64,000 nucleotides of DNA from Verrucomicrobiota bacterium. Lineage in GTDB: Bacteria; Verrucomicrobiota; Verrucomicrobiia; Opitutales; Opitutaceae. The stretch spans positions 1-64,000 of the forward strand of contig JAUWBF010000010.1 in the NCBI GenBank assembly GCA_030601755.1, written 5' to 3'. Within the stretch, counting starts at the first letter, position 1; each line of letters starts with the position of its first letter. The notes beneath the pieces are model-generated. The model worked only from the letters and a program-made list of their open reading frames with translations. It did no database searches and was not told where the DNA came from. This document shows positions 1 through 64,000 of this stretch, piece after piece. Both the position numbers and the translations under genes were made by a program.

Positions 1-224
1 CGGCCCTTATGCGGATTGTATTTTTCCGCCAATTTTGACCGCTCCGGCATTCGGAACGGTTTTTTCGTTTTCATCACCGTCGTCGCGGCGCGTGCGCGGG
101 TTTGGGCCAGCCGATGCCACCGATCTCCGACCGTTTTTCGGCCTATATTCATCATTGATGCCAAAGCTCCGCCGTCCGGCCGGGGCCGGTTTTATCAAAC
201 GCGTCGGCTTTATACAGTCGCGGA
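1..224. other. Non-coding flank 3' of the IS91-type transposase
   Basis: No credible gene is seen. Near the edge there is a small hairpin: GCGGA at 11-15 pairs with TCCGC at 25-29 around a T-rich loop. On the minus strand this lies just beyond the transposase stop, where a rolling-circle element could have its terminal hairpin. The true element end is not identified, because the window starts here and no second copy is available for comparison. Confidence 0.35.
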
Positions 225-1304
225 TCATGGCGGCGGTCCCCGGGGCAACAGTCCGATGCAAACCAGTGCAAACTTGCCGCAGTGCGGGCAGCATCGCGAC
301 CAGTCGGGGCGCGGCGGCGGAGCCGCCCGCACCACGATCATCTTGCGCAATAATGTTTCCACGCGCATGCGGCGAAGCTTCGCGGCCGGGTGCATCCAGC
401 CAAAATACCGCACGCGGTGCTGTCCCGGCTCGGGCACGTGACGCAGATACCGGCGCATAAACTCGGTGGCCGACAACGTGACTTCGCCTCGCTCGCCGGT
501 TTGGCTGTCGGTGTAGCTGAACCGCACCGTCTCGTCGGTCGCCTCGATGATGCGCTCGTCCGAGATCCCGGTGCGCTTCACGTAGCGGGCGAGATAACGC
601 ACGACCTCGGTGCCGCTGCCGGCGGCCTGCACATCGACGTTCCAGTCGGCCCGCCACGTCCGTTCGGGCAGCGCCGCGTGCAGGGCGGGCGCGGCGGCGC
701 GCAGCGCCTCCGCAAACCCGCGCCGGAAGGCGGCGGCGACGGCCTTGACCGGCAAGAACCAGTCGGCTGAACGGCACCGTTGCCAGCGCTTGCCGTCGGG
801 CCGCAAGCCGCCGCCGGGCACGATCAGGTGCACGTGCGGGTGGTGCTGCAACTGTCGTCCCCAGGTGTGCAGCACCGCGACCGCGGCGATGTCGGCACCG
901 AGCACGTTCTTGCGATGCGCGACTTGCTGCAACGCGCCGAAGGCCTGCGCAAACAGCAGGTCGGCCAGCCGCGCGGGCTCGGCCGCGAAGGCCGTCCGCA
1001 GGGTGTCGGGCACCGTAAAGGTCCAGAAGTAATACGGCACCGGCAGGAGTTTTTCCTGCATGGCCTCGGTCCACGCGGCCGCGCCTTGCCCGCCGCAGCG
1101 CGGGCAGGCGCGATGGTGACAACTGTGATAGGCGTAGTCGTGGCCCGAGCAATCCGCGCAGGCATAGACGCGCCCGCCGAGGGCGGGCGTGCGGCACCGC
1201 AGGATCGCGGTCAGCGCGCGGCGATGCGCCGGAGGCAGCGTGCCGTGCCGGCCCGCCAGCCACCGCGGCGCCTGCCGCGCCAGCCAGTCGGCCAGGGCGG
1301 TCAC
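225..1304 (-). CDS. IS91-family Y2 rolling-circle transposase
   Basis: The product (359 aa) is a single-strand DNA transposase of the IS91/ISCR type, which mobilises DNA by rolling-circle transfer. The N-terminus carries a zinc-binding cluster (Cys37, 49, 52, 62, 67, 70). The HUH metal motif HPHVHL has histidines at 157 and 159. The paired tyrosines of the Y2 class are Tyr237 and Tyr241 in YLARY, so all catalytic elements are present and the gene looks intact. The start is GTG at 1304. A truncated tyrosine-recombinase gene lies 32 bp upstream on the same strand, an arrangement found in some IS91-type elements. It may be active in trans even though the element is broken. Confidence 0.88.
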   Translation of the reverse strand: MTALADWLARQAPRWLAGRHGTLPPAHRRALTAILRCRTPALGGRVYACADCSGHDYAYHSCHHRACPRCGGQGAAAWTEAMQEKLLPVPYYFWTFTVPDTLRTAFAAEPARLADLLFAQAFGALQQVAHRKNVLGADIAAVAVLHTWGRQLQHHPHVHLIVPGGGLRPDGKRWQRCRSADWFLPVKAVAAAFRRGFAEALRAAAPALHAALPERTWRADWNVDVQAAGSGTEVVRYLARYVKRTGISDERIIEATDETVRFSYTDSQTGERGEVTLSATEFMRRYLRHVPEPGQHRVRYFGWMHPAAKLRRMRVETLLRKMIVVRAAPPPRPDWSRCCPHCGKFALVCIGLLPRGPPP

Positions 1305-1308
1305 TTGC

Positions 1309-1333
1309 GGCGTATCAGATTAGCCGATACGCC
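1309..1333 (-). promoter_or_regulatory. Hairpin between recombinase stub and transposase gene
   Basis: GGCGTATC (1309-1316) and GATACGCC (1326-1333) form an 8-bp perfect stem with a 9-base loop. It fills the gap between the recombinase stop and the transposase GTG start. It could limit read-through, hide the start, or be a protein site. There is no T-tract, so it is not a classic terminator. Confidence 0.4.
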
Positions 1334-1336
1334 CGC

Positions 1337-1585
1337 TCAGGCCGACGGCGGACGCAGCCGGTCGAGCGCGGCGCGCGCGCCGGCCTCGTTGACCGCCGTC
1401 AGGTGCGTGTAGATCAGCGTCGTCTCCAATGACGAGTGCCCGAGGTAGGCGGAGATCAGCCGGATGGAAACGCCCTCTTCGAGCAAGTGCGTGGCGTAGC
1501 TATGGCGCAGGGTGTGCACGCACGTGCCCTCCGGCAGGCGCGCGGCCGCGCGGGCGTGACGCAGGCAGTTTTGCACCGAGCCCAC
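1337..1585 (-). pseudogene. Tyrosine recombinase (phage integrase family), C-terminal stub
   Basis: Only about 82 residues remain, covering the end of the catalytic domain. The HxxR box (HTLRH, His24 and Arg27), the GHSS box (His50) and the nucleophile Tyr59 (IYTHL) are all present. The N-terminal core-binding domain and the first catalytic arginine are missing, so the protein cannot be active. The frame becomes unrelated sequence at about 1586-1590, where the IS110-type remnant begins. Insertion or recombination with that element is the likely cause of truncation. A GTG at 1585 is only the first start-like codon, not a real start. Confidence 0.85.
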
Positions 1586-1617
1586 TTCTAAGAAACTACC
1601 CTGACGGGTGTTGATTT

Positions 1618-2187
1618 TCAGGTGGTTGCGGAGGTGTCTTGGCAGGGGACGAGCATAAAGCCGAGGGCTTGGGCTTGGGCTTGGCGGCGAAGGCGGGTTT
1701 CGCGGCGTGAGCGGTCCTGTTGCTGATGGTGGGCGAAGCGGGTTTCATCGTAGGGCTGGCGGGTGGTGAGCAGGTGATAAATAATCCGGGCCAGTTTGTG
1801 CGCGGTGGCGGTGATGGCCTTGGGCGCGCCGAGGTGGGCGCGCTTTCGTCGGAAGAAGTCGCCTATGGCGCTGTGGCTGCGGCCGGCCGCGTAGGCGGCC
1901 ATGCGCAGCGCGTAGGCCGCCCGGCTGGAGACCTTGCGGGTGCGCGTTTCCAGGGGCTTGCCGCCGGACACGCGGTTGTCCGGACACAGGCCGAGCCAGG
2001 AGGTGAAGTGTTTTTCGGTTCGGAAGCGGTCCAGGTCCGCGCCGATCTCCGAGTAAAGGATGTGCGCGGTCACCGCGCTGATGCCGGGCAGCGCGGTCAG
2101 GTCGACCCCGAGGATGCGGTGCAGGTGCCCACGCACGTCGAACCGGGGCTGGTTGCGCTCGGGCTTGCGGGTGCGGGCGGGCGGCGA
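1618..2187 (-). pseudogene. IS110-family transposase, C-terminal remnant
   Basis: The open frame (about 190 codons from the upstream in-frame stop) encodes the C-terminal IS116/IS110/IS902 domain. It includes DLTALPGISAVTAHILYSEI, then FTSWLGLCPDNRVSGGK and GAPKAITATAHKLARIIYHL. The N-terminal RuvC-like DEDD domain is absent: the frame closes at 2188-2190 and unrelated repeat DNA follows. A GTG at 2136 is the first start-like codon but lies inside the domain. The stretch 1588-1617 (TAGTTTCTTAG region) is probably the element's right end abutting the truncated recombinase. No activity is expected. Confidence 0.85.
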
Positions 2188-2234
2188 TCAAGCCCGTGGA
2201 TGATGCTGCATCAGATATACGCCGGTGCCTTTGA

Positions 2235-2423
2235 TCGGCCGACCGACGATCTTGGTCGGTCGTTCCTCCGGATTCGTCGGCCGTTCCACGAAATTTGTGG
2301 TTTGTTCGACAAATTTGCTCGGCCGTTCCTGCAAATTCATCGGTCGTTTTACAATTTTCGTCGGTCATTCCTGCAATTTCGTCGGTCGTTCCACAAAATT
2401 GGTCCGTCGTCTCATGAAAATCG
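2235..2423. repeat. Nine tandem 21-bp units, indel-free
   Basis: Nine consecutive 21-base units start at 2235, 2256, 2277, 2298, 2319, 2340, 2361, 2382 and 2403. Most begin TCGGTCGTTCC or TCGGCCGTTCC and end in an AT-rich AAATT block. Units differ by substitutions only, so both strands stay open in a 7-residue rhythm. The minus strand reads like TTDEFAG repeated, and the plus strand like VGRSTKF repeated. The region is clearly less GC-rich than its surroundings. Flanking 2188-2234 and 2424-2596 show no gene I can support. A minus-strand frame (GTG at 2470) runs through the repeat into the IS110 remnant, so any encoded protein would be truncated. Confidence 0.85.
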
Positions 2424-2596
2424 TCTGCTCGGGAAGACGGGTGGTCGGCAAACGGTTCGCGACGAGCCACAGGTCGGGTTCCCGGGAGACGCGACGATCC
2501 CTTGGATCATACCGGCGGTTCACCGGATTGGGTCGTTTCCGAGGAATGGCCAGCCGTCTCGCATAGGACCCGATGAAGCCCAGACAGAGGCCGCGT

Positions 2597-3097
2597 TTAT
2601 CCGACGGGATGGACCATCGAGGCGCGCGCCCACTCGACCACGCCGGCGCAGCCGTCCTCGAGCAGGTCGAGGACGTGCTCGAAACCTTGGTCGCCGCCGT
2701 AGTAGGGATCGGGGACCTCGGTCTCGGCGTGGGTTTGGCAAAACTCGCAGAAGGCGCGCACGCGGGCGCGCTGGCGGTCGTCGCGGGCAAGGGCGAGCAC
2801 GCCGCGGCGGTTGTCCTCGTCCATCGTGAGGATGAGGTCGAAGCGATCGAGGTCGGCGGCGGTCACTTGGCGGGCCCGGCTGGCGAGGTCGTAGCCGCGG
2901 CGGGACGCGGCGGCGCGCATGCGGCGGTCGGGCGGCGAGCCGGCGTGGTAACCGATGGTGCCGGCGGAGTCGACCGTCACACGGTCGGCGAGACCGGCGG
3001 CGGCAAGCCGTGCGCGAAGCACGCCCTCGCCGGCGGGCGAACGGCAGATGTTGCCCATGCAAACAAAGAGGATGCGGAGCGGCTCGGTCGGAGTCAT
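2597..3097 (-). CDS. Low-molecular-weight protein-tyrosine phosphatase
   Basis: The 166-aa product has the LMW-PTP signature loop near its start: FVCMGNICRSP, with catalytic Cys13 and phosphate-binding Arg19. The general-acid region VPDPYYGG lies near the C-terminus. Members remove phosphate from tyrosine, and bacterial ones often counteract polysaccharide-export or regulatory tyrosine kinases. An in-frame TTG at 3190 would overlap the upstream gene and add about 31 unlikely residues. ATG at 3097 is preferred because it puts the catalytic loop at the usual distance from the N-terminus. It is the last gene of the Hsp70-type operon (89-bp gap), so its substrate could belong to that system. No partner kinase is visible. 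Confidence 0.9.
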   Translation of the reverse strand: MTPTEPLRILFVCMGNICRSPAGEGVLRARLAAAGLADRVTVDSAGTIGYHAGSPPDRRMRAAASRRGYDLASRARQVTAADLDRFDLILTMDEDNRRGVLALARDDRQRARVRAFCEFCQTHAETEVPDPYYGGDQGFEHVLDLLEDGCAGVVEWARASMVHPVG

Positions 3098-3186
3098 GTG
3101 ATCGGGCGGGTCGCCTGCATGGGAATCGTGGTTGTTGGCAGGGCGGTCGGCAGTGAACGGCGCGTGGTCCGAAACGGCGGGTCGGC

Positions 3187-3759
3187 TCAACGACGGGGCG
3201 GCGGCAGCTCGAAGGTGACCATGGGCTCGGGCGAGGGCGTGGCCACGGGGACGGGCACGGCCGGCAGGGTGTTGCGCACGGGGGTCGCGGGGGCGGTGCG
3301 GACCGCGGGCGTCACCGGCACGGTGGCGACGGGTTGCACGACGGTGGCGGGGCGGGCTTGCTCGGGCGAGTCGCGGCCGGCGTCGGCGGCGCGGGGCCAG
3401 AGGAGGAGCGTCAACAGGCCGATCAGCAGGGCCGCGGCGGCGGGGGGCAGGTAGCCGACCCAGGCTGGGCGTTGCTGCCAGATCTCGATGGCCTCGATCA
3501 TGCCCTCGATCTCGGGGTCGCCGGGGCGGAGCTGGGCGAGTTGACGCCAGAGGCGGCGGGCTCGGGCGTGGTCGCCTTGGCGGGTGACGATGACGGCGAG
3601 GGTGTGCAGGAGCGCGGGGTTGGCGGAGGGTGAATCGGCGCCGGCGAGGCCGGCCTCGGCCTCGCGGAGGCGGCCGCGGTCGGCGAGTTCGCGCGCGCGG
3701 AGGATGCGCAGGGTGTCGGTGATGGCGGCGGTGTCGGCGGCGGGGGTCGGAGCGGTCAT
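3187..3759 (-). CDS. TPR-like protein with one transmembrane helix and Pro-rich tail
   Basis: The 190-aa product has an N-terminal helical region (residues about 15-95) that reads as two TPR-like hairpins (ARELADRGRLREAEAGL and GDHARARRLWRQLAQLRPGD). A hydrophobic helix at about 101-121 follows, then a Pro/Val/Thr-rich tail. The expected topology is a cytoplasmic TPR domain anchored to the inner membrane with an extracytoplasmic tail. The gene begins 29 bp after the Hsp70 stop, so the TPR domain may tether the chaperone to the membrane; this is inference from context. No family name is recognised. Confidence 0.7.
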   Translation of the reverse strand: MTAPTPAADTAAITDTLRILRARELADRGRLREAEAGLAGADSPSANPALLHTLAVIVTRQGDHARARRLWRQLAQLRPGDPEIEGMIEAIEIWQQRPAWVGYLPPAAAALLIGLLTLLLWPRAADAGRDSPEQARPATVVQPVATVPVTPAVRTAPATPVRNTLPAVPVPVATPSPEPMVTFELPPPRR

Positions 3760-3788
3760 CGGGACGGGGCGGGGCGATGGTTAACGCT

Positions 3789-6281
3789 TCAGGCGAGCAG
3801 CGAGGAGCCGTAGCCGTGGCGGGCGTCGGCGAAGGCCTCGGGGGGGATGAGGTCCTGGAGTTGGTAGGAGATCTCGGTGAGGTCGGAGTGGCGGCCGTCG
3901 GCGAGGGCGGCCTGGCCGGCGGTGATGAGCTGGTCGGCCTTGGCGGGGTCGGTCATGAGTTCGCGGCAGGCGACGAGGGCCTCGAAGTGTTCGCGCCAGA
4001 ACTCGGGCTGGCGGTGGCGGATGGCGTCGTGCAGGGCGTTGAGCTCGGCCATGACGTCGGGCAGGCGGGCGCGTTCGCGGCGGTCGATGACGGCGCGCAC
4101 TGCGGACTGGAGTTCGGCGGCGCGGGCCTGCTCGGCGGGGGTGCCGTGGCGGAGAATGAGGTCGGCGACCTCGACGAGGCGTTCCTCGGCGGACTGCACG
4201 GAGAGGGGCCAGCCGAGGCGGCCGGCGAGGGTGTCGAGGCGGTTCTTCAGGTCCAGGAGGATGTGCTCGGCCTGAAGGAGGGAGTCGAAGTCGGGGTCGG
4301 GCGACTTGAGGATGGCGATCAGGCGGGTGCGCTGGGCGAGTTTTTCAAACTGGATGAGGGGCCGCATGTGATCGAACTCGGCGTCGGGCCCGAGGGCCTT
4401 GCGGAGGTCGGCGAGGCGTTTGTTTTCCTTGGCGAACTCGTCGCGGAGGACGGCGAGGTCGGGGTGGCGCTGGGCGCCGCCGAGGTCGAGGCGCGCGGGA
4501 AACTCCTCGTCGAGGAGGGGCACGTAGGCGACGACGGAGAGCAGGCGGGAGGCGTCCATGTGGAGCGTGACCTCGACCTCGGTGCCGAGGGGCATGTCGC
4601 GGTGGAGCTGGCCGGCGGTGATGTCGAGGGTGCCGATGAGGAGGTTGCGGTCGGCGAGTTCGTGGTCGCCCTCGATGACGGGGATGCGCAGGAGGCTGCC
4701 GGGGGTGTCGCGCTGGAGGGCGGAGGTGGTGCGGTAGGTGCGGGTGGACTTGGCGGGGAGGCCGGCCCCCTTGGGGAAGTGAAGGGCGACCTGGTTGTCG
4801 GCGAGGGCGACGCCGAGGTTGTGGATGAGGGTCTGCTCCTCGACGACGAGGCCGACGGTGTAGGTGAGGCCGGCGGGGCGGGTCTCGCGGAGGGTGCCGG
4901 CGGCGTCGGTGAGCTCGATGGCGAACTCGTTGGGCAGGCCGACCTCGGCGCGGAGGGCGAGGCGGAAGGTGCCGTCGGGCGCGAGGGGGAGGCGGCCGCT
5001 GCGCCACTTGGTGGTGGCGTGCACGAACTCGATGGCGGCGCCGTCCAGGGGGGCGCCGGCGGGCGGGTGGACCTTGCCGCCGACGATGGGCTCGGGGTCG
5101 GCGCCGACGGGTTTGTAGACGAGGTCGATGTCGCAGACTCCGGCCGAGGCGGGTCGGCGGCGGATGGTGGCGGCGTCGACGCGCTGGGTGGAGGCGAAGA
5201 TGGCGGCGCCGCGGGCGACGACGGTGAGGGGATCGACGGCGAGGTCGCAGGGGATGCCGAGCTCGGCGGCGACGAGGTCGCGAAAGTAGGGGGCGAGCGT
5301 GGGGCCGCCGACGAAGACGAGTTTCTCGACGGCGGAGGGTTCGAGGCCTTGCGAGGCGAGCACGCGGCGGGCGATGGCGACGGCCTGCAGGACGCTGGGC
5401 TCGGCGATGGCGGCGAGGTCGCCGCGGGTGAGCTCGACCTCGAGCACGCGCCGCTCGGAGCCGAGGCTGAAGAGGTCGAGCTCGAGATAGCTGTAGGTCT
5501 GGCGGGAGAGGTCGATCTTGGCGATCTCGGCGGCGGCCTTGAGGCGGAGGAGGTCGTGGCGGTGGCGTTCGATGCCGCGGGCGAAGTCGGGGGCGTTGAA
5601 CTGGGCCTGCACGCGGGGCGCGAGGAGTTTTTCCACGATGGCCCAGTCGATGTCGGCGCCGCCGAGGAAGTTGTCGCCGTCGTGGTTGACGACGGACATG
5701 ACGCCGTGCTCGGAGCGCACGAGGGCAGCGTCGAAGGTGCCGCCGCCGAAGTCGAACACGAGCCAGTAGGCGCGGGCGTCGTGTTTCTGGAAGCCGTAGG
5801 CGAGCGCGGCGGCGATGGGTTCCTGCAGGAGGGGCGCGGTGGTGAAGCCGGCGAGCGCGGCGGCGCGTTGGGTGGCGTCGCACTGGTGCAGGCCGAAGGC
5901 GGCGGGCACGGTGAGCACGGCGGCGGTGATGTCCTCGCCTTTTTTCTGGGCGACGTCGGCGCGCAGGGACTTGAGGATCTCGGCGGAGAGTTCCTCGGGC
6001 TTGAGGCGGCGGTCGGAGGAGCGGAAGTGGTGCTCGTGCGCGGTGCCCATGCGGCGCTTGAACTCGAGGTGCACGTCGTGGATGGCGCGTTCGTCGGCGA
6101 GCTTGGAGCGCGCGCCCTGGCCGACCCAGAGGTTGCCGGCCTTGTTGATGTAGACGGCGGAGGCGGTGGTGTCGGCGTCGAAGTTGTTCTTGATGATCTC
6201 GGTGCCGACGCCGGTCGCGAGGGCGATGGCGGAGTTGGTGGTGCCGAGGTCGATGCCGTAGTCGATCGTGGTGCGGTTCAT
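3789..6281 (-). CDS. Non-canonical Hsp70 (DnaK-like) chaperone with inserted beta domain
   Basis: The 830-aa product starts with an Hsp70 nucleotide-binding domain (about 5-370): phosphate-1 motif DLGTTNS (11-17), phosphate-2 DFGGGTFD (177-184) and adenosine motif VGGPTLAP (324-331). About 80 residues (roughly 395-478) with an Ig/carboxypeptidase-regulatory-like beta pattern then precede a diverged substrate-binding beta domain (about 485-595). The C-terminus is a long helical region to 830 with no EEVD-like tail. DnaK is usually about 640 aa. It is probably an ATP-dependent chaperone for a dedicated client. A GrpE-like gene lies 15 bp upstream and a J-like gene before that, so the operon supplies its own cochaperones. 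The client is unknown. Confidence 0.85.
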   Translation of the reverse strand: MNRTTIDYGIDLGTTNSAIALATGVGTEIIKNNFDADTTASAVYINKAGNLWVGQGARSKLADERAIHDVHLEFKRRMGTAHEHHFRSSDRRLKPEELSAEILKSLRADVAQKKGEDITAAVLTVPAAFGLHQCDATQRAAALAGFTTAPLLQEPIAAALAYGFQKHDARAYWLVFDFGGGTFDAALVRSEHGVMSVVNHDGDNFLGGADIDWAIVEKLLAPRVQAQFNAPDFARGIERHRHDLLRLKAAAEIAKIDLSRQTYSYLELDLFSLGSERRVLEVELTRGDLAAIAEPSVLQAVAIARRVLASQGLEPSAVEKLVFVGGPTLAPYFRDLVAAELGIPCDLAVDPLTVVARGAAIFASTQRVDAATIRRRPASAGVCDIDLVYKPVGADPEPIVGGKVHPPAGAPLDGAAIEFVHATTKWRSGRLPLAPDGTFRLALRAEVGLPNEFAIELTDAAGTLRETRPAGLTYTVGLVVEEQTLIHNLGVALADNQVALHFPKGAGLPAKSTRTYRTTSALQRDTPGSLLRIPVIEGDHELADRNLLIGTLDITAGQLHRDMPLGTEVEVTLHMDASRLLSVVAYVPLLDEEFPARLDLGGAQRHPDLAVLRDEFAKENKRLADLRKALGPDAEFDHMRPLIQFEKLAQRTRLIAILKSPDPDFDSLLQAEHILLDLKNRLDTLAGRLGWPLSVQSAEERLVEVADLILRHGTPAEQARAAELQSAVRAVIDRRERARLPDVMAELNALHDAIRHRQPEFWREHFEALVACRELMTDPAKADQLITAGQAALADGRHSDLTEISYQLQDLIPPEAFADARHGYGSSLLA

Positions 6282-6296
6282 CGGAGCGGGGGCCGG

Positions 6297-6821
6297 TCAG
6301 GCGTTGGAGGTTTCGTCAAGGGGGACGCCCACCACGACCTCGCCGGACTGGAGGAGGCGGCCGCGCCAGAGCACGGCGGGACGGATAGCCTCGACGATGG
6401 TGTCGCGGGAGAGGCCGGGCGTGGGCTGAAAGGTGAGGACCTTGACCGGCAGGCCGGGGTCGTAGGGCTCGTTGAGCCAGTCCTTCAACGTCAGCTCGAG
6501 CTGCGCGAAGGCCTCCACGGCGGCGTCGATGTGCCGGCCCGAGCGGCGCACGACGTCGGCGGGCTGGGCGTTGTCCTGCAGGCGGTGACGGGCGCGCCAC
6601 ACATGGGTCGCGAGATCGGCCAGCGGGCCATCAAGGCCGGCGGCGTCGCTGGCGGCGGTCGCGGCCGATGGCGCCGCGGGGGCCGGCGCGGCGACGGGGG
6701 TCGCGATGGTCTCGGACAAGGCGCGCCAGGCGGTCAGGGCTTGGTCGATGGCGGGGTCGGGAAAGCGGGCGAGTTTGCGGGGGTCGCGGGCGAGGAGCTG
6801 TTGCAGGAACGTGGCGGGCAT
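6297..6821 (-). CDS. GrpE-like nucleotide-exchange factor (divergent)
   Basis: The 174-aa product has an Ala/Pro-rich linker (about 40-60), a helical middle (about 62-115), and a C-terminal beta-like module. That module ends IRPAVLWRGRLLQSGEVVVG, which matches the layout of the GrpE beta domain (a basic turn followed by RPA.VVV). Overall similarity to GrpE is weak by eye, so the assignment rests on this ending plus its place directly upstream (15 bp) of an Hsp70 gene. Its start, ATG at 6821, comes 5 bp after the stop of the J-like gene, which implies tight co-expression. It probably speeds ADP release from the partner Hsp70. Confidence 0.55.
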   Translation of the reverse strand: MPATFLQQLLARDPRKLARFPDPAIDQALTAWRALSETIATPVAAPAPAAPSAATAASDAAGLDGPLADLATHVWRARHRLQDNAQPADVVRRSGRHIDAAVEAFAQLELTLKDWLNEPYDPGLPVKVLTFQPTPGLSRDTIVEAIRPAVLWRGRLLQSGEVVVGVPLDETSNA

Positions 6822-6826
6822 GGAGG

Positions 6827-8737
6827 TCAACGCGGGGTGAGGATCAGGATCAGCAGCGGCAGCAGGGAGACGTTCCAGTCGTTGGCAGGATCGAGTTTTT
6901 GGGAGAATCCGGGGGCGGAAACATCGGTGAGGGTGACGCCGTCGACATCGGAGGCAAGACGCAGGCTCGCGTAAGGGCGCGCATTGGATGAATCCGACGT
7001 AAAAATGCCGTCCGCGTGGAGTTGGAGCGGCCCCATCGGGACCCTCGCGCCGCTGCGGATCGCCTCGAGCAGACGCCGCACGAGGTTGGGCAGGACCAGT
7101 TGATAAAACGCCGTGAGCACGTCCGACAACGCCGCCTCCGTCGCCAAAAACTCCGCGGGCAACTCCACCACGCGCGTCGCGTCGGACCAACGCATCACGG
7201 CACTCCCCTCCCCGCCCGGGCCGAAACCCGCCAAGGGGTGGCACACGCCGGTCAGTTGCGCCGCCTCGATGCGCACGCCGTCGAGCGTGACGCCCACCAC
7301 GTCGACCCGCAGCGCGTGGCCGCCGACGGACCGTTCGAAGGCCGGGCGGTGCACCGCGCGCGGCTCCACGGCCCAGCTCGCCAGCGTCGAGTCCAGCGCC
7401 TGCCGGCTCTCCTCGTCCAACGGCAAGTCCGACGACAACGCCAGCGCGCCCAGCGCCCACGGCAGCATCGCCGGCGACGCGCCCACCGCGGTCTCCGCGA
7501 GCATCTGCGTCCATGCCGCGATGCGCGCCACGAGCGCCGCGTGCAGCCGCGGCGTCAACCGCAGCCGCCCCAGCGCCGGCACCACGTCGTCGCGCAGCAA
7601 CCGCCGGATGCGCTCCCCTTCCCCGCCCCGCCCCGGCGCGACGGTCAGCGCAGTCCGCAACGTCTCGGAAAACAACGTCCCCGCGCGCGCCGCCGCCGGT
7701 CCGGGCGCGGCCAGATCGAGCAAAATCAACGTGTGCACGAGCAACCGCGGCGCGCTCGCCGGATCGCCCGCGAGCCCGGCCTCGACGCGCTCCGAGACGA
7801 CCTCGGCCAAGTGCCGCTCCTGTTGCGCGCGCGCCTCCGCCAGCGGCTCGCCGAGTCCCTGCAACGTCGTCAGGTCCGCGCGCACCGCCTCCCAGAGCGC
7901 GGTCAGCTCGCCCGGCCGCGGCGGTCCCGAGCGGCGTGTCTCCGCCAGGTGCGAGGCCAGTCGCCGGCACGCCGGTTGCGCGACCGGTTCGAGCAGGGCC
8001 GCGACATCCGCCCGCGGACACAGCGTCGTCGCGCACTGCAATTGAAAACCCGCGGCCGCGACGTCGCCCCGCCCCGCCAGTCGCGCCGCCGCCTGCGCGT
8101 GCACGCCGGCCAGCAGCGCCGGCAAACCCTCGCGCAGCGCCGCCGCGGCCGAGGCCGGCAGCTGCGGATCGTTGATCCCCGCGACGCGCGCCGCGACGCG
8201 CCGCCACACCTCGTCGTCGGCCAGCACGCGGCCCCAATAATCCACCGCGTCCCGCCACAGCGCGCGCACCGTCTCCGGGTCGGCGTCCGGCGAGTCGAGC
8301 CACTCGACCGCGAGCAGGTGCTGGTAAACCGCGATATTGTGCCAGCCCGCCGGCTCGCCGCGGCCCGCGGCCGCGCTCCAGGCCGCGGTGGCGGCGGCCG
8401 TGTCGCCGGCCATGAAGGCGTCCAGCGCGGGGTCGTCACCATCGTTTGGATACGCCGCCGGCCAGAACCAAAACAACTCGTCCAGCAATCGGCGCGCCGG
8501 CTCCTGCAAACGGCGCGCGGTCTCGCGCAACGCCTCGCCGGAAACCTCGCCCACCGGCGCGAAGGCCCAGCCGCCGACCGCCTGCCCCAGCTCCAGCGCG
8601 ACACGCAGCTCCTCCAGCCGGCGCGCCACCGCGCGCGAATCCACCGGCACGCGCAGGCCCAGCCGGCGAAACCCGTTGTCGAGGTAAAGCTCGAGCCGCG
8701 GGCATTGGTTGAGGAGCTGGATGATCTTTTCCGACAC
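6827..8737 (-). CDS. J-domain-like cochaperone with long helical body
   Basis: The likely product is 636 aa. The first 90 residues (GFRRLGLRVPVDSRAVARRL, later LQEPARRLLDELFWFWP) read like a degenerate J domain: a short aromatic/leucine helix, spaced basic helix and conserved FWFWP end. The HPD tripeptide needed by classic DnaJ proteins is absent. The rest is long, Ala/Leu/Arg-rich and mostly helical, with a beta-rich portion near residues 470-560. The C-terminus is hydrophobic (VSLLPLLILILT), possibly a membrane-contacting tail. The start is uncertain: GTG at 8737 is chosen because it begins the conserved region; a TTG at 8812 is less likely. It is the first gene of the Hsp70-type operon. 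Confidence 0.6.
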   Translation of the reverse strand: MSEKIIQLLNQCPRLELYLDNGFRRLGLRVPVDSRAVARRLEELRVALELGQAVGGWAFAPVGEVSGEALRETARRLQEPARRLLDELFWFWPAAYPNDGDDPALDAFMAGDTAAATAAWSAAAGRGEPAGWHNIAVYQHLLAVEWLDSPDADPETVRALWRDAVDYWGRVLADDEVWRRVAARVAGINDPQLPASAAAALREGLPALLAGVHAQAAARLAGRGDVAAAGFQLQCATTLCPRADVAALLEPVAQPACRRLASHLAETRRSGPPRPGELTALWEAVRADLTTLQGLGEPLAEARAQQERHLAEVVSERVEAGLAGDPASAPRLLVHTLILLDLAAPGPAAARAGTLFSETLRTALTVAPGRGGEGERIRRLLRDDVVPALGRLRLTPRLHAALVARIAAWTQMLAETAVGASPAMLPWALGALALSSDLPLDEESRQALDSTLASWAVEPRAVHRPAFERSVGGHALRVDVVGVTLDGVRIEAAQLTGVCHPLAGFGPGGEGSAVMRWSDATRVVELPAEFLATEAALSDVLTAFYQLVLPNLVRRLLEAIRSGARVPMGPLQLHADGIFTSDSSNARPYASLRLASDVDGVTLTDVSAPGFSQKLDPANDWNVSLLPLLILILTPR

Positions 8738-8913
8738 GTTGAAACGATGAACCTGACGAAAACCGGGCGACCGCCAAAAACCGCCGCCAAGGCGGACGCC
8801 GGCGGACGGCAACCGACCCGAACGGACGCGTCGCCGCCCCCATTCGGACGGAGGACGTAAACGCGCCCGCGCCCCGAGGACAATCCCTCATTGCGCGGCC
8901 GCGCCCGCCGGCC

Positions 8914-10227
8914 TCACAGCCACGCCAGCGCCACCCCGAGCAGGCCGCAGGCCGCGATCACCAGCATCAGGTTGACCCGAAAAAAATGCAGCGCGACGAA
9001 CGCCCCCGCGCCCACCGCCAGCGCCGCGACGTCGAGCCTCTCGCCCGCCGGCACGATCACGTGCCAGCCGAACCACACCGCGAGGTTCAGGATCACGCCC
9101 ACCACGCTCGCCGTGACCGCGCCGAGCGCGTGGCCGATGGCGCGGTTGCCGCGCAGGCGCTCGATGTGCGGCGCCCCGAGAAAGATCCACAGGAAACACG
9201 GCGTGAAGGTCACCCACGTGGTGATCGCCGCGCCCAGCGTCGCCGACCACAACGGCGACAACGCGCCCGGGTGGTTCCAGCCGCCGAGGAAACCCACGAA
9301 CTGCACCACCATGATGAGCGGCCCCGGCGTCGTCTCGGCCAGCGCCAAACCGTCGAGCATCTGCGGCGCGCTTAGCCAACCATGCTCCACGACCGCCTGC
9401 TGCGCGACGTAGGGCAGCACCGCGTAGGCGCCGCCAAACGTCACCATGGCCGCCTTGCTGAAGAACACCCCCTCCTCCGCCAGCGTGCCGTCCCAACCCT
9501 GCCACCAACCGACCGCGATGATCGGCGCCGCCCACAACACCAGACACAACCCCGTCACCCGCAGCGTGCGCCGCCAGCTCGGCCGCACCGCCGCGTTCTC
9601 CGCCGCGTCGTCGACCACCGCGCGGTCCGCGGCGGTGCCCGCGCCGCCGCCGTGACCATGCCCGCCCGCGCCCGCGTCGAACTGCGCCGGCCAGCGCCGC
9701 CCGCCCAGCCAGCCGACCAACGCCGCGCCGAGCACGATCAGAGGAAACGGCGCGCCCGCGAAAAAGATCAGCGCGAAGGCCAGCGCCGCCAGCGACCAAC
9801 GCGCCGGGGTGCGCAACGATTTTTGCCCGATGCGCAACACCGCCGCCACCACGATGGCGAGCACGGCCGGCTTGAGCCCGTCGAAGAACGCCGCCAGCCA
9901 GGCCACGTCACCATAAGTCACATACACGTAGCCCAGTCCCCACAGCAGCAGCGCCGACGGCAGCACGAAGAGCACGCCCGCCGCGATGCCGCCCCATGCG
10001 CGGTGCAACAACCAGCCGCAGTAGATGGCGAGCTGTTGCGCCTCGGGTCCGGGCAGCAGCATGCAGAAATTGAGCGCGTGCAGAAACCGCGACTGGCCGA
10101 TCCACTTTTTGCGTTCCACCAGCTCCTGCTGCATGATGGCGATCTGCCCGGCGGGTCCGCCGAAGCTGATCAGGCCGAGCTTGAGCCAGAACCGCAGCGC
10201 TTCGCGAAAGGTGGGATGAGGAGCCAT
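8914..10227 (-). CDS. Chromate transporter, ChrA (CHR) family
   Basis: The 437-aa product is an inner-membrane protein made of two homologous CHR halves. The first half has FLKLGLISFGGPAGQ-type sequence and LPGPEAQQLAIYCGW. The second half repeats the pattern with MVTFGGAYAVLPYVAQ and TTPGPLIM. The two are joined by a His/Gly-rich loop (GAGGHGHGGGAG, around 200). Long-chain CHR proteins export chromate driven by proton motive force. ATG at 10227 is preferred over a TTG nine bases upstream. No chrB-type regulator is nearby. The 176 bp between this gene and the J-like gene holds nothing recognisable. Confidence 0.88.
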   Translation of the reverse strand: MAPHPTFREALRFWLKLGLISFGGPAGQIAIMQQELVERKKWIGQSRFLHALNFCMLLPGPEAQQLAIYCGWLLHRAWGGIAAGVLFVLPSALLLWGLGYVYVTYGDVAWLAAFFDGLKPAVLAIVVAAVLRIGQKSLRTPARWSLAALAFALIFFAGAPFPLIVLGAALVGWLGGRRWPAQFDAGAGGHGHGGGAGTAADRAVVDDAAENAAVRPSWRRTLRVTGLCLVLWAAPIIAVGWWQGWDGTLAEEGVFFSKAAMVTFGGAYAVLPYVAQQAVVEHGWLSAPQMLDGLALAETTPGPLIMVVQFVGFLGGWNHPGALSPLWSATLGAAITTWVTFTPCFLWIFLGAPHIERLRGNRAIGHALGAVTASVVGVILNLAVWFGWHVIVPAGERLDVAALAVGAGAFVALHFFRVNLMLVIAACGLLGVALAWL

Positions 10228-10295
10228 GCGCGCCAAGCAAGACAGCCTGTGAGAAACGGTTCAAGCCGCCGACTGCCGCCGTGCACCGCCAAACC

Positions 10296-10393
10296 GTAGG
10301 GGCCTCGCTCGCGAGGCTCGTTCAACGCGTGACCGCAAAGCGCGCGTGATCTCCATGCCTGCGCGCAACGGGCCTCGCGAGCGAGGCCCCTAC
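10296..10393. repeat. Perfect 22-bp inverted repeat, each arm itself palindromic (type B)
   Basis: The left arm 10296-10317 begins GTAGGGGCCTCGC. The right arm 10372-10393 is its exact reverse complement, ending GCGAGGCCCCTAC. Within each arm, GCCTCGC and GCGAGGC also pair, so several alternative hairpins are possible. A diverged copy occurs at 21274-21372. The element lies in the 320-bp gap between chrA and the DMT gene and holds no gene. Confidence 0.85.
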
Positions 10394-10422
10394 CCGGCAT
10401 GGACGCGGAGCATGGTTCCCGT

Positions 10423-10442
10423 CCCCGAGCTCACGCCCGGGG
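10423..10442. repeat. REP-like palindrome (type A)
   Basis: CCCCGAGC-TCAC-GCCCGGGG is an 8-4-8 hairpin with one mismatch. It belongs to the same family as the palindromes around the RAYT gene near 30 kb, in the TCAC-loop orientation. Confidence 0.7.
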
Positions 10443-10547
10443 CCACGGGGGAAGCGGGGCGCGGGCCTCGAGGCCACGGTTCAACTCGCCAAGCTCGCGG
10501 CGCCTGCAGGCTTCCCTTGCGGGCGAAAAACTTGCCTGCTGGCGGAC

Positions 10548-11438
10548 ATGCTTCCGCTGATCGTCGTCTCGCTCGTCTGGGCGTTTTCCTTCGGGCTCAT
10601 CAAGGGCCGGCTCGCCGGCCTCGACGCCGACGCCGTGTCCGCGGTGCGCCTGGGCCTGGCGCTGCTGGCGTTCCTGCCGTGGCTGCGCCCGCGCGCGGTG
10701 CGGCCGTCGACGGCGGCGTGGTTGATGGCGATCGGCGCGGTGCAGTTCGGGTTGATGTATGCGCTCTACCACCACGCGTTTCACCACCTGAAGGCGCACG
10801 AGGTGGCGCTGTTCACCATCTTCACGCCGATCTACGTGACGTTCTTCGACGCGACGTTGTCGGCCCGGTGGCAACCGCGCCACCTGGCCGCCGCCGGTCT
10901 GTCCGTGCTGGCGGCCGGCGTGCTGCTGTGGAGCAAGCTCGACAACCCGGACTTCATGACGGGCTTCCTGTTGATGCAGGGGTCCAACCTTTGCTTCGCG
11001 GCGGGGCAGATCGCCTACCAGCGCACGCGCCGCGCGGTGGGCGGCAAGACGACCGACGCGGGCCTGTTCGGCTGGCTCTACCTGGGCGCGACGGCCGTCG
11101 CGGTGCTCGCCTGCGCGGGGCTCGGCGGCGAGTCGGGCACGGGGTTCGATGCGCTGGCGGCGTGGCGCGATTTTCGTCCGACGGCGGACCAGTGGCTGGT
11201 GCTCACCTACCTCGGCGTGTTGTCGTCGGGCGTCGGATTTTTCCTGTGGAACCTCGGCGCGACCAAGGTCAACGCGGGCACGCTGGCGGTCTTCAACAAC
11301 GCCAAGATCCCGCTGGCGGTGTTGTGCTCGCTGCTGTTCTTCGGCGAGCACGCGAACGTCGTCCGGCTGGCCGCGAGCCTCGTGCTGATGGGCGCGGCGC
11401 TGTGGCTGACCGAGGGCAAAAAAAATCCCGCCGGCTGA
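10548..11438 (+). CDS. DMT-superfamily (EamA) transporter
   Basis: The 296-aa product is a polytopic inner-membrane protein with about ten hydrophobic helices in two EamA repeats. The first starts VVSLVWAFSFGLIKG, and the second contains TYLGVLSSGVGFFLWNLGA and ends in LVLMGAALWL. Members export amino acids, sugars or other small metabolites; the substrate cannot be read from sequence. The stop codon lies inside the stem of a terminator that serves the opposite strand. Confidence 0.85.
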   Translation: MLPLIVVSLVWAFSFGLIKGRLAGLDADAVSAVRLGLALLAFLPWLRPRAVRPSTAAWLMAIGAVQFGLMYALYHHAFHHLKAHEVALFTIFTPIYVTFFDATLSARWQPRHLAAAGLSVLAAGVLLWSKLDNPDFMTGFLLMQGSNLCFAAGQIAYQRTRRAVGGKTTDAGLFGWLYLGATAVAVLACAGLGGESGTGFDALAAWRDFRPTADQWLVLTYLGVLSSGVGFFLWNLGATKVNAGTLAVFNNAKIPLAVLCSLLFFGEHANVVRLAASLVLMGAALWLTEGKKNPAG

Positions 11439-11451
11439 GCGTCGGCGGGAT
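11418..11451 (-). terminator. Intrinsic terminator for the trpD-glmM-TPR transcript
   Basis: On the minus strand ATCCCGCCG (11451-11443) pairs with CGGCGGGAT (11433-11425) across a 9-base loop, followed by seven T (11424-11418). It sits 54 bp past the TPR gene stop. The same bases encode the last residues and stop of the convergent DMT gene, so terminator and coding end overlap. Confidence 0.85.
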
Positions 11452-11504
11452 CAGGTGGAGGGTTTTGACCGGCGGAGGCGCGGGCGCCTTGACCGACAAT
11501 CGCC

Positions 11505-12896
11505 TCAGTTGGAGGCGTAGAAGGCGTTGATCTTGTCGGAGACGTCGCGGAAGCCGATGTCCTCGCTGTAGATCAGCTTGTATTCGTTGATGGCTTCCTG
11601 GGTCTTGCCCATGGCCTCGTAGCAGGAGGCGAGCTGGTAGATGACGTCCTTCTTGGTGTCGTCCATCGAGGCGAGCTCGCTCTTGGCGGTCTGGAACTGG
11701 GCGATGGCGAGGTCGAACATCTTGCGGGCCTTGAGGGCCTTGCCCATGCCGGCGAGCGCGGAGATGCGGACCTTGGGGTTCTTTTGCGCCTGCTGGTAGT
11801 TGGCGATGGCCTCCTGGTATTCGCCGGCCTCGAAGTGGAGATTGGCGAGGGTGTAGCGGGCGGCGTAGTCGTTGGGGTAGCGCTCGACGTAGGCCTTGGA
11901 CTGGGCGAGGCGGAAGGAGGTGAGCTTGGCCTTGGCGGCCTCAAGCGCAGACTGGGCGGCGACGTTCTCAGGAGACTCGGCGAGCTTGGTCTGGGCGGCG
12001 TGCACCTCGTCCTCGATGATGGCGACCTCGAGATCACCTTCGAGGCGCTCGAGGCCGGAGTCGCCGGCGCCGGAGGGGAGCTTGCGGGCCTTGCGCAGCC
12101 ACTCGAGGGCGTCGGCGAAGCGGTTGAGCTTGCGGTAGCCGTCGACGATGGAACGGTAGTGGTTGAGATTGTCGGGCTCGGCCTCGACGCGCTGCTTCGC
12201 CTCGGCGATGAGGCGCTCGGTCATGTCGGAGGAGGTGACGACCTTGGCGGCCTGCTCGAGCGAGACGGCCTGCTCCTCGTCGCGGAGCTTTTCGCGGAAG
12301 GTGCCTTCCTCCTCCCACTTGCCCTTGTCCATGGTCTGGGCGACGGAGGCGCGGCGCATGAGCGCGAGGGCGTCGCCGTCCTGGGGCTTGGTGCGGAGCA
12401 GATCGTCGGCGACGCGCAGGGCCTCCTTGTGCTTGTTGGCGGCGAGGTAGGCCTCGCCGAGCGAAAGGAGGGTGTCGTGGTCGGCCGGCTGGATCTCGCG
12501 GATGCTCTCCCACGCGAAGCAAACGGTCTCGGGCATCTCGAGGGCGGCGGCGGACTCGGCGAGGAGCTTGAGCGCGCTGACGTTGTTGGGGTCGACGGCG
12601 AGCATCTTCTCGGCGTTCTCAATGCCCTTGGCCGGGTCCTTCTTGGAGCCGAACATGAAGCCGGCCTGAGTCATGGAGCCGAAGGCCTTGGTGAAGAGCT
12701 TGCTCTTGGACTGCGCCTTCTTGACCTGCGCGACGCGTTGGAGGCGGCGCACCGGCACGCACCCCGGGGCGTTTTTGAGCACCTGAGCGGTGACTTCGAT
12801 GACGTAGTCCGCATTGCCGCGCTGAAGGGCGACCTGGGCGTTTTCCAACTGCTTTTGCAGCCGGGGGTCGAGAGAGGAGACGGGGATTTCCTGCAT
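11505..12896 (-). CDS. Tetratricopeptide-repeat protein
   Basis: The 463-aa soluble product lacks a signal peptide. It contains scattered TPR units, clearest near the C-terminus (YAARYTLANLHFEAGEYQEA, then KKDVIYQLASCYEAMGKTQE). The middle (about 190-300) is charged and possibly coiled-coil. A Gly/Phe patch at about 70-85 (AFGSMTQAGFMFGSKKD) precedes the first repeat. It probably acts as a cytoplasmic scaffold; no specific partner can be named. The gene starts 44 bp after glmM and ends before a strong terminator, so it is probably the last gene of trpD-glmM-TPR. Confidence 0.75.
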   Translation of the reverse strand: MQEIPVSSLDPRLQKQLENAQVALQRGNADYVIEVTAQVLKNAPGCVPVRRLQRVAQVKKAQSKSKLFTKAFGSMTQAGFMFGSKKDPAKGIENAEKMLAVDPNNVSALKLLAESAAALEMPETVCFAWESIREIQPADHDTLLSLGEAYLAANKHKEALRVADDLLRTKPQDGDALALMRRASVAQTMDKGKWEEEGTFREKLRDEEQAVSLEQAAKVVTSSDMTERLIAEAKQRVEAEPDNLNHYRSIVDGYRKLNRFADALEWLRKARKLPSGAGDSGLERLEGDLEVAIIEDEVHAAQTKLAESPENVAAQSALEAAKAKLTSFRLAQSKAYVERYPNDYAARYTLANLHFEAGEYQEAIANYQQAQKNPKVRISALAGMGKALKARKMFDLAIAQFQTAKSELASMDDTKKDVIYQLASCYEAMGKTQEAINEYKLIYSEDIGFRDVSDKINAFYASN

Positions 12897-12940
12897 ATGG
12901 GGAAGTGATACAGAAAAACCGCCCTCTCAAACGGTCAACG

Positions 12941-14263
12941 CTAGATTACCTGCAGATCGCGCCGCGCGGCGGCCTCCAGACGCTGCAATCCGCTGGCAAC
13001 AACCGCCTCCGACGCGCCTTCGACGAGCAAACGGAGCTTGGGCTCGGTGCCGGAGAATCGCACGAGCACGCGGCCGCCCTCGCCGAACTCGGTTTCGAGC
13101 GCGGCGATCTCGGCGGTGAGCGCGAGCAAATCGGCAAGCGGGCGCTTCTCGCGCACCATGAGGTTGCGCGTGCCCTGGGGGAATTTTTTCAGGCGTCGGC
13201 GCAGTTCCGACAGCGGACGGCCGGTGGACAGCATGACCTCGATCACGCGCAACGCCGCGACGAGGCCGTCGCCGGTCGGCGAGAGGTCGGCACAAATGAC
13301 ATGGCCGCTCGACTCGCCACCAAGAGTCAGACCGTCGGCGAGCATGCGCTCGATCACATAGCGGTCGCCGACCTGCGTGCGCACCGCGCGGCCACCGGCG
13401 GCGCGCAGGGCGGCGTCGACGCCGAGGTTGCTCTGCACGGTGACGACGAGGGTCTTGGCGGCCAGCGTGCCGCGCTCCAGCGCGTGGGTCGCGAGGATGG
13501 TAAGCAGCTCGTCGCCGTCGAGGATCTCGCCGTGTTCGTCGCAGAGCACGCAGCGATCGCCGTCGCCGTCGTGGGCCACGCCGATGCGCGCGCCCTCGGC
13601 CACGACGCGCGCGGCCAGTTGCGCCGGATGCTCGCTGCCGACGCCGGCGTTGATGCGCGCGCCGTCGGGCTCGGCGCCGATGCCGACGACCTCCGCGCCG
13701 AGGGCGCGCAGCACGGCGGGGCTGGTCCCGCAGGTGGCTCCGTGCGCGGTGTCGAGCACGACGCGCCAGCCGGCCAGCGAGCCGGCGGGCAGCACCGCCG
13801 ACATGGCCTGCACGTAGTCGCAGACGGCGTTCTCCAGCGGCGCGGCCAGCGGAGCGGGCGCGTCATCGGGCAACAGCGCCTCGATGGTGGCCTCGTCGGC
13901 GTCGGTGAGCTTCACGCCGTCCGTAGTGAAAAACTTGATACCATTGTCCGCCGCCGGGTTGTGCGAGGCGGTGATCATGACGCCGAGAGCGGCGTCGGAC
14001 GAGCGCACCGCGCGGGCGAGCGCGGGCGTGGGCACGACGCCGAGCGAGACGGGCGCAAGTCCGCCGGCGGCCAGGCCGGCGGCGACCGCCTCGAGCAGGT
14101 CGGGCCCCGACAGGCGGGTGTCGCGGCCGATGAACACGCGGGCCCCGGGGCGGGCGACCCAGCGGGCGACGGCGAGGCCGAGGCGGGCGGCGAATTGCGG
14201 GTTGACGACCGGTCCGCCGAACGGACCGCGCACCCCGTCGGTGCCGAAGTAACGACGATTCAT
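12941..14263 (-). CDS. glmM: Phosphoglucosamine mutase
   Basis: The 440-aa enzyme interconverts glucosamine-6-P and glucosamine-1-P, the step before UDP-GlcNAc for peptidoglycan and LPS. All four family sites are visible: catalytic phosphoserine Ser100 in MITASHNP, the metal loop HDGDGDR, the sugar loop GGESSGH, and the phosphate site RFSGTEPKLR. Length is normal. The ATG at 14263 overlaps the trpD stop by four bases (ATGA), so translation is coupled. Pairing with trpD rather than folP or ftsH is unusual compared with enterobacteria. Confidence 0.96.
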   Translation of the reverse strand: MNRRYFGTDGVRGPFGGPVVNPQFAARLGLAVARWVARPGARVFIGRDTRLSGPDLLEAVAAGLAAGGLAPVSLGVVPTPALARAVRSSDAALGVMITASHNPAADNGIKFFTTDGVKLTDADEATIEALLPDDAPAPLAAPLENAVCDYVQAMSAVLPAGSLAGWRVVLDTAHGATCGTSPAVLRALGAEVVGIGAEPDGARINAGVGSEHPAQLAARVVAEGARIGVAHDGDGDRCVLCDEHGEILDGDELLTILATHALERGTLAAKTLVVTVQSNLGVDAALRAAGGRAVRTQVGDRYVIERMLADGLTLGGESSGHVICADLSPTGDGLVAALRVIEVMLSTGRPLSELRRRLKKFPQGTRNLMVREKRPLADLLALTAEIAALETEFGEGGRVLVRFSGTEPKLRLLVEGASEAVVASGLQRLEAAARRDLQVI

Positions 14264-15309
14264 GTTTGCTGGAAAAACTCGCGGGCGCGAGCGATGCGTT
14301 CGCGAACGGCGCCGCCGAGCAGTTGCTCGCGGGCCAGCGCGACGCCCTCGGAGGGCGCGGCGGTGCGGCCGCAAACCCAAAGGGCGAGCGCGGTGTTGGC
14401 CACGATGGTGTCGACCAAGCCGCGCGGCCCGCGGCCGTCGAGCAGCGCGTTGACGATCGCGAGATTGGTGTCGAGGTCGCCGCCGATCAGGTCCTCGACG
14501 GGCGAGCATTGCAGCCCGATCTCGGCCGGCGACCACAGGCCGTCGATCTGGCGAAGGCGACCGATGCCGCGCACACGGTTGTCGCCGGCGGTGGTGAACT
14601 CGTCGATGCCGCGATCCGGTCCGAGCACGCAGTGGGCGGCCAGGCCCGCCTCGGTGCCGAGCAGATCGAGCACCTCGGCGAGCAGCGGCACCCAGCGCTC
14701 GGAGAAGGAGCCGAGCATGATGTGAGCGGGACGGCCGGGGTTGATGAGCGGACCGAGGATGTTGAAGATCGAACGCCGTCCCTCGTCGGCGAGGATTTTG
14801 CGGGCCGGAGCGATGTGCTTGAACGTCGGGTGGTAGGCCGGCGCGAAGAAAAACGCGAAGCCCAGCTCGGCGAGGCCGGCGCGGATCTTTTCGGGAGGTG
14901 CCTGCAGATCGACGCCGAGCGCGGCCAGCAGGTCCGCGCTGCCGCACTTGGAGGTGATGCCGCGGTTGCCGTGCTTCATGACCCTGACGCCGGCCGAGGC
15001 CAGCGTCAGCACGACGAGACTGGAGATGTTGAACGCGCCGACCTTGTCGCCGCCGGTGCCGACGATGTCGATCGCCTCGCCGGACCAGGCGGACACGCCG
15101 GGGTCGACGGCGCGGGCGCGGAAGGCCCGGGCAAAGGCGGCCACCTCGGCGGGCGTTTCGCCCTTGTCGGCGAGGGCGCGCAGGAAGCCGGCCTTGTCGG
15201 CGGCCTCCACGGCGGGATCGGCGAGGACGGGCACGACGGCCTGGACGTCGTCGGCGGTCAGTTCGCGGCCGGTGGCGAGGAGTCGGGTAAGTTCCGCAAG
15301 TGCGCTCAT
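14260..15309 (-). CDS. trpD: Anthranilate phosphoribosyltransferase
   Basis: The 349-aa enzyme transfers phosphoribose from PRPP to anthranilate in tryptophan synthesis. It has the glycine-rich PRPP loop DIVGTGGDKVGAFNISS, followed by VMKHGNRG and the NILGPLINPGRP motif. Length is typical. ATG at 15309 (MSALAELTRLL) is preferred over an in-frame GTG-type start at 15351 that would add 14 atypical residues and run toward the divergent uppP gene. No other trp gene is in the window, so the pathway is split. It is the first gene of a leftward unit with glmM. Confidence 0.95.
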   Translation of the reverse strand: MSALAELTRLLATGRELTADDVQAVVPVLADPAVEAADKAGFLRALADKGETPAEVAAFARAFRARAVDPGVSAWSGEAIDIVGTGGDKVGAFNISSLVVLTLASAGVRVMKHGNRGITSKCGSADLLAALGVDLQAPPEKIRAGLAELGFAFFFAPAYHPTFKHIAPARKILADEGRRSIFNILGPLINPGRPAHIMLGSFSERWVPLLAEVLDLLGTEAGLAAHCVLGPDRGIDEFTTAGDNRVRGIGRLRQIDGLWSPAEIGLQCSPVEDLIGGDLDTNLAIVNALLDGRGPRGLVDTIVANTALALWVCGRTAAPSEGVALAREQLLGGAVRERIARAREFFQQT

Positions 15310-15389
15310 GGGCGGGCAGGTAATCCGGATTGGACCATCGGGGGGAAGCATATTCTCGACATGACCGCACGCCTGTGGAACCAGAGGGC

Positions 15390-16367
15390 GTGCGACGTCT
15401 GCTATTATTAATCTCCGTCCTTTGCCTGCAATGCGCGTGGCTGCGCGCCGACGAGGCGGCGCGTCCGCTCAGCGCGCGTGACGCTTTCGTGCTGGGCGTG
15501 GTCGAGGGCGTGACCGAGTTTTTGCCCGTCTCGTCCACCGGCCACCTGATCATCGCCAGCGACCTGCTGGAGCTGAATGCCGACGAGCAACTTCTGGACA
15601 GCGCGGGCCGGCCGATCTGGTTGACCCCGCCCTCCGACGAAAACCCCGCCGGCGAGCCGCTCACGCTCAAGCTCGCCGCCGACACCTACGTCGTCGTCAT
15701 CCAAGCCGGCGCGATCTGCGCGGTCGTGTTGCTCTATTGGGGCCAGTTGACCGGCATGCTGGCCGGCTTGCTCGGCCGCAGCACCGCGGGCCTGCGCCTA
15801 CTGCGCAACATCATCCTCGCCTGCATCCCCGCGGTGGTCATCGGACTCGCCGCCGAGGACTGGATCGACGCCAACCTCTTCTCGATCCGCGCGGTGGCTT
15901 TTGCCCTGATCACCGGCGCGGCGCTGATGTTCTATGCCGAGCGCTGGCGCCGCAAGACCAGCGGGCTGGCCACCTCGCGCCTCGAGCCCGCCGACCTGCG
16001 TCCGGGGCAGGCCCTCGGCATCGGCCTGATGCAGTGCCTCGCGCTCTGGCCTGGCATGAGCCGCTCAATGTCGACGATGGTCGGCGGCTACTTCGTCGGC
16101 CTCGCGCCGGCCAAGGCCGCGGAGTTCAGTTTCCTCGTCGGCCTGCCCATCCTGACCGGCGCGGCCGGCCTGAAGGCGATGAAACACGGTCCCGCCATGA
16201 TCACGGTCTTCGGCTGGGGCCCCGTTCTGTTCGGCGCGGCGGTCGCGGCGGTGTCGGCCGGCATCGCGGTGAAATTCCTCGTCGGCTACCTCACGCGCCA
16301 CGGCCTGGAGGTTTTCGCCATTTACCGGGTGATCGTGGGCGCGGTGCTGTTCCTTTGGTTCGTCTGA
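15390..16367 (+). CDS. uppP: Undecaprenyl-diphosphatase (BacA/UppP)
   Basis: This integral membrane phosphatase converts C55-PP to C55-P on the outer face of the inner membrane, recycling the lipid carrier for cell wall and LPS. The catalytic motifs VVEGVTEFLPVSSTGHLI and PGMSRSMSTM are present, with about eight helices. The likely product (325 aa) is longer than the usual 265-280. Extra sequence is a signal-like N-terminus and a polar insert (about 60-85, DSAGRPIWLTPPSDENPAG) between helices 1 and 2. GTG at 15390 is chosen for the AGAGG just upstream; TTG at 15330 or GTG at 15375 cannot be excluded. Confidence 0.9.
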   Translation: MRRLLLLISVLCLQCAWLRADEAARPLSARDAFVLGVVEGVTEFLPVSSTGHLIIASDLLELNADEQLLDSAGRPIWLTPPSDENPAGEPLTLKLAADTYVVVIQAGAICAVVLLYWGQLTGMLAGLLGRSTAGLRLLRNIILACIPAVVIGLAAEDWIDANLFSIRAVAFALITGAALMFYAERWRRKTSGLATSRLEPADLRPGQALGIGLMQCLALWPGMSRSMSTMVGGYFVGLAPAKAAEFSFLVGLPILTGAAGLKAMKHGPAMITVFGWGPVLFGAAVAAVSAGIAVKFLVGYLTRHGLEVFAIYRVIVGAVLFLWFV

Positions 16368-16383
16368 GCCGACCGGCAGGTGG

Positions 16384-16405
16384 ACCAACGGCAAAATCCG
16401 TTGGT
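16384..16405 (+). terminator. Hairpin after uppP
   Basis: ACCAACGG (16384-16391) pairs perfectly with CCGTTGGT (16398-16405) across a CAAAAT loop, 16 bp after the uppP stop. The following bases (TATCT) are a poor T-tract, so termination efficiency is uncertain. Confidence 0.55.
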
Positions 16406-16413
16406 TATCTCGC

Positions 16414-16442
16414 TTGACCACCCCACCCCGGAGCCTTACTCA
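16414..16442 (+). promoter_or_regulatory. Possible sigma-70 promoter for rpmF-plsX-fabH
   Basis: TTGACC (16414-16419) and TACTCA (16437-16442) are separated by 17 bp and lie about 70 bp before the rpmF ATG, just past the uppP hairpin. The -10 match is weak; this is a candidate only. Confidence 0.35.
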
Positions 16443-16511
16443 CGTCATCTTTTCACACTCGACAATCCGTCGCCGCACGCGGCGCATTCACCTTCAAATC
16501 ACCCGCTCACC

Positions 16512-16691
16512 ATGGCCAATCCGAAACGCAAGCAGTCCAAACGCCGCAGCGCCAACCGCCGCGCCGCCAACGCTTTCAAGGCTCCCCAGTTCGCCAAGGA
16601 CCCGACCGACGGCACCGCCTTCCGTCCGCACCACGTCAATCCCAACAACGGGATGTATCGCGGTCGCCAGGTGCTCGACGTCGAAGTCTGA
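16512..16691 (+). CDS. rpmF: 50S ribosomal protein L32
   Basis: The 59-aa basic protein begins MANPKRKQSKRRSANRRAAN and continues KAPQF, as in bacterial L32. The usual zinc ribbon (two CxxC pairs) is absent: the C-terminal half (HHVNPNNGMYRGRQVLDVEV) has no cysteine, a zinc-independent form. ATG at 16512 is chosen because it gives the canonical N-terminus. It heads the classic rpmF-plsX-fabH order, 42 bp before plsX. Confidence 0.93.
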   Translation: MANPKRKQSKRRSANRRAANAFKAPQFAKDPTDGTAFRPHHVNPNNGMYRGRQVLDVEV

Positions 16692-16733
16692 GCCCCGGAC
16701 CGTTCGATCAGGTCCCCCTAGCCATCCACCGCG

Positions 16734-17822
16734 ATGGTTTCCTCCTCCGGCGAAACCGGCCGCATAGCGCTTGACGCGATGGGCGCCGACCTCGGGCCCT
16801 CCGAGATCGTCGCCGCCGTCAAGCTGGCCTTCGCCGAATTCTCCAACCTGTTGCCCGTCACCTTGGTGGGCAATCAGGATGTTTTGCGTCCGCTGGTCGC
16901 TGCCGAGGGCCTCGAAGCCCATCCGAAGCTCGCGATCCAGCACGCCTCCGAAGTCGTCACCATGGACGACAAGCCCATGCAGGCCTTCCGTCGCAAGAAG
17001 GACTCCTCCATGGCCCGCGCCATCGAGCTGGTCAAAACCGGCGAGGCGTCCGCCGTCGTCAGTTGCGGCAACACCGGCGCGCTCATGGCCGGCGGCACCA
17101 TCCGCCTGCGCACCCTCGGCGGCATCGACCGCCCCGCCCTCGCCGCGATCATCCCGCGGGACAAAGGCCACTTCATCCTCATCGACGCCGGCGCCAACCC
17201 CCAGGCCGAGCCCGAGCACCTTCTGCACAACGCCCTGCTCGGCAGCCACTACGCCAAGGTCATCCTCGGCGTGAAAAATCCCCGCGTCGGCCTGCTCACC
17301 ATCGGCACCGAGGAAGGCAAGGGCAACGCCCTCGTCGCCGGCAGCCACGCCTTGCTCAAGCAGAACACCGGCGTCATCAACTACGTCGGCCACACCGAGG
17401 GTTTTCAGGTCTTCACCGACCACTGCGACGTCGCCGTCTGCGACGGCTTTGTCGGCAACCTCCTGCTCAAGAGCTGGGAGTCGCTCGCCAAGTTTTTCTC
17501 GGCCACGCTCAAATCGGAACTCAAGGCCAACCCCGTGCGTATGGCCGGTGCGATGCTCTCCAAGGGAGCCTTCGCCGCTTTGAAGCAGCGCATCAACCCC
17601 GATATCTACGGGGGGGCCCCCCTGCTCGGCCTGCGAGGCAACGTGCTCAAGGCCCACGGCTCCAGCAACCGGCACGCGATCAAGAACGCCCTCGCCGCCG
17701 CCGGCAAAGTCATCCGCGCCGACCTGCTGCGCCACATCGAGGAAGACGCCGCCAAGCTCAACCAAACCCTGCCCGCCGGCGAATCCGCCGAGACCGCCGC
17801 CACCCCGGCCACGGAGGTTTGA
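16734..17822 (+). CDS. plsX: Phosphate acyltransferase PlsX
   Basis: The 362-aa peripheral enzyme makes acyl-phosphate from acyl-ACP, the first committed step toward phosphatidic acid with PlsY. The signature ALDAMGADLGPSEIV is near the N-terminus, followed by SCGNTGALMAGG and HGSSNRHAIKNAL near the end. The C-terminal 20 residues are Ala/Thr-rich and variable. It sits between rpmF and fabH, the usual neighbourhood linking lipid and ribosome synthesis. Confidence 0.95.
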   Translation: MVSSSGETGRIALDAMGADLGPSEIVAAVKLAFAEFSNLLPVTLVGNQDVLRPLVAAEGLEAHPKLAIQHASEVVTMDDKPMQAFRRKKDSSMARAIELVKTGEASAVVSCGNTGALMAGGTIRLRTLGGIDRPALAAIIPRDKGHFILIDAGANPQAEPEHLLHNALLGSHYAKVILGVKNPRVGLLTIGTEEGKGNALVAGSHALLKQNTGVINYVGHTEGFQVFTDHCDVAVCDGFVGNLLLKSWESLAKFFSATLKSELKANPVRMAGAMLSKGAFAALKQRINPDIYGGAPLLGLRGNVLKAHGSSNRHAIKNALAAAGKVIRADLLRHIEEDAAKLNQTLPAGESAETAATPATEV

Positions 17823-17858
17823 CTCCCCTTCGCACGGACATTTCCTCCTCCCGTTTCC

Positions 17859-18860
17859 ATGGCCAACAACCCCGCCCACGCCATCCTCGGCACCGGTTCC
17901 TACGCCCCCGAGCGGGTTGTGACCAACAACGACCTCTCCAAGCAGGTCGACACCTCCGACGAGTGGATATTCACCCGCACCGGCATCCGTGAGCGCCGCA
18001 TCGCCGGCCCCGCCGAGACCACCTCCTTCATGGCGGCAGAGGCCTCCCGTCGCGCCTTGGCCGACGCCGGCGTGACCCCCGCGCAGATCGACCTCGTCAT
18101 CGTCGCCACGATGACCCCCGACATGCCCATGCCGGCCACCGCGTGCCTCGTGCAGCACCTGCTCGGCGTGCCCGCCACCGCCCCCTGCTTCGACCTCAAC
18201 GCCGCCTGCTCCGGCTTCCTCTACGCGCTCGACACCGCGTGGGCCATGCTCGCCTCCGGGCGCTACAAACACGCGCTCGTGATCGGCGCGGAAAAACTCT
18301 CCTCGGTCCTCGACTGGACCGACCGCACCACCTGCGTGCTCTTCGGCGACGGCGCCGGCGCCGTCGTGCTCGGCCCCGCCCGCGGCACCGCCGGCATCCT
18401 CGGCTCCAAACTCTACGCCGAGGGCGCCCACGCCGACATGCTCTGCATCGCCGGCGGCGGCAGCCGCCACCCCGCCGTCACCGCCACCACCGCCGAGGCC
18501 GACGCGCCCAAGCGCGCCATCACCATGCGCGGCCGCGAGATCTTCAAGCTCGCCGTCCGCCAGATGGAGGACGCCGCCCGCGAGATCCTCGACCTGCACG
18601 GCCTGCCCGCCGGCGCGGTCGACTGCGTGGTGCCGCACCAGGCCAACCTCCGCATCATCGACGCCATCGCCCAGTATCTCGAGCTCCCGACGGACCGCTT
18701 CTTCGTCAATCTCGAGCGTTACGGCAACACCTCCGCCGCCTCCATCCCGCTCGCGCTGGACGAGGCCCGCCGCGCCGGCCGCATCCAACCCGGACACACC
18801 ACGCTGCTCGTGGCGTTCGGGGCAGGCTTGACCTACGGTTCCGCGCTGGTTCGCTGGTGA
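17859..18860 (+). CDS. fabH: Beta-ketoacyl-ACP synthase III
   Basis: The 333-aa enzyme condenses acetyl-CoA with malonyl-ACP to begin fatty-acid synthesis. The catalytic triad is clear: Cys117 in LNAACSGFLYAL, His in VPHQANLRIID and Asn in RYGNTSAASIP. Length is standard. It follows plsX by 36 bp and precedes the bamD-like gene by 8 bp, so envelope-assembly genes may be transcribed from the same promoter. Chain-elongation genes fabG, acpP and fabF are about 26 kb away in this window. Confidence 0.97.
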   Translation: MANNPAHAILGTGSYAPERVVTNNDLSKQVDTSDEWIFTRTGIRERRIAGPAETTSFMAAEASRRALADAGVTPAQIDLVIVATMTPDMPMPATACLVQHLLGVPATAPCFDLNAACSGFLYALDTAWAMLASGRYKHALVIGAEKLSSVLDWTDRTTCVLFGDGAGAVVLGPARGTAGILGSKLYAEGAHADMLCIAGGGSRHPAVTATTAEADAPKRAITMRGREIFKLAVRQMEDAAREILDLHGLPAGAVDCVVPHQANLRIIDAIAQYLELPTDRFFVNLERYGNTSAASIPLALDEARRAGRIQPGHTTLLVAFGAGLTYGSALVRW

Positions 18861-18868
18861 TTATTCTC

Positions 18869-19936
18869 ATGGCATTTACACGCGTCTGGCGCCGATTCCA
18901 CCTCCCCCTCATCGCGTTCATCGGCCTCGTCGCCGGTGCCTCCGCCCTTCGGGCCGATCTCGTCTGGGAGCCCGCCACCGGCTGGCGGGTCGAAGGCGGC
19001 GTGCTCGCCAACTTCGTCGAGAACGACGACAGCCGCAACGCGCTCGACCACATGAACAAGGCCCGCGCGGCCGAGGAGGCCGGCGACCGCGGCGACGCCA
19101 TCAAGCACTACCGCACCGTCGCCAAGAACTACGCCAGCTCCGTCTATGCCGCCGAGGCCAACTTCCGCCTCGGCAAGCTCTGGACCGAGGGCCGCCGCTT
19201 CTACAAGGCCTTCGACGCCCTCCAGGTCGTCGTTGAAAGACACCCCAACTACGAACGCTTCAACGAGACCATCGGCGCCCAATACCGCATCGCCAACGCC
19301 CTCGTGAACGGCGAGCGCAACCGCATCTGGGGCGTCATCCCCGGCTTCAAGAACCGCTCCCAGGGCATCGAATATCTCGAGACCATCATCAAGACCGCGC
19401 CCTACAGCGACTACGCCCCGCTCAGCCTGATGACCATCGCCCGCACCCATCAGCGGCTCGGCGAGGCCGACGAGGCCATCGACGCCCTCGACCGCATGGT
19501 CAACGACTACCCGCAGAGCTTCCTCGCTCCCGACGCCTACCTCAATCTCGCCCAGGCCCACGGCGAACTCGTGCAAGGCCCCAACTACGACCAGGCCTCC
19601 ACCCAGCAGGCGCTCACCTACTACCAAGACTTCCTGATCCTCTTCCCCGAGGACCCCGCCGCCCCGGAGGCCAGCGACGGCCTCGTCGACATGCGCACCA
19701 TGCTCGCCGAGAGCAAGATGCAGATGGCCCAGTTCTACGACAAATACCGCGCCAACTACACCGCCGCGCGCGTCTTCTACAACGAGGCCATCACCATCTA
19801 TCCCGACTCGCCCGTCGCCGAGCGCGCCCGTGCCCGCCTTGAGAAGATCGACGCCATCCTCGCCGGTGAGGCGCCCGCCGAACCCACCGCCCCCGAGACC
19901 GCGCCGCCCGCCAAGAAGCGCTTCTGGCTCTTCTGA
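18869..19936 (+). CDS. BamD-like outer-membrane assembly TPR protein
   Basis: The 355-aa exported protein is built of TPR-like repeats: ARAAEEAGDRGDAIKHYRTV, then AEANFRLGKLWTEGRRFYKA, and further units to about 330. This matches BamD/YfiO, the TPR subunit that helps BamA insert beta-barrel proteins. A signal peptide is evident (IAFIGLVAGASALRA before Asp), but there is no lipobox cysteine, whereas classic BamD is a lipoprotein. It is also longer than the usual 245 aa. A periplasmic TPR protein of another role is possible. ATG at 18869, 8 bp after fabH, is the only reasonable start. Confidence 0.75.
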   Translation: MAFTRVWRRFHLPLIAFIGLVAGASALRADLVWEPATGWRVEGGVLANFVENDDSRNALDHMNKARAAEEAGDRGDAIKHYRTVAKNYASSVYAAEANFRLGKLWTEGRRFYKAFDALQVVVERHPNYERFNETIGAQYRIANALVNGERNRIWGVIPGFKNRSQGIEYLETIIKTAPYSDYAPLSLMTIARTHQRLGEADEAIDALDRMVNDYPQSFLAPDAYLNLAQAHGELVQGPNYDQASTQQALTYYQDFLILFPEDPAAPEASDGLVDMRTMLAESKMQMAQFYDKYRANYTAARVFYNEAITIYPDSPVAERARARLEKIDAILAGEAPAEPTAPETAPPAKKRFWLF

Positions 19937-20006
19937 TCCCTCCACAAAAACGCGCCCCGCGAGGACGCGTATCCGCTTTCTCACGATGGCTCCCCTTTCA
20001 CGAACC

Positions 20007-20540
20007 ATGTCCCGCTTTCTCACCGGCCTCTTCCTGACCGTCCTCATCGGCCTCACGGGCTGCTCCCACTACCAGATGGGCACCGGCGCCGAGACCAAGT
20101 TCGACACGCTCTTCATCCCGCCGGTCACCAACGACGCCAATCTGCCCCAGGCCGTCGCCCTCGTCACCACCGAGATCCGCGAGACCTTCCTGCGCGACGG
20201 CCGCGTGCGCCTCGTCGCCTCCGAGGAAGAGGCCGACGCCGTGCTGCGCGTGCGCATCGTCGGCTACGCCCGCGACCGTCTCGTCTCGCAGCCCGCCGAC
20301 ACCGGCCTCGCCCGCAAGTTCGGTATGGTCCTCACCGCCGACTGCACCCTCACCGTCGCCGGCGACGACAAACCCCTCTTCGAAAACCGCCGCTTCGTCG
20401 CCGAGCGCCAGCTCTTCACCGACGGCAACGCCGTGGGCGCGCCCTACGACGGCCAGTTGCAGGCCCAGTATCAGAACCTGCCGCTGCTCGCCGAGAGCCT
20501 CGCCGCGCAGCTCCGCGCCGCCGCGCTCGACGTCTGGTAA
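20007..20540 (+). CDS. lptE: LptE-like LPS-assembly lipoprotein
   Basis: The 177-aa product has a signal peptide with lipobox LIGLTGC, so it is an outer-membrane lipoprotein. The mature part (FIPPVTNDANLPQAVALVTT, then LRVRIVGYARDRL and a C-terminal helix LLAESLAAQLRAAALDVW) fits the LptE fold. LptE plugs the LptD barrel in the last step of LPS export. ATG at 20007 sits directly before the signal sequence; ATG at 19986 is possible. lptC/lptA/lptB-type genes lie at 39-41 kb; no lptD is in the window. Confidence 0.8.
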   Translation: MSRFLTGLFLTVLIGLTGCSHYQMGTGAETKFDTLFIPPVTNDANLPQAVALVTTEIRETFLRDGRVRLVASEEEADAVLRVRIVGYARDRLVSQPADTGLARKFGMVLTADCTLTVAGDDKPLFENRRFVAERQLFTDGNAVGAPYDGQLQAQYQNLPLLAESLAAQLRAAALDVW

Positions 20541-20606
20541 ACAACCGCTCCGGCCGGCGCAATTGGGGCTTCTCAAAGCCCGCCGCGGGGCTTCATCGTC
20601 TCGCCC

Positions 20607-21263
20607 GTGAAGCACGCCTCCCTCCTCGCCCCGTCCATCCTTGCCGGCGACCACGCCCGGCTCGCCGACAGCGCCCGCATCGCCGCAGAACACGGCGCCC
20701 GGTGGCTGCACCTCGACATCATGGACGGTCACTTCGTGCCTAACCTCACCTTCGGCCCGCAGACTGTCGCCGCGCTGCGGCCCGACTCGAAGCTCTTCTT
20801 CGACACGCACCTAATGCTGTCGCGCCCGCAGGACTACATCGAGCCCTTCGCCAAGGCCGGCTCAGATCTGATCAGCATCCACATCGAGGCCGACTGCGAC
20901 CAACGCGCCACCCTCGCCCGCATCCGCGAACTCGGTCCTCAAAACGGCATCGTGCTCAACCCCGGCACACCCGCAGCGGCCATCGAACCGTTCCTCGACC
21001 AGGTCGACCTCGTGCTAGTCATGACCGTGCAACCCGGCTTTGGCGGCCAGGCCTTCAACACGCAGATGCCAGCCAAGATCGCGCAGATCGCGAAGTGGCG
21101 CGAGGAGCGCGGCCTGGCGTTCCGCCTCGAGGTCGACGGCGGCGTCGATCTAAAGACCGGCCCCCTCTGCCGTAATGCCGGCGCGGATACCTTTGTGGCC
21201 GGCACCGCCTTTTTCAAGGCCCCCGACCGCTCCGCCTTCGCCGCCCAGGTCGCGGCGTGGTGA
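20607..21263 (+). CDS. rpe: Ribulose-phosphate 3-epimerase
   Basis: The 218-aa TIM-barrel enzyme interconverts ribulose-5-P and xylulose-5-P in the pentose-phosphate pathway. Motifs include SILAGDHARL at the start, metal site HLDIMDGHFVPNLTFGP, MTVQPGFGGQAF and EVDGGV. Length is standard. The start is GTG at 20607; no upstream ATG gives the conserved N-terminus. It is the last gene of the rightward run from rpmF. Confidence 0.97.
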   Translation: MKHASLLAPSILAGDHARLADSARIAAEHGARWLHLDIMDGHFVPNLTFGPQTVAALRPDSKLFFDTHLMLSRPQDYIEPFAKAGSDLISIHIEADCDQRATLARIRELGPQNGIVLNPGTPAAAIEPFLDQVDLVLVMTVQPGFGGQAFNTQMPAKIAQIAKWREERGLAFRLEVDGGVDLKTGPLCRNAGADTFVAGTAFFKAPDRSAFAAQVAAW

Positions 21264-21273
21264 GGTGACCAAC

Positions 21274-21372
21274 GTAGGGGCCGAGCTTGCTCGGTCCTTC
21301 AACCGTGCGCCGGTGAATGAACGTTGTCTCGCATGACAACGCCGCAACGGGCCGCGCTAGCGCGGCCCCTAC
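21274..21372. repeat. Imperfect inverted repeat, type B
   Basis: The left arm starts GTAGGGGCCGAGCTTGCTCG (21274) and the right arm ends CTAGCGCGGCCCCTAC (21372). Shared features with 10296-10393 are the GTAGGGGCC/GGCCCCTAC ends, a following TTCAACC..TG, an AACGGGCC before the right arm, and a length near 100 bp. It lies between the convergent ends of rpe and the binding-protein gene. Confidence 0.75.
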
Positions 21373-21393
21373 CTTGAGCGGCAAGCCCGCCCC

Positions 21394-23016
21394 TCACCGC
21401 CCGGCGCGGGCCAGATCGACGACCTCGCGGTATTGGGCGCGGAAGTGTTCGCCAAGTTCCTTGGCGAGGTGGATCTCGGCGACCTTGTCGCGGGCGCGCA
21501 GTGCGTCCTTGATCCGGCCCGAGGCCATCGCGTGGTCCACGACAGAGACGTCGCTCACCTTGGCCAGCGCCTCGGGCGGACGACCGGCGGCCTCGACCGC
21601 GCGCCAAGCCGCGACCAACTCCTCGTGGGGGTCGATGCACATGACCTTGATGATAAAACGCAGCTCGCCGAACAGACCGCCGGTCCACTCCGGGTGATAA
21701 ACGAGCGGGTCCTCGATGGCGTAGGGTTTTTCGTCGGGGTCGCTGCGCAGGGCGTCGACGCCGGGCTCGGTGTAGGCGTCCTTGCGCACGGGCAGGCGGC
21801 GCAACGCGTAGTCGGCGGGACCGCCCGGCGTGCCGGGACGCTGGTTCCACAGGCGCTGGCCCTCGGGGCTGACGGTGAACTCGATGAAGTCGCGGGCCAG
21901 CTCGGGATTCGGCGCGCCGCGGAGCAGGCCGATGGGGTCGACCGAGTAGGCGGTGCCGCCGGCCGGCGAGACGTAGCTGACGCGCGTGGTGCCGCCGCGC
22001 CGCAGCAGCGCCTCGGCCTGCTGGCGTCCGTAGAAGTCGATGCACATGCCGGCCGCGCAGTTGCCGGCGGCGACGTCGATCGGCACCTTTTGCGCGCTGT
22101 CGGTGAAATAGCGGGCGTTGGCGGAGATGCGCTGGAGCAGCCGCAGGCCGTCGGCCCAGCCGTCGGCGATCGCGGCGGAAACCGCGGCGCGTCGCGAGGC
22201 CTCGTCGGCGAAGCGGGCGTTGTCGACGCGGGCCCGCATGACGGCGTGTATCCGTTGTTGAATGACGTTTTCGAAGGCCTTGTTCATCGAGCCGCTCTTG
22301 GTCGGGTCGGCCAGCGCGACGGAGCCGGCGTAGCGCGGGTCGGCGAGGTCGGCCCAGCCGGTCGGCACGGGCAGGCCGAGGCGGGCGAGTTCGTCGTGGT
22401 TGACGATGATGCCGAAGGAGCTGAGCACGACGCCGATCCAGCGGCCGTCGGCGTCGCGGTAGTCGTCGCCGGCGTGGCGCAGGGGGATCACGTCGTCGTT
22501 GAACCACTCGGGGTGCGCCGCGACCACGCCGCTGTCGACGAGCCGTCCGGCACGGGCCTGCACGATGAAGTCGTAGGCACCGCCACCGAAGAACAGGTCG
22601 ATGCCGCAGCCGACGTCGGAGGCGAGGAAGGCGGCGCGCGCCTCGCGGGCCTCGGGCGGCGCGTCGACGGGCAGGCGTCCGTTGGCGAACGAGGATTGCA
22701 CGACGAGGCTCCAGGGGCGGCCGAGGTCGTTGGTCCAGTGGTCGCGAAAGGCGGCGGTGTATTCACCCTCCAGATACCGGGCGATCTCGCTGGTGCCGCC
22801 GATGGTGCGCCAGTCGATGGCGGCGGTGCGACCGGTCCGCGCGGCCCGCCACTCGGAGAAGGCGCGGGCGAACTCGCGGCGGATGGCCTCGTTGTGCGGG
22901 GTGATGACGACGAGGGTGTCGTCGGCCGGCCCGGTGGCGACGGCGGCCTCGCGCAGGGCGAACGGCAGGACGAGGATGGCCGCGAGGATCGTCAGCAGGG
23001 CGATGTTTTTGAACAT
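21394..23016 (-). CDS. ABC transporter solute-binding protein (Fe3+/family-1 like)
   Basis: The 540-aa protein has an N-terminal signal/anchor (IALLTILAAILVLPFAL) and a periplasmic-binding fold. Characteristic stretches are VVITPHNEAIRREFARAFSE, WADLADPRYAGSVALADPTK and YSVDPIGLLRGAPNPELARD. These resemble iron(III)/thiamine/phosphonate-type binding proteins. It is much longer than the usual 330-350 aa because of a C-terminal region (about 400-540). It follows the ATPase gene by 55 bp. No permease gene is adjacent, so the importer is incomplete here. Confidence 0.85.
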   Translation of the reverse strand: MFKNIALLTILAAILVLPFALREAAVATGPADDTLVVITPHNEAIRREFARAFSEWRAARTGRTAAIDWRTIGGTSEIARYLEGEYTAAFRDHWTNDLGRPWSLVVQSSFANGRLPVDAPPEAREARAAFLASDVGCGIDLFFGGGAYDFIVQARAGRLVDSGVVAAHPEWFNDDVIPLRHAGDDYRDADGRWIGVVLSSFGIIVNHDELARLGLPVPTGWADLADPRYAGSVALADPTKSGSMNKAFENVIQQRIHAVMRARVDNARFADEASRRAAVSAAIADGWADGLRLLQRISANARYFTDSAQKVPIDVAAGNCAAGMCIDFYGRQQAEALLRRGGTTRVSYVSPAGGTAYSVDPIGLLRGAPNPELARDFIEFTVSPEGQRLWNQRPGTPGGPADYALRRLPVRKDAYTEPGVDALRSDPDEKPYAIEDPLVYHPEWTGGLFGELRFIIKVMCIDPHEELVAAWRAVEAAGRPPEALAKVSDVSVVDHAMASGRIKDALRARDKVAEIHLAKELGEHFRAQYREVVDLARAGR

Positions 23017-23071
23017 GGCGCGGGGCGTGGCGGGCGGTGATGGCGGCGGCGGTGAGTCGGGAGGAATCGGC

Positions 23072-24142
23072 TCACTTCACGAGCACGACGACATCGTCGG
23101 GATCGGCGGAGGCGTGCAGTTCGCCGGCCTGCGCGGCGCCGACGTGGCGGGGGTTGAGTTCGTAGATCTTGAGCGTCGGTCCGGCGGTGGTGAATTCGTA
23201 TTGGGCGACTTCGCCGAGATAGACGGACTGGCCGATGCGGCCGGGCACGCTGTTGACGGACGCGGCGGTTTCACCGAGCCGCCAGCACTCGGGCCGGATG
23301 GAGAGCGTGACGGCGGAGCCGGTCGCGGGGCGGTCGGCGGGGTCGCCGAGGCGGCCTTGGAAGCGGCCGATGGCGGTGTCGACGACGGCTTGGTCGCCGT
23401 CGAGCGAGGCGAGCGTGCCGGGGATGAAGTCGGTCTCGCCGATGAAGTTGGCAACGGTGCGGCCGGACGGGCGGCGATAGACCTCGCGCGGCGCGCCGAC
23501 CTGCAGGATGTGGCCGCCCTCGAGGATGGCCATGCGGTCGGCGATGGAGAGGGCCTCCTTCTGGTCGTGGGTGACGTAGACGGTGGTGAGGTTGAACTCC
23601 TTGCAGACGCGGCGGATCTCGGTGCGCATCTCCAGACGGAGCTTGGCGTCGAGGTTGGAGAGCGGCTCGTCGAGCAGGAGGCAGCGCGGGCGGATGACGA
23701 GGGCGCGGGCGAGCGCGACGCGTTGCTGCTGGCCGCCGGAAAGTTGGTTGGGCTTGCGGTCGGCGTAGGCACCCATGCGCACGGACTCGAGGGCGGCGCC
23801 GACGCGTTGTTTGATCTCGGCGGAGGGCACCTTGCGCTCCTCCAGGCCGAAGGCGACGTTCTGGGCGACGGTCATGTGGGGCCAGAGCGCGTAGCTCTGG
23901 AACATCATGCCGGTGTTGCGCTTGTGCGGGGCAAGTCGGGTGACGTCCTCGTCGCCGAAACGAATCGTGCCGGCCTCGGGGATGTAGAAGCCGGCGAGGC
24001 TGCGCAACAGGGTGGTCTTGCCGCAGCCGCTGGGGCCGAGCAGGAAGAAGAGTTCGCCGGGGCGGATGGTCAGATCGAGCCCGTGCAAGGCCACCGTGGA
24101 ACCGAAGCGTTTGGTCAGTTGAGTGATGCCGATGGAGATCAT
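23072..24142 (-). CDS. ABC transporter ATP-binding protein (FbpC/PotA type)
   Basis: The 356-aa ATPase has Walker [11 protein letters not shown]-loop [12 protein letters not shown], signature [15 protein letters not shown], Walker [14 protein letters not shown] and switch [11 protein letters not shown]-terminal TOBE-type regulatory domain follows (about 250-356). This architecture energises importers for iron, polyamines or phosphonates. ATG at 24142 is preferred: the GTG-type start at 24196 would add 18 unconserved residues. It is expressed leftward with the binding protein and is divergent from hpt. Confidence 0.93.
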
Positions 24143-24236
24143 GCGGGCGGGGCGATGGCCGTGACCAAGGCAAGAATCGTGCCTTCGCGGAGTCAAAGGG
24201 AATGGCCGCGCGCGACCATTCGTAACAGTGCGCGGC

Positions 24237-24266
24237 TTGTCCTTGCGGGGCGGCGGCGGTTACTGT
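24237..24266 (+). promoter_or_regulatory. Possible promoter for hpt
   Basis: TTGTCC (24237-24242) and TACTGT (24261-24266) with an 18-bp spacer lie 15 bp before the hpt ATG. If used, the mRNA would have a very short leader, which supports the ATG at 24282 over an in-frame GTG at 24228. Confidence 0.35.
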
Positions 24267-24281
24267 GTGTTTTTTCCCGAG

Positions 24282-24857
24282 ATGCCCTCCGCCGAACAAT
24301 TTCCCGCCCACGCCGACCTGGCCTCCGTGCTCGTGACCGAGGCCGACATTCGCAAGCGAGTCCGCAAGATGGGCAAGGAGATCAGCGCCCTCTACGGCGA
24401 CGAGGAGATCACGGTGATCTCGCTGATCAACGGCGCGGTGCTCTTCACCGCCGACCTGCTGCGCGAGATCACCAACCCGGTGCGCCTCGACTGCATCCGC
24501 ATCTCCAGCTACCGCAACGAGACGACGTCCAACGGCAAACCGCAGGTGCTCGGCAGCCTCACGCTCGACATCGCCAACCGCCACGTGCTGCTGATCGACG
24601 ACATCCTCGACACGGGCAAGACGCTCTCGGTGGTCGTGTCGTTGATCCACAAGCTCAACCCCGCCAGCGTGCGCACCTGCGTGCTGCTCGACAAACGCGG
24701 CCGCCGCGAGGTGGAGTTCGAGAGCGACTTGGTGGGCTTCCAGATTCCGGACAAGTTCGTCGTGGGCTACGGTCTCGATTTCGCCGAGCGCTACCGCAAC
24801 CTGCCCTGCATCGGCGTGCTCAAGCCCAACCTGCAAAACCCGCCCGAGTGGGCCTGA
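24282..24857 (+). CDS. hpt: Hypoxanthine phosphoribosyltransferase
   Basis: The 191-aa purine-salvage enzyme makes IMP or GMP from hypoxanthine or guanine and PRPP. The PRPP motif VLLIDDILDTGKTL is at about 103-116, SLINGAVLFTADLL precedes it, and DLVGFQIPDKFVVGYGLD near the end forms the base pocket. Length is typical. It is transcribed alone, divergent from the ABC genes and convergent with the LysM lipoprotein gene. Confidence 0.95.
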   Translation: MPSAEQFPAHADLASVLVTEADIRKRVRKMGKEISALYGDEEITVISLINGAVLFTADLLREITNPVRLDCIRISSYRNETTSNGKPQVLGSLTLDIANRHVLLIDDILDTGKTLSVVVSLIHKLNPASVRTCVLLDKRGRREVEFESDLVGFQIPDKFVVGYGLDFAERYRNLPCIGVLKPNLQNPPEWA

Positions 24858-24945
24858 GCGGCGGGTCGCGGCGAAGTCGTAAGCTTGATGCGTGAAATGC
24901 GTTGAGCGCGGTGGACGCGTGGCTCGCAACGCGTGAGAGCGGCGC

Positions 24946-25782
24946 TTACTGCGGAATCTTCAGCACCATGCCGATGCTGATCGAACGCTCGTCGGGCATG
25001 ACGTCGCGGTTGGCCGTGTAGATCTCGCGCCAACGTGAACCGCTGCCGTAGTAGCGCACGGCCAGGTTGTAGAGCGTGTCGCCTTTGACCACGGTGTGCC
25101 GGCGGAAATTGCCGGACAACACCGGCGTCGGCGCGGGAGTCGGCGCAACCGTCGGCGGTGGCGTCGGACGCGGCGCGATCGCCACGGGGGCCTGCGGCGT
25201 CTCCACGGGCACGGGTTGCACCGGAACCAACGCGTGTTGCGAAGGCTCGATCACCGCGATGGTGCCGCCGGTGTTGCGCGTCGCGTCGAGCAAGGCCTGA
25301 CGCGCCTCGGAGAGCTGTTCCTTGAGCAGCAGGTTTTCGCGCTGGAGTTTGTCGAGCGTGTCGTAGGCGTCGGAGCGGATGGCCTGGTTTTCCAACGGCT
25401 GCGCGGGCAGCGTGCGTGCGAACTCCCGAGTCGCGGCCTCGATCTGTTGGCGCACGAGGTCGGCCTGCTGGCTGTTGGGCTTGAGCTCGCGAAATTTGCG
25501 GTAGTGATAGATCGCGGCGATCGGGTCCTTAATGTGCTTCTGGTAGAGAATCGCCGCCTCAAGATGCGACTCCGGCGCGCCCTCGCCACGCTCGGCGATG
25601 ACTTTGAGAAAGGCCGCCAGCGCCTCCTGGTTACGGTCTTGGCGCAGCAATTCCTTGCCCCGGCGGTAGTCGCGATCCTCCACCTCGGGAGTGAATACCT
25701 TGGGATCGCGCGGCACACACCCCGTCGCCCAGAAAAGCGACGCAAGCGCGACTAATAGCAGCGAACAGGACCGGAACCACAT
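24946..25782 (-). CDS. LysM-domain lipoprotein
   Basis: The 278-aa lipoprotein has a signal peptide with lipobox FWATGC. TPR-like helices follow (about 35-110, YRRGKELLRQDRNQEALAAF), then a short coiled coil (KLQRENLLLKEQLSEARQAL, about 140-160), a Pro-rich linker (about 180-220) and a C-terminal LysM domain (VVKGDTLYNLAVRYYGSG, ending GMVLKIPQ). LysM binds peptidoglycan, so the protein probably bridges membrane and wall. ATG at 25782 begins the signal peptide. The closest recognisable layout is a cell-division or wall-scaffold protein; no name can be assigned. Confidence 0.8.
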   Translation of the reverse strand: MWFRSCSLLLVALASLFWATGCVPRDPKVFTPEVEDRDYRRGKELLRQDRNQEALAAFLKVIAERGEGAPESHLEAAILYQKHIKDPIAAIYHYRKFRELKPNSQQADLVRQQIEAATREFARTLPAQPLENQAIRSDAYDTLDKLQRENLLLKEQLSEARQALLDATRNTGGTIAVIEPSQHALVPVQPVPVETPQAPVAIAPRPTPPPTVAPTPAPTPVLSGNFRRHTVVKGDTLYNLAVRYYGSGSRWREIYTANRDVMPDERSISIGMVLKIPQ

Positions 25783-25860
25783 GGAGGGACAGGGGAAATG
25801 GATTGAACGGAAAACAGTTGCTCCTAAGTCTCCCAACCCCTTTCCCGACTCAAACCCTAA

Positions 25861-26850
25861 ATGGCTCTTTCGACCAAAACCATCCTCGCCCGGGCCCGCG
25901 CCTGCCTGCGCATCGAACAAGCCGCCATCACGGCCACCCGTGATGGTCTCGACGAGGGTTTTGCCGACGTCGCCCGCCTCGTCCACCAAGCCATCGGCGA
26001 GGGTCGCAAGCTCATCTTCACCGGCGTCGGCAAGTCCGCGCACATCTGCCAAAAACTCGCCGGCACCTTCAACAGCACCGGCGCGCCGTCCTGCTTCCTC
26101 GACGCCACCGCCGCGCTGCACGGCGATCTCGGCGTCTGCTCGGAGGGCGACGTCGCCATCGTGCTGAGCAACAGCGGCCAGTCCGACGAGATCCTCCGGC
26201 TTGTCACCATGCTGAAGCGCTTCGGCGTGCACCTCGTCGGCTTCACCAGCAACCCCGACTCCGAACTCGCCCGCCACGCCGACCTCGCCCTGCTCTACCG
26301 CGTGCCCGAGGAGGCCTGCCCGCTCAAGCTCGCCCCGACCGCCAGCACCACCGCGGCCCTCGCGCTCGGCGACGCGCTCGCCATGGTGTTGCTCGAGGCC
26401 CGCGGACTCACCCGCGACGACTTCGCCCGCTTCCACCCCGCCGGCAACCTCGGCCGCGTTCTCCTCCTGCGCGTCAGCGACATCATGCGCACCGGGGACC
26501 GCCTCTGCGTCGGCCCGGACAACATCACCCTGCAGGACGCCATCCTCCGCATGACCAAGGCCAAGAGCGGCAGCATCGCCCTCGTGCAACCGCGCACCGG
26601 CAAGCTCACCGGCATCCTCACCGACGGCGATTTCCGACGCGGCGCGCTCACCGGCCCCGGCTTCCTCGACCGCCCCGTTTCCAATTTCATGACCAAAGGA
26701 CCCAAAACCGTGTCCGCCGACGCACTCGGCGTCGACGCGCTCCGCCTGTTCGAAGCTCACAAGATCGACGACCTCATCGTCGTCGACACCAAGGGGAAAC
26801 CCGTCGGCCTCGTCGACGGACAGGACCTGCCAAAATTGAAAATCGTATGA
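25861..26850 (+). CDS. kdsD: Arabinose-5-phosphate isomerase (KpsF/GutQ family)
   Basis: The 329-aa enzyme makes arabinose-5-P from ribulose-5-P, the first step to Kdo in LPS. It has an N-terminal SIS domain (about 30-180; GVGKSAHICQKLAGTFNSTG, then NSGQSDEI) and two CBS domains (about 205-329). The HPAGNLGR motif between them is typical. The neighbouring rpe makes the same substrate pool, and kdsC lies at 36.7 kb. The stop overlaps the next start by four bases (ATGA). Confidence 0.94.
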   Translation: MALSTKTILARARACLRIEQAAITATRDGLDEGFADVARLVHQAIGEGRKLIFTGVGKSAHICQKLAGTFNSTGAPSCFLDATAALHGDLGVCSEGDVAIVLSNSGQSDEILRLVTMLKRFGVHLVGFTSNPDSELARHADLALLYRVPEEACPLKLAPTASTTAALALGDALAMVLLEARGLTRDDFARFHPAGNLGRVLLLRVSDIMRTGDRLCVGPDNITLQDAILRMTKAKSGSIALVQPRTGKLTGILTDGDFRRGALTGPGFLDRPVSNFMTKGPKTVSADALGVDALRLFEAHKIDDLIVVDTKGKPVGLVDGQDLPKLKIV

Positions 26851-28118
26851 GCGACACCCCCGTTCGAGTCGGCATCATCGGCATGGGCGGCTTTGCCGGC
26901 GCGCACCACCAAGCCCTGCTGAAACTGGAATCGCTTCGCCAATCGCGGCTGGTCTGCGCCTGCGATCCGCGGGCCGACGCCTTCGCCGAACAACAGGCCA
27001 AATGGCGTTTCACCGACCGCGGCGTGCGCGTGTTCACCGACTACCGCGACATGCTCGACGCCTGCGGGCACGAGCTCGACGTGCTCGTCATCCCCACTCC
27101 GATCACGCTCCACGCCGAGATGCACCGCGCCGGCGTCGAACGCGGCATCCCCGTCTATCTTGAAAAGCCCCCCACCCTCGACCCCGACGAACTCGAGGCC
27201 ATGATCGCGTGCGACGCGCAGGCGAAAAAAGCCACGCTCGTCAGCTTCAACTTCATCATCGAGAAACCCCGCCAGTCCCTCAAGGCCCGCCTGCTCGCCG
27301 GCGAGTTCGGACGCCTGCACGAGGCCCGGCTCAACGTGCGCTGGCCCCGCGCCACGAGCTACTTCACCCGCAACGACTGGGCCGGCCGGCTCCAGGGCGC
27401 GGACGGCCGCCTCATCCTCGATTCCTGCATGGGCAACGCCATGGCCCACTTCGTCCACAACCTGCTCTACTGGACCGGCGTCGACGGGCAGATGAACTGG
27501 GCCGACCTTCGCCAAGTCCGCGCCGAGCTCTACCGTGCGCATCGCATCGAGGGCGCCGACACCTTCTTCGTGCAGGCCGCCACCGCCGGCGACGTCGCCC
27601 TGCGCATCGCCCTCACCCACGCCTGCTCCGCCGAAACCTGCCAGGTCGAGGAGCTGCACTGTGCCAACGCCGTCATCCGCTATGTCGTGGGATCCCACTA
27701 CGAAATCCGCCGCGCCGACGGCACTGTCGAGCGCGAGCAACTTCCCCCCTTCGACTCGGTCGTCGACAACCACCTCGCCTACTACCGCTACCTACGCGGC
27801 GAGACCGACCGCCCCGCCACGCGCCTCGTGGACTCCCGCCCGTTCGTTCACATCAACAACCTCGCCTACGTCTCCACCGGCGCCATCACGACCTTCCCGG
27901 CCGACCGAACCAGCCTCGTGCGCAATCCGCAGGACAACGGCGAATACCACGAGGTCGAGGGCCTGGCCGCCGCGCTGAACGATTTCCTGGAAAAGGGCAC
28001 CTGGCCCTCGCCCGGGCTGTTCGGCCGCACCGCGTCCTCGCGCCTTGCCACGCCGGTGGATCTGCCCGCCACCCGCGATGTCGTCGAGCGCATGATCGCG
28101 CACAACGCGCCCGCCTGA
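26847..28118 (+). CDS. Gfo/Idh/MocA-family oxidoreductase
   Basis: The 423-aa protein begins with a Rossmann fold (VGIIGMGGFAGAHHQALLKL) and carries the family motif EKPPTLDPDELEAMI (about 110-125), whose lysine is usually catalytic. The C-terminal alpha/beta domain follows. Family members oxidise or isomerise sugars and cyclitols with NAD(P). The substrate is unknown. The four-base overlap with kdsD suggests joint expression, possibly for a surface sugar. Confidence 0.88.
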   Translation: MSDTPVRVGIIGMGGFAGAHHQALLKLESLRQSRLVCACDPRADAFAEQQAKWRFTDRGVRVFTDYRDMLDACGHELDVLVIPTPITLHAEMHRAGVERGIPVYLEKPPTLDPDELEAMIACDAQAKKATLVSFNFIIEKPRQSLKARLLAGEFGRLHEARLNVRWPRATSYFTRNDWAGRLQGADGRLILDSCMGNAMAHFVHNLLYWTGVDGQMNWADLRQVRAELYRAHRIEGADTFFVQAATAGDVALRIALTHACSAETCQVEELHCANAVIRYVVGSHYEIRRADGTVEREQLPPFDSVVDNHLAYYRYLRGETDRPATRLVDSRPFVHINNLAYVSTGAITTFPADRTSLVRNPQDNGEYHEVEGLAAALNDFLEKGTWPSPGLFGRTASSRLATPVDLPATRDVVERMIAHNAPA

Positions 28119-28220
28119 ACCGGGCGGGCGTCGCCCTGCGCAACGATTGGCATTTTCCGCGCACATCGGCATTTTGGGTCGTTCACGCCCAGACGCTTTG
28201 CTCCAATCATCGACCTGACC

Positions 28221-29861
28221 ATGGCCACTCCCGAGTTCACCTACCAAGACACCTTCGCCCTCGGCGCCGACGAGACCGAATACCGCCTCCTGTCCAAGGA
28301 AGGCGTCTCGACCGCCACCTTCGAGGGTCAGGAAATCCTCAAGGTCGCCCCCGAGGCCCTCGCCTACCTCGCGCAAAACGCCTTCCACGACTGCTCGTTC
28401 ATGCTGCGCCCAGCGCACCTCAAGCAGGTCCGCGCCATCCTCGACGACCCCGAGGCCTCCGAGAACGACCGCTACGTCGCCCTCACCCTGCTCAAGAACG
28501 CCGAGATCGCCGCGCAAGGCATCCTCCCCTTCTGCCAAGACACCGGCACCGCCATCATCATGGGCAAGAAAGGCCAGCAGGTCTGGACCGGCGCCGACGA
28601 CGCCGCCTACCTTTCCAAGGGCGTCTACGAGTGCTACACCAAGGAAAACCTCCGCTACTCCCAGACCGCGCCGCTGGACATGTATCGCGAGACCAACACC
28701 GGCACCAACCTCCCCGCGCAGATCGACCTCTACGCCACCAAGGGGGCCGAATACAAATTCCTCTTCGTCGCCAAGGGCGGCGGCTCGGCCAACAAGACCT
28801 TCCTTTACCAAGAGACCAAGGCGCTGCTGAACCCCAAGAGCCTCGAGAAGTTCTTCCTCGACAAGATGAAGACCCTCGGCACCGCCGCCTGCCCGCCCTA
28901 CCACCTCACCTTCGTGATCGGCGGCACCTCGGCCGAGACCTGCCTCAAGACCGTCAAGCTCGCCTCGACCAAATACTACGACGCGCTCCCCACCACCGGC
29001 AACGAGCACGGCCGCGCCTTCCGCGACATCGAGGCCGAGAAGCTCGTGCTCAAGCTCGCCCAGACCACCGGCATCGGCGCCCAGTTCGGCGGCAAATACT
29101 TCGCCCTCGACGTTCGCGTCGTCCGCCTGCCCCGCCACGGTGCCTCCTGCCCCGTCGGCATCGGCGTCTCCTGCTCGGCCGACCGCAACATCAAGGCCAA
29201 GATCAACCGGGACGGCATCTGGCTGGAAAAGATGGAGACCAACCCCGGCCGTCTCATCCCCGACGAACTCCGCCAGCTCAAGGACGACCACGTCGTGCGC
29301 ATCGACCTCAACCAGCCGATGCCCGCCATCCTCGCCGAGCTCAGCAAGCACCCCGTCACCACCCGCGTGTTGCTCAACGGCCCGCTCGTCGTCGCCCGCG
29401 ACATCGCCCACGCCAAGTTGAAGGAGCGCATCGACGCCGGCCAAGGCCTGCCCGACTACATCAAAAATCACCCGGTCTATTACGCCGGCCCCGCCAAGAC
29501 GCCGGTCGGCTACGCCTCCGGTAGTTTCGGACCCACGACGGCCGGCCGCATGGACAGCTATGTCGACCTCTTCCAGGAAAACGGCGGCTCCATGATCATG
29601 CTCGCCAAGGGCAACCGCTCCAAGGCCGTGACCGACGCCTGCAAAAAACACGGCGGCTTCTACCTCGGCTCGATCGGCGGTCCCGCCGCCATCCTCGCGA
29701 AGAACAACATCAAGAAGGTCGAGGTTCTCGAGTATCCCGAGCTGGGCATGGAGGCGGTCTGGAAGATCGAGGTCGAGGACTTCCCCGCCTTCATCCTCGT
29801 CGACGACAAGGGCAACGATTTCTTCGTCAACGGCTGCGGCGCCTGCGTGCCCGGCAAGTAA
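28221..29861 (+). CDS. Fumarate hydratase, class I (Fe-S)
   Basis: The 546-aa enzyme hydrates fumarate to malate in the TCA cycle. It is the oxygen-sensitive 4Fe-4S type: cysteines are seen in [10 protein letters not shown], in [18 protein letters not shown], and [11 protein letters not shown] follows in the C-terminal beta domain. The last residues GCGACVPGK also fit. Length matches FumA/FumB, with both alpha and beta domains fused. It stands alone; the next gene is a transposase among repeats. Confidence 0.95.
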
Positions 29862-29879
29862 GCGCGCAGCCATTCGTAG

Positions 29880-30069
29880 CCCCGAGCGTGAGCTCGGGGA
29901 CGCGTCAGATCAGCGGGCATGGACGTCGTGGGATTTTGGCACCGTCGATCCCCGAGCTCACGCTCGGGGCCACGCGGAGAGTCAGGACCAGGCAAAGATT
30001 CCGAGCCATGAGCGAGAACCAGCCACTCCACGACATTTTAGGCTTGTGGCCCGAGGCGTGAGCCGAGGG
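29880..30069. repeat. REP cluster upstream of the RAYT gene (three palindromes)
   Basis: Three 8-4-8 palindromes occur: 29880-29899 (CCCCGAGC-GTGA-GCTCGGGG), 29950-29969 (the same stem with loop TCAC, so inverted) and 30050-30069 (a variant CCCGAGGC-GTGA-GCCGAGGG). The alternating orientation is the layout of bacterial interspersed mosaic elements. The interval 29862-30079 contains no gene. Confidence 0.85.
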
Positions 30070-30079
30070 ACTCCGTCGC

Positions 30080-30616
30080 ATGCCCTTCGCTCCCAAGTCG
30101 AAACTCCCTCGACTTGAACGGCAGTGGTATCGCGGCCGGGCCGCCGTGCTCTGGACGCACACGCTCCACGACCGCGCCACCGGTTGGCTGACTCCGGATT
30201 TCCATCATCGTTTTCGGGAAATCCTTTTGCACACCTGCACCCGACATGACCTCACGTGCCCCGCCTATGTGCTGATGCCCGACCACTGGCACCTGCTTTG
30301 GCTCGGTGAGTCCGAAACCTCCGATCAACTGCAGGCGACCAAGTTTTTGCGCGAGCACCTCACCCCGGTTTTATCTCCCCACCGTTTGCAGCCGCAGGCC
30401 CACGACCACGTGCTGCGCGAGGAGGAACGCGCCCGCGACGCCATTCGTTCGGCCGGTCATTACATCTTTGAGAACCCGGTGCGGGCCGGGCTGACCGAAG
30501 ATTGGAAAACCTGGTCTTACATCGGCGCGATGGTCGTCGGTTACCCGCGGCTCGATCCACGAGACGAAGACCACTGGGAGCGCTTCTGGAGAATCCACGC
30601 CAGAACCACGGAGTAA
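30080..30616 (+). CDS. REP-associated tyrosine transposase (RAYT, Y1/IS200-like)
   Basis: The 178-aa product is a single-domain HUH endonuclease. The metal motif is MPDHWHLLW (His69, His71), and the likely nucleophile is Tyr128 in HYIFENPVRAGL, the typical RAYT ending. RAYTs are domesticated IS200/IS605 relatives that cut REP palindromes. This one is flanked on both sides by REP palindromes, strongly suggesting they are its substrate. The gene looks intact. The ATG at 30080 is 10 bp past the nearest palindrome. Confidence 0.92.
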   Translation: MPFAPKSKLPRLERQWYRGRAAVLWTHTLHDRATGWLTPDFHHRFREILLHTCTRHDLTCPAYVLMPDHWHLLWLGESETSDQLQATKFLREHLTPVLSPHRLQPQAHDHVLREEERARDAIRSAGHYIFENPVRAGLTEDWKTWSYIGAMVVGYPRLDPRDEDHWERFWRIHARTTE

Positions 30617-30625
30617 ACGCGTTCT

Positions 30626-30747
30626 CCCCGGGCTCACGCCCGGGGCCACATCAGCCAACTCCACTCTCGTGGCACGAGGCGTGAGCCGAGTGATTCGCGT
30701 GTGCAGCCTGCCTTCTCCAAACTCCCTCTCCGAGCTCACGCTCGGAG
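30626..30747. repeat. REP cluster downstream of the RAYT gene (three palindromes)
   Basis: Palindromes at 30626-30645 (CCCCGGGC-TCAC-GCCCGGGG, perfect), 30673-30692 (CACGAGGC-GTGA-GCCGAGTG) and 30728-30747 (CTCCGAGC-TCAC-GCTCGGAG, perfect) alternate in orientation, mirroring the upstream cluster. Stem sequence varies while the GTGA/TCAC loop is fixed. No gene is seen in 30617-30839. Confidence 0.85.
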
Positions 30748-30839
30748 CCACAGGATACTGGAGCCACTGGATGTGCGAAGCCACCGGAAGTCCGGAGCCA
30801 AACGATACGACACGTCGCCCTGCCCCACCCTGCACCCGA

Positions 30840-31256
30840 TTACTCCCCCGTCACCGTCACGATGATCTGACGCGTGTGCGGCGCGTCGCGGTGCTCCCAC
30901 AGGTAGATACCCTGCCAGGTGCCGAGCAGCATGCGGCCGCCGCCGATGGGCACGGTCTCGCTCGTGCGGGTGAGCGCCATCTTGATGTGGCTCGGCATGT
31001 CGTCCGGTCCCTCCATGGTGTGCTCGAAGTCGGGATCGTTCTCCGGCACCAACCGCGACAACCACCGGTGCAGATCGCGCCGCGCGGTCGGGTCGGCGTT
31101 TTCCATGATGACCAGCGAGCAGCTGGTGTGACGGCAGAACACGTTGACGAGCCCTGTTTTCACACCGCTGCGCGCAACCTCGTGCTCCACCTCGCCGGTG
31201 ATTTCGCGCAGCCCTTGGCCGCGCGATGAAAACGTAAGGACCGCCTGATGCGTCAT
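30840..31256 (-). CDS. YjbQ-family protein (secondary thiamine-phosphate synthase type)
   Basis: The 138-aa product is a compact single-domain protein with the UPF0047/YjbQ signatures VNVFCRHTSCSLVIMENADP, MPSHIKMAL and GTWQGIYLWEHRD. YjbQ proteins show weak thiamine-phosphate synthase activity; the true role is unsettled. ATG at 31256 begins the conserved fold; an in-frame start at 31355 would overlap the upstream gene. It is 43 bp downstream of the sigma-factor partner gene. Confidence 0.9.
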   Translation of the reverse strand: MTHQAVLTFSSRGQGLREITGEVEHEVARSGVKTGLVNVFCRHTSCSLVIMENADPTARRDLHRWLSRLVPENDPDFEHTMEGPDDMPSHIKMALTRTSETVPIGGGRMLLGTWQGIYLWEHRDAPHTRQIIVTVTGE

Positions 31257-31299
31257 CGTCGCCAAGTGGCTTCGTCGGAGTCGTCCGCGCGGGACAAAC

Positions 31300-32238
31300 T
31301 CAGAAGCTGATCGAGAGGCGGTCGCCGCCCACGCCGAGGCGCGAGGCCGAGGCATAAAGGATGTCGTCGTTGAGACGACCGGCCTGCTCGCGGGCGATGT
31401 TGGCCGAGACTTGGGCGGTCTCGCTGTCCTCAGCGGACTTGACCAGCGCCAGCAGACGGGCGTTGCGCGGAGACATTTCCGGGACCGTCGCGGAGGCCGG
31501 CTCGACGGTCGCCGAAGCCGCGGCCAGCGTCACCTCCGGAGCCGGCGACTCCACGGTGATGTCGACGGTCGGCAGGCGGACCAGCTCGGGATTGGCCTTG
31601 AGGGCGGCCGCGAGGTTGTCGGCGATGAAGCGTTGGGAGGGAGAGCGTTCGCCCGCGGAGCGAACAGCGTCGTCGCGGAGCAGGCCGACTCCGGGCAAAA
31701 GGGACGCGAGCGCGACGGCGGGCTCCGGCGAGGCGACGATCTCGGGCGCGAGCGGGGCGATCGGGCTGTTGTCGTCGGCTGCAACCGGCGCCGGGTCGGC
31801 GACTTCGGCAACCATCACCGGCACCTGCCCGGAAAGGCCGTCCAGCGGCGAAGGCACGTCGGCGGTCTCGGAAGCGATCTCGATGCTCGTGGCGGACTCG
31901 TTGGCGGCGGCGACCACGGGTTCGGCCGGCGTGTCATTGGCCGCGAAAACCGGCGCGGGCGTGTCCCCGGCGTCGGGCGCCCAGCCGATGGTCTGGTAGG
32001 AGACGGCGGCGAGGGCGAGCGCGGCGGCCGCGCCGGCGGGCAGGCCGACGGGGGCGAGTTTGCGACTCCAGATGGACAGGCCGAGCCACCAAGGGCGGGG
32101 TTCGATGGTGGCGGCGAGTTGTTTTCGACGAAGCTCCCGGTCGAATTGCGCCCAAAATTCGGGTTGCGGCCGCTCGGCGCGCTTGAGGCGAAGCAGTTCT
32201 TCCAAGGTCGGCTTGTTGGAGGAGTCGGGATTCGTCAT
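31300..32238 (-). CDS. Membrane partner of ECF sigma factor (putative anti-sigma)
   Basis: The 312-aa product has a short cytoplasmic N-terminus (about 1-60, LEELLRLKRAERPQPEFWAQ), one transmembrane helix (about 62-85) and a long Ala/Pro/Val-rich acidic extracytoplasmic region. Its start overlaps the sigma-factor stop by four bases (ATGA), the usual place for an anti-sigma factor. The classic zinc-binding HxxxCxxC motif is absent, so the inhibitory mechanism, if any, differs. Assignment is by position and topology only. Confidence 0.55.
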   Translation of the reverse strand: MTNPDSSNKPTLEELLRLKRAERPQPEFWAQFDRELRRKQLAATIEPRPWWLGLSIWSRKLAPVGLPAGAAAALALAAVSYQTIGWAPDAGDTPAPVFAANDTPAEPVVAAANESATSIEIASETADVPSPLDGLSGQVPVMVAEVADPAPVAADDNSPIAPLAPEIVASPEPAVALASLLPGVGLLRDDAVRSAGERSPSQRFIADNLAAALKANPELVRLPTVDITVESPAPEVTLAAASATVEPASATVPEMSPRNARLLALVKSAEDSETAQVSANIAREQAGRLNDDILYASASRLGVGGDRLSISF

Positions 32239-32870
32239 GCGTCGATGTAGGACTTTAACTCAGCTTGCAGCAATTGCTTGGCGTAGTGGAGCCGTGAACG
32301 AACGGTGCCGACGGAACACCCCGCCACTTCGGCGATTTCCTCGTGGGTGAGGCCGTCGATTTCATGAAGGGTGACCACGGTGCGATGCTTGATAGACAAC
32401 TTTTGCAGCGCCTCGTTCAATTTTTCCTGAAGTTCACTGACGAAGGCGGCGCGGTCGGCGGACTTTTTGTCGGTGAGTTGGTTGATCACTTCGCCGACGT
32501 GGTCCTCGTCGTGCAGCTTTTCAAAGCTGAAGAAGGAGCGCAGGCGGTTCTTGCGCAGGTGGGTGAGCGCGCCGTTGATGGCGATGCGGTAGAGCCAGGT
32601 GAAGAAGGCGGACTGGCCTTGGAAGCGGTTGATGGACTGGAAGGCCTTGATGAAGGCCTCCTGCGCCAAGTCGGAGGCGTCCTCGCGGTTGGAGGTGAGG
32701 TTGTAGAGCACGCCGAAGAGGCGCTCGCGGTATTTGAGGATCAGTTCGTCGAAGGCCGCGACGTCGCCGGCTTGCACGCGTTGCACCGCCTGCCAGTCCG
32801 AGTCGGCCTCGTGACGGCGCTCCGGCGACGCGACGAGCGTCTTGTCGATGGGTTTGCTGATGGTCGACAT
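32235..32870 (-). CDS. ECF-type RNA polymerase sigma factor (RpoE-like)
   Basis: The 211-aa protein has sigma region 2 (about 40-110; DLAQEAFIKAFQSINRFQGQ, then FFTWLYRIAINGALTHLRK) and region 4 (about 150-205; LTHEEIAEVAGCSVGTVRSR). Group-4 sigma factors direct RNA polymerase to a small regulon after release from a membrane anti-sigma factor. Envelope stress is the likely cue given the membrane partner downstream. The gene is divergent from cutA; the 120 bp between them probably hold its own promoter. Confidence 0.93.
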   Translation of the reverse strand: MSTISKPIDKTLVASPERRHEADSDWQAVQRVQAGDVAAFDELILKYRERLFGVLYNLTSNREDASDLAQEAFIKAFQSINRFQGQSAFFTWLYRIAINGALTHLRKNRLRSFFSFEKLHDEDHVGEVINQLTDKKSADRAAFVSELQEKLNEALQKLSIKHRTVVTLHEIDGLTHEEIAEVAGCSVGTVRSRLHYAKQLLQAELKSYIDA

Positions 32871-32990
32871 GGCGGCGGGAGGAGCACGCTAGCCGCGGCC
32901 CTCGCGCTGGCAAATCCAAAGCGGTCTTCCCGCGGGCGTTGCGTGCAGGGACCGCTTGCGCAACCGGACAAACGGGCCGATGCTGGGCCG

Positions 32991-33302
32991 ATGTTGATCG
33001 CTTGGACCACCGTTTCGCGGCCGACCACCGCCGACCAGCTCGCCGCCGGCGCGGTGGAGCAGGGTCTGGCCGTGTGCGCGCAGGTCGAGGGGCCGATCAC
33101 TTCCCACTATCGCTGGGAGGGCCGGCTCCAGCGCGACAGCGAATACCGGATCTGCTACAAGCTCATGCCCGACCAGCGGCGCGCCCTTGAGGCTTGGGTG
33201 CTGGCCCGCCATCCCTACGACACGCCGGAGTGGATCGTGATCGAGGCGGCCGGCGTCGGCGAAAAATACTTGTCATGGGCCTTGGCGAACTCTACTTCCT
33301 GA
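32991..33302 (+). CDS. cutA: CutA-like divalent-cation tolerance protein
   Basis: The 103-aa product shows the CutA1 fold: WTTVSRPTTADQLAAGAVEQ, CAQVEGPITSHYRWEGRLQ, and HPYDTPEWIVIEAAGVGEKY. It probably forms the stable trimer typical of the family. A role in copper or general cation tolerance is reported for E. coli but the mechanism is unclear. ATG at 32991 is chosen; longer upstream frames are antisense to the sigma gene. Confidence 0.93.
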   Translation: MLIAWTTVSRPTTADQLAAGAVEQGLAVCAQVEGPITSHYRWEGRLQRDSEYRICYKLMPDQRRALEAWVLARHPYDTPEWIVIEAAGVGEKYLSWALANSTS

Positions 33303-33340
33303 CCTTTTCGCAAAATCCACCATCAACCTTTTTATCCGTC

Positions 33341-33496
33341 ATGTCCCAGCACAAAAGCCTCCAAGGCCCCTCCGGCATCGTCGTTAAGCGCAACGTCCTG
33401 AAGCGCTTCGAGCGCGTCGCCATTCTCAAGAAGCGCGGCCAGTGGAACGAGGGCGAGCGCGTCATGGGTCTGCGCAAGACCAAGCCCGACGCCTGA
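33341..33496 (+). CDS. Small basic protein of the Verrucomicrobia/Chlamydiae type
   Basis: The 51-aa, Lys/Arg-rich product (SGIVVKRNVLKRFERVAILK, then RGQWNEGERVMGLRKTK) matches my memory of a short conserved family found in Verrucomicrobia and Chlamydiae and annotated only as small basic protein. Size and charge suggest RNA or ribosome binding; this is inference. It starts 38 bp after cutA and ends before a strong terminator, so it may be well expressed. It is one of the better lineage clues in the window. Confidence 0.8.
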   Translation: MSQHKSLQGPSGIVVKRNVLKRFERVAILKKRGQWNEGERVMGLRKTKPDA

Positions 33497-33524
33497 TCAA
33501 CCCCGTCGTTTAGCCATCACTTTC

Positions 33525-33558
33525 AAGCAGGCAGGATTCGTTTCCGGCCTGCTTTTTT
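33525..33558 (+). terminator. Intrinsic terminator after the small basic protein gene
   Basis: AAGCAGGC (33525-33532) pairs with GCCTGCTT (33547-33554) across a 14-base loop and merges into a run of six T (33553-33558). It lies 28 bp after the stop codon. Confidence 0.85.
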
Positions 33559-33591
33559 GTGCCCGCATTCCGCCGCCCTACTGACCACCCA

Positions 33592-34509
33592 ATGAACTGG
33601 CTCAATCACCTGCGTATCGCCCTGATCGGTTTCTGCATGGGAGTCGCCGACCTGATCCCCGGCGTTTCCGGCGGCACGGTCGCCTTCATCTGCGGCATCT
33701 ACGACCGCCTGATCGAGGCCATCAAGAGCTTCGACGTCGCCCTGCTGCGGCTGGTGCTCGCCGGCCGCTTTCGCGAGGCGCTGGCCCGCGTGCCGGTGGT
33801 GTTTTTGGTCTCGCTTGGCGCGGGGCTGCTGACCGCGATTTTCACGCTGTCGAAGGTGCTGTCGGCGTTGTTCAAATCGCACCCGGTCGAGCTGTGGTCG
33901 TTTTTCTTCGGTCTGATCCTCGGCTCCATCGTGCTGCTCACGGTCGAGACGTGGAAATGGCGCGCCAAAGACGCCGTGGCCTTTGTCCTCGCGGCCATCG
34001 CCACCTACTGGCTGGTCGGGCTCGACGCCATCCAGACGCCCGCGACGCCGCTGTATCTCTTTGTCGCCGGCTTCATCGCCATCAGCGCGATGATTTTGCC
34101 CGGCATTTCCGGCTCCTATCTGCTCGTCATCATGGGCAAATACCAGCAGGTGCTCGACGCGGTGAACTCCCGCGACATCGCCTCGCTGGCCATCTTCGTC
34201 GCCGGCATCGTCGCGGGCATCCTCTCGCTGGTGCGCGTCATCAGCTGGCTGCTGCACAAGTGGCGTCAGACCACCCTCGTCGCGCTCACCGGCATCATGG
34301 CCGGCGCCCTGCGCACCGTCTGGCCGTGGAAGGAAGTTCTCACCACCCGCATCAACAGCCACGGAGAAGTCGTGCCCGTCACGCAGCGCAACATCCTGCC
34401 CACCGAGCCCCGCGAGATCGTCGTCGCGCTCGTGCTGCTCGTGATCGGCGCGGTGGTCGTGCTCGGCCTCAGCCGGCTCAATCCCGGCAAAGACACCAAG
34501 TCCGCCTGA
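33592..34509 (+). CDS. DUF368 membrane protein (PopT-type undecaprenyl-phosphate flippase)
   Basis: The 305-aa integral membrane protein opens with GVADLIPGVSGGTVAFICG and repeats a similar re-entrant motif at MILPGISGSYLLVIMG, the two diagnostic DUF368 loops. DUF368 proteins were recently shown to return undecaprenyl phosphate across the inner membrane (PopT). That role would follow UppP, encoded at 15.4 kb. ATG at 33592 begins the family N-terminus; a GTG at 33559 is inside the preceding terminator region. Confidence 0.85.
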   Translation: MNWLNHLRIALIGFCMGVADLIPGVSGGTVAFICGIYDRLIEAIKSFDVALLRLVLAGRFREALARVPVVFLVSLGAGLLTAIFTLSKVLSALFKSHPVELWSFFFGLILGSIVLLTVETWKWRAKDAVAFVLAAIATYWLVGLDAIQTPATPLYLFVAGFIAISAMILPGISGSYLLVIMGKYQQVLDAVNSRDIASLAIFVAGIVAGILSLVRVISWLLHKWRQTTLVALTGIMAGALRTVWPWKEVLTTRINSHGEVVPVTQRNILPTEPREIVVALVLLVIGAVVVLGLSRLNPGKDTKSA

Positions 34510-34601
34510 GACCGCGCCGCCGGGCCTTTTGAAACGCTTCCGCGCCCCCGCGCCCAAGGCTTGCCCACGCCCGCGCGGCCCCTCACGTTGGCCGGCCAGA
34601 C

Positions 34602-36629
34602 ATGGCATTCCCAACCACTCCGGCCATCCTCACCCAACGCGATCTCACCCCCGGTGAACTCGGCTCGCCCGAGGCCCGCCTGCGGCTCTACGCGTGGATG
34701 TATTACAGTCGCACGACCGACAACCGCATCCTCGACCTCTTCCGCCAGGGCCTGATCAAGGGCACCGTCGCCGGCGGTCAGGGCAACGAGGGCCTCATCG
34801 TTCCCCTCACCCTCCTCGCCGACAAGGCCGTCGACGTCATCTCCTTCACCCACCGCGACCTCGGCGGCCACCTCATCTGGAGCGGCCACCTCTGCGACCA
34901 CCTCAACCAGTATTGCGCCAACGCCGGCAGCCCCACCAAGGCCCGCGAGGGCAACGTGCACCGCGGCGATCCCGCCAACCGGTCCTACCCGATGATCAGC
35001 CATCTCGGGGCCATGCTCTCCAACGTCCTCGGCGGCACCGATTCCCAACGCCGCAAGGGCACGCCAGCCGTCGGCTTCGCGCTCTTCGGCGACGGCGGTT
35101 CCAGCACCGGCGACGTGCACGAGTGCCTCAACCTCGCCGCGCTGCTCTCCCTGCCGGTCGTCTTCATCATCGAGAACAACCGCTACGCCTACTCCACGCC
35201 GGTCAGCGAACAGTTCGCCCCCGAAACCGAGCTCTGGCAACGCGCCGCCGGCTACCGCATCGAGGGCCGTAAGCTCGACGCCACCCAGCCCGAGACCATC
35301 GCCGCCGAACTCTCCGCGATCATCGCCGACGTGCGCGCCAAGCCCCGTCCGCTCCTACTCGAGGTCAACACCCTCCGTCTCCGCGGCCACGCCGCCTACG
35401 ATACCTGCGACTACCTTCGCCCCGGCGAACAAACCGGCTTCGAGGCCGCCGACCCGTTGCCCAAGCTCCGCGCCGCCCTCGTCGAGGCCGGCCAGGGCGA
35501 CGCCATCGCCGCCCTCGAAAAGGAACTGTCCGACTTCATCGAGAGCTGCATCCAGATCGCCCTCGCCTACCCGCGCCCCGACCCCGCCTCGCTTGCCGAC
35601 TCCGTCTACGCGCCCGACGCCGCGCCCATGCCGTGGAAGCCCGAGCCCGCCGCCCCGCAGACGCTCAACCACGCGCAGGCCCTCAACCTCGCCCTCGACA
35701 AAATCCTCACCGAGCGCCCCGAGTCGCTCGTCCTCGGTCAGGACATCGCCACCTACGGCGGCGCCTTCAAGGTCACCGACGGCCTCCTCGAGAAGCACGG
35801 TCGCCCCCGCGTCTTCAACACCCCCCTCGCCGAGTCCGCCTGCACCGGCTACGCCACCGGCCTCGCGCTCAACGGCCACCGCCCCGTCGAGGAGTTCCAG
35901 TTCTCCGACTTCTCCACCGAGGCCGTCACCCAGATCGGCCTCAACGCCGCCACCTACCGCTTCCGCTCCGGCGCCAAGGTGCCGGTCGTCTATCGTTTCC
36001 CCTGCGGCGGCGGCCTCACCTTCGGCTCCTTCCACTCGCAGGAACTCGAGTCGCTCTTCCTCTCGCTGCCCGGCCTCAAGGCCCTCTACCCGAGCACGCC
36101 GCAGGACGCCTTCAATGCCCTGCTCGCCGCCTACGAGGACGACAACCCCGTGATCCTCTTCGAGCACAAGGGCCTCTACCGCCGCGGAAAGGCGCCCGTC
36201 GCCTTCGACGCCAACTACCGCTCCGTCTGGCAACCCCGCCACGTGCGCGCCGGCCAGTCCGCCACGCTCGTCACCTACGGCGAGATGGTCCACCTCGCCG
36301 AGGAGGCCGCCGCATATTTGGCCGACGAATACGACTTCACCCTCGACATCTGGGACCTGCGCGCGCTCGCCCCGCTCAAGCTTGAGCAGATCGAAGCCTC
36401 GCTCGCCCGCACTCATCGCCTGATCGTCCTGCACGAGGGCCGCCGCACCCACGGCTTCGGCGCCGAGCTCGTCTCGCGCCTGACCGAGAAACATTTCTTC
36501 AACCTCGAGGCCGCCCCGCTGCGCATCGCCGCGTTGGACATGCCCGTGCCCTTCGCCCCCGAGCTCGAATACGCCTACCGCCCCACCCGCGACTCCATCA
36601 TCGCCCAAATCGCCGACTGGATCGGCTGA
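34602..36629 (+). CDS. 2-oxoacid dehydrogenase E1, fused alpha and beta chains
   Basis: The 675-aa protein joins an E1 alpha half (about 1-325) to an E1 beta half (about 345-675). The thiamine-diphosphate motif GDGGSSTGDVHECLN...ENN is in the first half. The second half contains DIATYGGAFKVTDGL and FNTPLAESACTGYATG. It most resembles branched-chain/2-oxoisovalerate-type E1. No E2 or E3 gene is adjacent, so those must be elsewhere. It is followed by kdsC after a repeat-rich gap of 107 bp. Confidence 0.92.
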   Translation: MAFPTTPAILTQRDLTPGELGSPEARLRLYAWMYYSRTTDNRILDLFRQGLIKGTVAGGQGNEGLIVPLTLLADKAVDVISFTHRDLGGHLIWSGHLCDHLNQYCANAGSPTKAREGNVHRGDPANRSYPMISHLGAMLSNVLGGTDSQRRKGTPAVGFALFGDGGSSTGDVHECLNLAALLSLPVVFIIENNRYAYSTPVSEQFAPETELWQRAAGYRIEGRKLDATQPETIAAELSAIIADVRAKPRPLLLEVNTLRLRGHAAYDTCDYLRPGEQTGFEAADPLPKLRAALVEAGQGDAIAALEKELSDFIESCIQIALAYPRPDPASLADSVYAPDAAPMPWKPEPAAPQTLNHAQALNLALDKILTERPESLVLGQDIATYGGAFKVTDGLLEKHGRPRVFNTPLAESACTGYATGLALNGHRPVEEFQFSDFSTEAVTQIGLNAATYRFRSGAKVPVVYRFPCGGGLTFGSFHSQELESLFLSLPGLKALYPSTPQDAFNALLAAYEDDNPVILFEHKGLYRRGKAPVAFDANYRSVWQPRHVRAGQSATLVTYGEMVHLAEEAAAYLADEYDFTLDIWDLRALAPLKLEQIEASLARTHRLIVLHEGRRTHGFGAELVSRLTEKHFFNLEAAPLRIAALDMPVPFAPELEYAYRPTRDSIIAQIADWIG

Positions 36630-36632
36630 ACT

Positions 36633-36738
36633 ATGGAAGAAGTGAGATGGGCGATGGCAGATGGATAATCCGGCCAGTCCCCAGACCTCCGCTTCATCGC
36701 CATCCCACATCTTCCATCAGCCATCTCCCATCTTCCAT
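36633..36738. repeat. GATGG-rich inverted repeat before kdsC
   Basis: The left arm near 36633-36664 (ATGGAAGAAGTGAGATGG...) is an imperfect reverse complement of 36721-36738 (CCATCTCCCATCTTCCAT), and CCATCCCACATCTTCCAT at 36700-36717 repeats the right arm. The kdsC start codon lies at the end of the right arm, so the repeat may affect its translation. Confidence 0.6.
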
Positions 36739-37252
36739 GCCTTCCGCCCCCACTTCCGCCCGCTGGTCCGCCATCACGCTCTTCGCGATGGACGTCGACG
36801 GCATCCTCACCGACGGCACCGTCGAGATCCACTCCGACGGCACCGAGTCCAAGCGTTTCTCCATCCTCGACGGCATGGGCCTCGTCACCCTTCGCAAGCA
36901 CGGCATCGCCACCGCCTGGATCAGCGGACGCGCCTCCGGCTCCACCACCGTGCGCGCCACCGAATTAAAAATCCCCCACCTCGTCCAAGGCCGCGTCGAC
37001 AAGATCACCGCCCTCAAGGAACTCGCCGCCGAGCTCAACCTCCCCGCCGAGCAGATCGTCTACATGGGCGACGACGACATCGACACGCCCGCCATCGCCT
37101 GGGCCGGTATCGGCGTCACCGTGGCCGACGCCATGCCCTCCGCCCTCGCCGCCGCCGACTACGTGACCACCCGCCCCGCCGGCAAGGGCGCGGTGCGAGA
37201 AGTTTGCGAACAAATCCTCGCCGCCAAGGGTCTGACCTCGCACCGCCACTGA
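36737..37252 (+). CDS. kdsC: 3-deoxy-D-manno-octulosonate 8-phosphate phosphatase (KdsC-like HAD)
   Basis: The 171-aa HAD phosphatase of the cap-less C0 type has DVDGILTDGTV (nucleophile and general-acid aspartates), SGRASGST, and YMGDDDIDTPAI. These match KdsC, which makes free Kdo for LPS. Downstream lptC-lptA-lptB type genes match the conserved kdsC-lptCAB order, but a two-gene ATPase cassette separates them here. ATG at 36737 lies in a repeat arm; an in-frame upstream start would be repeat-encoded. Confidence 0.88.
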   Translation: MPSAPTSARWSAITLFAMDVDGILTDGTVEIHSDGTESKRFSILDGMGLVTLRKHGIATAWISGRASGSTTVRATELKIPHLVQGRVDKITALKELAAELNLPAEQIVYMGDDDIDTPAIAWAGIGVTVADAMPSALAAADYVTTRPAGKGAVREVCEQILAAKGLTSHRH

Positions 37253-37304
37253 TGCCCAGTTTAGGCATGCATCCGATCCCGAATCACCAAGTCAACGACC
37301 GCGT

Positions 37305-38567
37305 ATGATCTCGAAGCTCAATATCAAGAATTTCAAAAGCCTGCGCGATGTGCGTCTGGAGCTTGGACAGCTCAATTTCTTCATAGGCACCAACGCATCC
37401 GGCAAATCCAACGTATTTGATGCCATCAGGGTGCTTCAAGGCATCGGCAACGGGTTCACGGTCGGCGAGATTCTGGATGGCAAGCCCAAGAGCGCCACCA
37501 GTGAGGTATGGGAGCCCATACGTGGCGGTAGCGCCAAAGCCGCATATATCAAGGACCCGACGTCCTCTTTTCAGATCGAGGTCAACGTCACGGATAAAAA
37601 CACGGAAACAGGCAAACACTGGGAGGCCAACTACGGCGTTGGTTTCAACGCCGAAAACCAACGAGTCATCGAGGAATGGCTGACCATTGAAAAAGCCATT
37701 TATGATTCCCGCCCCCTCACGGGTAACATTAACTACACGCTTCCGCAGATCGATCCGCGCCTGTTCACGTCGCCCACCTTCGATGTAAAATATTTTCACG
37801 GTAAAAAAGGCACGCAGCCGCATATTCAGTCCGAACCACATCGCACGGTCCTCACGCAGATGATGCGCATCCACGCCGATCGTTGGACCAAGCACCATTC
37901 GGCGGCCGCCGAACGCCTCAGCCAAAATTTTGCCAACGCCCAGAGACTGGACCCTTCGCCCGCCATTCTTCGCGACTACTCACAGGCGCAAAACGTCACC
38001 CGCATGGGCGAACATGGTGAAAACTTCGCGGCCCTGATTAAAACCATTTGCGAAGACCCGGCGGCCAAGGCCGCTTACCTGACGTGGTTGAAGCATTTGC
38101 GTCCATCGGAAGTTGATGACGTCGGTTTTCTAAAAGGAGCCGTCGGAGAACTCATGTTCAAGCTGGACGAAGGCGGAAGGGAATTTCCCGCTCCCGTCCT
38201 TAGTGACGGCACCCTTCGCTTTGCCGCGATCGCCGCCGCCTTTTTTCAACCGGATATGCCCGCGTTGCTGACTCTTGAGGAAATCGAGAACGGTATCCAT
38301 GCCAGCCGGCTTCGCCTGCTGGTCGAATTGCTGCGCAACCGCACGCGGGAGGGTAAAACCCAAGTCATCGTAACCACCCACTCCCCGATTGTCCTCGCTT
38401 GGCTGCAACCCGAGGAATACGCACGGACCTTTTTCTGCAAACGCGATGAGCAAACCGGCGAATCAAAGATACTGCCGCTCACCGCGATTCCCCATTTCAA
38501 TGACATCGTCAGAAAACAACCCATCGGCGACCTGTTCGCCGAGGGCTGGATGGAGGCCGCACTGTGA
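37305..38567 (+). CDS. AAA ATPase of the AAA_21/RecF-SMC-like type (candidate defence gene)
   Basis: The 420-aa protein opens ISKLNIKNFKSLRDV, then Walker A GTNASGKS (28-35). Late in the chain come an ABC-type signature LSDGT (299-303), Walker B LLTLEE (321-326) and a switch VTTHSP (His359). The middle (about 60-280) is the variable coiled or helical insertion seen in OLD- and PARIS-type ATPases. Base composition is visibly less GC-rich than kdsC or lptA, a sign of transfer. The stop overlaps the next start (GTGA), so it works with the following TOPRIM-like protein. Confidence 0.85.
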   Translation: MISKLNIKNFKSLRDVRLELGQLNFFIGTNASGKSNVFDAIRVLQGIGNGFTVGEILDGKPKSATSEVWEPIRGGSAKAAYIKDPTSSFQIEVNVTDKNTETGKHWEANYGVGFNAENQRVIEEWLTIEKAIYDSRPLTGNINYTLPQIDPRLFTSPTFDVKYFHGKKGTQPHIQSEPHRTVLTQMMRIHADRWTKHHSAAAERLSQNFANAQRLDPSPAILRDYSQAQNVTRMGEHGENFAALIKTICEDPAAKAAYLTWLKHLRPSEVDDVGFLKGAVGELMFKLDEGGREFPAPVLSDGTLRFAAIAAAFFQPDMPALLTLEEIENGIHASRLRLLVELLRNRTREGKTQVIVTTHSPIVLAWLQPEEYARTFFCKRDEQTGESKILPLTAIPHFNDIVRKQPIGDLFAEGWMEAAL

Positions 38568-39124
38568 GTTTAACGGTCCTCGTAATCCCCGAAGACCCGA
38601 CCAACAACGGTTATATCCTCAAGCCGCTGATTGAGGCTTTGCTTGCCGATATTGGTAAACCTCACGCCAAGGTCCACGTGCTGACGAGCCCCCGGCTGAA
38701 TGGCTACTCCGATGCGTTGAAAGCCATAAATGGCGAGCTAGCCGACCGCTACGGCCACTGGGATCTTTGGATATTCGTCCCCGATGCCGATCTAGCCTCG
38801 CCGGAAACCATGGCGAACATGGAATCAGCGCTTGCTGCAAAAGGAGTGGCCCTGCTCTGCAGCCCGGCACAACCCGAAGTTGAAATTTACGCATGTGTTG
38901 CCCACAGCGACAAACTGGGAGCACCTTGGTCGACAGTCAGAAATTCCGAAAAGATGAAGGAGTTGTATTTTGCCCCTCTGCTACGTGACTTGGGCGATTC
39001 GCGCCGTGCGGGAGGAGGTCGCGATCAATTCATCGCGGCAAGTTTGAGCACGATGTCCAAACTATACCGGTTTTGCCCTGAGCTGGCTGTGTTGCGCGAT
39101 CGAATGAAGAACCTGTTCGGCTAG
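38564..39124 (+). CDS. TOPRIM-like partner of the AAA ATPase (DUF4276/RloB-like pattern)
   Basis: The 186-aa product has three acidic blocks in TOPRIM order: Glu10-Asp11 after strand 1 (VLVIPEDPTNNGYILKPLIE), Asp74 and Asp76 (WIFVPDADL) and Glu105/Glu107 (QPEVEIYACV). This pattern occurs in small nuclease-like partners of SMC-like ATPases in anti-phage systems. I cannot assign it firmly to one family. Start GTG at 38564 is supported by the overlap with the ATPase stop. Composition is again low in GC for this window. A toxin or nuclease released by the ATPase is the working idea. Confidence 0.6.
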   Translation: MSLTVLVIPEDPTNNGYILKPLIEALLADIGKPHAKVHVLTSPRLNGYSDALKAINGELADRYGHWDLWIFVPDADLASPETMANMESALAAKGVALLCSPAQPEVEIYACVAHSDKLGAPWSTVRNSEKMKELYFAPLLRDLGDSRRAGGGRDQFIAASLSTMSKLYRFCPELAVLRDRMKNLFG

Positions 39125-39134
39125 TTTATCACTG

Positions 39135-39608
39135 ATGTTTTCCCCGCGCGCCAGTCTCCGCCTGCTCCTCGCGTTGCCGCTCCTCGGCCTCGCCGCGATG
39201 ATCGCGCACGCCCAGCAGGACGGGTTCAAAATCAAGGAGATCAACTCCAGCGCCCCCATCAAAAACTTCCGGCTGCCCACCTTCACCCCCGAGGGCTGGC
39301 GCGACATGATGCTGAAGGCCGCCGAGGCCCGGGTGATCAGCGCCCGGCGCATCGAGGTAAAAGACATGCACCTCACCCTCTTCACCGACGACCTCGTCAA
39401 CCAGCCCGAGACCGTCGTCACCAGCCCGCAGGCCGTCGCCCTGCCCGAGGCCCAGCGCGTCGAGGGCGCGGACACCGTGCACGTGAAGCGCCACGACTTC
39501 GAACTCACCGGCCGCGACTGGTCCTACGACCACCCCACCCGCACCATCGTCATCGGCGCCGATGCGCACGTCGTGCTGCAAACCGAAATCACCAACCTTC
39601 TCAAATGA
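39135..39608 (+). CDS. lptC: LptC-like periplasmic LPS-transport protein
   Basis: The 157-aa product has a signal peptide or anchor (LLLALPLLGLAAMIAHAQ) and a beta-strand-rich remainder typical of the OstA/LptC fold. Sequence similarity to proteobacterial LptC is not obvious. The assignment relies on its position directly before lptA (four-base ATGA overlap) and lptB. LptC links the inner-membrane LptB2FG complex to LptA. Confidence 0.6.
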   Translation: MFSPRASLRLLLALPLLGLAAMIAHAQQDGFKIKEINSSAPIKNFRLPTFTPEGWRDMMLKAAEARVISARRIEVKDMHLTLFTDDLVNQPETVVTSPQAVALPEAQRVEGADTVHVKRHDFELTGRDWSYDHPTRTIVIGADAHVVLQTEITNLLK

Positions 39609-40198
39609 ACGATTCCCCCAAGCGCCCCACCCTGCCCGCCGGGCCGAAGACCCTGCTCGCCCTCTTCGCCATGGTCTCGGCCAGTCTCGCCCCCCTCGAC
39701 GCCCAGCCCGCGATCGACACCGCCGGCATTTCCGGCGCGCAGGCCCCCCAGCCCACCGAGCTGCGCAGCGAGAAGCTCGAGATGACCTCCACCGACGACG
39801 AGACCCGCGCCGTCGCCACCGGCTCCGTCGTGCTCACCGGCACCAACCTGCGCATCACCTGTGACCGCCTCGAGATCGTCGCCACCCGCATCGGCGAGAA
39901 GGACGCCACCGTCGGCACCCTGGAAAAGTTCAAATACCTGCTCGCCACCGGCCGCGTGAAAATCATCCAGGACGACCGCGAGGCCACCTGCGGCCGCGCC
40001 GAAGTCTTCCCCCGCGAGGAAAAGGTCGTGCTCACCGAGGACCCCGTCATCGTCGACAAGAGCAGCGACTTCGTCGCCGCAGGCGAACGCATCACCCTGC
40101 TCCGCGGCAAGCGCGAGGTGCTGGTCGACCTGCCCAAGTTCACCGGCCCGCCCATCAAGGACCTCGGGGGCAACGCCAAGGACCAGCCCAAGAAATAA
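39605..40198 (+). CDS. lptA: LptA/OstA-type periplasmic LPS bridge protein
   Basis: The 197-aa exported protein has a signal peptide (LLALFAMVSASLAPLDA) and an OstA-like beta-jellyroll. Repeated strands include ELRSEKLEMTSTDDETRAVA, LRITCDRLEIVATR and ATCGRAEVFPREEKVVLTED. LptA carries LPS across the periplasm. The C-terminus is Lys/Pro-rich. It is 4 bp upstream of lptB. Confidence 0.85.
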   Translation: MNDSPKRPTLPAGPKTLLALFAMVSASLAPLDAQPAIDTAGISGAQAPQPTELRSEKLEMTSTDDETRAVATGSVVLTGTNLRITCDRLEIVATRIGEKDATVGTLEKFKYLLATGRVKIIQDDREATCGRAEVFPREEKVVLTEDPVIVDKSSDFVAAGERITLLRGKREVLVDLPKFTGPPIKDLGGNAKDQPKK

Positions 40199-40202
40199 CC
40201 CC

Positions 40203-40943
<741 letters not shown>

Positions 40944-40967
40944 GGGAAGGCGGCGATCAAACTTCGC

Positions 40968-41267
40968 TCAAATCTGTAACGTGTCCGGTTCCTGACGGGC
41001 ATCCCAAAAGCGCACAATTTCAACCATTCCCGACTCAGCGTCGTGACGGTAATAGATGACCACCCAAGGTTGATGCACAAGACGACGGATTGACGGACGA
41101 CCTGGAACCGGTGCCCCCAACGCGGGAAGTTTGCCCAGCAACAGGGCACGATCAATCAGGCCATTACCGAAACGTTCCGCCGCGGCCGGACTGTGGCGGG
41201 CAATGAAACCGACAATGGTTTCCAAATCCCGCCCCGCCTGGGCGGAGAAAATTACCGCGCAACCCAT
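40968..41267 (-). CDS. ParE/RelE-family toxin
   Basis: The 99-aa product has the compact ParE-like pattern: SAQAGRDLETIVGFIARHSP, a central helix pair, and strands RRLVHQPWVVIYYRHD and VEIVRFWDARQEP. ParE toxins poison gyrase, while RelE toxins cut mRNA; which applies is not clear. Its start overlaps the antitoxin gene by 16 bp. The gene ends 24 bp from lptB, convergently. Confidence 0.82.
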   Translation of the reverse strand: MGCAVIFSAQAGRDLETIVGFIARHSPAAAERFGNGLIDRALLLGKLPALGAPVPGRPSIRRLVHQPWVVIYYRHDAESGMVEIVRFWDARQEPDTLQI

Positions 41268-41464
41268 GCCCGGATGTTCTGACGCAATTGATCGGCCGTC
41301 AGAGTGGGCTCGGTTTTTAAGGATTTAAGACCGGCGTCGATGGCCGCCAGTTGCTCCGGAGTCTCCTCGGGCATGAGGCGAGTCTCGATCCACGCGGCCA
41401 CCTCCCGCATTTGCTCGGGAGTAAACCGCTCCAACGCAGCCTCGACCTCTGTCACGGTGCTCAT
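41252..41464 (-). CDS. Antitoxin of the ParE-type pair
   Basis: The 70-aa acidic product precedes and overlaps the toxin gene, the usual order. The N-terminal helices (VEAALERFTPEQMREVAAWI) could form the DNA-binding or dimer part; the C-terminus (LTADQLRQNIRAWVAR) could wrap the toxin. No standard antitoxin family is certain. Autoregulation is expected; the 46 bp before the gene follows ugd on the same strand. Confidence 0.7.
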   Translation of the reverse strand: MSTVTEVEAALERFTPEQMREVAAWIETRLMPEETPEQLAAIDAGLKSLKTEPTLTADQLRQNIRAWVAR

Positions 41465-41510
41465 GGCGCAAACTTGGCCGGTTTCACATGTATTCGCAAG
41501 TCCGCCGGAC

Positions 41511-42875
41511 TCACGCCTTGCCGATGCCGGTGGCGCGGAAACCGAGGGCGGTGAGCTTGGCGAGGTCGAGGATGTTGCGGCCGTCGAAGAGGAAGGCGGG
41601 CTTCTGCATGCCGGCGTGGATGCGCTCGAAGTCGAGGGTCTTGAACTCGTCCCACTCCGTGAGCACCACCACGGCGTGCGCGCCTTCGCAGGCGGCGTAG
41701 GCGTCGGCGGCGGTGGTCAGGCGCGGGTTGGCGGGCGCGCCGGCGCCGAGCACGTCGGCGTTGATCTGCGCGGCGGAGACCTTGGGGTCGTAGACGACGA
41801 CGTTGGCCTGCTCGGCGAGCAGGTCGGAGCACACGCTGATGGCGGCGGTCTCGCGGGTGTCGTTGGTGTCCTTTTTAAAGGCGAAACCGAGCACGGCGAT
41901 TTTCTTGCCGGCGACGGTGTTAAACATGGTGCTGACGACCTTCGCGGCGAAGCGCTGCTTCTGCCAGTTGTTCATGCCGACGACGGACTCCCAGTAGGCG
42001 GCGACCTCGGGCAGGCCGAACCTTTGGCAAAGGTAGACGAGGTTGAGGATGTCCTTCTGGAAGCAGGAGCCGCCGAAGCCGACGGAGGCCTTGAGGAACT
42101 TGGGGCCGATGCGGGAATCCTTGCCGATGGCGCGGGCAACCTCGTCGACGTCGGCGCCGGTGGCCTCGCAGAGCGCGGAGATCGAGTTGATCGAGGAGAT
42201 GCGCTGGGCGAGGAAGGCGTTGGCGACGAGCTTGGAGAGTTCGGAGGACCAAAGGTTGGTCGTGATGATGCGCTCGCGCGGCACCCAGCGGGCGTAGACG
42301 GAGACGAGGGTCTCGACGGCGGCGTCGCCCTCGGGGGTGCGCTCGCCGCCGATGAGCACGCGGTCAGGGTTGAGCAAGTCGGCGACGGCGGTGCCTTCGG
42401 CGAGAAACTCGGGGTTGGAGAGAACCTGACAGGTGCAGCCGTGGCCGTTGGCCTGGATGATCTGCTGGATGGTCTCGGCGGTTTTTACCGGGATGGTCGA
42501 TTTCTCGACGATGATCTTCGGCGTGGTGGCGACCTCGGCGATAGTGCGGGCGACGGACTCGATGTAGCGCAGGTCGGCGGCGCGGCCGGCGCCGACGCCG
42601 TAGGTCTTGGTGGGGGTGTTGACCGAGACGAAGATGATGTCGGCCGCGGCGATGGCGGGTTTGACCTCGGTGGAGAAGAAGAGGTTTTTGCCGCGGCGCT
42701 CCTTCACGATCTCGTCGAGGCCGGGCTCATAGACGGGCAGGTGGTCGGAGTTCCAGGCGGCGATGCGCTTTTCGTTGAGGTCGACGACCGTGACCGTGAT
42801 GTCGTGGGCCTTGTAGGCGATCATCGCCATGGTGGGACCGCCAACGTAACCAGCGCCAATGCAACAAATCTTCAT
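41511..42875 (-). CDS. ugd: UDP-glucose 6-dehydrogenase, animal-like type
   Basis: The 454-aa enzyme oxidises UDP-glucose to UDP-glucuronate with NAD, for surface polysaccharide. It starts [14 protein letters not shown] and has catalytic Cys271 in [10 protein letters not shown], plus Lys in [11 protein letters not shown] and [20 protein letters not shown] contexts. By eye it is far closer to animal UGDH than to the short E. coli Ugd (388 aa): long stretches such as [10 protein letters not shown] and [11 protein letters not shown] are nearly the same. ATG at 42875 gives the full NAD fold. Confidence 0.95.
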
Positions 42876-43019
42876 ATGGGTAAGTCGCGAACTTGGTGGG
42901 AGCTCCCGGAAAAACCAAGACCGTTTTCAAATGGAAATGAACTGTAACCTCCCAGTCACGCGTGGGGGAGCCGCCGGATAAGACGACTGGGCGGCGGGCT
43001 GACGGGGATGTGCTTGATC

Positions 43020-43309
43020 ACCACGAAGAGCACGAACGGACACGAAGCCGACGTCGACGCATCGGACAGGGGAACCGCGAAAGGCGCGAATCGGCGCAAA
43101 ATTTCCCGCCGCCCGTGGCTCGTGGCCTGTAGCCCCGAGCGTGAGCTCGGGGATGACCGGAACTCGTGGGACAGGCAGGATGCCTGCGCTACCGAAGGCA
43201 GGCGTGAGCAGGTGGACGCGGGCCTCCGAACCGCGTCGGTTTGCGTGGCGTGAAGTGCGCGTGGCGTAGGGAAGCGCCGAAGACGCGGCCCGGAGGTCCG
43301 CATCCACCT
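43020..43309. repeat. Direct repeat R1 (about 290 bp), with REP palindrome
   Basis: The stretch starts CCACGAAGAGCACGAACGGA and ends CCGCATCCACC. It matches 44981-45251 in the same orientation with scattered substitutions and one gap of about 20 bp. A type-A REP palindrome sits at 43133-43152. The 604 bp gap 42876-43479 also holds a reverse copy of the CACGAAG motif near 43438-43459 and low-complexity CTC-rich DNA at 43327-43385, but no supported gene. Confidence 0.85.
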
Positions 43310-43479
43310 TGGACGGGCTGGCGTCCTCGCACTCCCTTTCACTCAATCCCTCGCCCTCACTCCCTTTCACTCACGCCCCTCACTCCTTCCCCTCTGCATG
43401 CAGCCTTCGGAGCGCCTGCACGCAGGTGGCCTGCATCCTTCGTGTGGCTTCGTGGTTAAAACCCGCCCGGCCGACGTGC

Positions 43480-44739
43480 TCAGACGGCCTTGAAGATGAT
43501 CGAGGCGTTCTGGCCGCCGAAGCCGAGGTTGTTGCTGAGGACAACGTTGACCTTTTGCTCGCGACCCTGGTTGGGCACGTAGTCGAGGTCGCACTCGGGG
43601 TCGGGCTCGTGGAGGTTGATGGTCGGGGCGATTTGGCCCTTCTCGATGGTCTTCACGGCAATGACCGACTCGATGCCGCCGGCGGCACCGAGGAGGTGGC
43701 CGGTCATGGACTTGGTCGAACTGATGGGGAGCGACTTGGCGGCGTCGCCGAAGACGCGCTTGATGGCGAGGGTCTCGAACTTGTCGTTGTAGGGGGTCGA
43801 GGTGCCGTGGGCGTTGATGTAGTCGACGTCGGCGGGGTTGAGGCCGGCGGCGCGCAGGGCGCGGGTCATGGCCATGCCGAGGCCCTTGCCCTCGGGGTCG
43901 GGCATGGTGATGTGATGGGCATCGGCGGTGGCGGCGTAGCCGACGACTTCGCAGTAGATGCGGGCGCCGCGTTTCTGGGCGTGTTCCAGCGACTCGAGCA
44001 CGAGCACGCCGGCGCCCTCGCCCATCACGAAGCCGTCGCGGCCCATGGAGAAGGGACGGCAGGCGGTGGCGGGGTCGTCGTTGCGATTGCTCATGGCCTT
44101 CATGGAGCAGAAGCTGGCGAACCCGAAGGGCGTGACGGCGGCCTCGGTGCCGCCGGCGAGCATGATGTCGGCGTCGCCGCGCTTGATCATGTGCATGGCC
44201 TCGCCGATGGCGTGGGTGCCGGTGGCGCAGGCGGAGACGACGCCGAAGTTGGGCCCGCGGGCGCCGAGGTCGATGGCGATCATGCCCGAGCAGATGTTGC
44301 TGATCAGCGCCGGGATGGTGAAGGGAGACACCTTGCGGGGACCGCCTTCGACGAATTTACGGAGCTGGGTCTCGTAGGTGAGCATGCCACCGATGCCGGA
44401 GCCGACGAGCACGCCGACGCGGTCAGGGTCCTCGTTGGCCATGTCGAGGCCGGAGTCCTTGAAGGCCTGCTTGGCGGCGCAGAAGCCGAAGTGGGTGTAG
44501 CGATCGTTGCGACGCGCTTCCTTGGGGTCCATGTGCTCCTCGACGTTCCAGCCCTTGACCTCGGAGCCCATCTGGGTGGTCAGCGCGGAGGGGTCGAACA
44601 GGGAGATGCGGTCGATGCCGTTCTTGCCGGCGACGAGGCTGGCGAAGAAGGACTCGGCGTCGAAGCCGAGGCCGTGGATGGCGCCGAGGCCGGTGACGAC
44701 CACGCGTTGGGAGGGGGGAAGGGATTCCATGGCGTTCAA
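43480..44739 (-). CDS. fabF: Beta-ketoacyl-ACP synthase II
   Basis: The 419-aa condensing enzyme extends fatty-acyl-ACP chains. The Cys-His-His triad is visible: Cys171 in VSACATGTHAIG, His in NAHGTSTPYND and His in MTGHLLGAAGG. Length is normal. ATG at 44739 is used; ATG at 44730 is equally possible. acpP and fabG lie upstream on the same strand, but a 604-bp repeat-filled gap separates them, so fabF may have its own promoter. Direct repeats R1 and R2 flank it. Confidence 0.96.
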   Translation of the reverse strand: MNAMESLPPSQRVVVTGLGAIHGLGFDAESFFASLVAGKNGIDRISLFDPSALTTQMGSEVKGWNVEEHMDPKEARRNDRYTHFGFCAAKQAFKDSGLDMANEDPDRVGVLVGSGIGGMLTYETQLRKFVEGGPRKVSPFTIPALISNICSGMIAIDLGARGPNFGVVSACATGTHAIGEAMHMIKRGDADIMLAGGTEAAVTPFGFASFCSMKAMSNRNDDPATACRPFSMGRDGFVMGEGAGVLVLESLEHAQKRGARIYCEVVGYAATADAHHITMPDPEGKGLGMAMTRALRAAGLNPADVDYINAHGTSTPYNDKFETLAIKRVFGDAAKSLPISSTKSMTGHLLGAAGGIESVIAVKTIEKGQIAPTINLHEPDPECDLDYVPNQGREQKVNVVLSNNLGFGGQNASIIFKAV

Positions 44740-44886
44740 GGAGGGCGTTGAAAAATAGGAAGGGGAACAGTCGCGACGGGGTTTGGCAATGCCGGTTGCA
44801 GGGTCGCCTGAGTTGCGCGCGGATCAAGCGGAAGGGGTGTTTTGCGAAGAAGGAGTGTGGCCGGGCGGGGAGAACGGATCTCGTAG

Positions 44887-44906
44887 CCCCGAGCGTGAGC
44901 TCGGGG
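44887..44906. repeat. REP-like palindrome (type A)
   Basis: CCCCGAGC-GTGA-GCTCGGGG, a perfect 8-4-8 hairpin identical to the copies at 29880 and 43133, in the gap between fabF and acpP. Confidence 0.8.
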
Positions 44907-44980
44907 ACTGGTGCGCTGCCGTCAGCCTGAGGGGCGGGCAGGAATGCCCGCCCTCCTTGGCGGAGCGCCGGATGAATCGA

Positions 44981-45251
44981 CCACGAAGCGCACGAAGGGA
45001 CACGAAGTCGACGCCGACGCATCAGGCGGAGAGAACCGCGAAGGGCGCGAATCGCGCAAAATTCCCACAGCCCGTGGCCCGTGGCTTGCAGCCCGTAGCT
45101 CCAAGCGTGAGCTCAGGGATGACCGGAAGGCGTGGCGAAGGCAGGCGTGAGCAGGTGGACGCGGGCCTCCGGACCGCGTCGGTTTGCGTGTGTGAAGTGC
45201 GCGTGGCGTAGGGAGGACGCGGAAGACGCGGCACGGAGGCCCGCATCCACC
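44981..45251. repeat. Direct repeat R2 (about 270 bp)
   Basis: Second copy of R1, starting CCACGAAGCGCACGAAGGGA and ending CCGCATCCACCT. It contains a decayed REP palindrome (45099-45118) where R1 has a perfect one, and lacks about 20 bp around a GGCAGGATGCCTGC segment of R1. Nothing gene-like is supported in 44740-45343; short open frames here are encoded by repeat DNA. Confidence 0.85.
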
Positions 45252-45289
45252 TGGCGCAGGAGTGCCCGCCCTCCTGCTTGGACGCGGGC

Positions 45290-45325
45290 AAAAAAAAGGC
45301 GCCCTGTCGCGGAGGACAGGGCGCC
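45290..45325 (-). terminator. Intrinsic terminator of acpP
   Basis: On the minus strand GGCGCCCTGTC (45325-45315) pairs perfectly with GACAGGGCGCC (45308-45298), a 6-base loop between, followed by eight T (45297-45290). It is 18 bp after the acpP stop and should end the fabG-acpP transcript. Confidence 0.92.
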
Positions 45326-45343
45326 AAAGTGTCGGTCAACCGA

Positions 45344-45604
45344 TCAGGCGTTGGCCTTGGCGGTGATGTAGTCGACGACCTGGCCGACGGTGCGGAGCTT
45401 CTCGGCGTCGGACTCGGGGATCTCGCCCTTGATCTCATCCTTGAACTCTTCCTCGAAGGCCATGATCAGCTCGACGGTGTCGAGGGAGTCGGCGCCGAGA
45501 TCGTCCAGGAACGAGGCCTGGGGGGTGATCTGCTCTTCGTTAACGTTCAGTTGGTTAACGATGATCTCTTTGACGCGTTGTTCGATGGTTTTTTGGTCGG
45601 ACAT
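45344..45604 (-). CDS. acpP: Acyl carrier protein
   Basis: The 86-aa acidic protein carries acyl chains on phosphopantetheine at Ser40 in [10 protein letters not shown]. Flanking helices ([26 protein letters not shown]) are typical. ATG at 45604 is 28 bp after the fabG stop, so fabG and acpP form one unit ended by a strong terminator. It is slightly longer than the usual 77-80 aa. Confidence 0.96.
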
Positions 45605-45632
45605 GGTGGTGATGACTAGGGTGCAGAAGGGG

Positions 45633-46373
45633 TCACATGACCATACCGCCGTCAACGGTAAAAACTTGACCGGTGATGTAGCCGGCTTCCTCGGAGGCAA
45701 GGTAGGCACACATGTTGGCAATATCCGCAGGTTCGCCGAAGCGCTGCATGGGAATCATGGCGGTGGCGCCCTTCACGACTTCCTCGCTCAGCTCGGCGGT
45801 CATGTCGGTCTTGATGAAGCCGGGGGCGACGACGTTGGCGGTGACGCCGCGCTTGGCGAACTCCTTGGCGACGGACTTGGTGAAGCCGAGCATGCCGGCC
45901 TTGGCGGCGGCGTAGTTGGCCTGGCCGGCGTTACCCATGAGGCCGGAGACGGAGGCGATGTTGATGATGCGGCCGTAGCGGGCGCGGCACATGGGCCAGC
46001 CGATGGCCTTGGTCCAGTGGAAGCAGCTGGTGAGGTTGGTCTGGAGCACAGTGTTCCAGTCGTCCTCGGACATGCGGGCGAGCAGGCCGTCGCGGGTGAT
46101 GCCGGCGTTGTTGATGAGGATGTCGATCTTGCCGAATTCCTTGAGGAGCTCCTCGGCGGCGGCGGTGACGGCGGCACCGTCGGCCACGTCAACGGCGCGG
46201 GCGACGGCCTTGCCGCCGGCGGCAGTGATGGCGTCGGCGACGCCGCCGCAGGAGGAGGCGGACTTGGAGACGCAGATGACGGTGACGCCCTTGGCGGCGA
46301 GGGTCTCGGCGATGGCTTTGCCGATGCCGCGTCCGGCGCCGGTGACGAGTGCGGTGCGATTGGTGAAGGTCAT
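45633..46373 (-). CDS. fabG: 3-oxoacyl-ACP reductase
   Basis: The 246-aa short-chain dehydrogenase reduces 3-ketoacyl-ACP with NADPH. It has [30 protein letters not shown], catalytic Ser in [14 protein letters not shown] and YAAAK, and the C-terminal [14 protein letters not shown]. Residues 34-45 ([12 protein letters not shown]) replace the usual SR/N loop that reads the cofactor phosphate, a small oddity. It is upstream of acpP by 28 bp. Confidence 0.94.
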
Positions 46374-46385
46374 TTTAAATAAAGC

Positions 46386-46429
46386 GTCCCAAACTCCGAT
46401 TCGGCGCTCGCTGGATCGAAATTTGGGAC
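46386..46429. terminator. Long-loop inverted repeat between the CysJ-like gene and fabG
   Basis: GTCCCAAA (46386-46393) pairs with TTTGGGAC (46422-46429) across 28 bases. There is no T-tract, so it is a weak candidate terminator or a protein site in the fabG upstream region. Confidence 0.3.
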
Positions 46430-46475
46430 AGGCAGGGTTGAGAGGTGAATGGACGGATCAGGGGCTGGCGCCGGC

Positions 46476-47645
46476 TCAGTAGACGTCGCGCTGGTAGCGC
46501 TTGTCCTTCTTGAGCTGCTTGACGTAGGCGGCGGCGTCCTCGGGGCTCATTTTGCCCTGCTCGGCGATGACCTCGTGGAGGGCGGCGTCGACGTCCTTGG
46601 CCATGCGCTTGGCGTCGCCGCAGACAAAGAAGTAACCGCCGCCGCTGATCCAAGCCCAGAGCTCGGCCGCGTTGGCGCGCATCTTGTCCTGCACGTAGAC
46701 CTTCTCGGCCTGGTCGCGGGACCAGGCGAGGTCGAGGCGGTGGACCTGGCCCTTGGCGACGTAGTCTTCCCACTCCTCTTCGTAGAGGTAGTCGGTGTTC
46801 TTCTTTTGGTCGCCGAAGAAGACCCAGTTACGACCGGTGGCGCCGGAGGCGACGCGGTCCTGCACGAAGGCGCGGAAGGGGGCGATGCCGGTGCCGGGAC
46901 CGACCATGATGCAGTCCTTGGAACCGTCCTCGGGGGGACCGAAGTGGGAGTTGGAAACGAAGACGGGCACGGGGGTGTTGCCCACCTGCACGCGGTCGGC
47001 CATGAAGGTCGAGCAGACGCCGGCGCGCTCGATGCCGTTGGTCTGGTAGCGGACGATGGCGACGGTGAGGTGGATGTCCTGCGGGTGCAGCTTCGAGGAA
47101 GAGGCGATCGAGTAGAGGCGCGGCATGAGCTTGCGCATCAGGTCGACGAGCTCCTGCGCGGTGATGGCGGCGGAGGGAAACTCGTTGAGGAGATCGGCGT
47201 ATTCGCGCTCGGCGAGGAAGGTCATGAGGACCTCCTTGGACTCGGGGGCGAGCAGGCCGTTGAGCTTGGCCTGCTCGGCCGCGTCGGCGGCCTTGGCGGC
47301 GAGGAGCTGGACGAGCTTGGCGGTCGGGCCGGAGAGCGAGAGACGGGAGGTCAGGGCCTCGCGCAGGGTGATGGGCTCGGCGAGCTTGAGCATCGCGGGC
47401 GAGACAAACTCGTCGCCGGTGGCGCCGAGGCGGGCGATGATGGCGTTGACGTCGGCCTCGCGGTTGGTCGGGTAGACGCCGAGGGAGTCGCCGGCCTTGT
47501 AGTGGAGATCGCTGCCGGCGAGGCTGACGACGAAGTGGCGGGTCTCCTTGGAGGAGCCGGGCTTGTTGAGCAGGCGGTTCTCGGTGATCTTGGCCGGGAA
47601 CGGGTTCTCTTTGGTATAGGTGGAGGCGACGACAGATTCGGACAT
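46476..47645 (-). CDS. CysJ-like NADPH-flavin reductase lacking the flavodoxin domain
   Basis: The 389-aa protein has the FAD-binding and connecting domains (about 10-230; HYKAGDSLGVYPTNRE, then PRLYSIASSS) and the NADPH-binding domain (about 240-389; MVGPGTGIAPFRAFVQDR, FFGDQKK, YFFVCGDAKRMAKDV, ending YQRDVY). This matches the C-terminal part of sulfite reductase alpha (CysJ). The N-terminal FMN flavodoxin domain is missing and no hemoprotein gene is near. It may donate electrons directly or via a separate flavodoxin. ATG at 47645 is chosen over a start at 47684. Confidence 0.85.
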   Translation of the reverse strand: MSESVVASTYTKENPFPAKITENRLLNKPGSSKETRHFVVSLAGSDLHYKAGDSLGVYPTNREADVNAIIARLGATGDEFVSPAMLKLAEPITLREALTSRLSLSGPTAKLVQLLAAKAADAAEQAKLNGLLAPESKEVLMTFLAEREYADLLNEFPSAAITAQELVDLMRKLMPRLYSIASSSKLHPQDIHLTVAIVRYQTNGIERAGVCSTFMADRVQVGNTPVPVFVSNSHFGPPEDGSKDCIMVGPGTGIAPFRAFVQDRVASGATGRNWVFFGDQKKNTDYLYEEEWEDYVAKGQVHRLDLAWSRDQAEKVYVQDKMRANAAELWAWISGGGYFFVCGDAKRMAKDVDAALHEVIAEQGKMSPEDAAAYVKQLKKDKRYQRDVY

Positions 47646-47777
47646 AAAGTCACGGATTGAGGGCACTGCGAAAAAATCGCGCAAGCCTTAGTTTATCGCC
47701 CGATAAGCGCGGCTTTGCGGACGCGCGCCGTGCGGGGCTTGCATCGCGCATAAAATTCCCGCCAACTCACCGGTTAC

Positions 47778-48554
47778 ATGTCATCCCCCGAACCGATCCG
47801 CATCCAAAAGTTTCTGGCCGACGCCGGCGTTTGTTCGCGCCGCGCCGCCGAAACCCTGATCCAGGAAGGGGAAGTCTGGGTTAACGCCAAGGTCGCCACG
47901 CTGGGCCAGAAGATCGATCCGGCCAACGACAAGGTCACCGTCTCCGGTCGCTCCGTGCGCCCGCTCGCCCAGCCCAAGGTCACCCTCGCCGTGCACAAGC
48001 CCCGCGGCCTCGTCTGCTCCAACGACGACCCGCACAACCCCGACACGGTCTTCGACCTGCTCCCGCGCGAGTTCGCCAAGCACCGCTTCTTCTGCGCCGG
48101 CCGCCTCGACAAGGACAGCGAGGGACTCGTCATCCTCACCACCGACGGCGACCTCGCCAACCGCCTCATGCACCCGCGCAACGTTGTCGTGAAGCGCTAC
48201 CATGTGCTTCTTGAGGAACCGTTCCCCAAGGCCCGCCTCGGCAAACTCACCCGCGGCGTCACCATCGAGGACGAAAAGCTCAAGGTCGAATACGCCAACC
48301 TCATCAACCCCTCCGCCGACGGCTCCTCCGCCAGCATCGACGTGCACATGCACCACGGCAAGAAGCGCGAAATCCGCCAGCTCTTCCTCGCCCTCGGCCA
48401 CCCCGTAAAGCGCCTCCGCCGCTACCAGATAGGCGCCCTCCCGCTGAAGGGCATCCCCGTGCGCGGCGTGAAACAACTCGCGCCCAAGGGCATCGAGGCC
48501 CTCTTTGAACTTCCCGGGCTCACTCCCCGCATCTCCAAGACCAAACGCTCATGA
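47778..48554 (+). CDS. rRNA pseudouridine synthase, RsuA/RluB family
   Basis: The 258-aa product has an S4 RNA-binding domain (about 5-60; IRIQKFLADAGVCSRRAAET) and a catalytic domain with the GRLDKDSEGLVILTTDGDLA motif, where Asp is the nucleophile. HHGKKREIRQLF near the end is typical of the RluB/RsuA group. It modifies a uridine in ribosomal RNA; which one is unclear. The stop overlaps the next start by four bases. Confidence 0.92.
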   Translation: MSSPEPIRIQKFLADAGVCSRRAAETLIQEGEVWVNAKVATLGQKIDPANDKVTVSGRSVRPLAQPKVTLAVHKPRGLVCSNDDPHNPDTVFDLLPREFAKHRFFCAGRLDKDSEGLVILTTDGDLANRLMHPRNVVVKRYHVLLEEPFPKARLGKLTRGVTIEDEKLKVEYANLINPSADGSSASIDVHMHHGKKREIRQLFLALGHPVKRLRRYQIGALPLKGIPVRGVKQLAPKGIEALFELPGLTPRISKTKRS

Positions 48555-49348
48555 AACTTCTCACCGCCCTGCTCCCCGTCGCGGTCCTCGCCTCCGCGCT
48601 CGCCCACGCCGCCACACTGACCTCGGCCACCGTCGTCCGCTCCGCGCCCGAGGCCTCCGCCGCCGCCATCGCCAACCTGCCCGCCGGCACCGACCTCGCG
48701 CCCGCCGCCGGCAACACCGCCCCCGCCGGCTGGGCCGCCGTCTCCCTGCCCGGCCCGCACACCGTCTTCGTCGACGACAAGGACCTGCTCAAAAACTTCG
48801 ACGTCAAACCCGGCGCCGCCTACCGCACCGCCCCCTCCGCCGACGCCACCACGCTCGCCACCGCCACCGCCGACGACTCCGTCGAGATCACCGGCCTCAG
48901 CGGACGCTGGCTGCAACTCAGCCTCAAGCGCGACCTCGTCGGCTACATCCAGACCGTATCCTCCGCCCCCGTCGCCAAGGCCCCCGCCGCCACGCCCGCG
49001 GTCGTCACCCCGGCCCCCGTCGCACCCTCGCCCGCCCCCGCGGTCGCCGCCACTACCGGCGCCCCCGCCATCGGCCGCGCCGTCGAGCCCGGCGGCTCCG
49101 CCCTCCCCCGCATCTTCCAAGGCACCCTCGCCTCCAGCCGCGCGCCCTTCCGCCCCCGCCGCCCCTACGACTACCAGCTCAACGACAGCCGCGGCGTGCG
49201 CTACGCCTATCTCGACCTCGCCAAGCTCCTCCTCACCGAGCAGATCGACAGCTACCTCGGCCGCACCGTCGAGATCTACGGCACCGCCACCAATCTCCCC
49301 GACACCAAGGACATCGTCATCAAGGTCGAGACCCTCAAGCTCCCCTGA
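48551..49348 (+). CDS. Exported SH3-like repeat protein
   Basis: The 265-aa protein has a signal peptide ([14 protein letters not shown]). Two bacterial-SH3-like segments follow (about 20-75 and 85-135; [20 protein letters not shown], then [15 protein letters not shown]), then an Ala/Pro linker (about 140-180) and a C-terminal small beta domain (about 185-265; [20 protein letters not shown]). The last part resembles an OB-like fold used to bind wall or nucleic acid. It probably acts in the periplasm near peptidoglycan. No family name can be given. Translation is coupled to the pseudouridine synthase gene. Confidence 0.65.
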
Positions 49349-49397
49349 GCCCGCGCCGCCAACACGCGTAACTTTCCCCTCTCCGAATACCACACGC

Positions 49398-50270
49398 ATG
49401 GAACTCATCGACGGAAACCAGATCGCCGCCACCATCGTCGCGGAACTCAAGCAGCAGGTCGCCGACCTCCCCGGCCGCAAGCCCTGCATCGCGCTCGTGC
49501 GCGTCGGCGACGACCCCGCTTCCGTCTCCTACGTGAAGAAGAAGGAAAAGACCGCCGCCGAGATCGGCATGGAGAGCCGCATCATCCTCCCGCCCGCCAC
49601 CATCACCCAAGGCGAACTCGAGGCCCTCATCGACCAACTCAACAACGACCCCACCGTCGACGGCATTCTCGTCCAGTCACCCCTGCCCAAGCCCCTTGAC
49701 GAGGCCGCCGCCTTCCGCCGCCTCGCCGCCCACAAGGACGTCGACGGCTTCCACACCCTCAACATCGGCAAGGTCGCCCAGGAAGACGACACCGGCTTCG
49801 TCGCCTGCACCCCCGCCGGCATCATGGAGCTGCTCGCCCGCTCCGGCACCGACCTCAAGGGCAAGCACGTCGTCGTCCTCGGCCGCTCCCTCATCGTCGG
49901 CAAGCCCGTCGCCCTGCTCGCCCTCCAGAAAAAGGCCGGCGCCAACGGCACCGTCACCATCTGCCACTCCGGCACCGCCAACCTCGCCGAGATCACCCGC
50001 CAGGCCGACGTGCTCATCGCCGCCATCGGCCGCGCCGAGTTCGTCACCGCCGACATGGTCAAGCCCGGCGCCGTCGTCATCGACGTCGGCATCAACCGCG
50101 TCGCCGACCCGTCCAAGAAAACCGGCTACCGCCTCACCGGAGACGTGCACTTCCCAACCGTTTCCACCCTCGCGTCGAAGATCACCCCCGTGCCCGGCGG
50201 CGTCGGTCCCATGACCGTCTGCATGCTCATGAAGAACACGCTCAAGGCCCGCCTGCAAAACGGCGCCTGA
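49398..50270 (+). CDS. folD: Methylene-THF dehydrogenase/cyclohydrolase FolD
   Basis: The 290-aa bifunctional enzyme makes 10-formyl-THF for purine and formyl-Met synthesis. Catalytic Lys lies in [14 protein letters not shown]; further motifs are [28 protein letters not shown] (NADP site) and [15 protein letters not shown]. Length is standard. It precedes the histidine-kinase gene by 45 bp. Confidence 0.96.
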
Positions 50271-50315
50271 GTCATCCCCTTTTTCGACACCGCCCCACAC
50301 CTCCCGCGCCCCGCG

Positions 50316-51449
50316 ATGACCGTCCCGCAAATCCTCGTGGTCGACGACCAGCCGGTCAACGTCCAGCTCCTCAAACGCAAGCTGGAACGCGAAGGCCTCG
50401 GCGTGCGCACCGCCTACAGCGGACAGGAAGCCCTCGAACTCGTCGCCGAGTCCACCCCCGACCTCATCCTGCTCGACGTCATGATGCCCGACATGGATGG
50501 CATCGAGGTCTGCCAACGACTCCAGGCCGACGAGAAGACCCGCTCCATCCCCGTCATCTTCATCACCGCCCGCAGCTCCAAGGAGGGCAAACTCGAGGGC
50601 CTCGGCGTCGGCGCCGTCGACTACATCACCAAGCCCATCGACCTCGACGAGACCCTCGCCCGCGTGCAGACCCAGCTCCGCGTCGTCGCCATCAACCGCG
50701 AGATGATCGACCTGCAGCGCCGCCTGCAGGAAGCCCGCCGCGCCGCCACCATCGGCGCCGTCACCCAGGGCATCGCGCACAACCTCAACAACCTCCTCGG
50801 TGTCGTCCTCGGCTACCTTGACCTCATCAAGGCCCACCACGCCAAGCCCGACACCGTCCTGCGGAACGCCGAGCACGTCGAGACCGCCGTCCAGCGCATC
50901 GTCTCCATCATCCGGCAGCTCAGCTCGCTCGTCGTGCAGGCCCGCCTCCCGCTCATCCCCTGCAAGCTCGACGCCCTCCTCCAAGGAGGCGTCGACCGCT
51001 TCCGCGCCGACTTCGGCGTCGAGCCCGCCATCACCCTCGACAACCCCCTCGGCGAACTCGCCATCGACACCCACGTCGAGGTCTTCGAGGACATCCTGGG
51101 AAAAATCCTCGCCAACGCCTGGGAAAGCTACGGCGAGAACCACCCCGGCCCCCGCCCCGTGCAAATCAGCACCCGCCTGCTCGAACGCCCCGGCGAACCC
51201 AAGACCGTTGAGATCCTCGTGCGCGACCACGGCCGCGGCATCCCCGACGAAGTGCGCGACACCCTCTTCGAACCGTTCGTCAGCACCAAGAACACCGTCG
51301 GCGTCGGCATGGGCCTCACCGTCGCCCGCCATGCCCTGCGCAACTTCGGCGGCGACCTCAACCTCCAGGACGCCCCCGAGGGCACCGTCGCCATTTTGCT
51401 CCACCCCGTGGAGAAAAAGAAAAAAACCGTTTTCGCACCCAATGCCTAA
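50316..51449 (+). CDS. Receiver-first histidine kinase
   Basis: The 377-aa soluble protein has a REC domain first (phospho-acceptor Asp54 in LLDVMMPDMDG, Lys106) and then a histidine-kinase module: His155 in GIAHNLNNLLG, N-box LGKILANAWE, G1 DHGRGIP and G2 VGVGMGLTVA. No sensor or membrane part is present, so it takes input through its REC domain from another kinase. No response-regulator partner is next to it. The gene overlaps proC by 8 bp. Confidence 0.9.
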   Translation: MTVPQILVVDDQPVNVQLLKRKLEREGLGVRTAYSGQEALELVAESTPDLILLDVMMPDMDGIEVCQRLQADEKTRSIPVIFITARSSKEGKLEGLGVGAVDYITKPIDLDETLARVQTQLRVVAINREMIDLQRRLQEARRAATIGAVTQGIAHNLNNLLGVVLGYLDLIKAHHAKPDTVLRNAEHVETAVQRIVSIIRQLSSLVVQARLPLIPCKLDALLQGGVDRFRADFGVEPAITLDNPLGELAIDTHVEVFEDILGKILANAWESYGENHPGPRPVQISTRLLERPGEPKTVEILVRDHGRGIPDEVRDTLFEPFVSTKNTVGVGMGLTVARHALRNFGGDLNLQDAPEGTVAILLHPVEKKKKTVFAPNA

Positions 51450-52245
51450 GATCGCCTTCATCGGAGCCGGCCGCATGGCCTCCGCCATCGTCGCCGGATT
51501 GCTCGACCAAAAAGTCGCCGCCCCCGCGGACCTCGCCTGCCTCGGCGGCGACGACGACACCGCCAAGCAGCTCGTCGCCCGCACCGGCATCCGCCTCTGC
51601 GCCGACCTGCCCGCGCTCCTCGATGGCGCCGACCTCGTCGTGCTCGCCTTCAAGCCCCAGCACCTCGCCTCCGCCGATCCGCGCCTTGCCGAACTGACCG
51701 CGGGCAAGCTCGTGCTCTCCATCCTCGCCGGCAAGCCCCTCTCCGCGCTCGCCAAGGTCTTCCCGCAGGCCCGCAACCTCGTGCGCACCATGCCCAACAC
51801 CCCCGGGCAGATCGGCGCCGGCATCACCGGCTGGTGCAGCCTCTCCGCGCTCTCCGCCGCCGACACCGCGCTCGTCGAGTCGCTCCTCGGCGCGCTCGGT
51901 CGCCACGTCGCCGTCGACGAGACCCAGATCGACGCCATCACCGCGGTCAGCGGCAGCGGCCCCGCCTACGTTTTTGAGTTCACCGCCGCCCTGCGCGCCG
52001 CCGGCATCGATGCCGGCCTCTCGCCCGAGGCCGCGCACGACCTCGCCCTCGCCACCGTCATCGGCTCGGCCAAGCTCATGGAACGCACCGGCACCGAGCC
52101 CGAGGAACTGCGCAACCAGGTCACCTCGCCCAACGGCACCACCTACGCCGGCCTGCAGGTCATGGCCGCGAAGGACTTCCGCGGCCTCGTCCGCGACACC
52201 GTGCTCGCCGCCAAAAAACGCTCCGAGGAACTCTCCCGCGACTGA
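51442..52245 (+). CDS. proC: Pyrroline-5-carboxylate reductase
   Basis: The 267-aa enzyme makes proline from P5C. It has the NADP fold KIAFIGAGRMASAIVAGLL, RTMPNTPGQIGAG, and the C-terminal SGSGPAYVFEF, LRNQVTSPNGTTYAGLQVM. Length is typical. ATG at 51442 overlaps the kinase gene by 8 bp, so the two are translated together; the reason for this pairing is not obvious. Confidence 0.95.
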   Translation: MPKIAFIGAGRMASAIVAGLLDQKVAAPADLACLGGDDDTAKQLVARTGIRLCADLPALLDGADLVVLAFKPQHLASADPRLAELTAGKLVLSILAGKPLSALAKVFPQARNLVRTMPNTPGQIGAGITGWCSLSALSAADTALVESLLGALGRHVAVDETQIDAITAVSGSGPAYVFEFTAALRAAGIDAGLSPEAAHDLALATVIGSAKLMERTGTEPEELRNQVTSPNGTTYAGLQVMAAKDFRGLVRDTVLAAKKRSEELSRD

Positions 52246-52300
52246 TCGCCGGAGGGACGGCTCCGGGCTGGCAGAAGCACCGGCCAGTCCACCTCATTGC

Positions 52301-52948
52301 TCACGGCTCCATCATGGGCCGGGTAAACATCTCCTCGGTCAACGTCACCGGCTCGCCGGTCAATGTGCCGTAGATCACCCTGCGCCCGTCGATCAACTCC
52401 ACCTCGAATCCATGGGGCGGCACGGAGGCGACCGTCCCGGCAGGACCTCGGTGAAAAATATCAACGAACCCCGTGACCGTCTTCACCACCACATGGTGCG
52501 AAACCGACGCCTCCACGTTGTCCGCGTCACCCGCCAGATCCAACGTGGACACGCGGCGCAACAACTTGCCATCTCGATAGAGTTCAAACGCCAAAGCCTC
52601 GTCTGACGCCTTCCTGCCACGAGGCCAGCCGCCCATGCGAGCCACCACCAAGGCACCCTCGCTCCACGCCATGTAGAGCCTTGGCGCATACCATTCGAAA
52701 ACGTGGACCAGTCGCTCACCCTCGTGGTCGGCCAGCCAGATCCGCGTGGTGCCCGCCCCTCGGTCGGCAGACTTCGCGGACATGGAGGGCACACTCTTGG
52801 CATACCAAGCCCCCCATGCCGAAATGCGAACCGAAGGAGACGCCTCATCATCGGCCCGCGCGTCGGCCACGCCGCATACCACCGACAGTAAACACAACCG
52901 CGCCAACACCCCGCGCAGACGCCTCAAGTTTGCACCGATATCGACCAT
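52301..52948 (-). CDS. Exported protein of unknown function
   Basis: The 215-aa product begins with a plausible signal peptide (RGVLARLCLLSVVCGVADARA). The mature part is beta-rich and ends GEPVTLTEEMFTRPMMEP. No family is recognised. ATG at 52948 is preferred to a start at 53065, which would run under the upstream region of the EIIA gene. It is transcribed against all its neighbours, and codon use looks less extreme in GC than around it. Confidence 0.5.
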   Translation of the reverse strand: MVDIGANLRRLRGVLARLCLLSVVCGVADARADDEASPSVRISAWGAWYAKSVPSMSAKSADRGAGTTRIWLADHEGERLVHVFEWYAPRLYMAWSEGALVVARMGGWPRGRKASDEALAFELYRDGKLLRRVSTLDLAGDADNVEASVSHHVVVKTVTGFVDIFHRGPAGTVASVPPHGFEVELIDGRRVIYGTLTGEPVTLTEEMFTRPMMEP

Positions 52949-53082
52949 GACCTCCGGTGCGTCGGCCGAATTCAAAACGCAAGGAAACAATCCCGCGAAC
53001 GCGGACACTCGGGGCTTGCCAAGGCCGACGCGCGGGCGTGCGTTGGGCGTTCCTGCAAACGTCAACCGACCACCCGTTTCGC

Positions 53083-53553
53083 ATGCCTGTTCGCCTTGCC
53101 CAACTCCTCGATCCCTCCCGCATCAAGCTGGAGGTGCGCAACACCCGCCGCACCGCCGCTCTGAACGAGGTCTCGCGATTGTTGGACGGCCACCCCGACG
53201 TGGCCAACTACCAAGGTTTCTACAACGAGCTCCTCGCCCGCGACCGGCTCGACACCACCTGCCTAGGCAACGAGATCGCCCTGCCCCACGCCCGCACCGA
53301 GCACGTGAAGAAGATCGTGCTCGCCGTCGGCCGCAGCGCCAAGGGCGTGCACTTCGAGAAGGACGACCAAAACGTGCGCCTCATGTTCGTGCTCGGCACC
53401 CCCAAGTCCAACCCCACCGACTACCTCCAGGTCGTCAGCACGCTCTGCAAGATCTTCAAGGACCCCGCCAACCGCGAGGCCCTGCTCACCGCCGAGACCC
53501 CGGAGGCCTTTGTCGAGGCTCTCGCGGCCGCTGAGCAGGCGCTCGTCAAGTAA
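53083..53553 (+). CDS. PTS EIIA (type 2, fructose/nitrogen-like)
   Basis: The 156-aa protein is a single EIIA-2 domain. The phospho-acceptor is His69 in GNEIALPHARTEHVKK. No EIIB, EIIC, EI or HPr gene is adjacent, and a stand-alone EIIA often has a regulatory role (PtsN-like). ATG at 53083 begins the domain. It precedes two corA genes by 67 bp on the same strand; PtsN-type proteins do control cation transport in some bacteria, so a link is possible. Confidence 0.88.
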   Translation: MPVRLAQLLDPSRIKLEVRNTRRTAALNEVSRLLDGHPDVANYQGFYNELLARDRLDTTCLGNEIALPHARTEHVKKIVLAVGRSAKGVHFEKDDQNVRLMFVLGTPKSNPTDYLQVVSTLCKIFKDPANREALLTAETPEAFVEALAAAEQALVK

Positions 53554-53620
53554 GGTCCGCCGCGAGCTTCCGGCCTTGCCGAGGCCGGCTCCGCGGGCAA
53601 CATGCGCCTCTCCACGGCGC

Positions 53621-54589
53621 ATGATCCATTCCTTCATCTTCAGCGACGGCAAACTGGCGGGACGCGACCTCGAGCTCGAGGCCCTCCGGCTCGTGCGCGC
53701 AGACAAGGGTCTCTACCTCTGGATCGATCTCGACCACCCCACCGACGAGGAGATCCGCGACGTGCTCGAGGGCATCTTCAAGTTTCACCCCCTCGCCATC
53801 GAGGACTGCGTTACCCCCAGCTCGCTGCCCAAGGTCGAGGACTACGAGGACTACCTCTTCCTCGTCGCCCACGCGGTCGACTTCACCCGCCGCGAGGAGT
53901 TTCACACCGCCGAGCTGAACCTGTTTCTCGGCAAGGATTTTCTGGTCACCTTTCACCGCTCGCCGCTCAAGTCCGTGCAGTCCGTCATCGACCGCTGCGC
54001 CAAGTCCCACGGCGTCGTCGCCCGCGGCCCCGACCGTCTCGCGCACCTCGTGCTCGACGCCATGGTCGACAACTACAAGCCCGTCACCGACGACCTGCGC
54101 GTCGAGCTCGACCAGATCGAGGAGACCGTGCTCGACGCCGAGGACGAGAACCTCACCGAGCGCCTGCTCGAGGTGCGCGCCGAGATCAACCACCTGCGCC
54201 AAGTCGTGCGTCCGCAGCGCGAGATGATCCACCGCCTCGCCCACGGCGAGTCCAAGCTCATCCGCTCGGTCATGCTCCCCTACTTCCGCGACCTTCGCGA
54301 CAACCTCGTGCGCATCGAGGAAACCGCCACCACCTACTCGGACCAGTTGCTCATCTCGTTCGACCTCTACCTGAGCAAGTCCGACTTCAAGGCCAACGAG
54401 GGCATCAAGGTTCTCACCGCCCTCACCGCGCTCAGCCTGCCGGCCACCATCATCGGCACCTGGTATGGCATGAACTTCGCGCGCATGCCCGAGCTCGACT
54501 CGCCGCTCGGCTATCCGGCCGCGTTCTTCGTGACCGTCGTGCTCACCTTCCTCGTCTACCGCTGGTGCAAGCGCCGGCGCATGATCTGA
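53621..54589 (+). CDS. corA: CorA-family Mg2+/Co2+ channel (copy 1)
   Basis: The 322-aa protein has the long cytoplasmic N-terminal domain (about 1-255) and two C-terminal helices. The first helix ends in the selectivity motif WYGMNF (about 289-294), as needed for magnesium conduction. ATG at 53621 is supported by alignment with copy 2, which starts the same way (TLVYRD / SFIFSD). It is followed by copy 2 after 19 bp. Confidence 0.93.
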   Translation: MIHSFIFSDGKLAGRDLELEALRLVRADKGLYLWIDLDHPTDEEIRDVLEGIFKFHPLAIEDCVTPSSLPKVEDYEDYLFLVAHAVDFTRREEFHTAELNLFLGKDFLVTFHRSPLKSVQSVIDRCAKSHGVVARGPDRLAHLVLDAMVDNYKPVTDDLRVELDQIEETVLDAEDENLTERLLEVRAEINHLRQVVRPQREMIHRLAHGESKLIRSVMLPYFRDLRDNLVRIEETATTYSDQLLISFDLYLSKSDFKANEGIKVLTALTALSLPATIIGTWYGMNFARMPELDSPLGYPAAFFVTVVLTFLVYRWCKRRRMI

Positions 54590-54608
54590 CCGCGGCGCAG
54601 CCGTCCCC

Positions 54609-55580
54609 ATGATCACCACGCTCGTCTATCGCGACCATCGCCTCGCCGGCCACAATCCGCCGGTGGAGTCGCTCGCGTCGTTGCGCGCCGAGCCCGGCGT
54701 CATGCTCTGGCTCGACCTCTCCGCGCCCACGCCGGAGGAGATCAACCTGGTGCTCGAGCAGCTCTTCGCCTTTCACCCGCTCATCATAGAAGACTGCACG
54801 GTCGACAACCCGTTCCCGAAGCTGGAGTTCTACGAGGACCACCTGTTCCTCGTGATGCACGCGGTCGACTATTCGAAGACCGACAAGTTCACGACGACCG
54901 AACTCGACGTGATGCTCGGGAAAAACTTCCTCGTCACCTTTCACCGCGAGCCGCTGCGCGCCGTGCAGACCGTGATCGAGCGCTACCAGCGGATGCCCGG
55001 CACGCTCGTGCGCGGCCCCGACCGCCTCGCCCACACGCTGCTCGACCAGATCGTCGAGGCCTACAAACCCGCCCTCAACGAGCTGCGCGACGACCTCGAG
55101 ACCATCGAGGAGGACGTGCTCCGCCACGTGGCCGCCGACGAGTTGTTTCCCCGCATCGTCGACCTGCGCAAGGAGCTCGCCCAGCTCCGCCAGATCGTGC
55201 GCCCGCAGCACCAGATCGTGGCCGAGCTGGCGCAGGGCAAGGCCCGCCTCATCCGCCCCGTGATCCTGCCCTACCTGCGCGACCTCGCGGAGGACTTGGG
55301 CCGCATCGAGGCCCAGGCCGTGTCGTGGGCCGAGCAGTTGATTTTGTCGTTCCGCGTCTATCTCAACAAGAACAGCCACGAGGCCAACGAGGGCATCCGT
55401 ATCCTCACGGCCATTACGGCGCTGACGCTGCCGCCATTCATCCTCGCCGGCTGGTATGGCATGAACTTCCGCCACATGCCCGAGCTGGCCCACGGCACGG
55501 GTTATCCGATCGTCGGCGCGCTGATGGTCGCCAGCACGACCGGCATGTTTCTGCTGCTGAAGAAAAAGGGCTGGCTGTAG
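54609..55580 (+). CDS. corA: CorA-family Mg2+/Co2+ channel (copy 2)
   Basis: The 323-aa protein is a clear paralogue of the previous gene: same length, shared FHPLIIEDC / FHPLAIEDC, RGPDRLAHTLLD / RGPDRLAHLVLD, and the channel motif WYGMNFRHMPEL. The two probably arose by an old tandem duplication, since they differ throughout. They could form mixed pentamers or serve different ions or conditions. The downstream 180 bp contains a perfect 23-bp inverted repeat. Confidence 0.93.
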   Translation: MITTLVYRDHRLAGHNPPVESLASLRAEPGVMLWLDLSAPTPEEINLVLEQLFAFHPLIIEDCTVDNPFPKLEFYEDHLFLVMHAVDYSKTDKFTTTELDVMLGKNFLVTFHREPLRAVQTVIERYQRMPGTLVRGPDRLAHTLLDQIVEAYKPALNELRDDLETIEEDVLRHVAADELFPRIVDLRKELAQLRQIVRPQHQIVAELAQGKARLIRPVILPYLRDLAEDLGRIEAQAVSWAEQLILSFRVYLNKNSHEANEGIRILTAITALTLPPFILAGWYGMNFRHMPELAHGTGYPIVGALMVASTTGMFLLLKKKGWL

Positions 55581-55623
55581 GGCGGGGGTGGCATCGCGAG
55601 CCAAGTCGCCTTCGTCCGGAAAT

Positions 55624-55685
55624 AGTAGCGCAGGCTTCCAGCCTGCATTTTGTGAAATGACGGCAGGCTGGAAGCCTGCGCTACT
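55624..55685. repeat. Perfect 23-bp inverted repeat (type C)
   Basis: The left arm 55624-55646 begins AGTAGCGCAGGCTTCCAG. The right arm 55663-55685 is its exact reverse complement, with a 16-base loop. Each arm also contains an inner GCAGGCT/AGCCTGC palindrome. A half-site related to it (GGCAGGATGCCTGCGCTAC) lies in R1 near 43173-43191. It sits in the 180-bp gap before the exchanger gene and could also act as a terminator for the corA pair. Confidence 0.85.
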
Positions 55686-55760
55686 TGAAGACTGCGTGCC
55701 TTGATCGCGCGTCCGCGGTCGTTGACAGGACGGCGCGGCGCTCCGCAACATCGGCGGCTT

Positions 55761-56705
55761 ATGAATCCCTGGCTTTCCCTCGCGCTCGGACTGGGCGTGC
55801 TGACCTTTGGCGCGGATCTGCTGGTGCGCGGCGGCGCGAGCCTCGCGCTGCGCCTCGGCCTGACCCCGCTGGTGATCGGCCTGACGGTGATCGCCTTCGG
55901 CACGAGCGCGCCCGAGCTGGCCGTGAGCCTCAAGGCCGCGCTCGACGGCAACGGCGCCATCTCGGTGGGCAACGTCATCGGCTCCAACATCTGCAACATC
56001 GCCCTGATCCTCGGTCTGTGCTCGCTCATCACGCCGGTGCAGACCACGCGGCAGATCGTGCGCCGCGAGATCCCGTTGATGCTCGCCGCCACCGCGCTGG
56101 GCGTGGTGTTCCTGCTCGACGGCATGGTGAGCCGCGTCGAGGGCGGGATCTTCGTCGCCTCGCTGGTCGGCTATCTGGTCTTCACGGTGTGGCAGGCGCG
56201 CCGCGACGCCGCCGCGGCGGCCGCCGCGCTGGGCGACGAGTTGCCGCCGAAGAAGCCGTTGTTCGTGAGCATCTGGTTCATCATCGGCGGCCTGATCGGC
56301 CTGGTCTGGGGCGCGGACCGCTTCGTGACCGGCGCGGTCCTGATCGCCGAGGCCTGGGGCATGAACCAGATCGTGATCGGCCTGACGATCGTGGCCGTGG
56401 GCACCAGCCTGCCGGAACTGGCGACGTCGGTGATGGCGGCGATCCGCAAGGAGTCCGACATGGCGGTGGGCAACATCGTCGGTTCAAACATCTTCAACCT
56501 GCTGTGCATCCTCGGCCTGACGGCGTTGGTCCGGCCGATCCAAAACTTCTCGTTGTCGCCGGTGGACCTGATCGTCATGGGCGCGGTCTCGCTGGCGCTG
56601 TGGCCCTTGGCGGCGAGCGGCGGACGCATCTCGCGCACGGAGGGCGGAGTGTTGCTGGCGGTCTACGTCGGCTACACGACGTGGCTGGTCATGCAGGCGG
56701 CCTGA
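55761..56705 (+). CDS. Ca2+/Na+ antiporter of the CaCA family (YrbG-like)
   Basis: The 314-aa membrane protein has two inverted alpha-repeats: IAFGTSAPELAVSLKAAL with VGNVIGSNICN, and VAVGTSLPELATSVMAAI with VGNIVGSNIFN. These acidic G(T)S.PE and GSN motifs bind cations. The central loop (about 150-170) is Ala-rich. It exchanges sodium (or proton) for calcium. ATG at 55761 is used. No partner gene is needed. Confidence 0.93.
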   Translation: MNPWLSLALGLGVLTFGADLLVRGGASLALRLGLTPLVIGLTVIAFGTSAPELAVSLKAALDGNGAISVGNVIGSNICNIALILGLCSLITPVQTTRQIVRREIPLMLAATALGVVFLLDGMVSRVEGGIFVASLVGYLVFTVWQARRDAAAAAAALGDELPPKKPLFVSIWFIIGGLIGLVWGADRFVTGAVLIAEAWGMNQIVIGLTIVAVGTSLPELATSVMAAIRKESDMAVGNIVGSNIFNLLCILGLTALVRPIQNFSLSPVDLIVMGAVSLALWPLAASGGRISRTEGGVLLAVYVGYTTWLVMQAA

Positions 56706-56762
56706 GCGCGGGCGGACCGGCGGGTTTGGTTTTTTGTTTTTGGAAAAGGCGGACTCCGACCC

Positions 56763-57440
56763 ATGCCACGCGCGCTGATCTTCGACTTTGACGGACTGAT
56801 CGTCGACACCGAGACCGCGATCATCGACGCGTGGGAGGCCATGCACCGCGAGGACGGTCTCGCCTGCGACCGCGCGGTGCTGCACCGGCTGGTGGGCAGC
56901 GTGGACGTGGCGGCCGACATCTGGCTCGCGTATCCGGCGAACCATGACAGGGCGGCGTTGGAGGAGCGTTACCGGCTGGCGGCGCGGGCGCTCACGCTGG
57001 CGCAGCCGATCCTGCCGGGCGTGCGGGAGCTGATCGTGGAGGCGCGCGCGGCGGGGCTGCGCATCGGGCTGGCGTCCAACTCGAGCCACGCGCACGTGGA
57101 GGGCCACCTGGCGCACCGCGGCTTGCTGGAGTTGTTCGACCACATCGCCTGCCGCGACGACGTGGCGGTGGGCAAGCCCGCGCCCGACGTCTATCTGGCG
57201 GCGCTGGCGGGGCTGGGCGTGGAGGCGCGCGACGCGGTGGCGTTCGAGGATTCGAGCCTCGGTCACCTGGCGGCGCACCGGGCGGGGCTGCGCGTGGTGG
57301 TGGTGCCCAATCCGTCGACGGCGCACGATGTTTTCCCGCATGCGACGTGGCGGCGGGACTCGCTGGCGGGGTTTACCCTGGAGGGTCTGCGGGCGTTGGC
57401 GGCGGGTCTGGCGGCCGGCGTGAAGGGGCCGGCGGCGTGA
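56763..57440 (+). CDS. HAD-superfamily phosphatase (subfamily IA, PGM-like)
   Basis: The 225-aa product has motif I IFDFDGLIVDTETA, motif II LASNSSHAHV, motif III Lys in VGKPAPDVY and motif IV AFEDSSLGHLAAHRAG. The cap domain is alpha-helical, as in beta-phosphoglucomutases and small sugar phosphatases. Substrate is unknown. It stands 57 bp after the exchanger gene. Confidence 0.88.
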   Translation: MPRALIFDFDGLIVDTETAIIDAWEAMHREDGLACDRAVLHRLVGSVDVAADIWLAYPANHDRAALEERYRLAARALTLAQPILPGVRELIVEARAAGLRIGLASNSSHAHVEGHLAHRGLLELFDHIACRDDVAVGKPAPDVYLAALAGLGVEARDAVAFEDSSLGHLAAHRAGLRVVVVPNPSTAHDVFPHATWRRDSLAGFTLEGLRALAAGLAAGVKGPAA

Positions 57441-57494
57441 CCGCCGCCGCTACGGGACAGGGCGGCGGAGGGGGCTAGGTTTTCGCTTTCCGCG

Positions 57495-59027
57495 GTGGGG
57501 CAATCCGTTTTGCTGCGAGTCGTGTCCACTTCCCCTTACAAACCGGCGGCGACGGCCCCGGGTCGCCAGGTATTGCAGGCGTTTCGCGGCGATGTTCGCA
57601 CCGGGGTGCCGCTGCACCCGCTCGAGCTGACGCTGGTCGTGGTCGCGGCGTTGCAGCTGTGTTTGGTGCCGTGGTTTTTCGGCGGCATGGTGGCGTGGGC
57701 GCAATGGACCGCGCTGGGGTTGGCCGCCGTGGCGATGGCCGTGGCGGCGCGGCGGCGCGTTTATGAGGGCGAATACACGCGCGAGGGCAGCTACGTGTTG
57801 CTGACGTTGCCGCGGTTGTGGCGCTTCCCGGTGTTTTGGCTGGGGCTGGGCTTTTTCGCCTACATCACGATCCAGGGGCTGAACCCGTCGCACGTGCGCA
57901 TGAGCGACGAGCGCGGCTGGTGGATGGAGCCGGTCGGGCACATCGGCTGGCTGCCCAGCGGCATGGGCGGGCCGTTCGCGGAGATGAACGCGTGGCGCGT
58001 TCTGGTGATGCTCGGCGCGCCGTGGCTGCTGGTCTGCGCGCTGTGGATCGGGTTGACGCGCCGCACCGCGATCATGGCGTTGGTCACCGCGCTCGTGGCC
58101 AACGGCACGGTGCTGGCGTTGATCGGGATTTTGCAAAAGGGCACGGGCGCGAGGGAGATCCTTTGGCATTACCCGGTGCGCTGGGGCTACTTCGTGGCGA
58201 CCATCGTCTACAAGAACCACGCGGGGGCGTTTTTCTACCTGATCCTCACCTTCGCGGCGGCGCTGCTGATGTGGCACGCCCGGCGCGGCACGCTCACTCT
58301 GACCAAGACCAGCCCGGCGCCGATCTGGGCGTTTTGCGCGGCCATCCTCGCCACGGTGGTCATCCTGAGCAACTCCAAGGGCGCGATCCTGCTGATGCTC
58401 GCCTACCTGGCGGTGTGCCTGTTCGGGTTTCTCACGTGGGTGTTCACGGAGGACCGCGACGGGGCCAGCCGCGGGCAGGCGCTGGTGGCGTGCGGGCTCC
58501 TGGCGGCGTTCATCGCGGGCGGCGGTTACTTTCTGCGGTTGGACAAGCCGTTCGAGCGCGTGCAGGCGATGATCGAGCAACGCGAGGAAAACGTCTCCGT
58601 GCGCAGCCGTCTGATCGTCGCCCAAGCCACCGCCGAGATGGCCCGCGACCAACTCTGGACCGGCTGGGGCGCGGGCGGTTTCCAACACTATTTTCCCGTT
58701 TACCAACGCAACTACGAGGAACTGCAACCCAAGCCCCGCCAGCGCCCCCAGTTCTGGCGACACGCGCACAACGACTACCTGCAAAGCCTCGCCGAATACG
58801 GCATCATAGGCCTGCTCTTCCCGGCCGCGACGCTCGTGTGGTGGTTGAGCAAGCTCTGGCGTGCGCAGGCCTACCGCCGCCCCGTGATCCTGCTGCTGGT
58901 GGGCGGATTGGCGCTGGTGGCGATCCACGCGTGGTTTGATTTCCAAATGCAATGTCCCGCCGTGCTCGCCACCTGGTGCGCCGGCTGGGTGCTCGCCACC
59001 CGCTGGGCCGAAACCGAACGCGCCTGA
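57495..59027 (+). CDS. O-antigen ligase / Wzy-family membrane protein
   Basis: The 510-aa protein has about 11-12 hydrophobic helices and the Wzy_C/WaaL-type periplasmic loop followed by RHAHNDYLQSLAEYGIIGLL. Family members join or polymerise polysaccharide on lipid carriers at the periplasmic face. GTG at 57495 is chosen because of a G-rich stretch upstream; GTG at 57522 is an alternative. It is immediately followed by a WecG-type glycosyltransferase gene, so both probably make a surface polymer. Confidence 0.85.
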   Translation: MGQSVLLRVVSTSPYKPAATAPGRQVLQAFRGDVRTGVPLHPLELTLVVVAALQLCLVPWFFGGMVAWAQWTALGLAAVAMAVAARRRVYEGEYTREGSYVLLTLPRLWRFPVFWLGLGFFAYITIQGLNPSHVRMSDERGWWMEPVGHIGWLPSGMGGPFAEMNAWRVLVMLGAPWLLVCALWIGLTRRTAIMALVTALVANGTVLALIGILQKGTGAREILWHYPVRWGYFVATIVYKNHAGAFFYLILTFAAALLMWHARRGTLTLTKTSPAPIWAFCAAILATVVILSNSKGAILLMLAYLAVCLFGFLTWVFTEDRDGASRGQALVACGLLAAFIAGGGYFLRLDKPFERVQAMIEQREENVSVRSRLIVAQATAEMARDQLWTGWGAGGFQHYFPVYQRNYEELQPKPRQRPQFWRHAHNDYLQSLAEYGIIGLLFPAATLVWWLSKLWRAQAYRRPVILLLVGGLALVAIHAWFDFQMQCPAVLATWCAGWVLATRWAETERA

Positions 59028-59855
59028 ATGCCCACCGACACCACGCCGCCCGCCACCGCCATGTCCGCGCCCGCCGACACCAACCGCCCGACACGCCGCG
59101 TGCTTGGCGTCGATTTCCACGTCGGCACGCTCGAGCAGGCCGTTAACCACGCCCTCGCCGGCGGACTGATGGTCGCTCCCTCCGCGCCCGGGCTGGCCAT
59201 GGACCTCGTCAAGTCCCCCTCCTACCGCCGCGCGCTCACCACGGCCGACCTCGCCATCACCGACTCCGGGTTCATGGTCATGCTCTGGCGGCTCTTCACC
59301 GGGGAAAAACTGCCCCGCCAGTCCGGCCTGCTCTTCATCCGCGCCGTGCTCGCCCGCGAGGACCTCAAGGCTCCCGGTGCCATCTTCTGGGTCATGCCCT
59401 CCGCCGAGGAGGACGCGCGCAACCGCGCCTGGCTCACCGCGCAGGGCTTCGCCGTCACGCCTGACGACGTGCACATCGCCCCGCGCTACCCCGCCACCGG
59501 CGACATCGACGACCCCGAGCTCGTGCAAAAGATCACCGCCCGCTCACCCCGCCTCGTCGTGCTCGGCATCGGCGGCGGCGTGCAGGAACGCCTCGGCCTG
59601 CACCTGCGCGACGCCCTGCGCCCGCAACACCCAGGCATCCTCTGCATCGGCGCGGCCATCGCCTTCGTCACCGGCGGCCAGACCAACATCCCGCCCTGGG
59701 CCGACCGGCTCGTGCTCGGCTGGCTCTTTCGCCTGTTATCGTCGCCGCGCAAGTTCTGGCGCCGCTACTACGAAGCCTTCGCGCTCGCCCCGCTGCTCTG
59801 GCGTTGCCGCGACCGCCTGCCCGGCCCCGACCGCCGGCCCATGCCCGTTACTTAG
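59028..59855 (+). CDS. WecG/TagA/CpsF-family glycosyltransferase (GT26)
   Basis: The 275-aa protein shows the GT26 signature: LGVDFHVGTLEQAVNHALAG, TTADLAITDSGFMVMLWRLF, and GIGGGVQERLGLHLRDALRP near the end, followed by LGWLFRLLSSPRKFWRRYY. It transfers a sugar to a lipid-linked acceptor. The conserved DG after the acceptor loop reads DS here (ITDSG). It begins right at the stop of the ligase gene; ATG at 59061 is also possible. Confidence 0.88.
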   Translation: MPTDTTPPATAMSAPADTNRPTRRVLGVDFHVGTLEQAVNHALAGGLMVAPSAPGLAMDLVKSPSYRRALTTADLAITDSGFMVMLWRLFTGEKLPRQSGLLFIRAVLAREDLKAPGAIFWVMPSAEEDARNRAWLTAQGFAVTPDDVHIAPRYPATGDIDDPELVQKITARSPRLVVLGIGGGVQERLGLHLRDALRPQHPGILCIGAAIAFVTGGQTNIPPWADRLVLGWLFRLLSSPRKFWRRYYEAFALAPLLWRCRDRLPGPDRRPMPVT

Positions 59856-59896
59856 CGCTGGACCACCGGCGCGCGCTCACGGTTAATCGCCGTCCC

Positions 59897-60679
59897 ATGG
59901 GCAGCACCGTTTTCACCATCGCAAATCAAAAGGGCGGCGTCGGCAAAACCACCACCGCGGTCAACCTCGCCGCCGCGCTCGCGGAGAAGAAGGTCCACAC
60001 CCTCCTCATCGACCTCGATCCGCAGGCCAACGCCACCAGCGCCATCGGCGTCGAGAAGCAGGAGGGCCGCAGCCTCTACGGCCCCCTCCGCGGCGAGGGC
60101 ACCGCACTGGAGATGATCACCCCGACCTCCATCGAGCACCTCGCGCTCATTCCCTCCGAGGAGGACCTCGCCGCCGCCGAGATCGAGATCGCCCAATCGG
60201 AGAACTACCTCACGAAACTCTCCTCCGTGCTCGCCCCCGTGAAGGAGACCGGCGGCTACAAGGCCATCATCATCGACTGCCCCCCGTCCATGGGCATGCT
60301 CTCGATGAACAGCCTCGCCGCGGCCGACCACCTCATCATCGCGCTCCAGTGCGAATACATGGCCCTCGAAGGCCTCGGCCAGATCCTGCGCAACCTCGAG
60401 CGCATCCGCGAGGCCGGCGTCAACTCCGCCCTCGATCTGGGCGGCGTCGTCATGACCATGTTCGACGTGCGCACCAACCTCTCCCGGCAAGTCGTCGAGG
60501 AGGTCAAGTCGCACCTGCCCGACAAGATCTTCGACACCGTCATCCCGCGCACCGTGCGCCTCTCCGAGGCCCCCAGCTTCGGCAAGACCATCTTCGCCTA
60601 CGACCCGCTCTCGCCCGGCGCCACCGCCTACAAGAACCTCGCCAAGGAGGTCATCGCCCGCTTCGGCCTTAAAAAGTAG
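59897..60679 (+). CDS. parA: ParA/Soj-family ATPase
   Basis: The 260-aa protein has the deviant Walker A KGGVGKTTTAVNLA, DLDPQANATSAIG, and IIDCPPSMGMLSMNSL, as in chromosomal ParA/Soj. These ATPases segregate or position DNA, and some position polysaccharide or chemotaxis machines. No parB is adjacent. ATG at 59897 starts the fold directly. It follows surface-polymer genes by 41 bp, so a role in placing that machinery is possible. A hairpin CGCCTGC-TT-GCAGGCG (60682-60697) lies just after the stop. Confidence 0.92.
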   Translation: MGSTVFTIANQKGGVGKTTTAVNLAAALAEKKVHTLLIDLDPQANATSAIGVEKQEGRSLYGPLRGEGTALEMITPTSIEHLALIPSEEDLAAAEIEIAQSENYLTKLSSVLAPVKETGGYKAIIIDCPPSMGMLSMNSLAAADHLIIALQCEYMALEGLGQILRNLERIREAGVNSALDLGGVVMTMFDVRTNLSRQVVEEVKSHLPDKIFDTVIPRTVRLSEAPSFGKTIFAYDPLSPGATAYKNLAKEVIARFGLKK

Positions 60680-60712
60680 GCCGCCTGCTTGCAGGCGCAC
60701 CCCGTCGGAAAC

Positions 60713-60805
60713 TCAACGCAAAGACGCCACGGCGCGGAGGACGCAAAGTGATGCCGGCACACAATCCTCCCCACGACCTTTACGCCTTCGCGCCTTTGCG
60801 TTAAA
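60713..60805. repeat. Type D repeat, copy 1 (about 93 bp, inverted ends)
   Basis: It starts TCAACGCAAAGACGCC and ends GCGCCTTTGCGTTAAA, so the ends are inverted copies of one another. It lies in the 203-bp gap between parA and the first permease gene. Similar units are at 61717 and 63423. Confidence 0.85.
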
Positions 60806-60882
60806 ACTCCGTCCCTCGCTTCCGTAATCCGACCTGAATCCTCGGTCCTCCGACCTCCGTCATCCCGTCCGCCGCCCCGCCC

Positions 60883-61695
60883 GTGTTCGCCGTCCTCGCC
60901 AAATACCGCCACGTCTTCCTCGTCGGCCTGCAGAACAACCTCGTTTACCGGTGGAACTTCGCCATCCGGGCCGGCTTCTCGCTGCTGCACCTCGCGTTCG
61001 TCTTCATCCTCTGGGGCGCGGCCTACGCGGGCCAGACCGACATCGGCGGCTTCGACCTGCGCGAGACGCTCACCTACTTCGTCACCGTGCTGATCCTCCA
61101 GTTTTTCATCAGCGCGATGAACGAGGACTACGAGGTCTCCGAGGAGATCCGCAACGGACTCATCAACCAGTTCCTGCTCAAACCCGTCAGCTACTTCGGC
61201 TACCGCCTCACGCTCTTCGCCTCGGCCCGCGCCGTGTCCGGCACGCTGGCCTTGGTGCCCATTTTGCTCGCCCTGCCGTTGATCGCCCCGCACCTCAGCC
61301 TGCCGCCGCTCGGCTGGACTTGGCTCGCCGCCGTGCCCGCGCTCATCCTGTCTGCGTTCATCCAGTTCACCATCGCCTACTGCTTCGGACTGCTGACCTT
61401 CTGGTTTCTGGAAATCCAGTCGTTTATCATCCTCTCGCTCGCGGTGGAGACCATCCTCGGCGGGCAGGTCTTCCCGCTCGACCTGTTGCCCGCCTGGCTG
61501 CACGACCTCTCGTCGTATTTGCCCTACTACTACATGATGTATTTCCCCGCCGCCATGCTCACCGGCCGCATCACCGAGCCCGCGCTGGCCGTGCAGGGGC
61601 TCGGCATGCAGCTCTTCTGGGCGGTCGCGCTCTTCGCCATCTGCCGCCTGCTCTGGACCCGCGGCCTACGCCGCCACACCGCCGTCGGCGGCTGA
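60883..61695 (+). CDS. ABC-2-type permease, subunit 1 (DUF990-like)
   Basis: The 270-aa membrane protein has about six helices and the pattern of ABC-2/DUF990 permeases (NLVYRWNFAIRAGFSLLHLA, then EEIRNGLINQFLLKPVSYFG and PLDLLPAWLHDLSSYLPYYY). Such proteins work in pairs with one ATPase to export lipids, sugars or peptides. The start is GTG at 60883. The second subunit follows after a 122-bp gap; no ATPase gene is seen. Confidence 0.85.
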   Translation: MFAVLAKYRHVFLVGLQNNLVYRWNFAIRAGFSLLHLAFVFILWGAAYAGQTDIGGFDLRETLTYFVTVLILQFFISAMNEDYEVSEEIRNGLINQFLLKPVSYFGYRLTLFASARAVSGTLALVPILLALPLIAPHLSLPPLGWTWLAAVPALILSAFIQFTIAYCFGLLTFWFLEIQSFIILSLAVETILGGQVFPLDLLPAWLHDLSSYLPYYYMMYFPAAMLTGRITEPALAVQGLGMQLFWAVALFAICRLLWTRGLRRHTAVGG

Positions 61696-61716
61696 ATCGG
61701 CCTCCCAATGCCTTTT

Positions 61717-61807
61717 TTCAACGCAAAGACGCAAGGCCGCGGAGACCGCAACGCCGTCAGCCCGACATCACTTTGCGACCTTTGCGCCTCCGCGCCTTTG
61801 CGTTAAA
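61717..61807. repeat. Type D repeat, copy 2 (about 91 bp)
   Basis: It starts TTCAACGCAAAGACGC and ends CGCGCCTTTGCGTTAAA. It fills most of the gap between the two permease genes, so their transcript would carry it as a hairpin. Confidence 0.85.
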
Positions 61808-61817
61808 AATCCGAACC

Positions 61818-62615
61818 ATGTCCGCCCTCGCCCACTACGCCCGCCTCTGGCTCGCCTGCGCCCGCTACTCGGTCGTGCGCACCATGATGTTTCGTGGCGA
61901 CTTCATCATGTGGTCGCTCGTCGAGCTGTTCTGGATGGGCGTCAACCTCGCCGTCATCGGCGTCGTCTACCAGCACACCGACTCCATCGCCGGCTGGGGC
62001 CCGTGGGAAATGACCCTCATCGTTGGCACCTCCATGCTCGTGCAACGCCTGCTCATGGGCCTGTTCTGGACCAACCTCTTCGAGATGGGCCGCAACGTCC
62101 GCAGCGGCCACTTCGACTTCTTCCTAGCCCAGCCCGGCAACCCGCTGTTCATGGTCTCCACGCGCAAGCTCGACCTCGACGGCTTTCTCAACGTGCCCGT
62201 CGCCGTGGCCGTCATCGCCTACGCCGCGCACCGCATCGGCCTCGACCCCACGCCCGCCGTCATCGGCGCCTATGCGCTGCTCGTCTTGCTCGGCCTCGCC
62301 ATTCACTACGCGACGCTGCTCATCTTCATCTCGCTGGTCTTCTGGATCCAAAGCGCGCGCGGCATCGAGGGCGGTTACTTCGGCTTCAACGAATTCTCCC
62401 GCCTACCCCGCGAGGCGCTCAAGGGCGTCGCCGCCGTCGTCATGGTCTACGCGTTGCCGCTGGTGATCGTTTCCAACTTTCCCGCGCGCACTCTCATCCA
62501 CGGCATCGAGCCGCTGAACATCGCCTGGCTCGCCGCCGCCGCCGCCCTGTGGCTGACCGTCGCCGTCACCGTCTTCAACCGCGGCCTGCGCCGCTACGCC
62601 AGCGCCTCGTCATGA
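61818..62615 (+). CDS. ABC-2-type permease, subunit 2 (DUF990-like)
   Basis: The 265-aa membrane protein is similar in layout to subunit 1: N-terminal RLWLACARYSVVRTMMFRGD, then MGRNVRSGHFDFFLAQPGNP and SRLPREALKGVAAVVMVYAL. Together they form the membrane channel of an export ABC system. ATG at 61818 is used. Its stop overlaps rnc by four bases (ATGA). Confidence 0.85.
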   Translation: MSALAHYARLWLACARYSVVRTMMFRGDFIMWSLVELFWMGVNLAVIGVVYQHTDSIAGWGPWEMTLIVGTSMLVQRLLMGLFWTNLFEMGRNVRSGHFDFFLAQPGNPLFMVSTRKLDLDGFLNVPVAVAVIAYAAHRIGLDPTPAVIGAYALLVLLGLAIHYATLLIFISLVFWIQSARGIEGGYFGFNEFSRLPREALKGVAAVVMVYALPLVIVSNFPARTLIHGIEPLNIAWLAAAAALWLTVAVTVFNRGLRRYASASS

Positions 62616-63313
62616 CCGCCTTGTCCGACAGCCTCGCCGCCCTCCAGACCCGCTTGGGACACGCCTTTCGAGACCCGGCGCTGCTCCTCTGCGCGCTCAC
62701 CCACCCTTCCCACGTCTCCGACCACCCCGAGGCCGCGCCGCACAACCAGCGCCTCGAACTCCTCGGCGACGCCGTGCTGCAACTCATCGTCACCGACGCG
62801 CTCTTCCAGGCCTTCCCCGCCGAGCGCGAAGGCGTGCTCAGCAAATCGCGCTCGACCCTCACCCGCGGCGGCTTCTTCGCCCGCCTCGCCCGCGAACTCG
62901 ACCTCGGCCCCTGCCTGCGCGTCGGCAACAGCGAGGCCCAGAGCGGCGGGCAAAACCGCGACTCCAACCTCGAGGATGCCTTCGAGGCCCTCGCCGGCGC
63001 CCTCTACCTCGACGCCGGTCTCGAGCCCACCCGCGCCATCATCCTCACCCTCTACGGCTCCATCGAGAAACGCCTCAGCACCGCCCTCCCCGCCGACAAC
63101 CCCAAGGGACGCCTGCAGGAACGCGTGCAACCCGTCCACGGCAACACCGCCCTCCGCTACGACACCGCCCACGTCTCCGGCGAAGACCACCAGCGCGAAT
63201 ACGAGTCCACCGTGCACCTCTTTGACCAGCCCCTCGGCACCGGCCGCGGCCCTTCCAAAAAAGCCGCCGAGGAAGCCGCCGCCCGCGCCGCCCTCGCCGA
63301 CTGGAAAGACTGA
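62612..63313 (+). CDS. rnc: Ribonuclease III
   Basis: The 233-aa enzyme cuts double-stranded RNA in rRNA and mRNA maturation. Signature RLELLGDAVLQLIV has the catalytic acidic residues, with the second set in NLEDAFEALAGALYLDAG. A dsRNA-binding domain is at about 160-233 (GRLQERVQPVHGN, then GPSKKAAEEAAARAAL). Length is standard. It is coupled to the permease gene rather than the usual era or acpP. Confidence 0.95.
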   Translation: MTALSDSLAALQTRLGHAFRDPALLLCALTHPSHVSDHPEAAPHNQRLELLGDAVLQLIVTDALFQAFPAEREGVLSKSRSTLTRGGFFARLARELDLGPCLRVGNSEAQSGGQNRDSNLEDAFEALAGALYLDAGLEPTRAIILTLYGSIEKRLSTALPADNPKGRLQERVQPVHGNTALRYDTAHVSGEDHQREYESTVHLFDQPLGTGRGPSKKAAEEAAARAALADWKD

Positions 63314-63422
63314 ACCAGTCGATTCTACCGTAGCGGAACGACGGAGCCGTTTCGCCGGCGACCTGCGGGCCACGCACTCGCGCCCCCTTCCCGCAACGCA
63401 CGGGAATCCGCCCAGCCCGGAA

Positions 63423-63517
63423 TTTAACGCAAAGTCGCAAAGGCGCCCAGATACGCCAAGCAGACATTATCCGACGGATCTTGGCGACCTTTGCGCCTCC
63501 GCGCCTTTGCGTTGAAA
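63423..63517. repeat. Type D repeat, copy 3 (about 95 bp)
   Basis: It starts TTTAACGCAAAGTCGC and ends GCGCCTTTGCGTTGAAA, with the same internal CGACCTTTGCGCCTCC block as copy 2. It lies in the 361-bp gap 63314-63674. That gap also holds a reverse CACGAAG-type motif at 63581-63611 (GCGTGTCCTTCATGTCTCCG), related to the start of R1 and R2. No gene is seen there. Confidence 0.85.
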
Positions 63518-63674
63518 CCCGTTCCCCAGGTTTCACCCGACAGGCCCTCCGCGCTTAATCCCCGGCATCAGCGCGTGTTGTTCTGCGTGTCCTTCATGTC
63601 TCCGTGGTTCAAATTCAGCCCCAGTCCGCCTAAATCCGAGGGCAACCGCGCCCTCCGCGCGTAGCACCTTGTCC

Positions 63675-64000
63675 ATGTCCCACTGCTCCGCCGATCACGA
63701 CCAACCCGCCGCCGACGCTCCCGTCTACATGGGCCTGCCCCATGAGCGCGTGCTGCGCCCCCGCTTCTGGGTCGCCGTCGCGCTGACCGTGCCCGTGCTC
63801 ATTCTCTCGATGGGCGCGATGATCCCCGGCCTGCGCGACCTGCTCCCGTCGCCCCGCGTCTCCGGCTGGGCGCAGCTCATCCTGACCACGCCCGTCTTTT
63901 TCTGGTCTGGCGCGTTCTTCATCCGCCGCTGGTGGAAATCCATCGTCGAGCGCGACACCAACATGTTCACGCTCACCGTCACCGGCACCGGCGCCGCCTA
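63675..64000 (+). CDS. Heavy-metal P-type ATPase, N-terminal part (cut by window edge)
   Basis: The visible 108 residues have a short His/Asp-bearing start (SHCSADHDQPAADAP), then MGLPHERVLRPRFW and two membrane helices (VAVALTVPVLILSMGAM, then LILTTPVFFWSGAFFIRRWW), followed by VERDTNMFTLTVTGTGAA. This matches the start of Cu/Ag-type P1B ATPases. No N-terminal metal-binding HMA domain is present. The catalytic part lies beyond the window. Confidence 0.8.
   Translation, partial: MSHCSADHDQPAADAPVYMGLPHERVLRPRFWVAVALTVPVLILSMGAMIPGLRDLLPSPRVSGWAQLILTTPVFFWSGAFFIRRWWKSIVERDTNMFTLTVTGTGAA

Follow-up and report, generated by a model that had tools for sequence, protein, structure and literature searches.

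How does a RAYT choose its REP, and how does it find the correct strand? Published RAYTs (REP-associated tyrosine transposases) divide into those that require a bulge and those that require a loop on a perfect stem, and the RAYT clade considered here offers both forms of substrate, at three loci under one enzyme. One of these loci lies in the window (the whole 64,000-nt stretch of DNA that was analysed), which is part of contig C55 in a draft genome (G000) of 3.55 Mb and 96% completeness. We propose that the locus is, with high probability, a REPtron, that is, a single-copy domesticated HUH/Y1 transposase gene with its cognate REPs, present both in flanking inverted pairs and as a dispersed non-autonomous family. 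It belongs to a known kind but has a variant substrate: here and in relatives, the stems of many palindromes have a conserved and unusual GA/GA mismatch.

The RAYT gene and its setting

A gap of 978 nt between a class-I-fumarase-like gene and a yjbQ-like gene contains one 178-codon gene and six palindromes. The names of genes other than the RAYT come from reading of the sequence.

28221-29861: class-I-fumarase-like gene
30080-30616, plus strand: RAYT (TnpA-REP) gene, 178 aa, with HWH motif H69-W70-H71 and catalytic Y128
30840-31355, minus strand: yjbQ-like gene

The identity of the 30080-30616 product as a RAYT is supported by profile, sequence, fold and catalytic residues. The NCBIfam profile NF047646 (REP_Tyr_transpos) matches residues 16-147 with 53.4 bits (E=2.4e-14), a score below the curated cut-off of 80 bits; a Pfam search gave no match at E<=0.001, Y1_Tnp included. 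By phmmer, the protein matches the E. coli TnpA-REP structure 4er8 (E=0.0013). The AlphaFold model is confident (pLDDT 92.6), and its top Foldseek match is again 4er8, in the REP-hairpin-bound form (E=1.8e-9, TM 0.65/0.70), followed by the ISDra2 and IS608 transposases. Residues H69, H71, Y128 and N132 are present in every one of 15 aligned sequences, and the nearest RAYT relatives are found in Opitutae and other Verrucomicrobiota. IS200/IS605 elements are autonomous and multi-copy, often with tnpB; the RAYT gene occurs once in its own genome, and no tnpB-like ORF was seen adjacent to it.

The fumarase-like and yjbQ-like genes stand in the same convergent order, without a RAYT, in 10 of the 29 relatives examined. 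There, the spacing is 13-234 nt between match ends, which is too narrow for a RAYT gene. The simplest reading is that the RAYT and its REPs entered the gap later.

Two REP classes around the gene and across the genome

The original prediction held that three 8-4-8 palindromes precede and three follow the transposase gene as mirror-image clusters with alternating GTGA and TCAC loops. All six were found at the expected places:

29876-29899, plus strand (palindrome from 29880): class A REP, GTAG CCCCGAGC GTGA GCTCGGGG
29950-29973, minus strand: class A REP, GTGG CCCCGAGC GTGA GCTCGGGG
30046-30069, plus strand (palindrome from 30050): class B REP with tandem G-A, GTGG CCCGAGGC GTGA GCCGAGGG
30626-30649, minus strand: class A variant, GTGG CCCCGGGC GTGA GCCCGGGG
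30669-30692, plus strand (palindrome from 30673): class B REP with tandem G-A and a paired change, GTGG CACGAGGC GTGA GCCGAGTG
30728-30751, minus strand: class A variant with a paired change, GTGG CTCCGAGC GTGA GCTCGGAG

The loops alternate as proposed, GTGA/TCAC/GTGA before the gene and TCAC/GTGA/TCAC after it. Four of the palindromes are perfect; the two of class B, at 30050 and 30673, instead have a tandem G-A mismatch in mid-stem. The paired change in the class B copy at 30669 turns C-G into A-T and leaves the GA untouched. The mirror image is real in strand (+ - + / gene / - + -), but the two sides differ in sequence, with the class order A+ A- B+ / gene / A- B+ A-. All six REPs have a GTGG or GTAG tetranucleotide on their 5′ side. 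This guide, as well as an A on the 3′ side of the REPs, was missed in the original prediction. In all, the window has six perfect 8-4-8 stems with a GTGA/TCAC loop, and 20 random sequences of equal dinucleotide make-up have none.

The same family is dispersed in the window:

10423-10446, minus strand: class A REP with one stem mismatch, between chromate-transporter-like and EamA-like genes (names by sequence reading)
43129-43152, plus strand (palindrome from 43133): class A REP identical to that at 29876, between the genes at 41511-42875 and 43480-44739
44883-44906, plus strand (palindrome from 44887): class A REP identical to that at 29876, upstream of the 43480-44739 gene
45095-45118, plus strand (palindrome from 45099): decayed class A REP, beside a stretch duplicated with the one that adjoins 43129

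Thus, the copies predicted at 43133 and 44887 match the palindrome at 29880 exactly, and 10423 and 45099 do hold variants of it. Because the REPs at 43133 and 45099 both adjoin the duplicated stretch (98% identity over 55 nt), they may not be two independent insertions. All window REPs of the RAYT-flanking family are intergenic.

A degenerate REP pattern matches the genome at 81 places with at most three mismatches, against 4 for the reversed pattern, and at 50 with at most one mismatch, against 0. The same pattern gives just three isolated matches in 94 relatives. Deduplicated, the family has about 53 copies, 36 of class A and 17 of class B, with the guide GTGG in 41 and GTAG in 12. The two classes have the guide, the loop and an outer C-C-C/G-G-G in common. 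Class A stems vary with compensation: 93% of the cells are paired, four pairs show changes on both sides (12 such cells in 15 distinct rows), and the covariation score is 0.37, as against 0.22 for shuffled and at most 0.195 for slid alignments. Class B is nearly uniform, 15 of its 17 copies being identical, and every copy has a mid-stem 5′-GA-3′ opposite 5′-GA-3′.

The base that follows the stem (+1) is A in 52 of the 53 copies, as at window position 29900, and also in the nearest relatives (L111, L112, L041 and L171). Upstream, C is enriched at -5 (38/53) and -7 (36/53), with both guides. Together, these conserved positions indicate that the functional unit is longer than the palindrome. With regard to orientation, 17 of the 19 REP neighbours within 120 nt are inverted, which is the arrangement of REPINs and BIMEs (inverted neighbours at short spacing). 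By class, the inverted neighbours comprise 12 A-B, five A-A and no B-B pairs (binomial p=0.02).

Other repeats were seen in the same DNA. A second, unrelated REP family, GTAG GGGCCTCG CTCG CGAGGCCC, lies at window positions 10296-10319 (plus), 10370-10393 (minus) and 21349-21372 (minus). It is commoner, with 108 copies at three mismatches or fewer (reversed control, 0). Its stems show many paired changes, its inverted pairs are spaced by about 74 nt, and none of the RAYT genes found is flanked by this CTCG-loop family. A third palindrome family (GTGG ACGCGG...CCGCGT) lies at 43193-43247 and 45136-45190, adjoining the REPs at 43129 and 45095, and four of its copies surround another RAYT-like gene (C6:5818-6156, L105). 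The genome, therefore, probably has at least two REPtrons. Finally, long imperfect direct repeats about 990 nt apart and 71-73% identical, at 53893-55486, are probably tandem paralogous genes or domains.

Related RAYT loci and the tandem G-A stem

The original prediction regarded the complete pairing of a RAYT and its substrate as rare. This did not hold. We sought REPs in the 400-nt flanks of 90 related RAYT genes with a detector for perfect and tandem-GA stems, and 252 were found, against five in the flanks read backwards. At least two REPs are present at 59 of the 90 loci, which show the REPtron set-up as the window does. An apparent lack of REPs at about two thirds of related RAYTs was an artefact of a perfect-stem detector blind to tandem G-A stems. 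A view of the REP-less clades as TIR-flanked “TIRYTs” was likewise dropped, as most of their inverted repeats are GTAG REPs.

The REPs of the window's RAYT clade come in two forms: the 8-bp stem is perfect in one, and in the other it is interrupted by tandem 5′-GA-3′/5′-GA-3′. Among tandem double mismatches at the RAYT loci, GA/GA was counted 123 times and the next type four times, and the reversed control had no GA/GA at all. It occurs at 37 of the 90 loci, at stem positions 6-7 (84), 5-6 (37) or 4-5 (2, both from the window). Both forms are present at three loci, namely the window, L127 and L147. Among REPs with four-base loops, GNNA is followed by 71 of the 82 that are perfect and by 107 of the 112 that are GA-type, and the REP form tracks the RAYT tree, with six changes against 13-27 in 300 shuffles. 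At loci with perfect REPs on both strands, the agreement between strands is 90% for the outer four stem bases, 65% for the inner four and 85% for the loop, so that it is the loop-adjacent part that differs most between the two REP classes. Over all pairs, the correlation of conservation with RAYT identity is weakly stronger for the loop than for the stem (Spearman 0.18 and 0.14); therefore, we do not regard the loop as the sole carrier of specificity.

The REPs with GA-type stems form genuine families. Genome-wide, one GA-type pattern has 272 copies in G042, 145 in G058, 133 in G017 and 21 in G060 and none when reversed, and the copies are often inverted pairs 46 nt apart. When the four mismatch positions were left free in G017, GA/GA was retained in 84 of the 94 listed copies; the other ten were one base off, and none had full Watson-Crick pairing.

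Are REPs and RAYTs found together? In 95 genomes, REPs were counted with a covariance model of perfect four-base-loop REPs, among up to 83 candidates scored per genome. Where a close RAYT is present, 8 of 13 genomes had ten or more; for a weak match the figure was 5 of 20, and without a RAYT it was 3 of 62 (close versus none, Fisher p=1e-5). Palindromes equally common in relatives without a RAYT, the outcome against which the original prediction had staked itself, were thus not observed. The five close-RAYT genomes that lack such REPs (G036, G058, G020, G081 and G092) have GA-type or 3-nt-loop REPs at the gene instead. A query with the window protein found no RAYT in the REP-rich G017, G065, G053 and G080. 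G017 and G065 are very rich in REPs of the perfect and GA types; RAYT loss, which is reported for E. coli (PMC3733652), may be one explanation, and an assembly gap may be another.

The palindromes might instead be kept for a host role, such as transcription termination, mRNA stability or supercoiling, with the RAYT merely sitting among them. Their intergenic positions would suit such a role, and effects of REPs on RNA ends have been reviewed (PMC3733652, PMC2817692). However, the copies have no terminal T-runs, the guide and the +1 A are conserved although they lie outside the stem, and GA/GA mismatches weaken a terminator hairpin. Moreover, the REP families are private to their genomes and track the presence and type of the RAYT, and we consider the host role improbable. 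It is more improbable still that gene and REPs move jointly as a classic IS200/IS605-like transposon, even though gene and six REPs sit in an otherwise narrow fumarase-yjbQ gap and the fold matches that of IS200/IS605 TnpA. Two RAYT copies in one genome, L172 and L173, have identical genes with identity reaching 189 nt upstream and 128 nt downstream, a possible case of recent movement or duplication. Against joint movement, the RAYT is single-copy in its genome with no adjacent tnpB-like ORF, REPs are found without the gene, and, according to the literature, REPtrons do not seem to transpose as whole units (PMC6006769).

As for class B, its guide, loop and outer C-C-C/G-G-G in common with class A could be taken to mean that it is decayed class A with a meaningless G-A mismatch. 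This we find barely credible, given that 15 of 17 class B copies are identical, that GA/GA, present at 37 of the 90 loci, is the dominant tandem mismatch, and that another genome, G017, keeps it without a single Watson-Crick repair. The pairing of the RAYT with the palindromes as its substrate, which it probably spread, as originally proposed, is supported by their flanking position, by the genome-wide copies and by the association of close RAYTs with REP counts in the 95 genomes.

Proposed substrate and strand recognition

TnpA-REP is known to cut single-stranded REPs but not their complements, and the GTAG motif has a guide-like role towards the cleavage site. An unpaired zone in the stem is required by a group-2 enzyme and a base in the loop by group-3 enzymes, and a GTGG guide is predicted to shift cutting to CC (PMC8266576). 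By this published behaviour, we infer that the window enzyme acts likewise, through GTGG/GTAG, the GNNA loop and a paired or GA-broken stem. In single-stranded DNA, for example at the replication fork, the REP strand would fold into a hairpin, and the enzyme would recognise the 5′ guide, the GNNA loop and the lower stem. The guide would pair with the cleavage site, and Tyr128 would cut and rejoin the strand, so that REP pairs are copied or moved. One enzyme would serve two REP classes, the fully paired A and the G-A-broken B; the inverted A-B pair is the commonest unit. The suggestion that the loop is what the enzyme reads is plausible and fits group-3 SELEX (PMC8266576). Conservation, however, is not confined to the loop and extends to the guide, the +1 A, the lower stem and, in many REPs, the tandem G-A.

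What, then, might mark the strand to be cut? The strand opposite the REP has a TNNC loop and a TC/TC mismatch, and we therefore propose that GNNA and GA/GA together could mark the REP strand. Tandem G-A pairs, and G-A across GNNA loops, are compact in DNA. It is tempting to propose, although we hold it as rather doubtful, a purine code in which GNNA loops and tandem G-A would form sheared G-A pairs on the REP strand only, would be selected by the enzyme and would mark the strand, one RAYT reading paired and G-A-broken hairpins as unequal ends of a mobile unit. Sheared pairing and strand marking, like cleavage and mobilisation, are predicted steps. For each of five pairs, the computed folding energy of the DNA is in favour of the REP strand, by 0.5-1.6 kcal/mol only; the marker, if any, is more likely shape than stability. 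For GA at positions 6-7, the folding program draws an open 10-nt loop.

For RAYTs, the literature already describes flanking REPs, co-evolution, heterodimers and the presence of several REP subfamilies for a single gene (PMC2817692, PMC3733652 and PMC6006769). The E. coli REPtron (TnpA-REP/YafM; Y, Z1 and Z2 REPs; 4er8) has the HUH/Y1 fold in common with ours (TM 0.65/0.70), at about 20% protein identity. It also has two REP types in inverted alternation around the gene, a GTAG guide and a mid-stem mismatch, which is needed for activity there (PMC8266576, PMC2817692). The mismatch, however, is AA/GC in E. coli and tandem GA/GA here. Our locus differs further in its GNNA loop, in a guide that is mostly GTGG and in the fully paired REPs that belong to the same enzyme. 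REPtron Sm of Stenotrophomonas maltophilia (group 3) resembles ours in its short REP, 8-bp stem and short loop, a base of which is essential for cutting, but differs in its GCT loop and GTAG guide; its cutting was impaired or almost lost with a mid-stem mismatch, a feature that class B has by nature (PMC8266576). The unpaired mid-stem zone of group 2 is found in class B only, and the perfect short stem and conserved loop of group 3 in class A only.

The GTAG-17/19/20 repeats of Opitutus terrae, also Verrucomicrobia, are GTAG/GTGG-tagged palindromes that form dimers; tandem GA is absent from their description in the text of PMC3733652, a comparison by wording. The RAYT of that species (probably L052, which is a guess) is only about 34% identical to that of the window and has 3-nt-loop REPs. 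The GTAG-24 repeats of Pseudomonas aeruginosa have a GTAG tag and a stem broken by unpaired GA, described in the fifth position, but their stems are of 12-13 bp and the phylum is another (PMC3733652). This unpaired GA may be related to the GA/GA class. No description of a tandem GA/GA REP class was found in the literature searched, whose reach took in few subscription papers.

These loci provide matched natural substrates that differ mainly in GA/GA, which makes the substrate question directly testable, and they extend well-documented REPtrons across Verrucomicrobiota.
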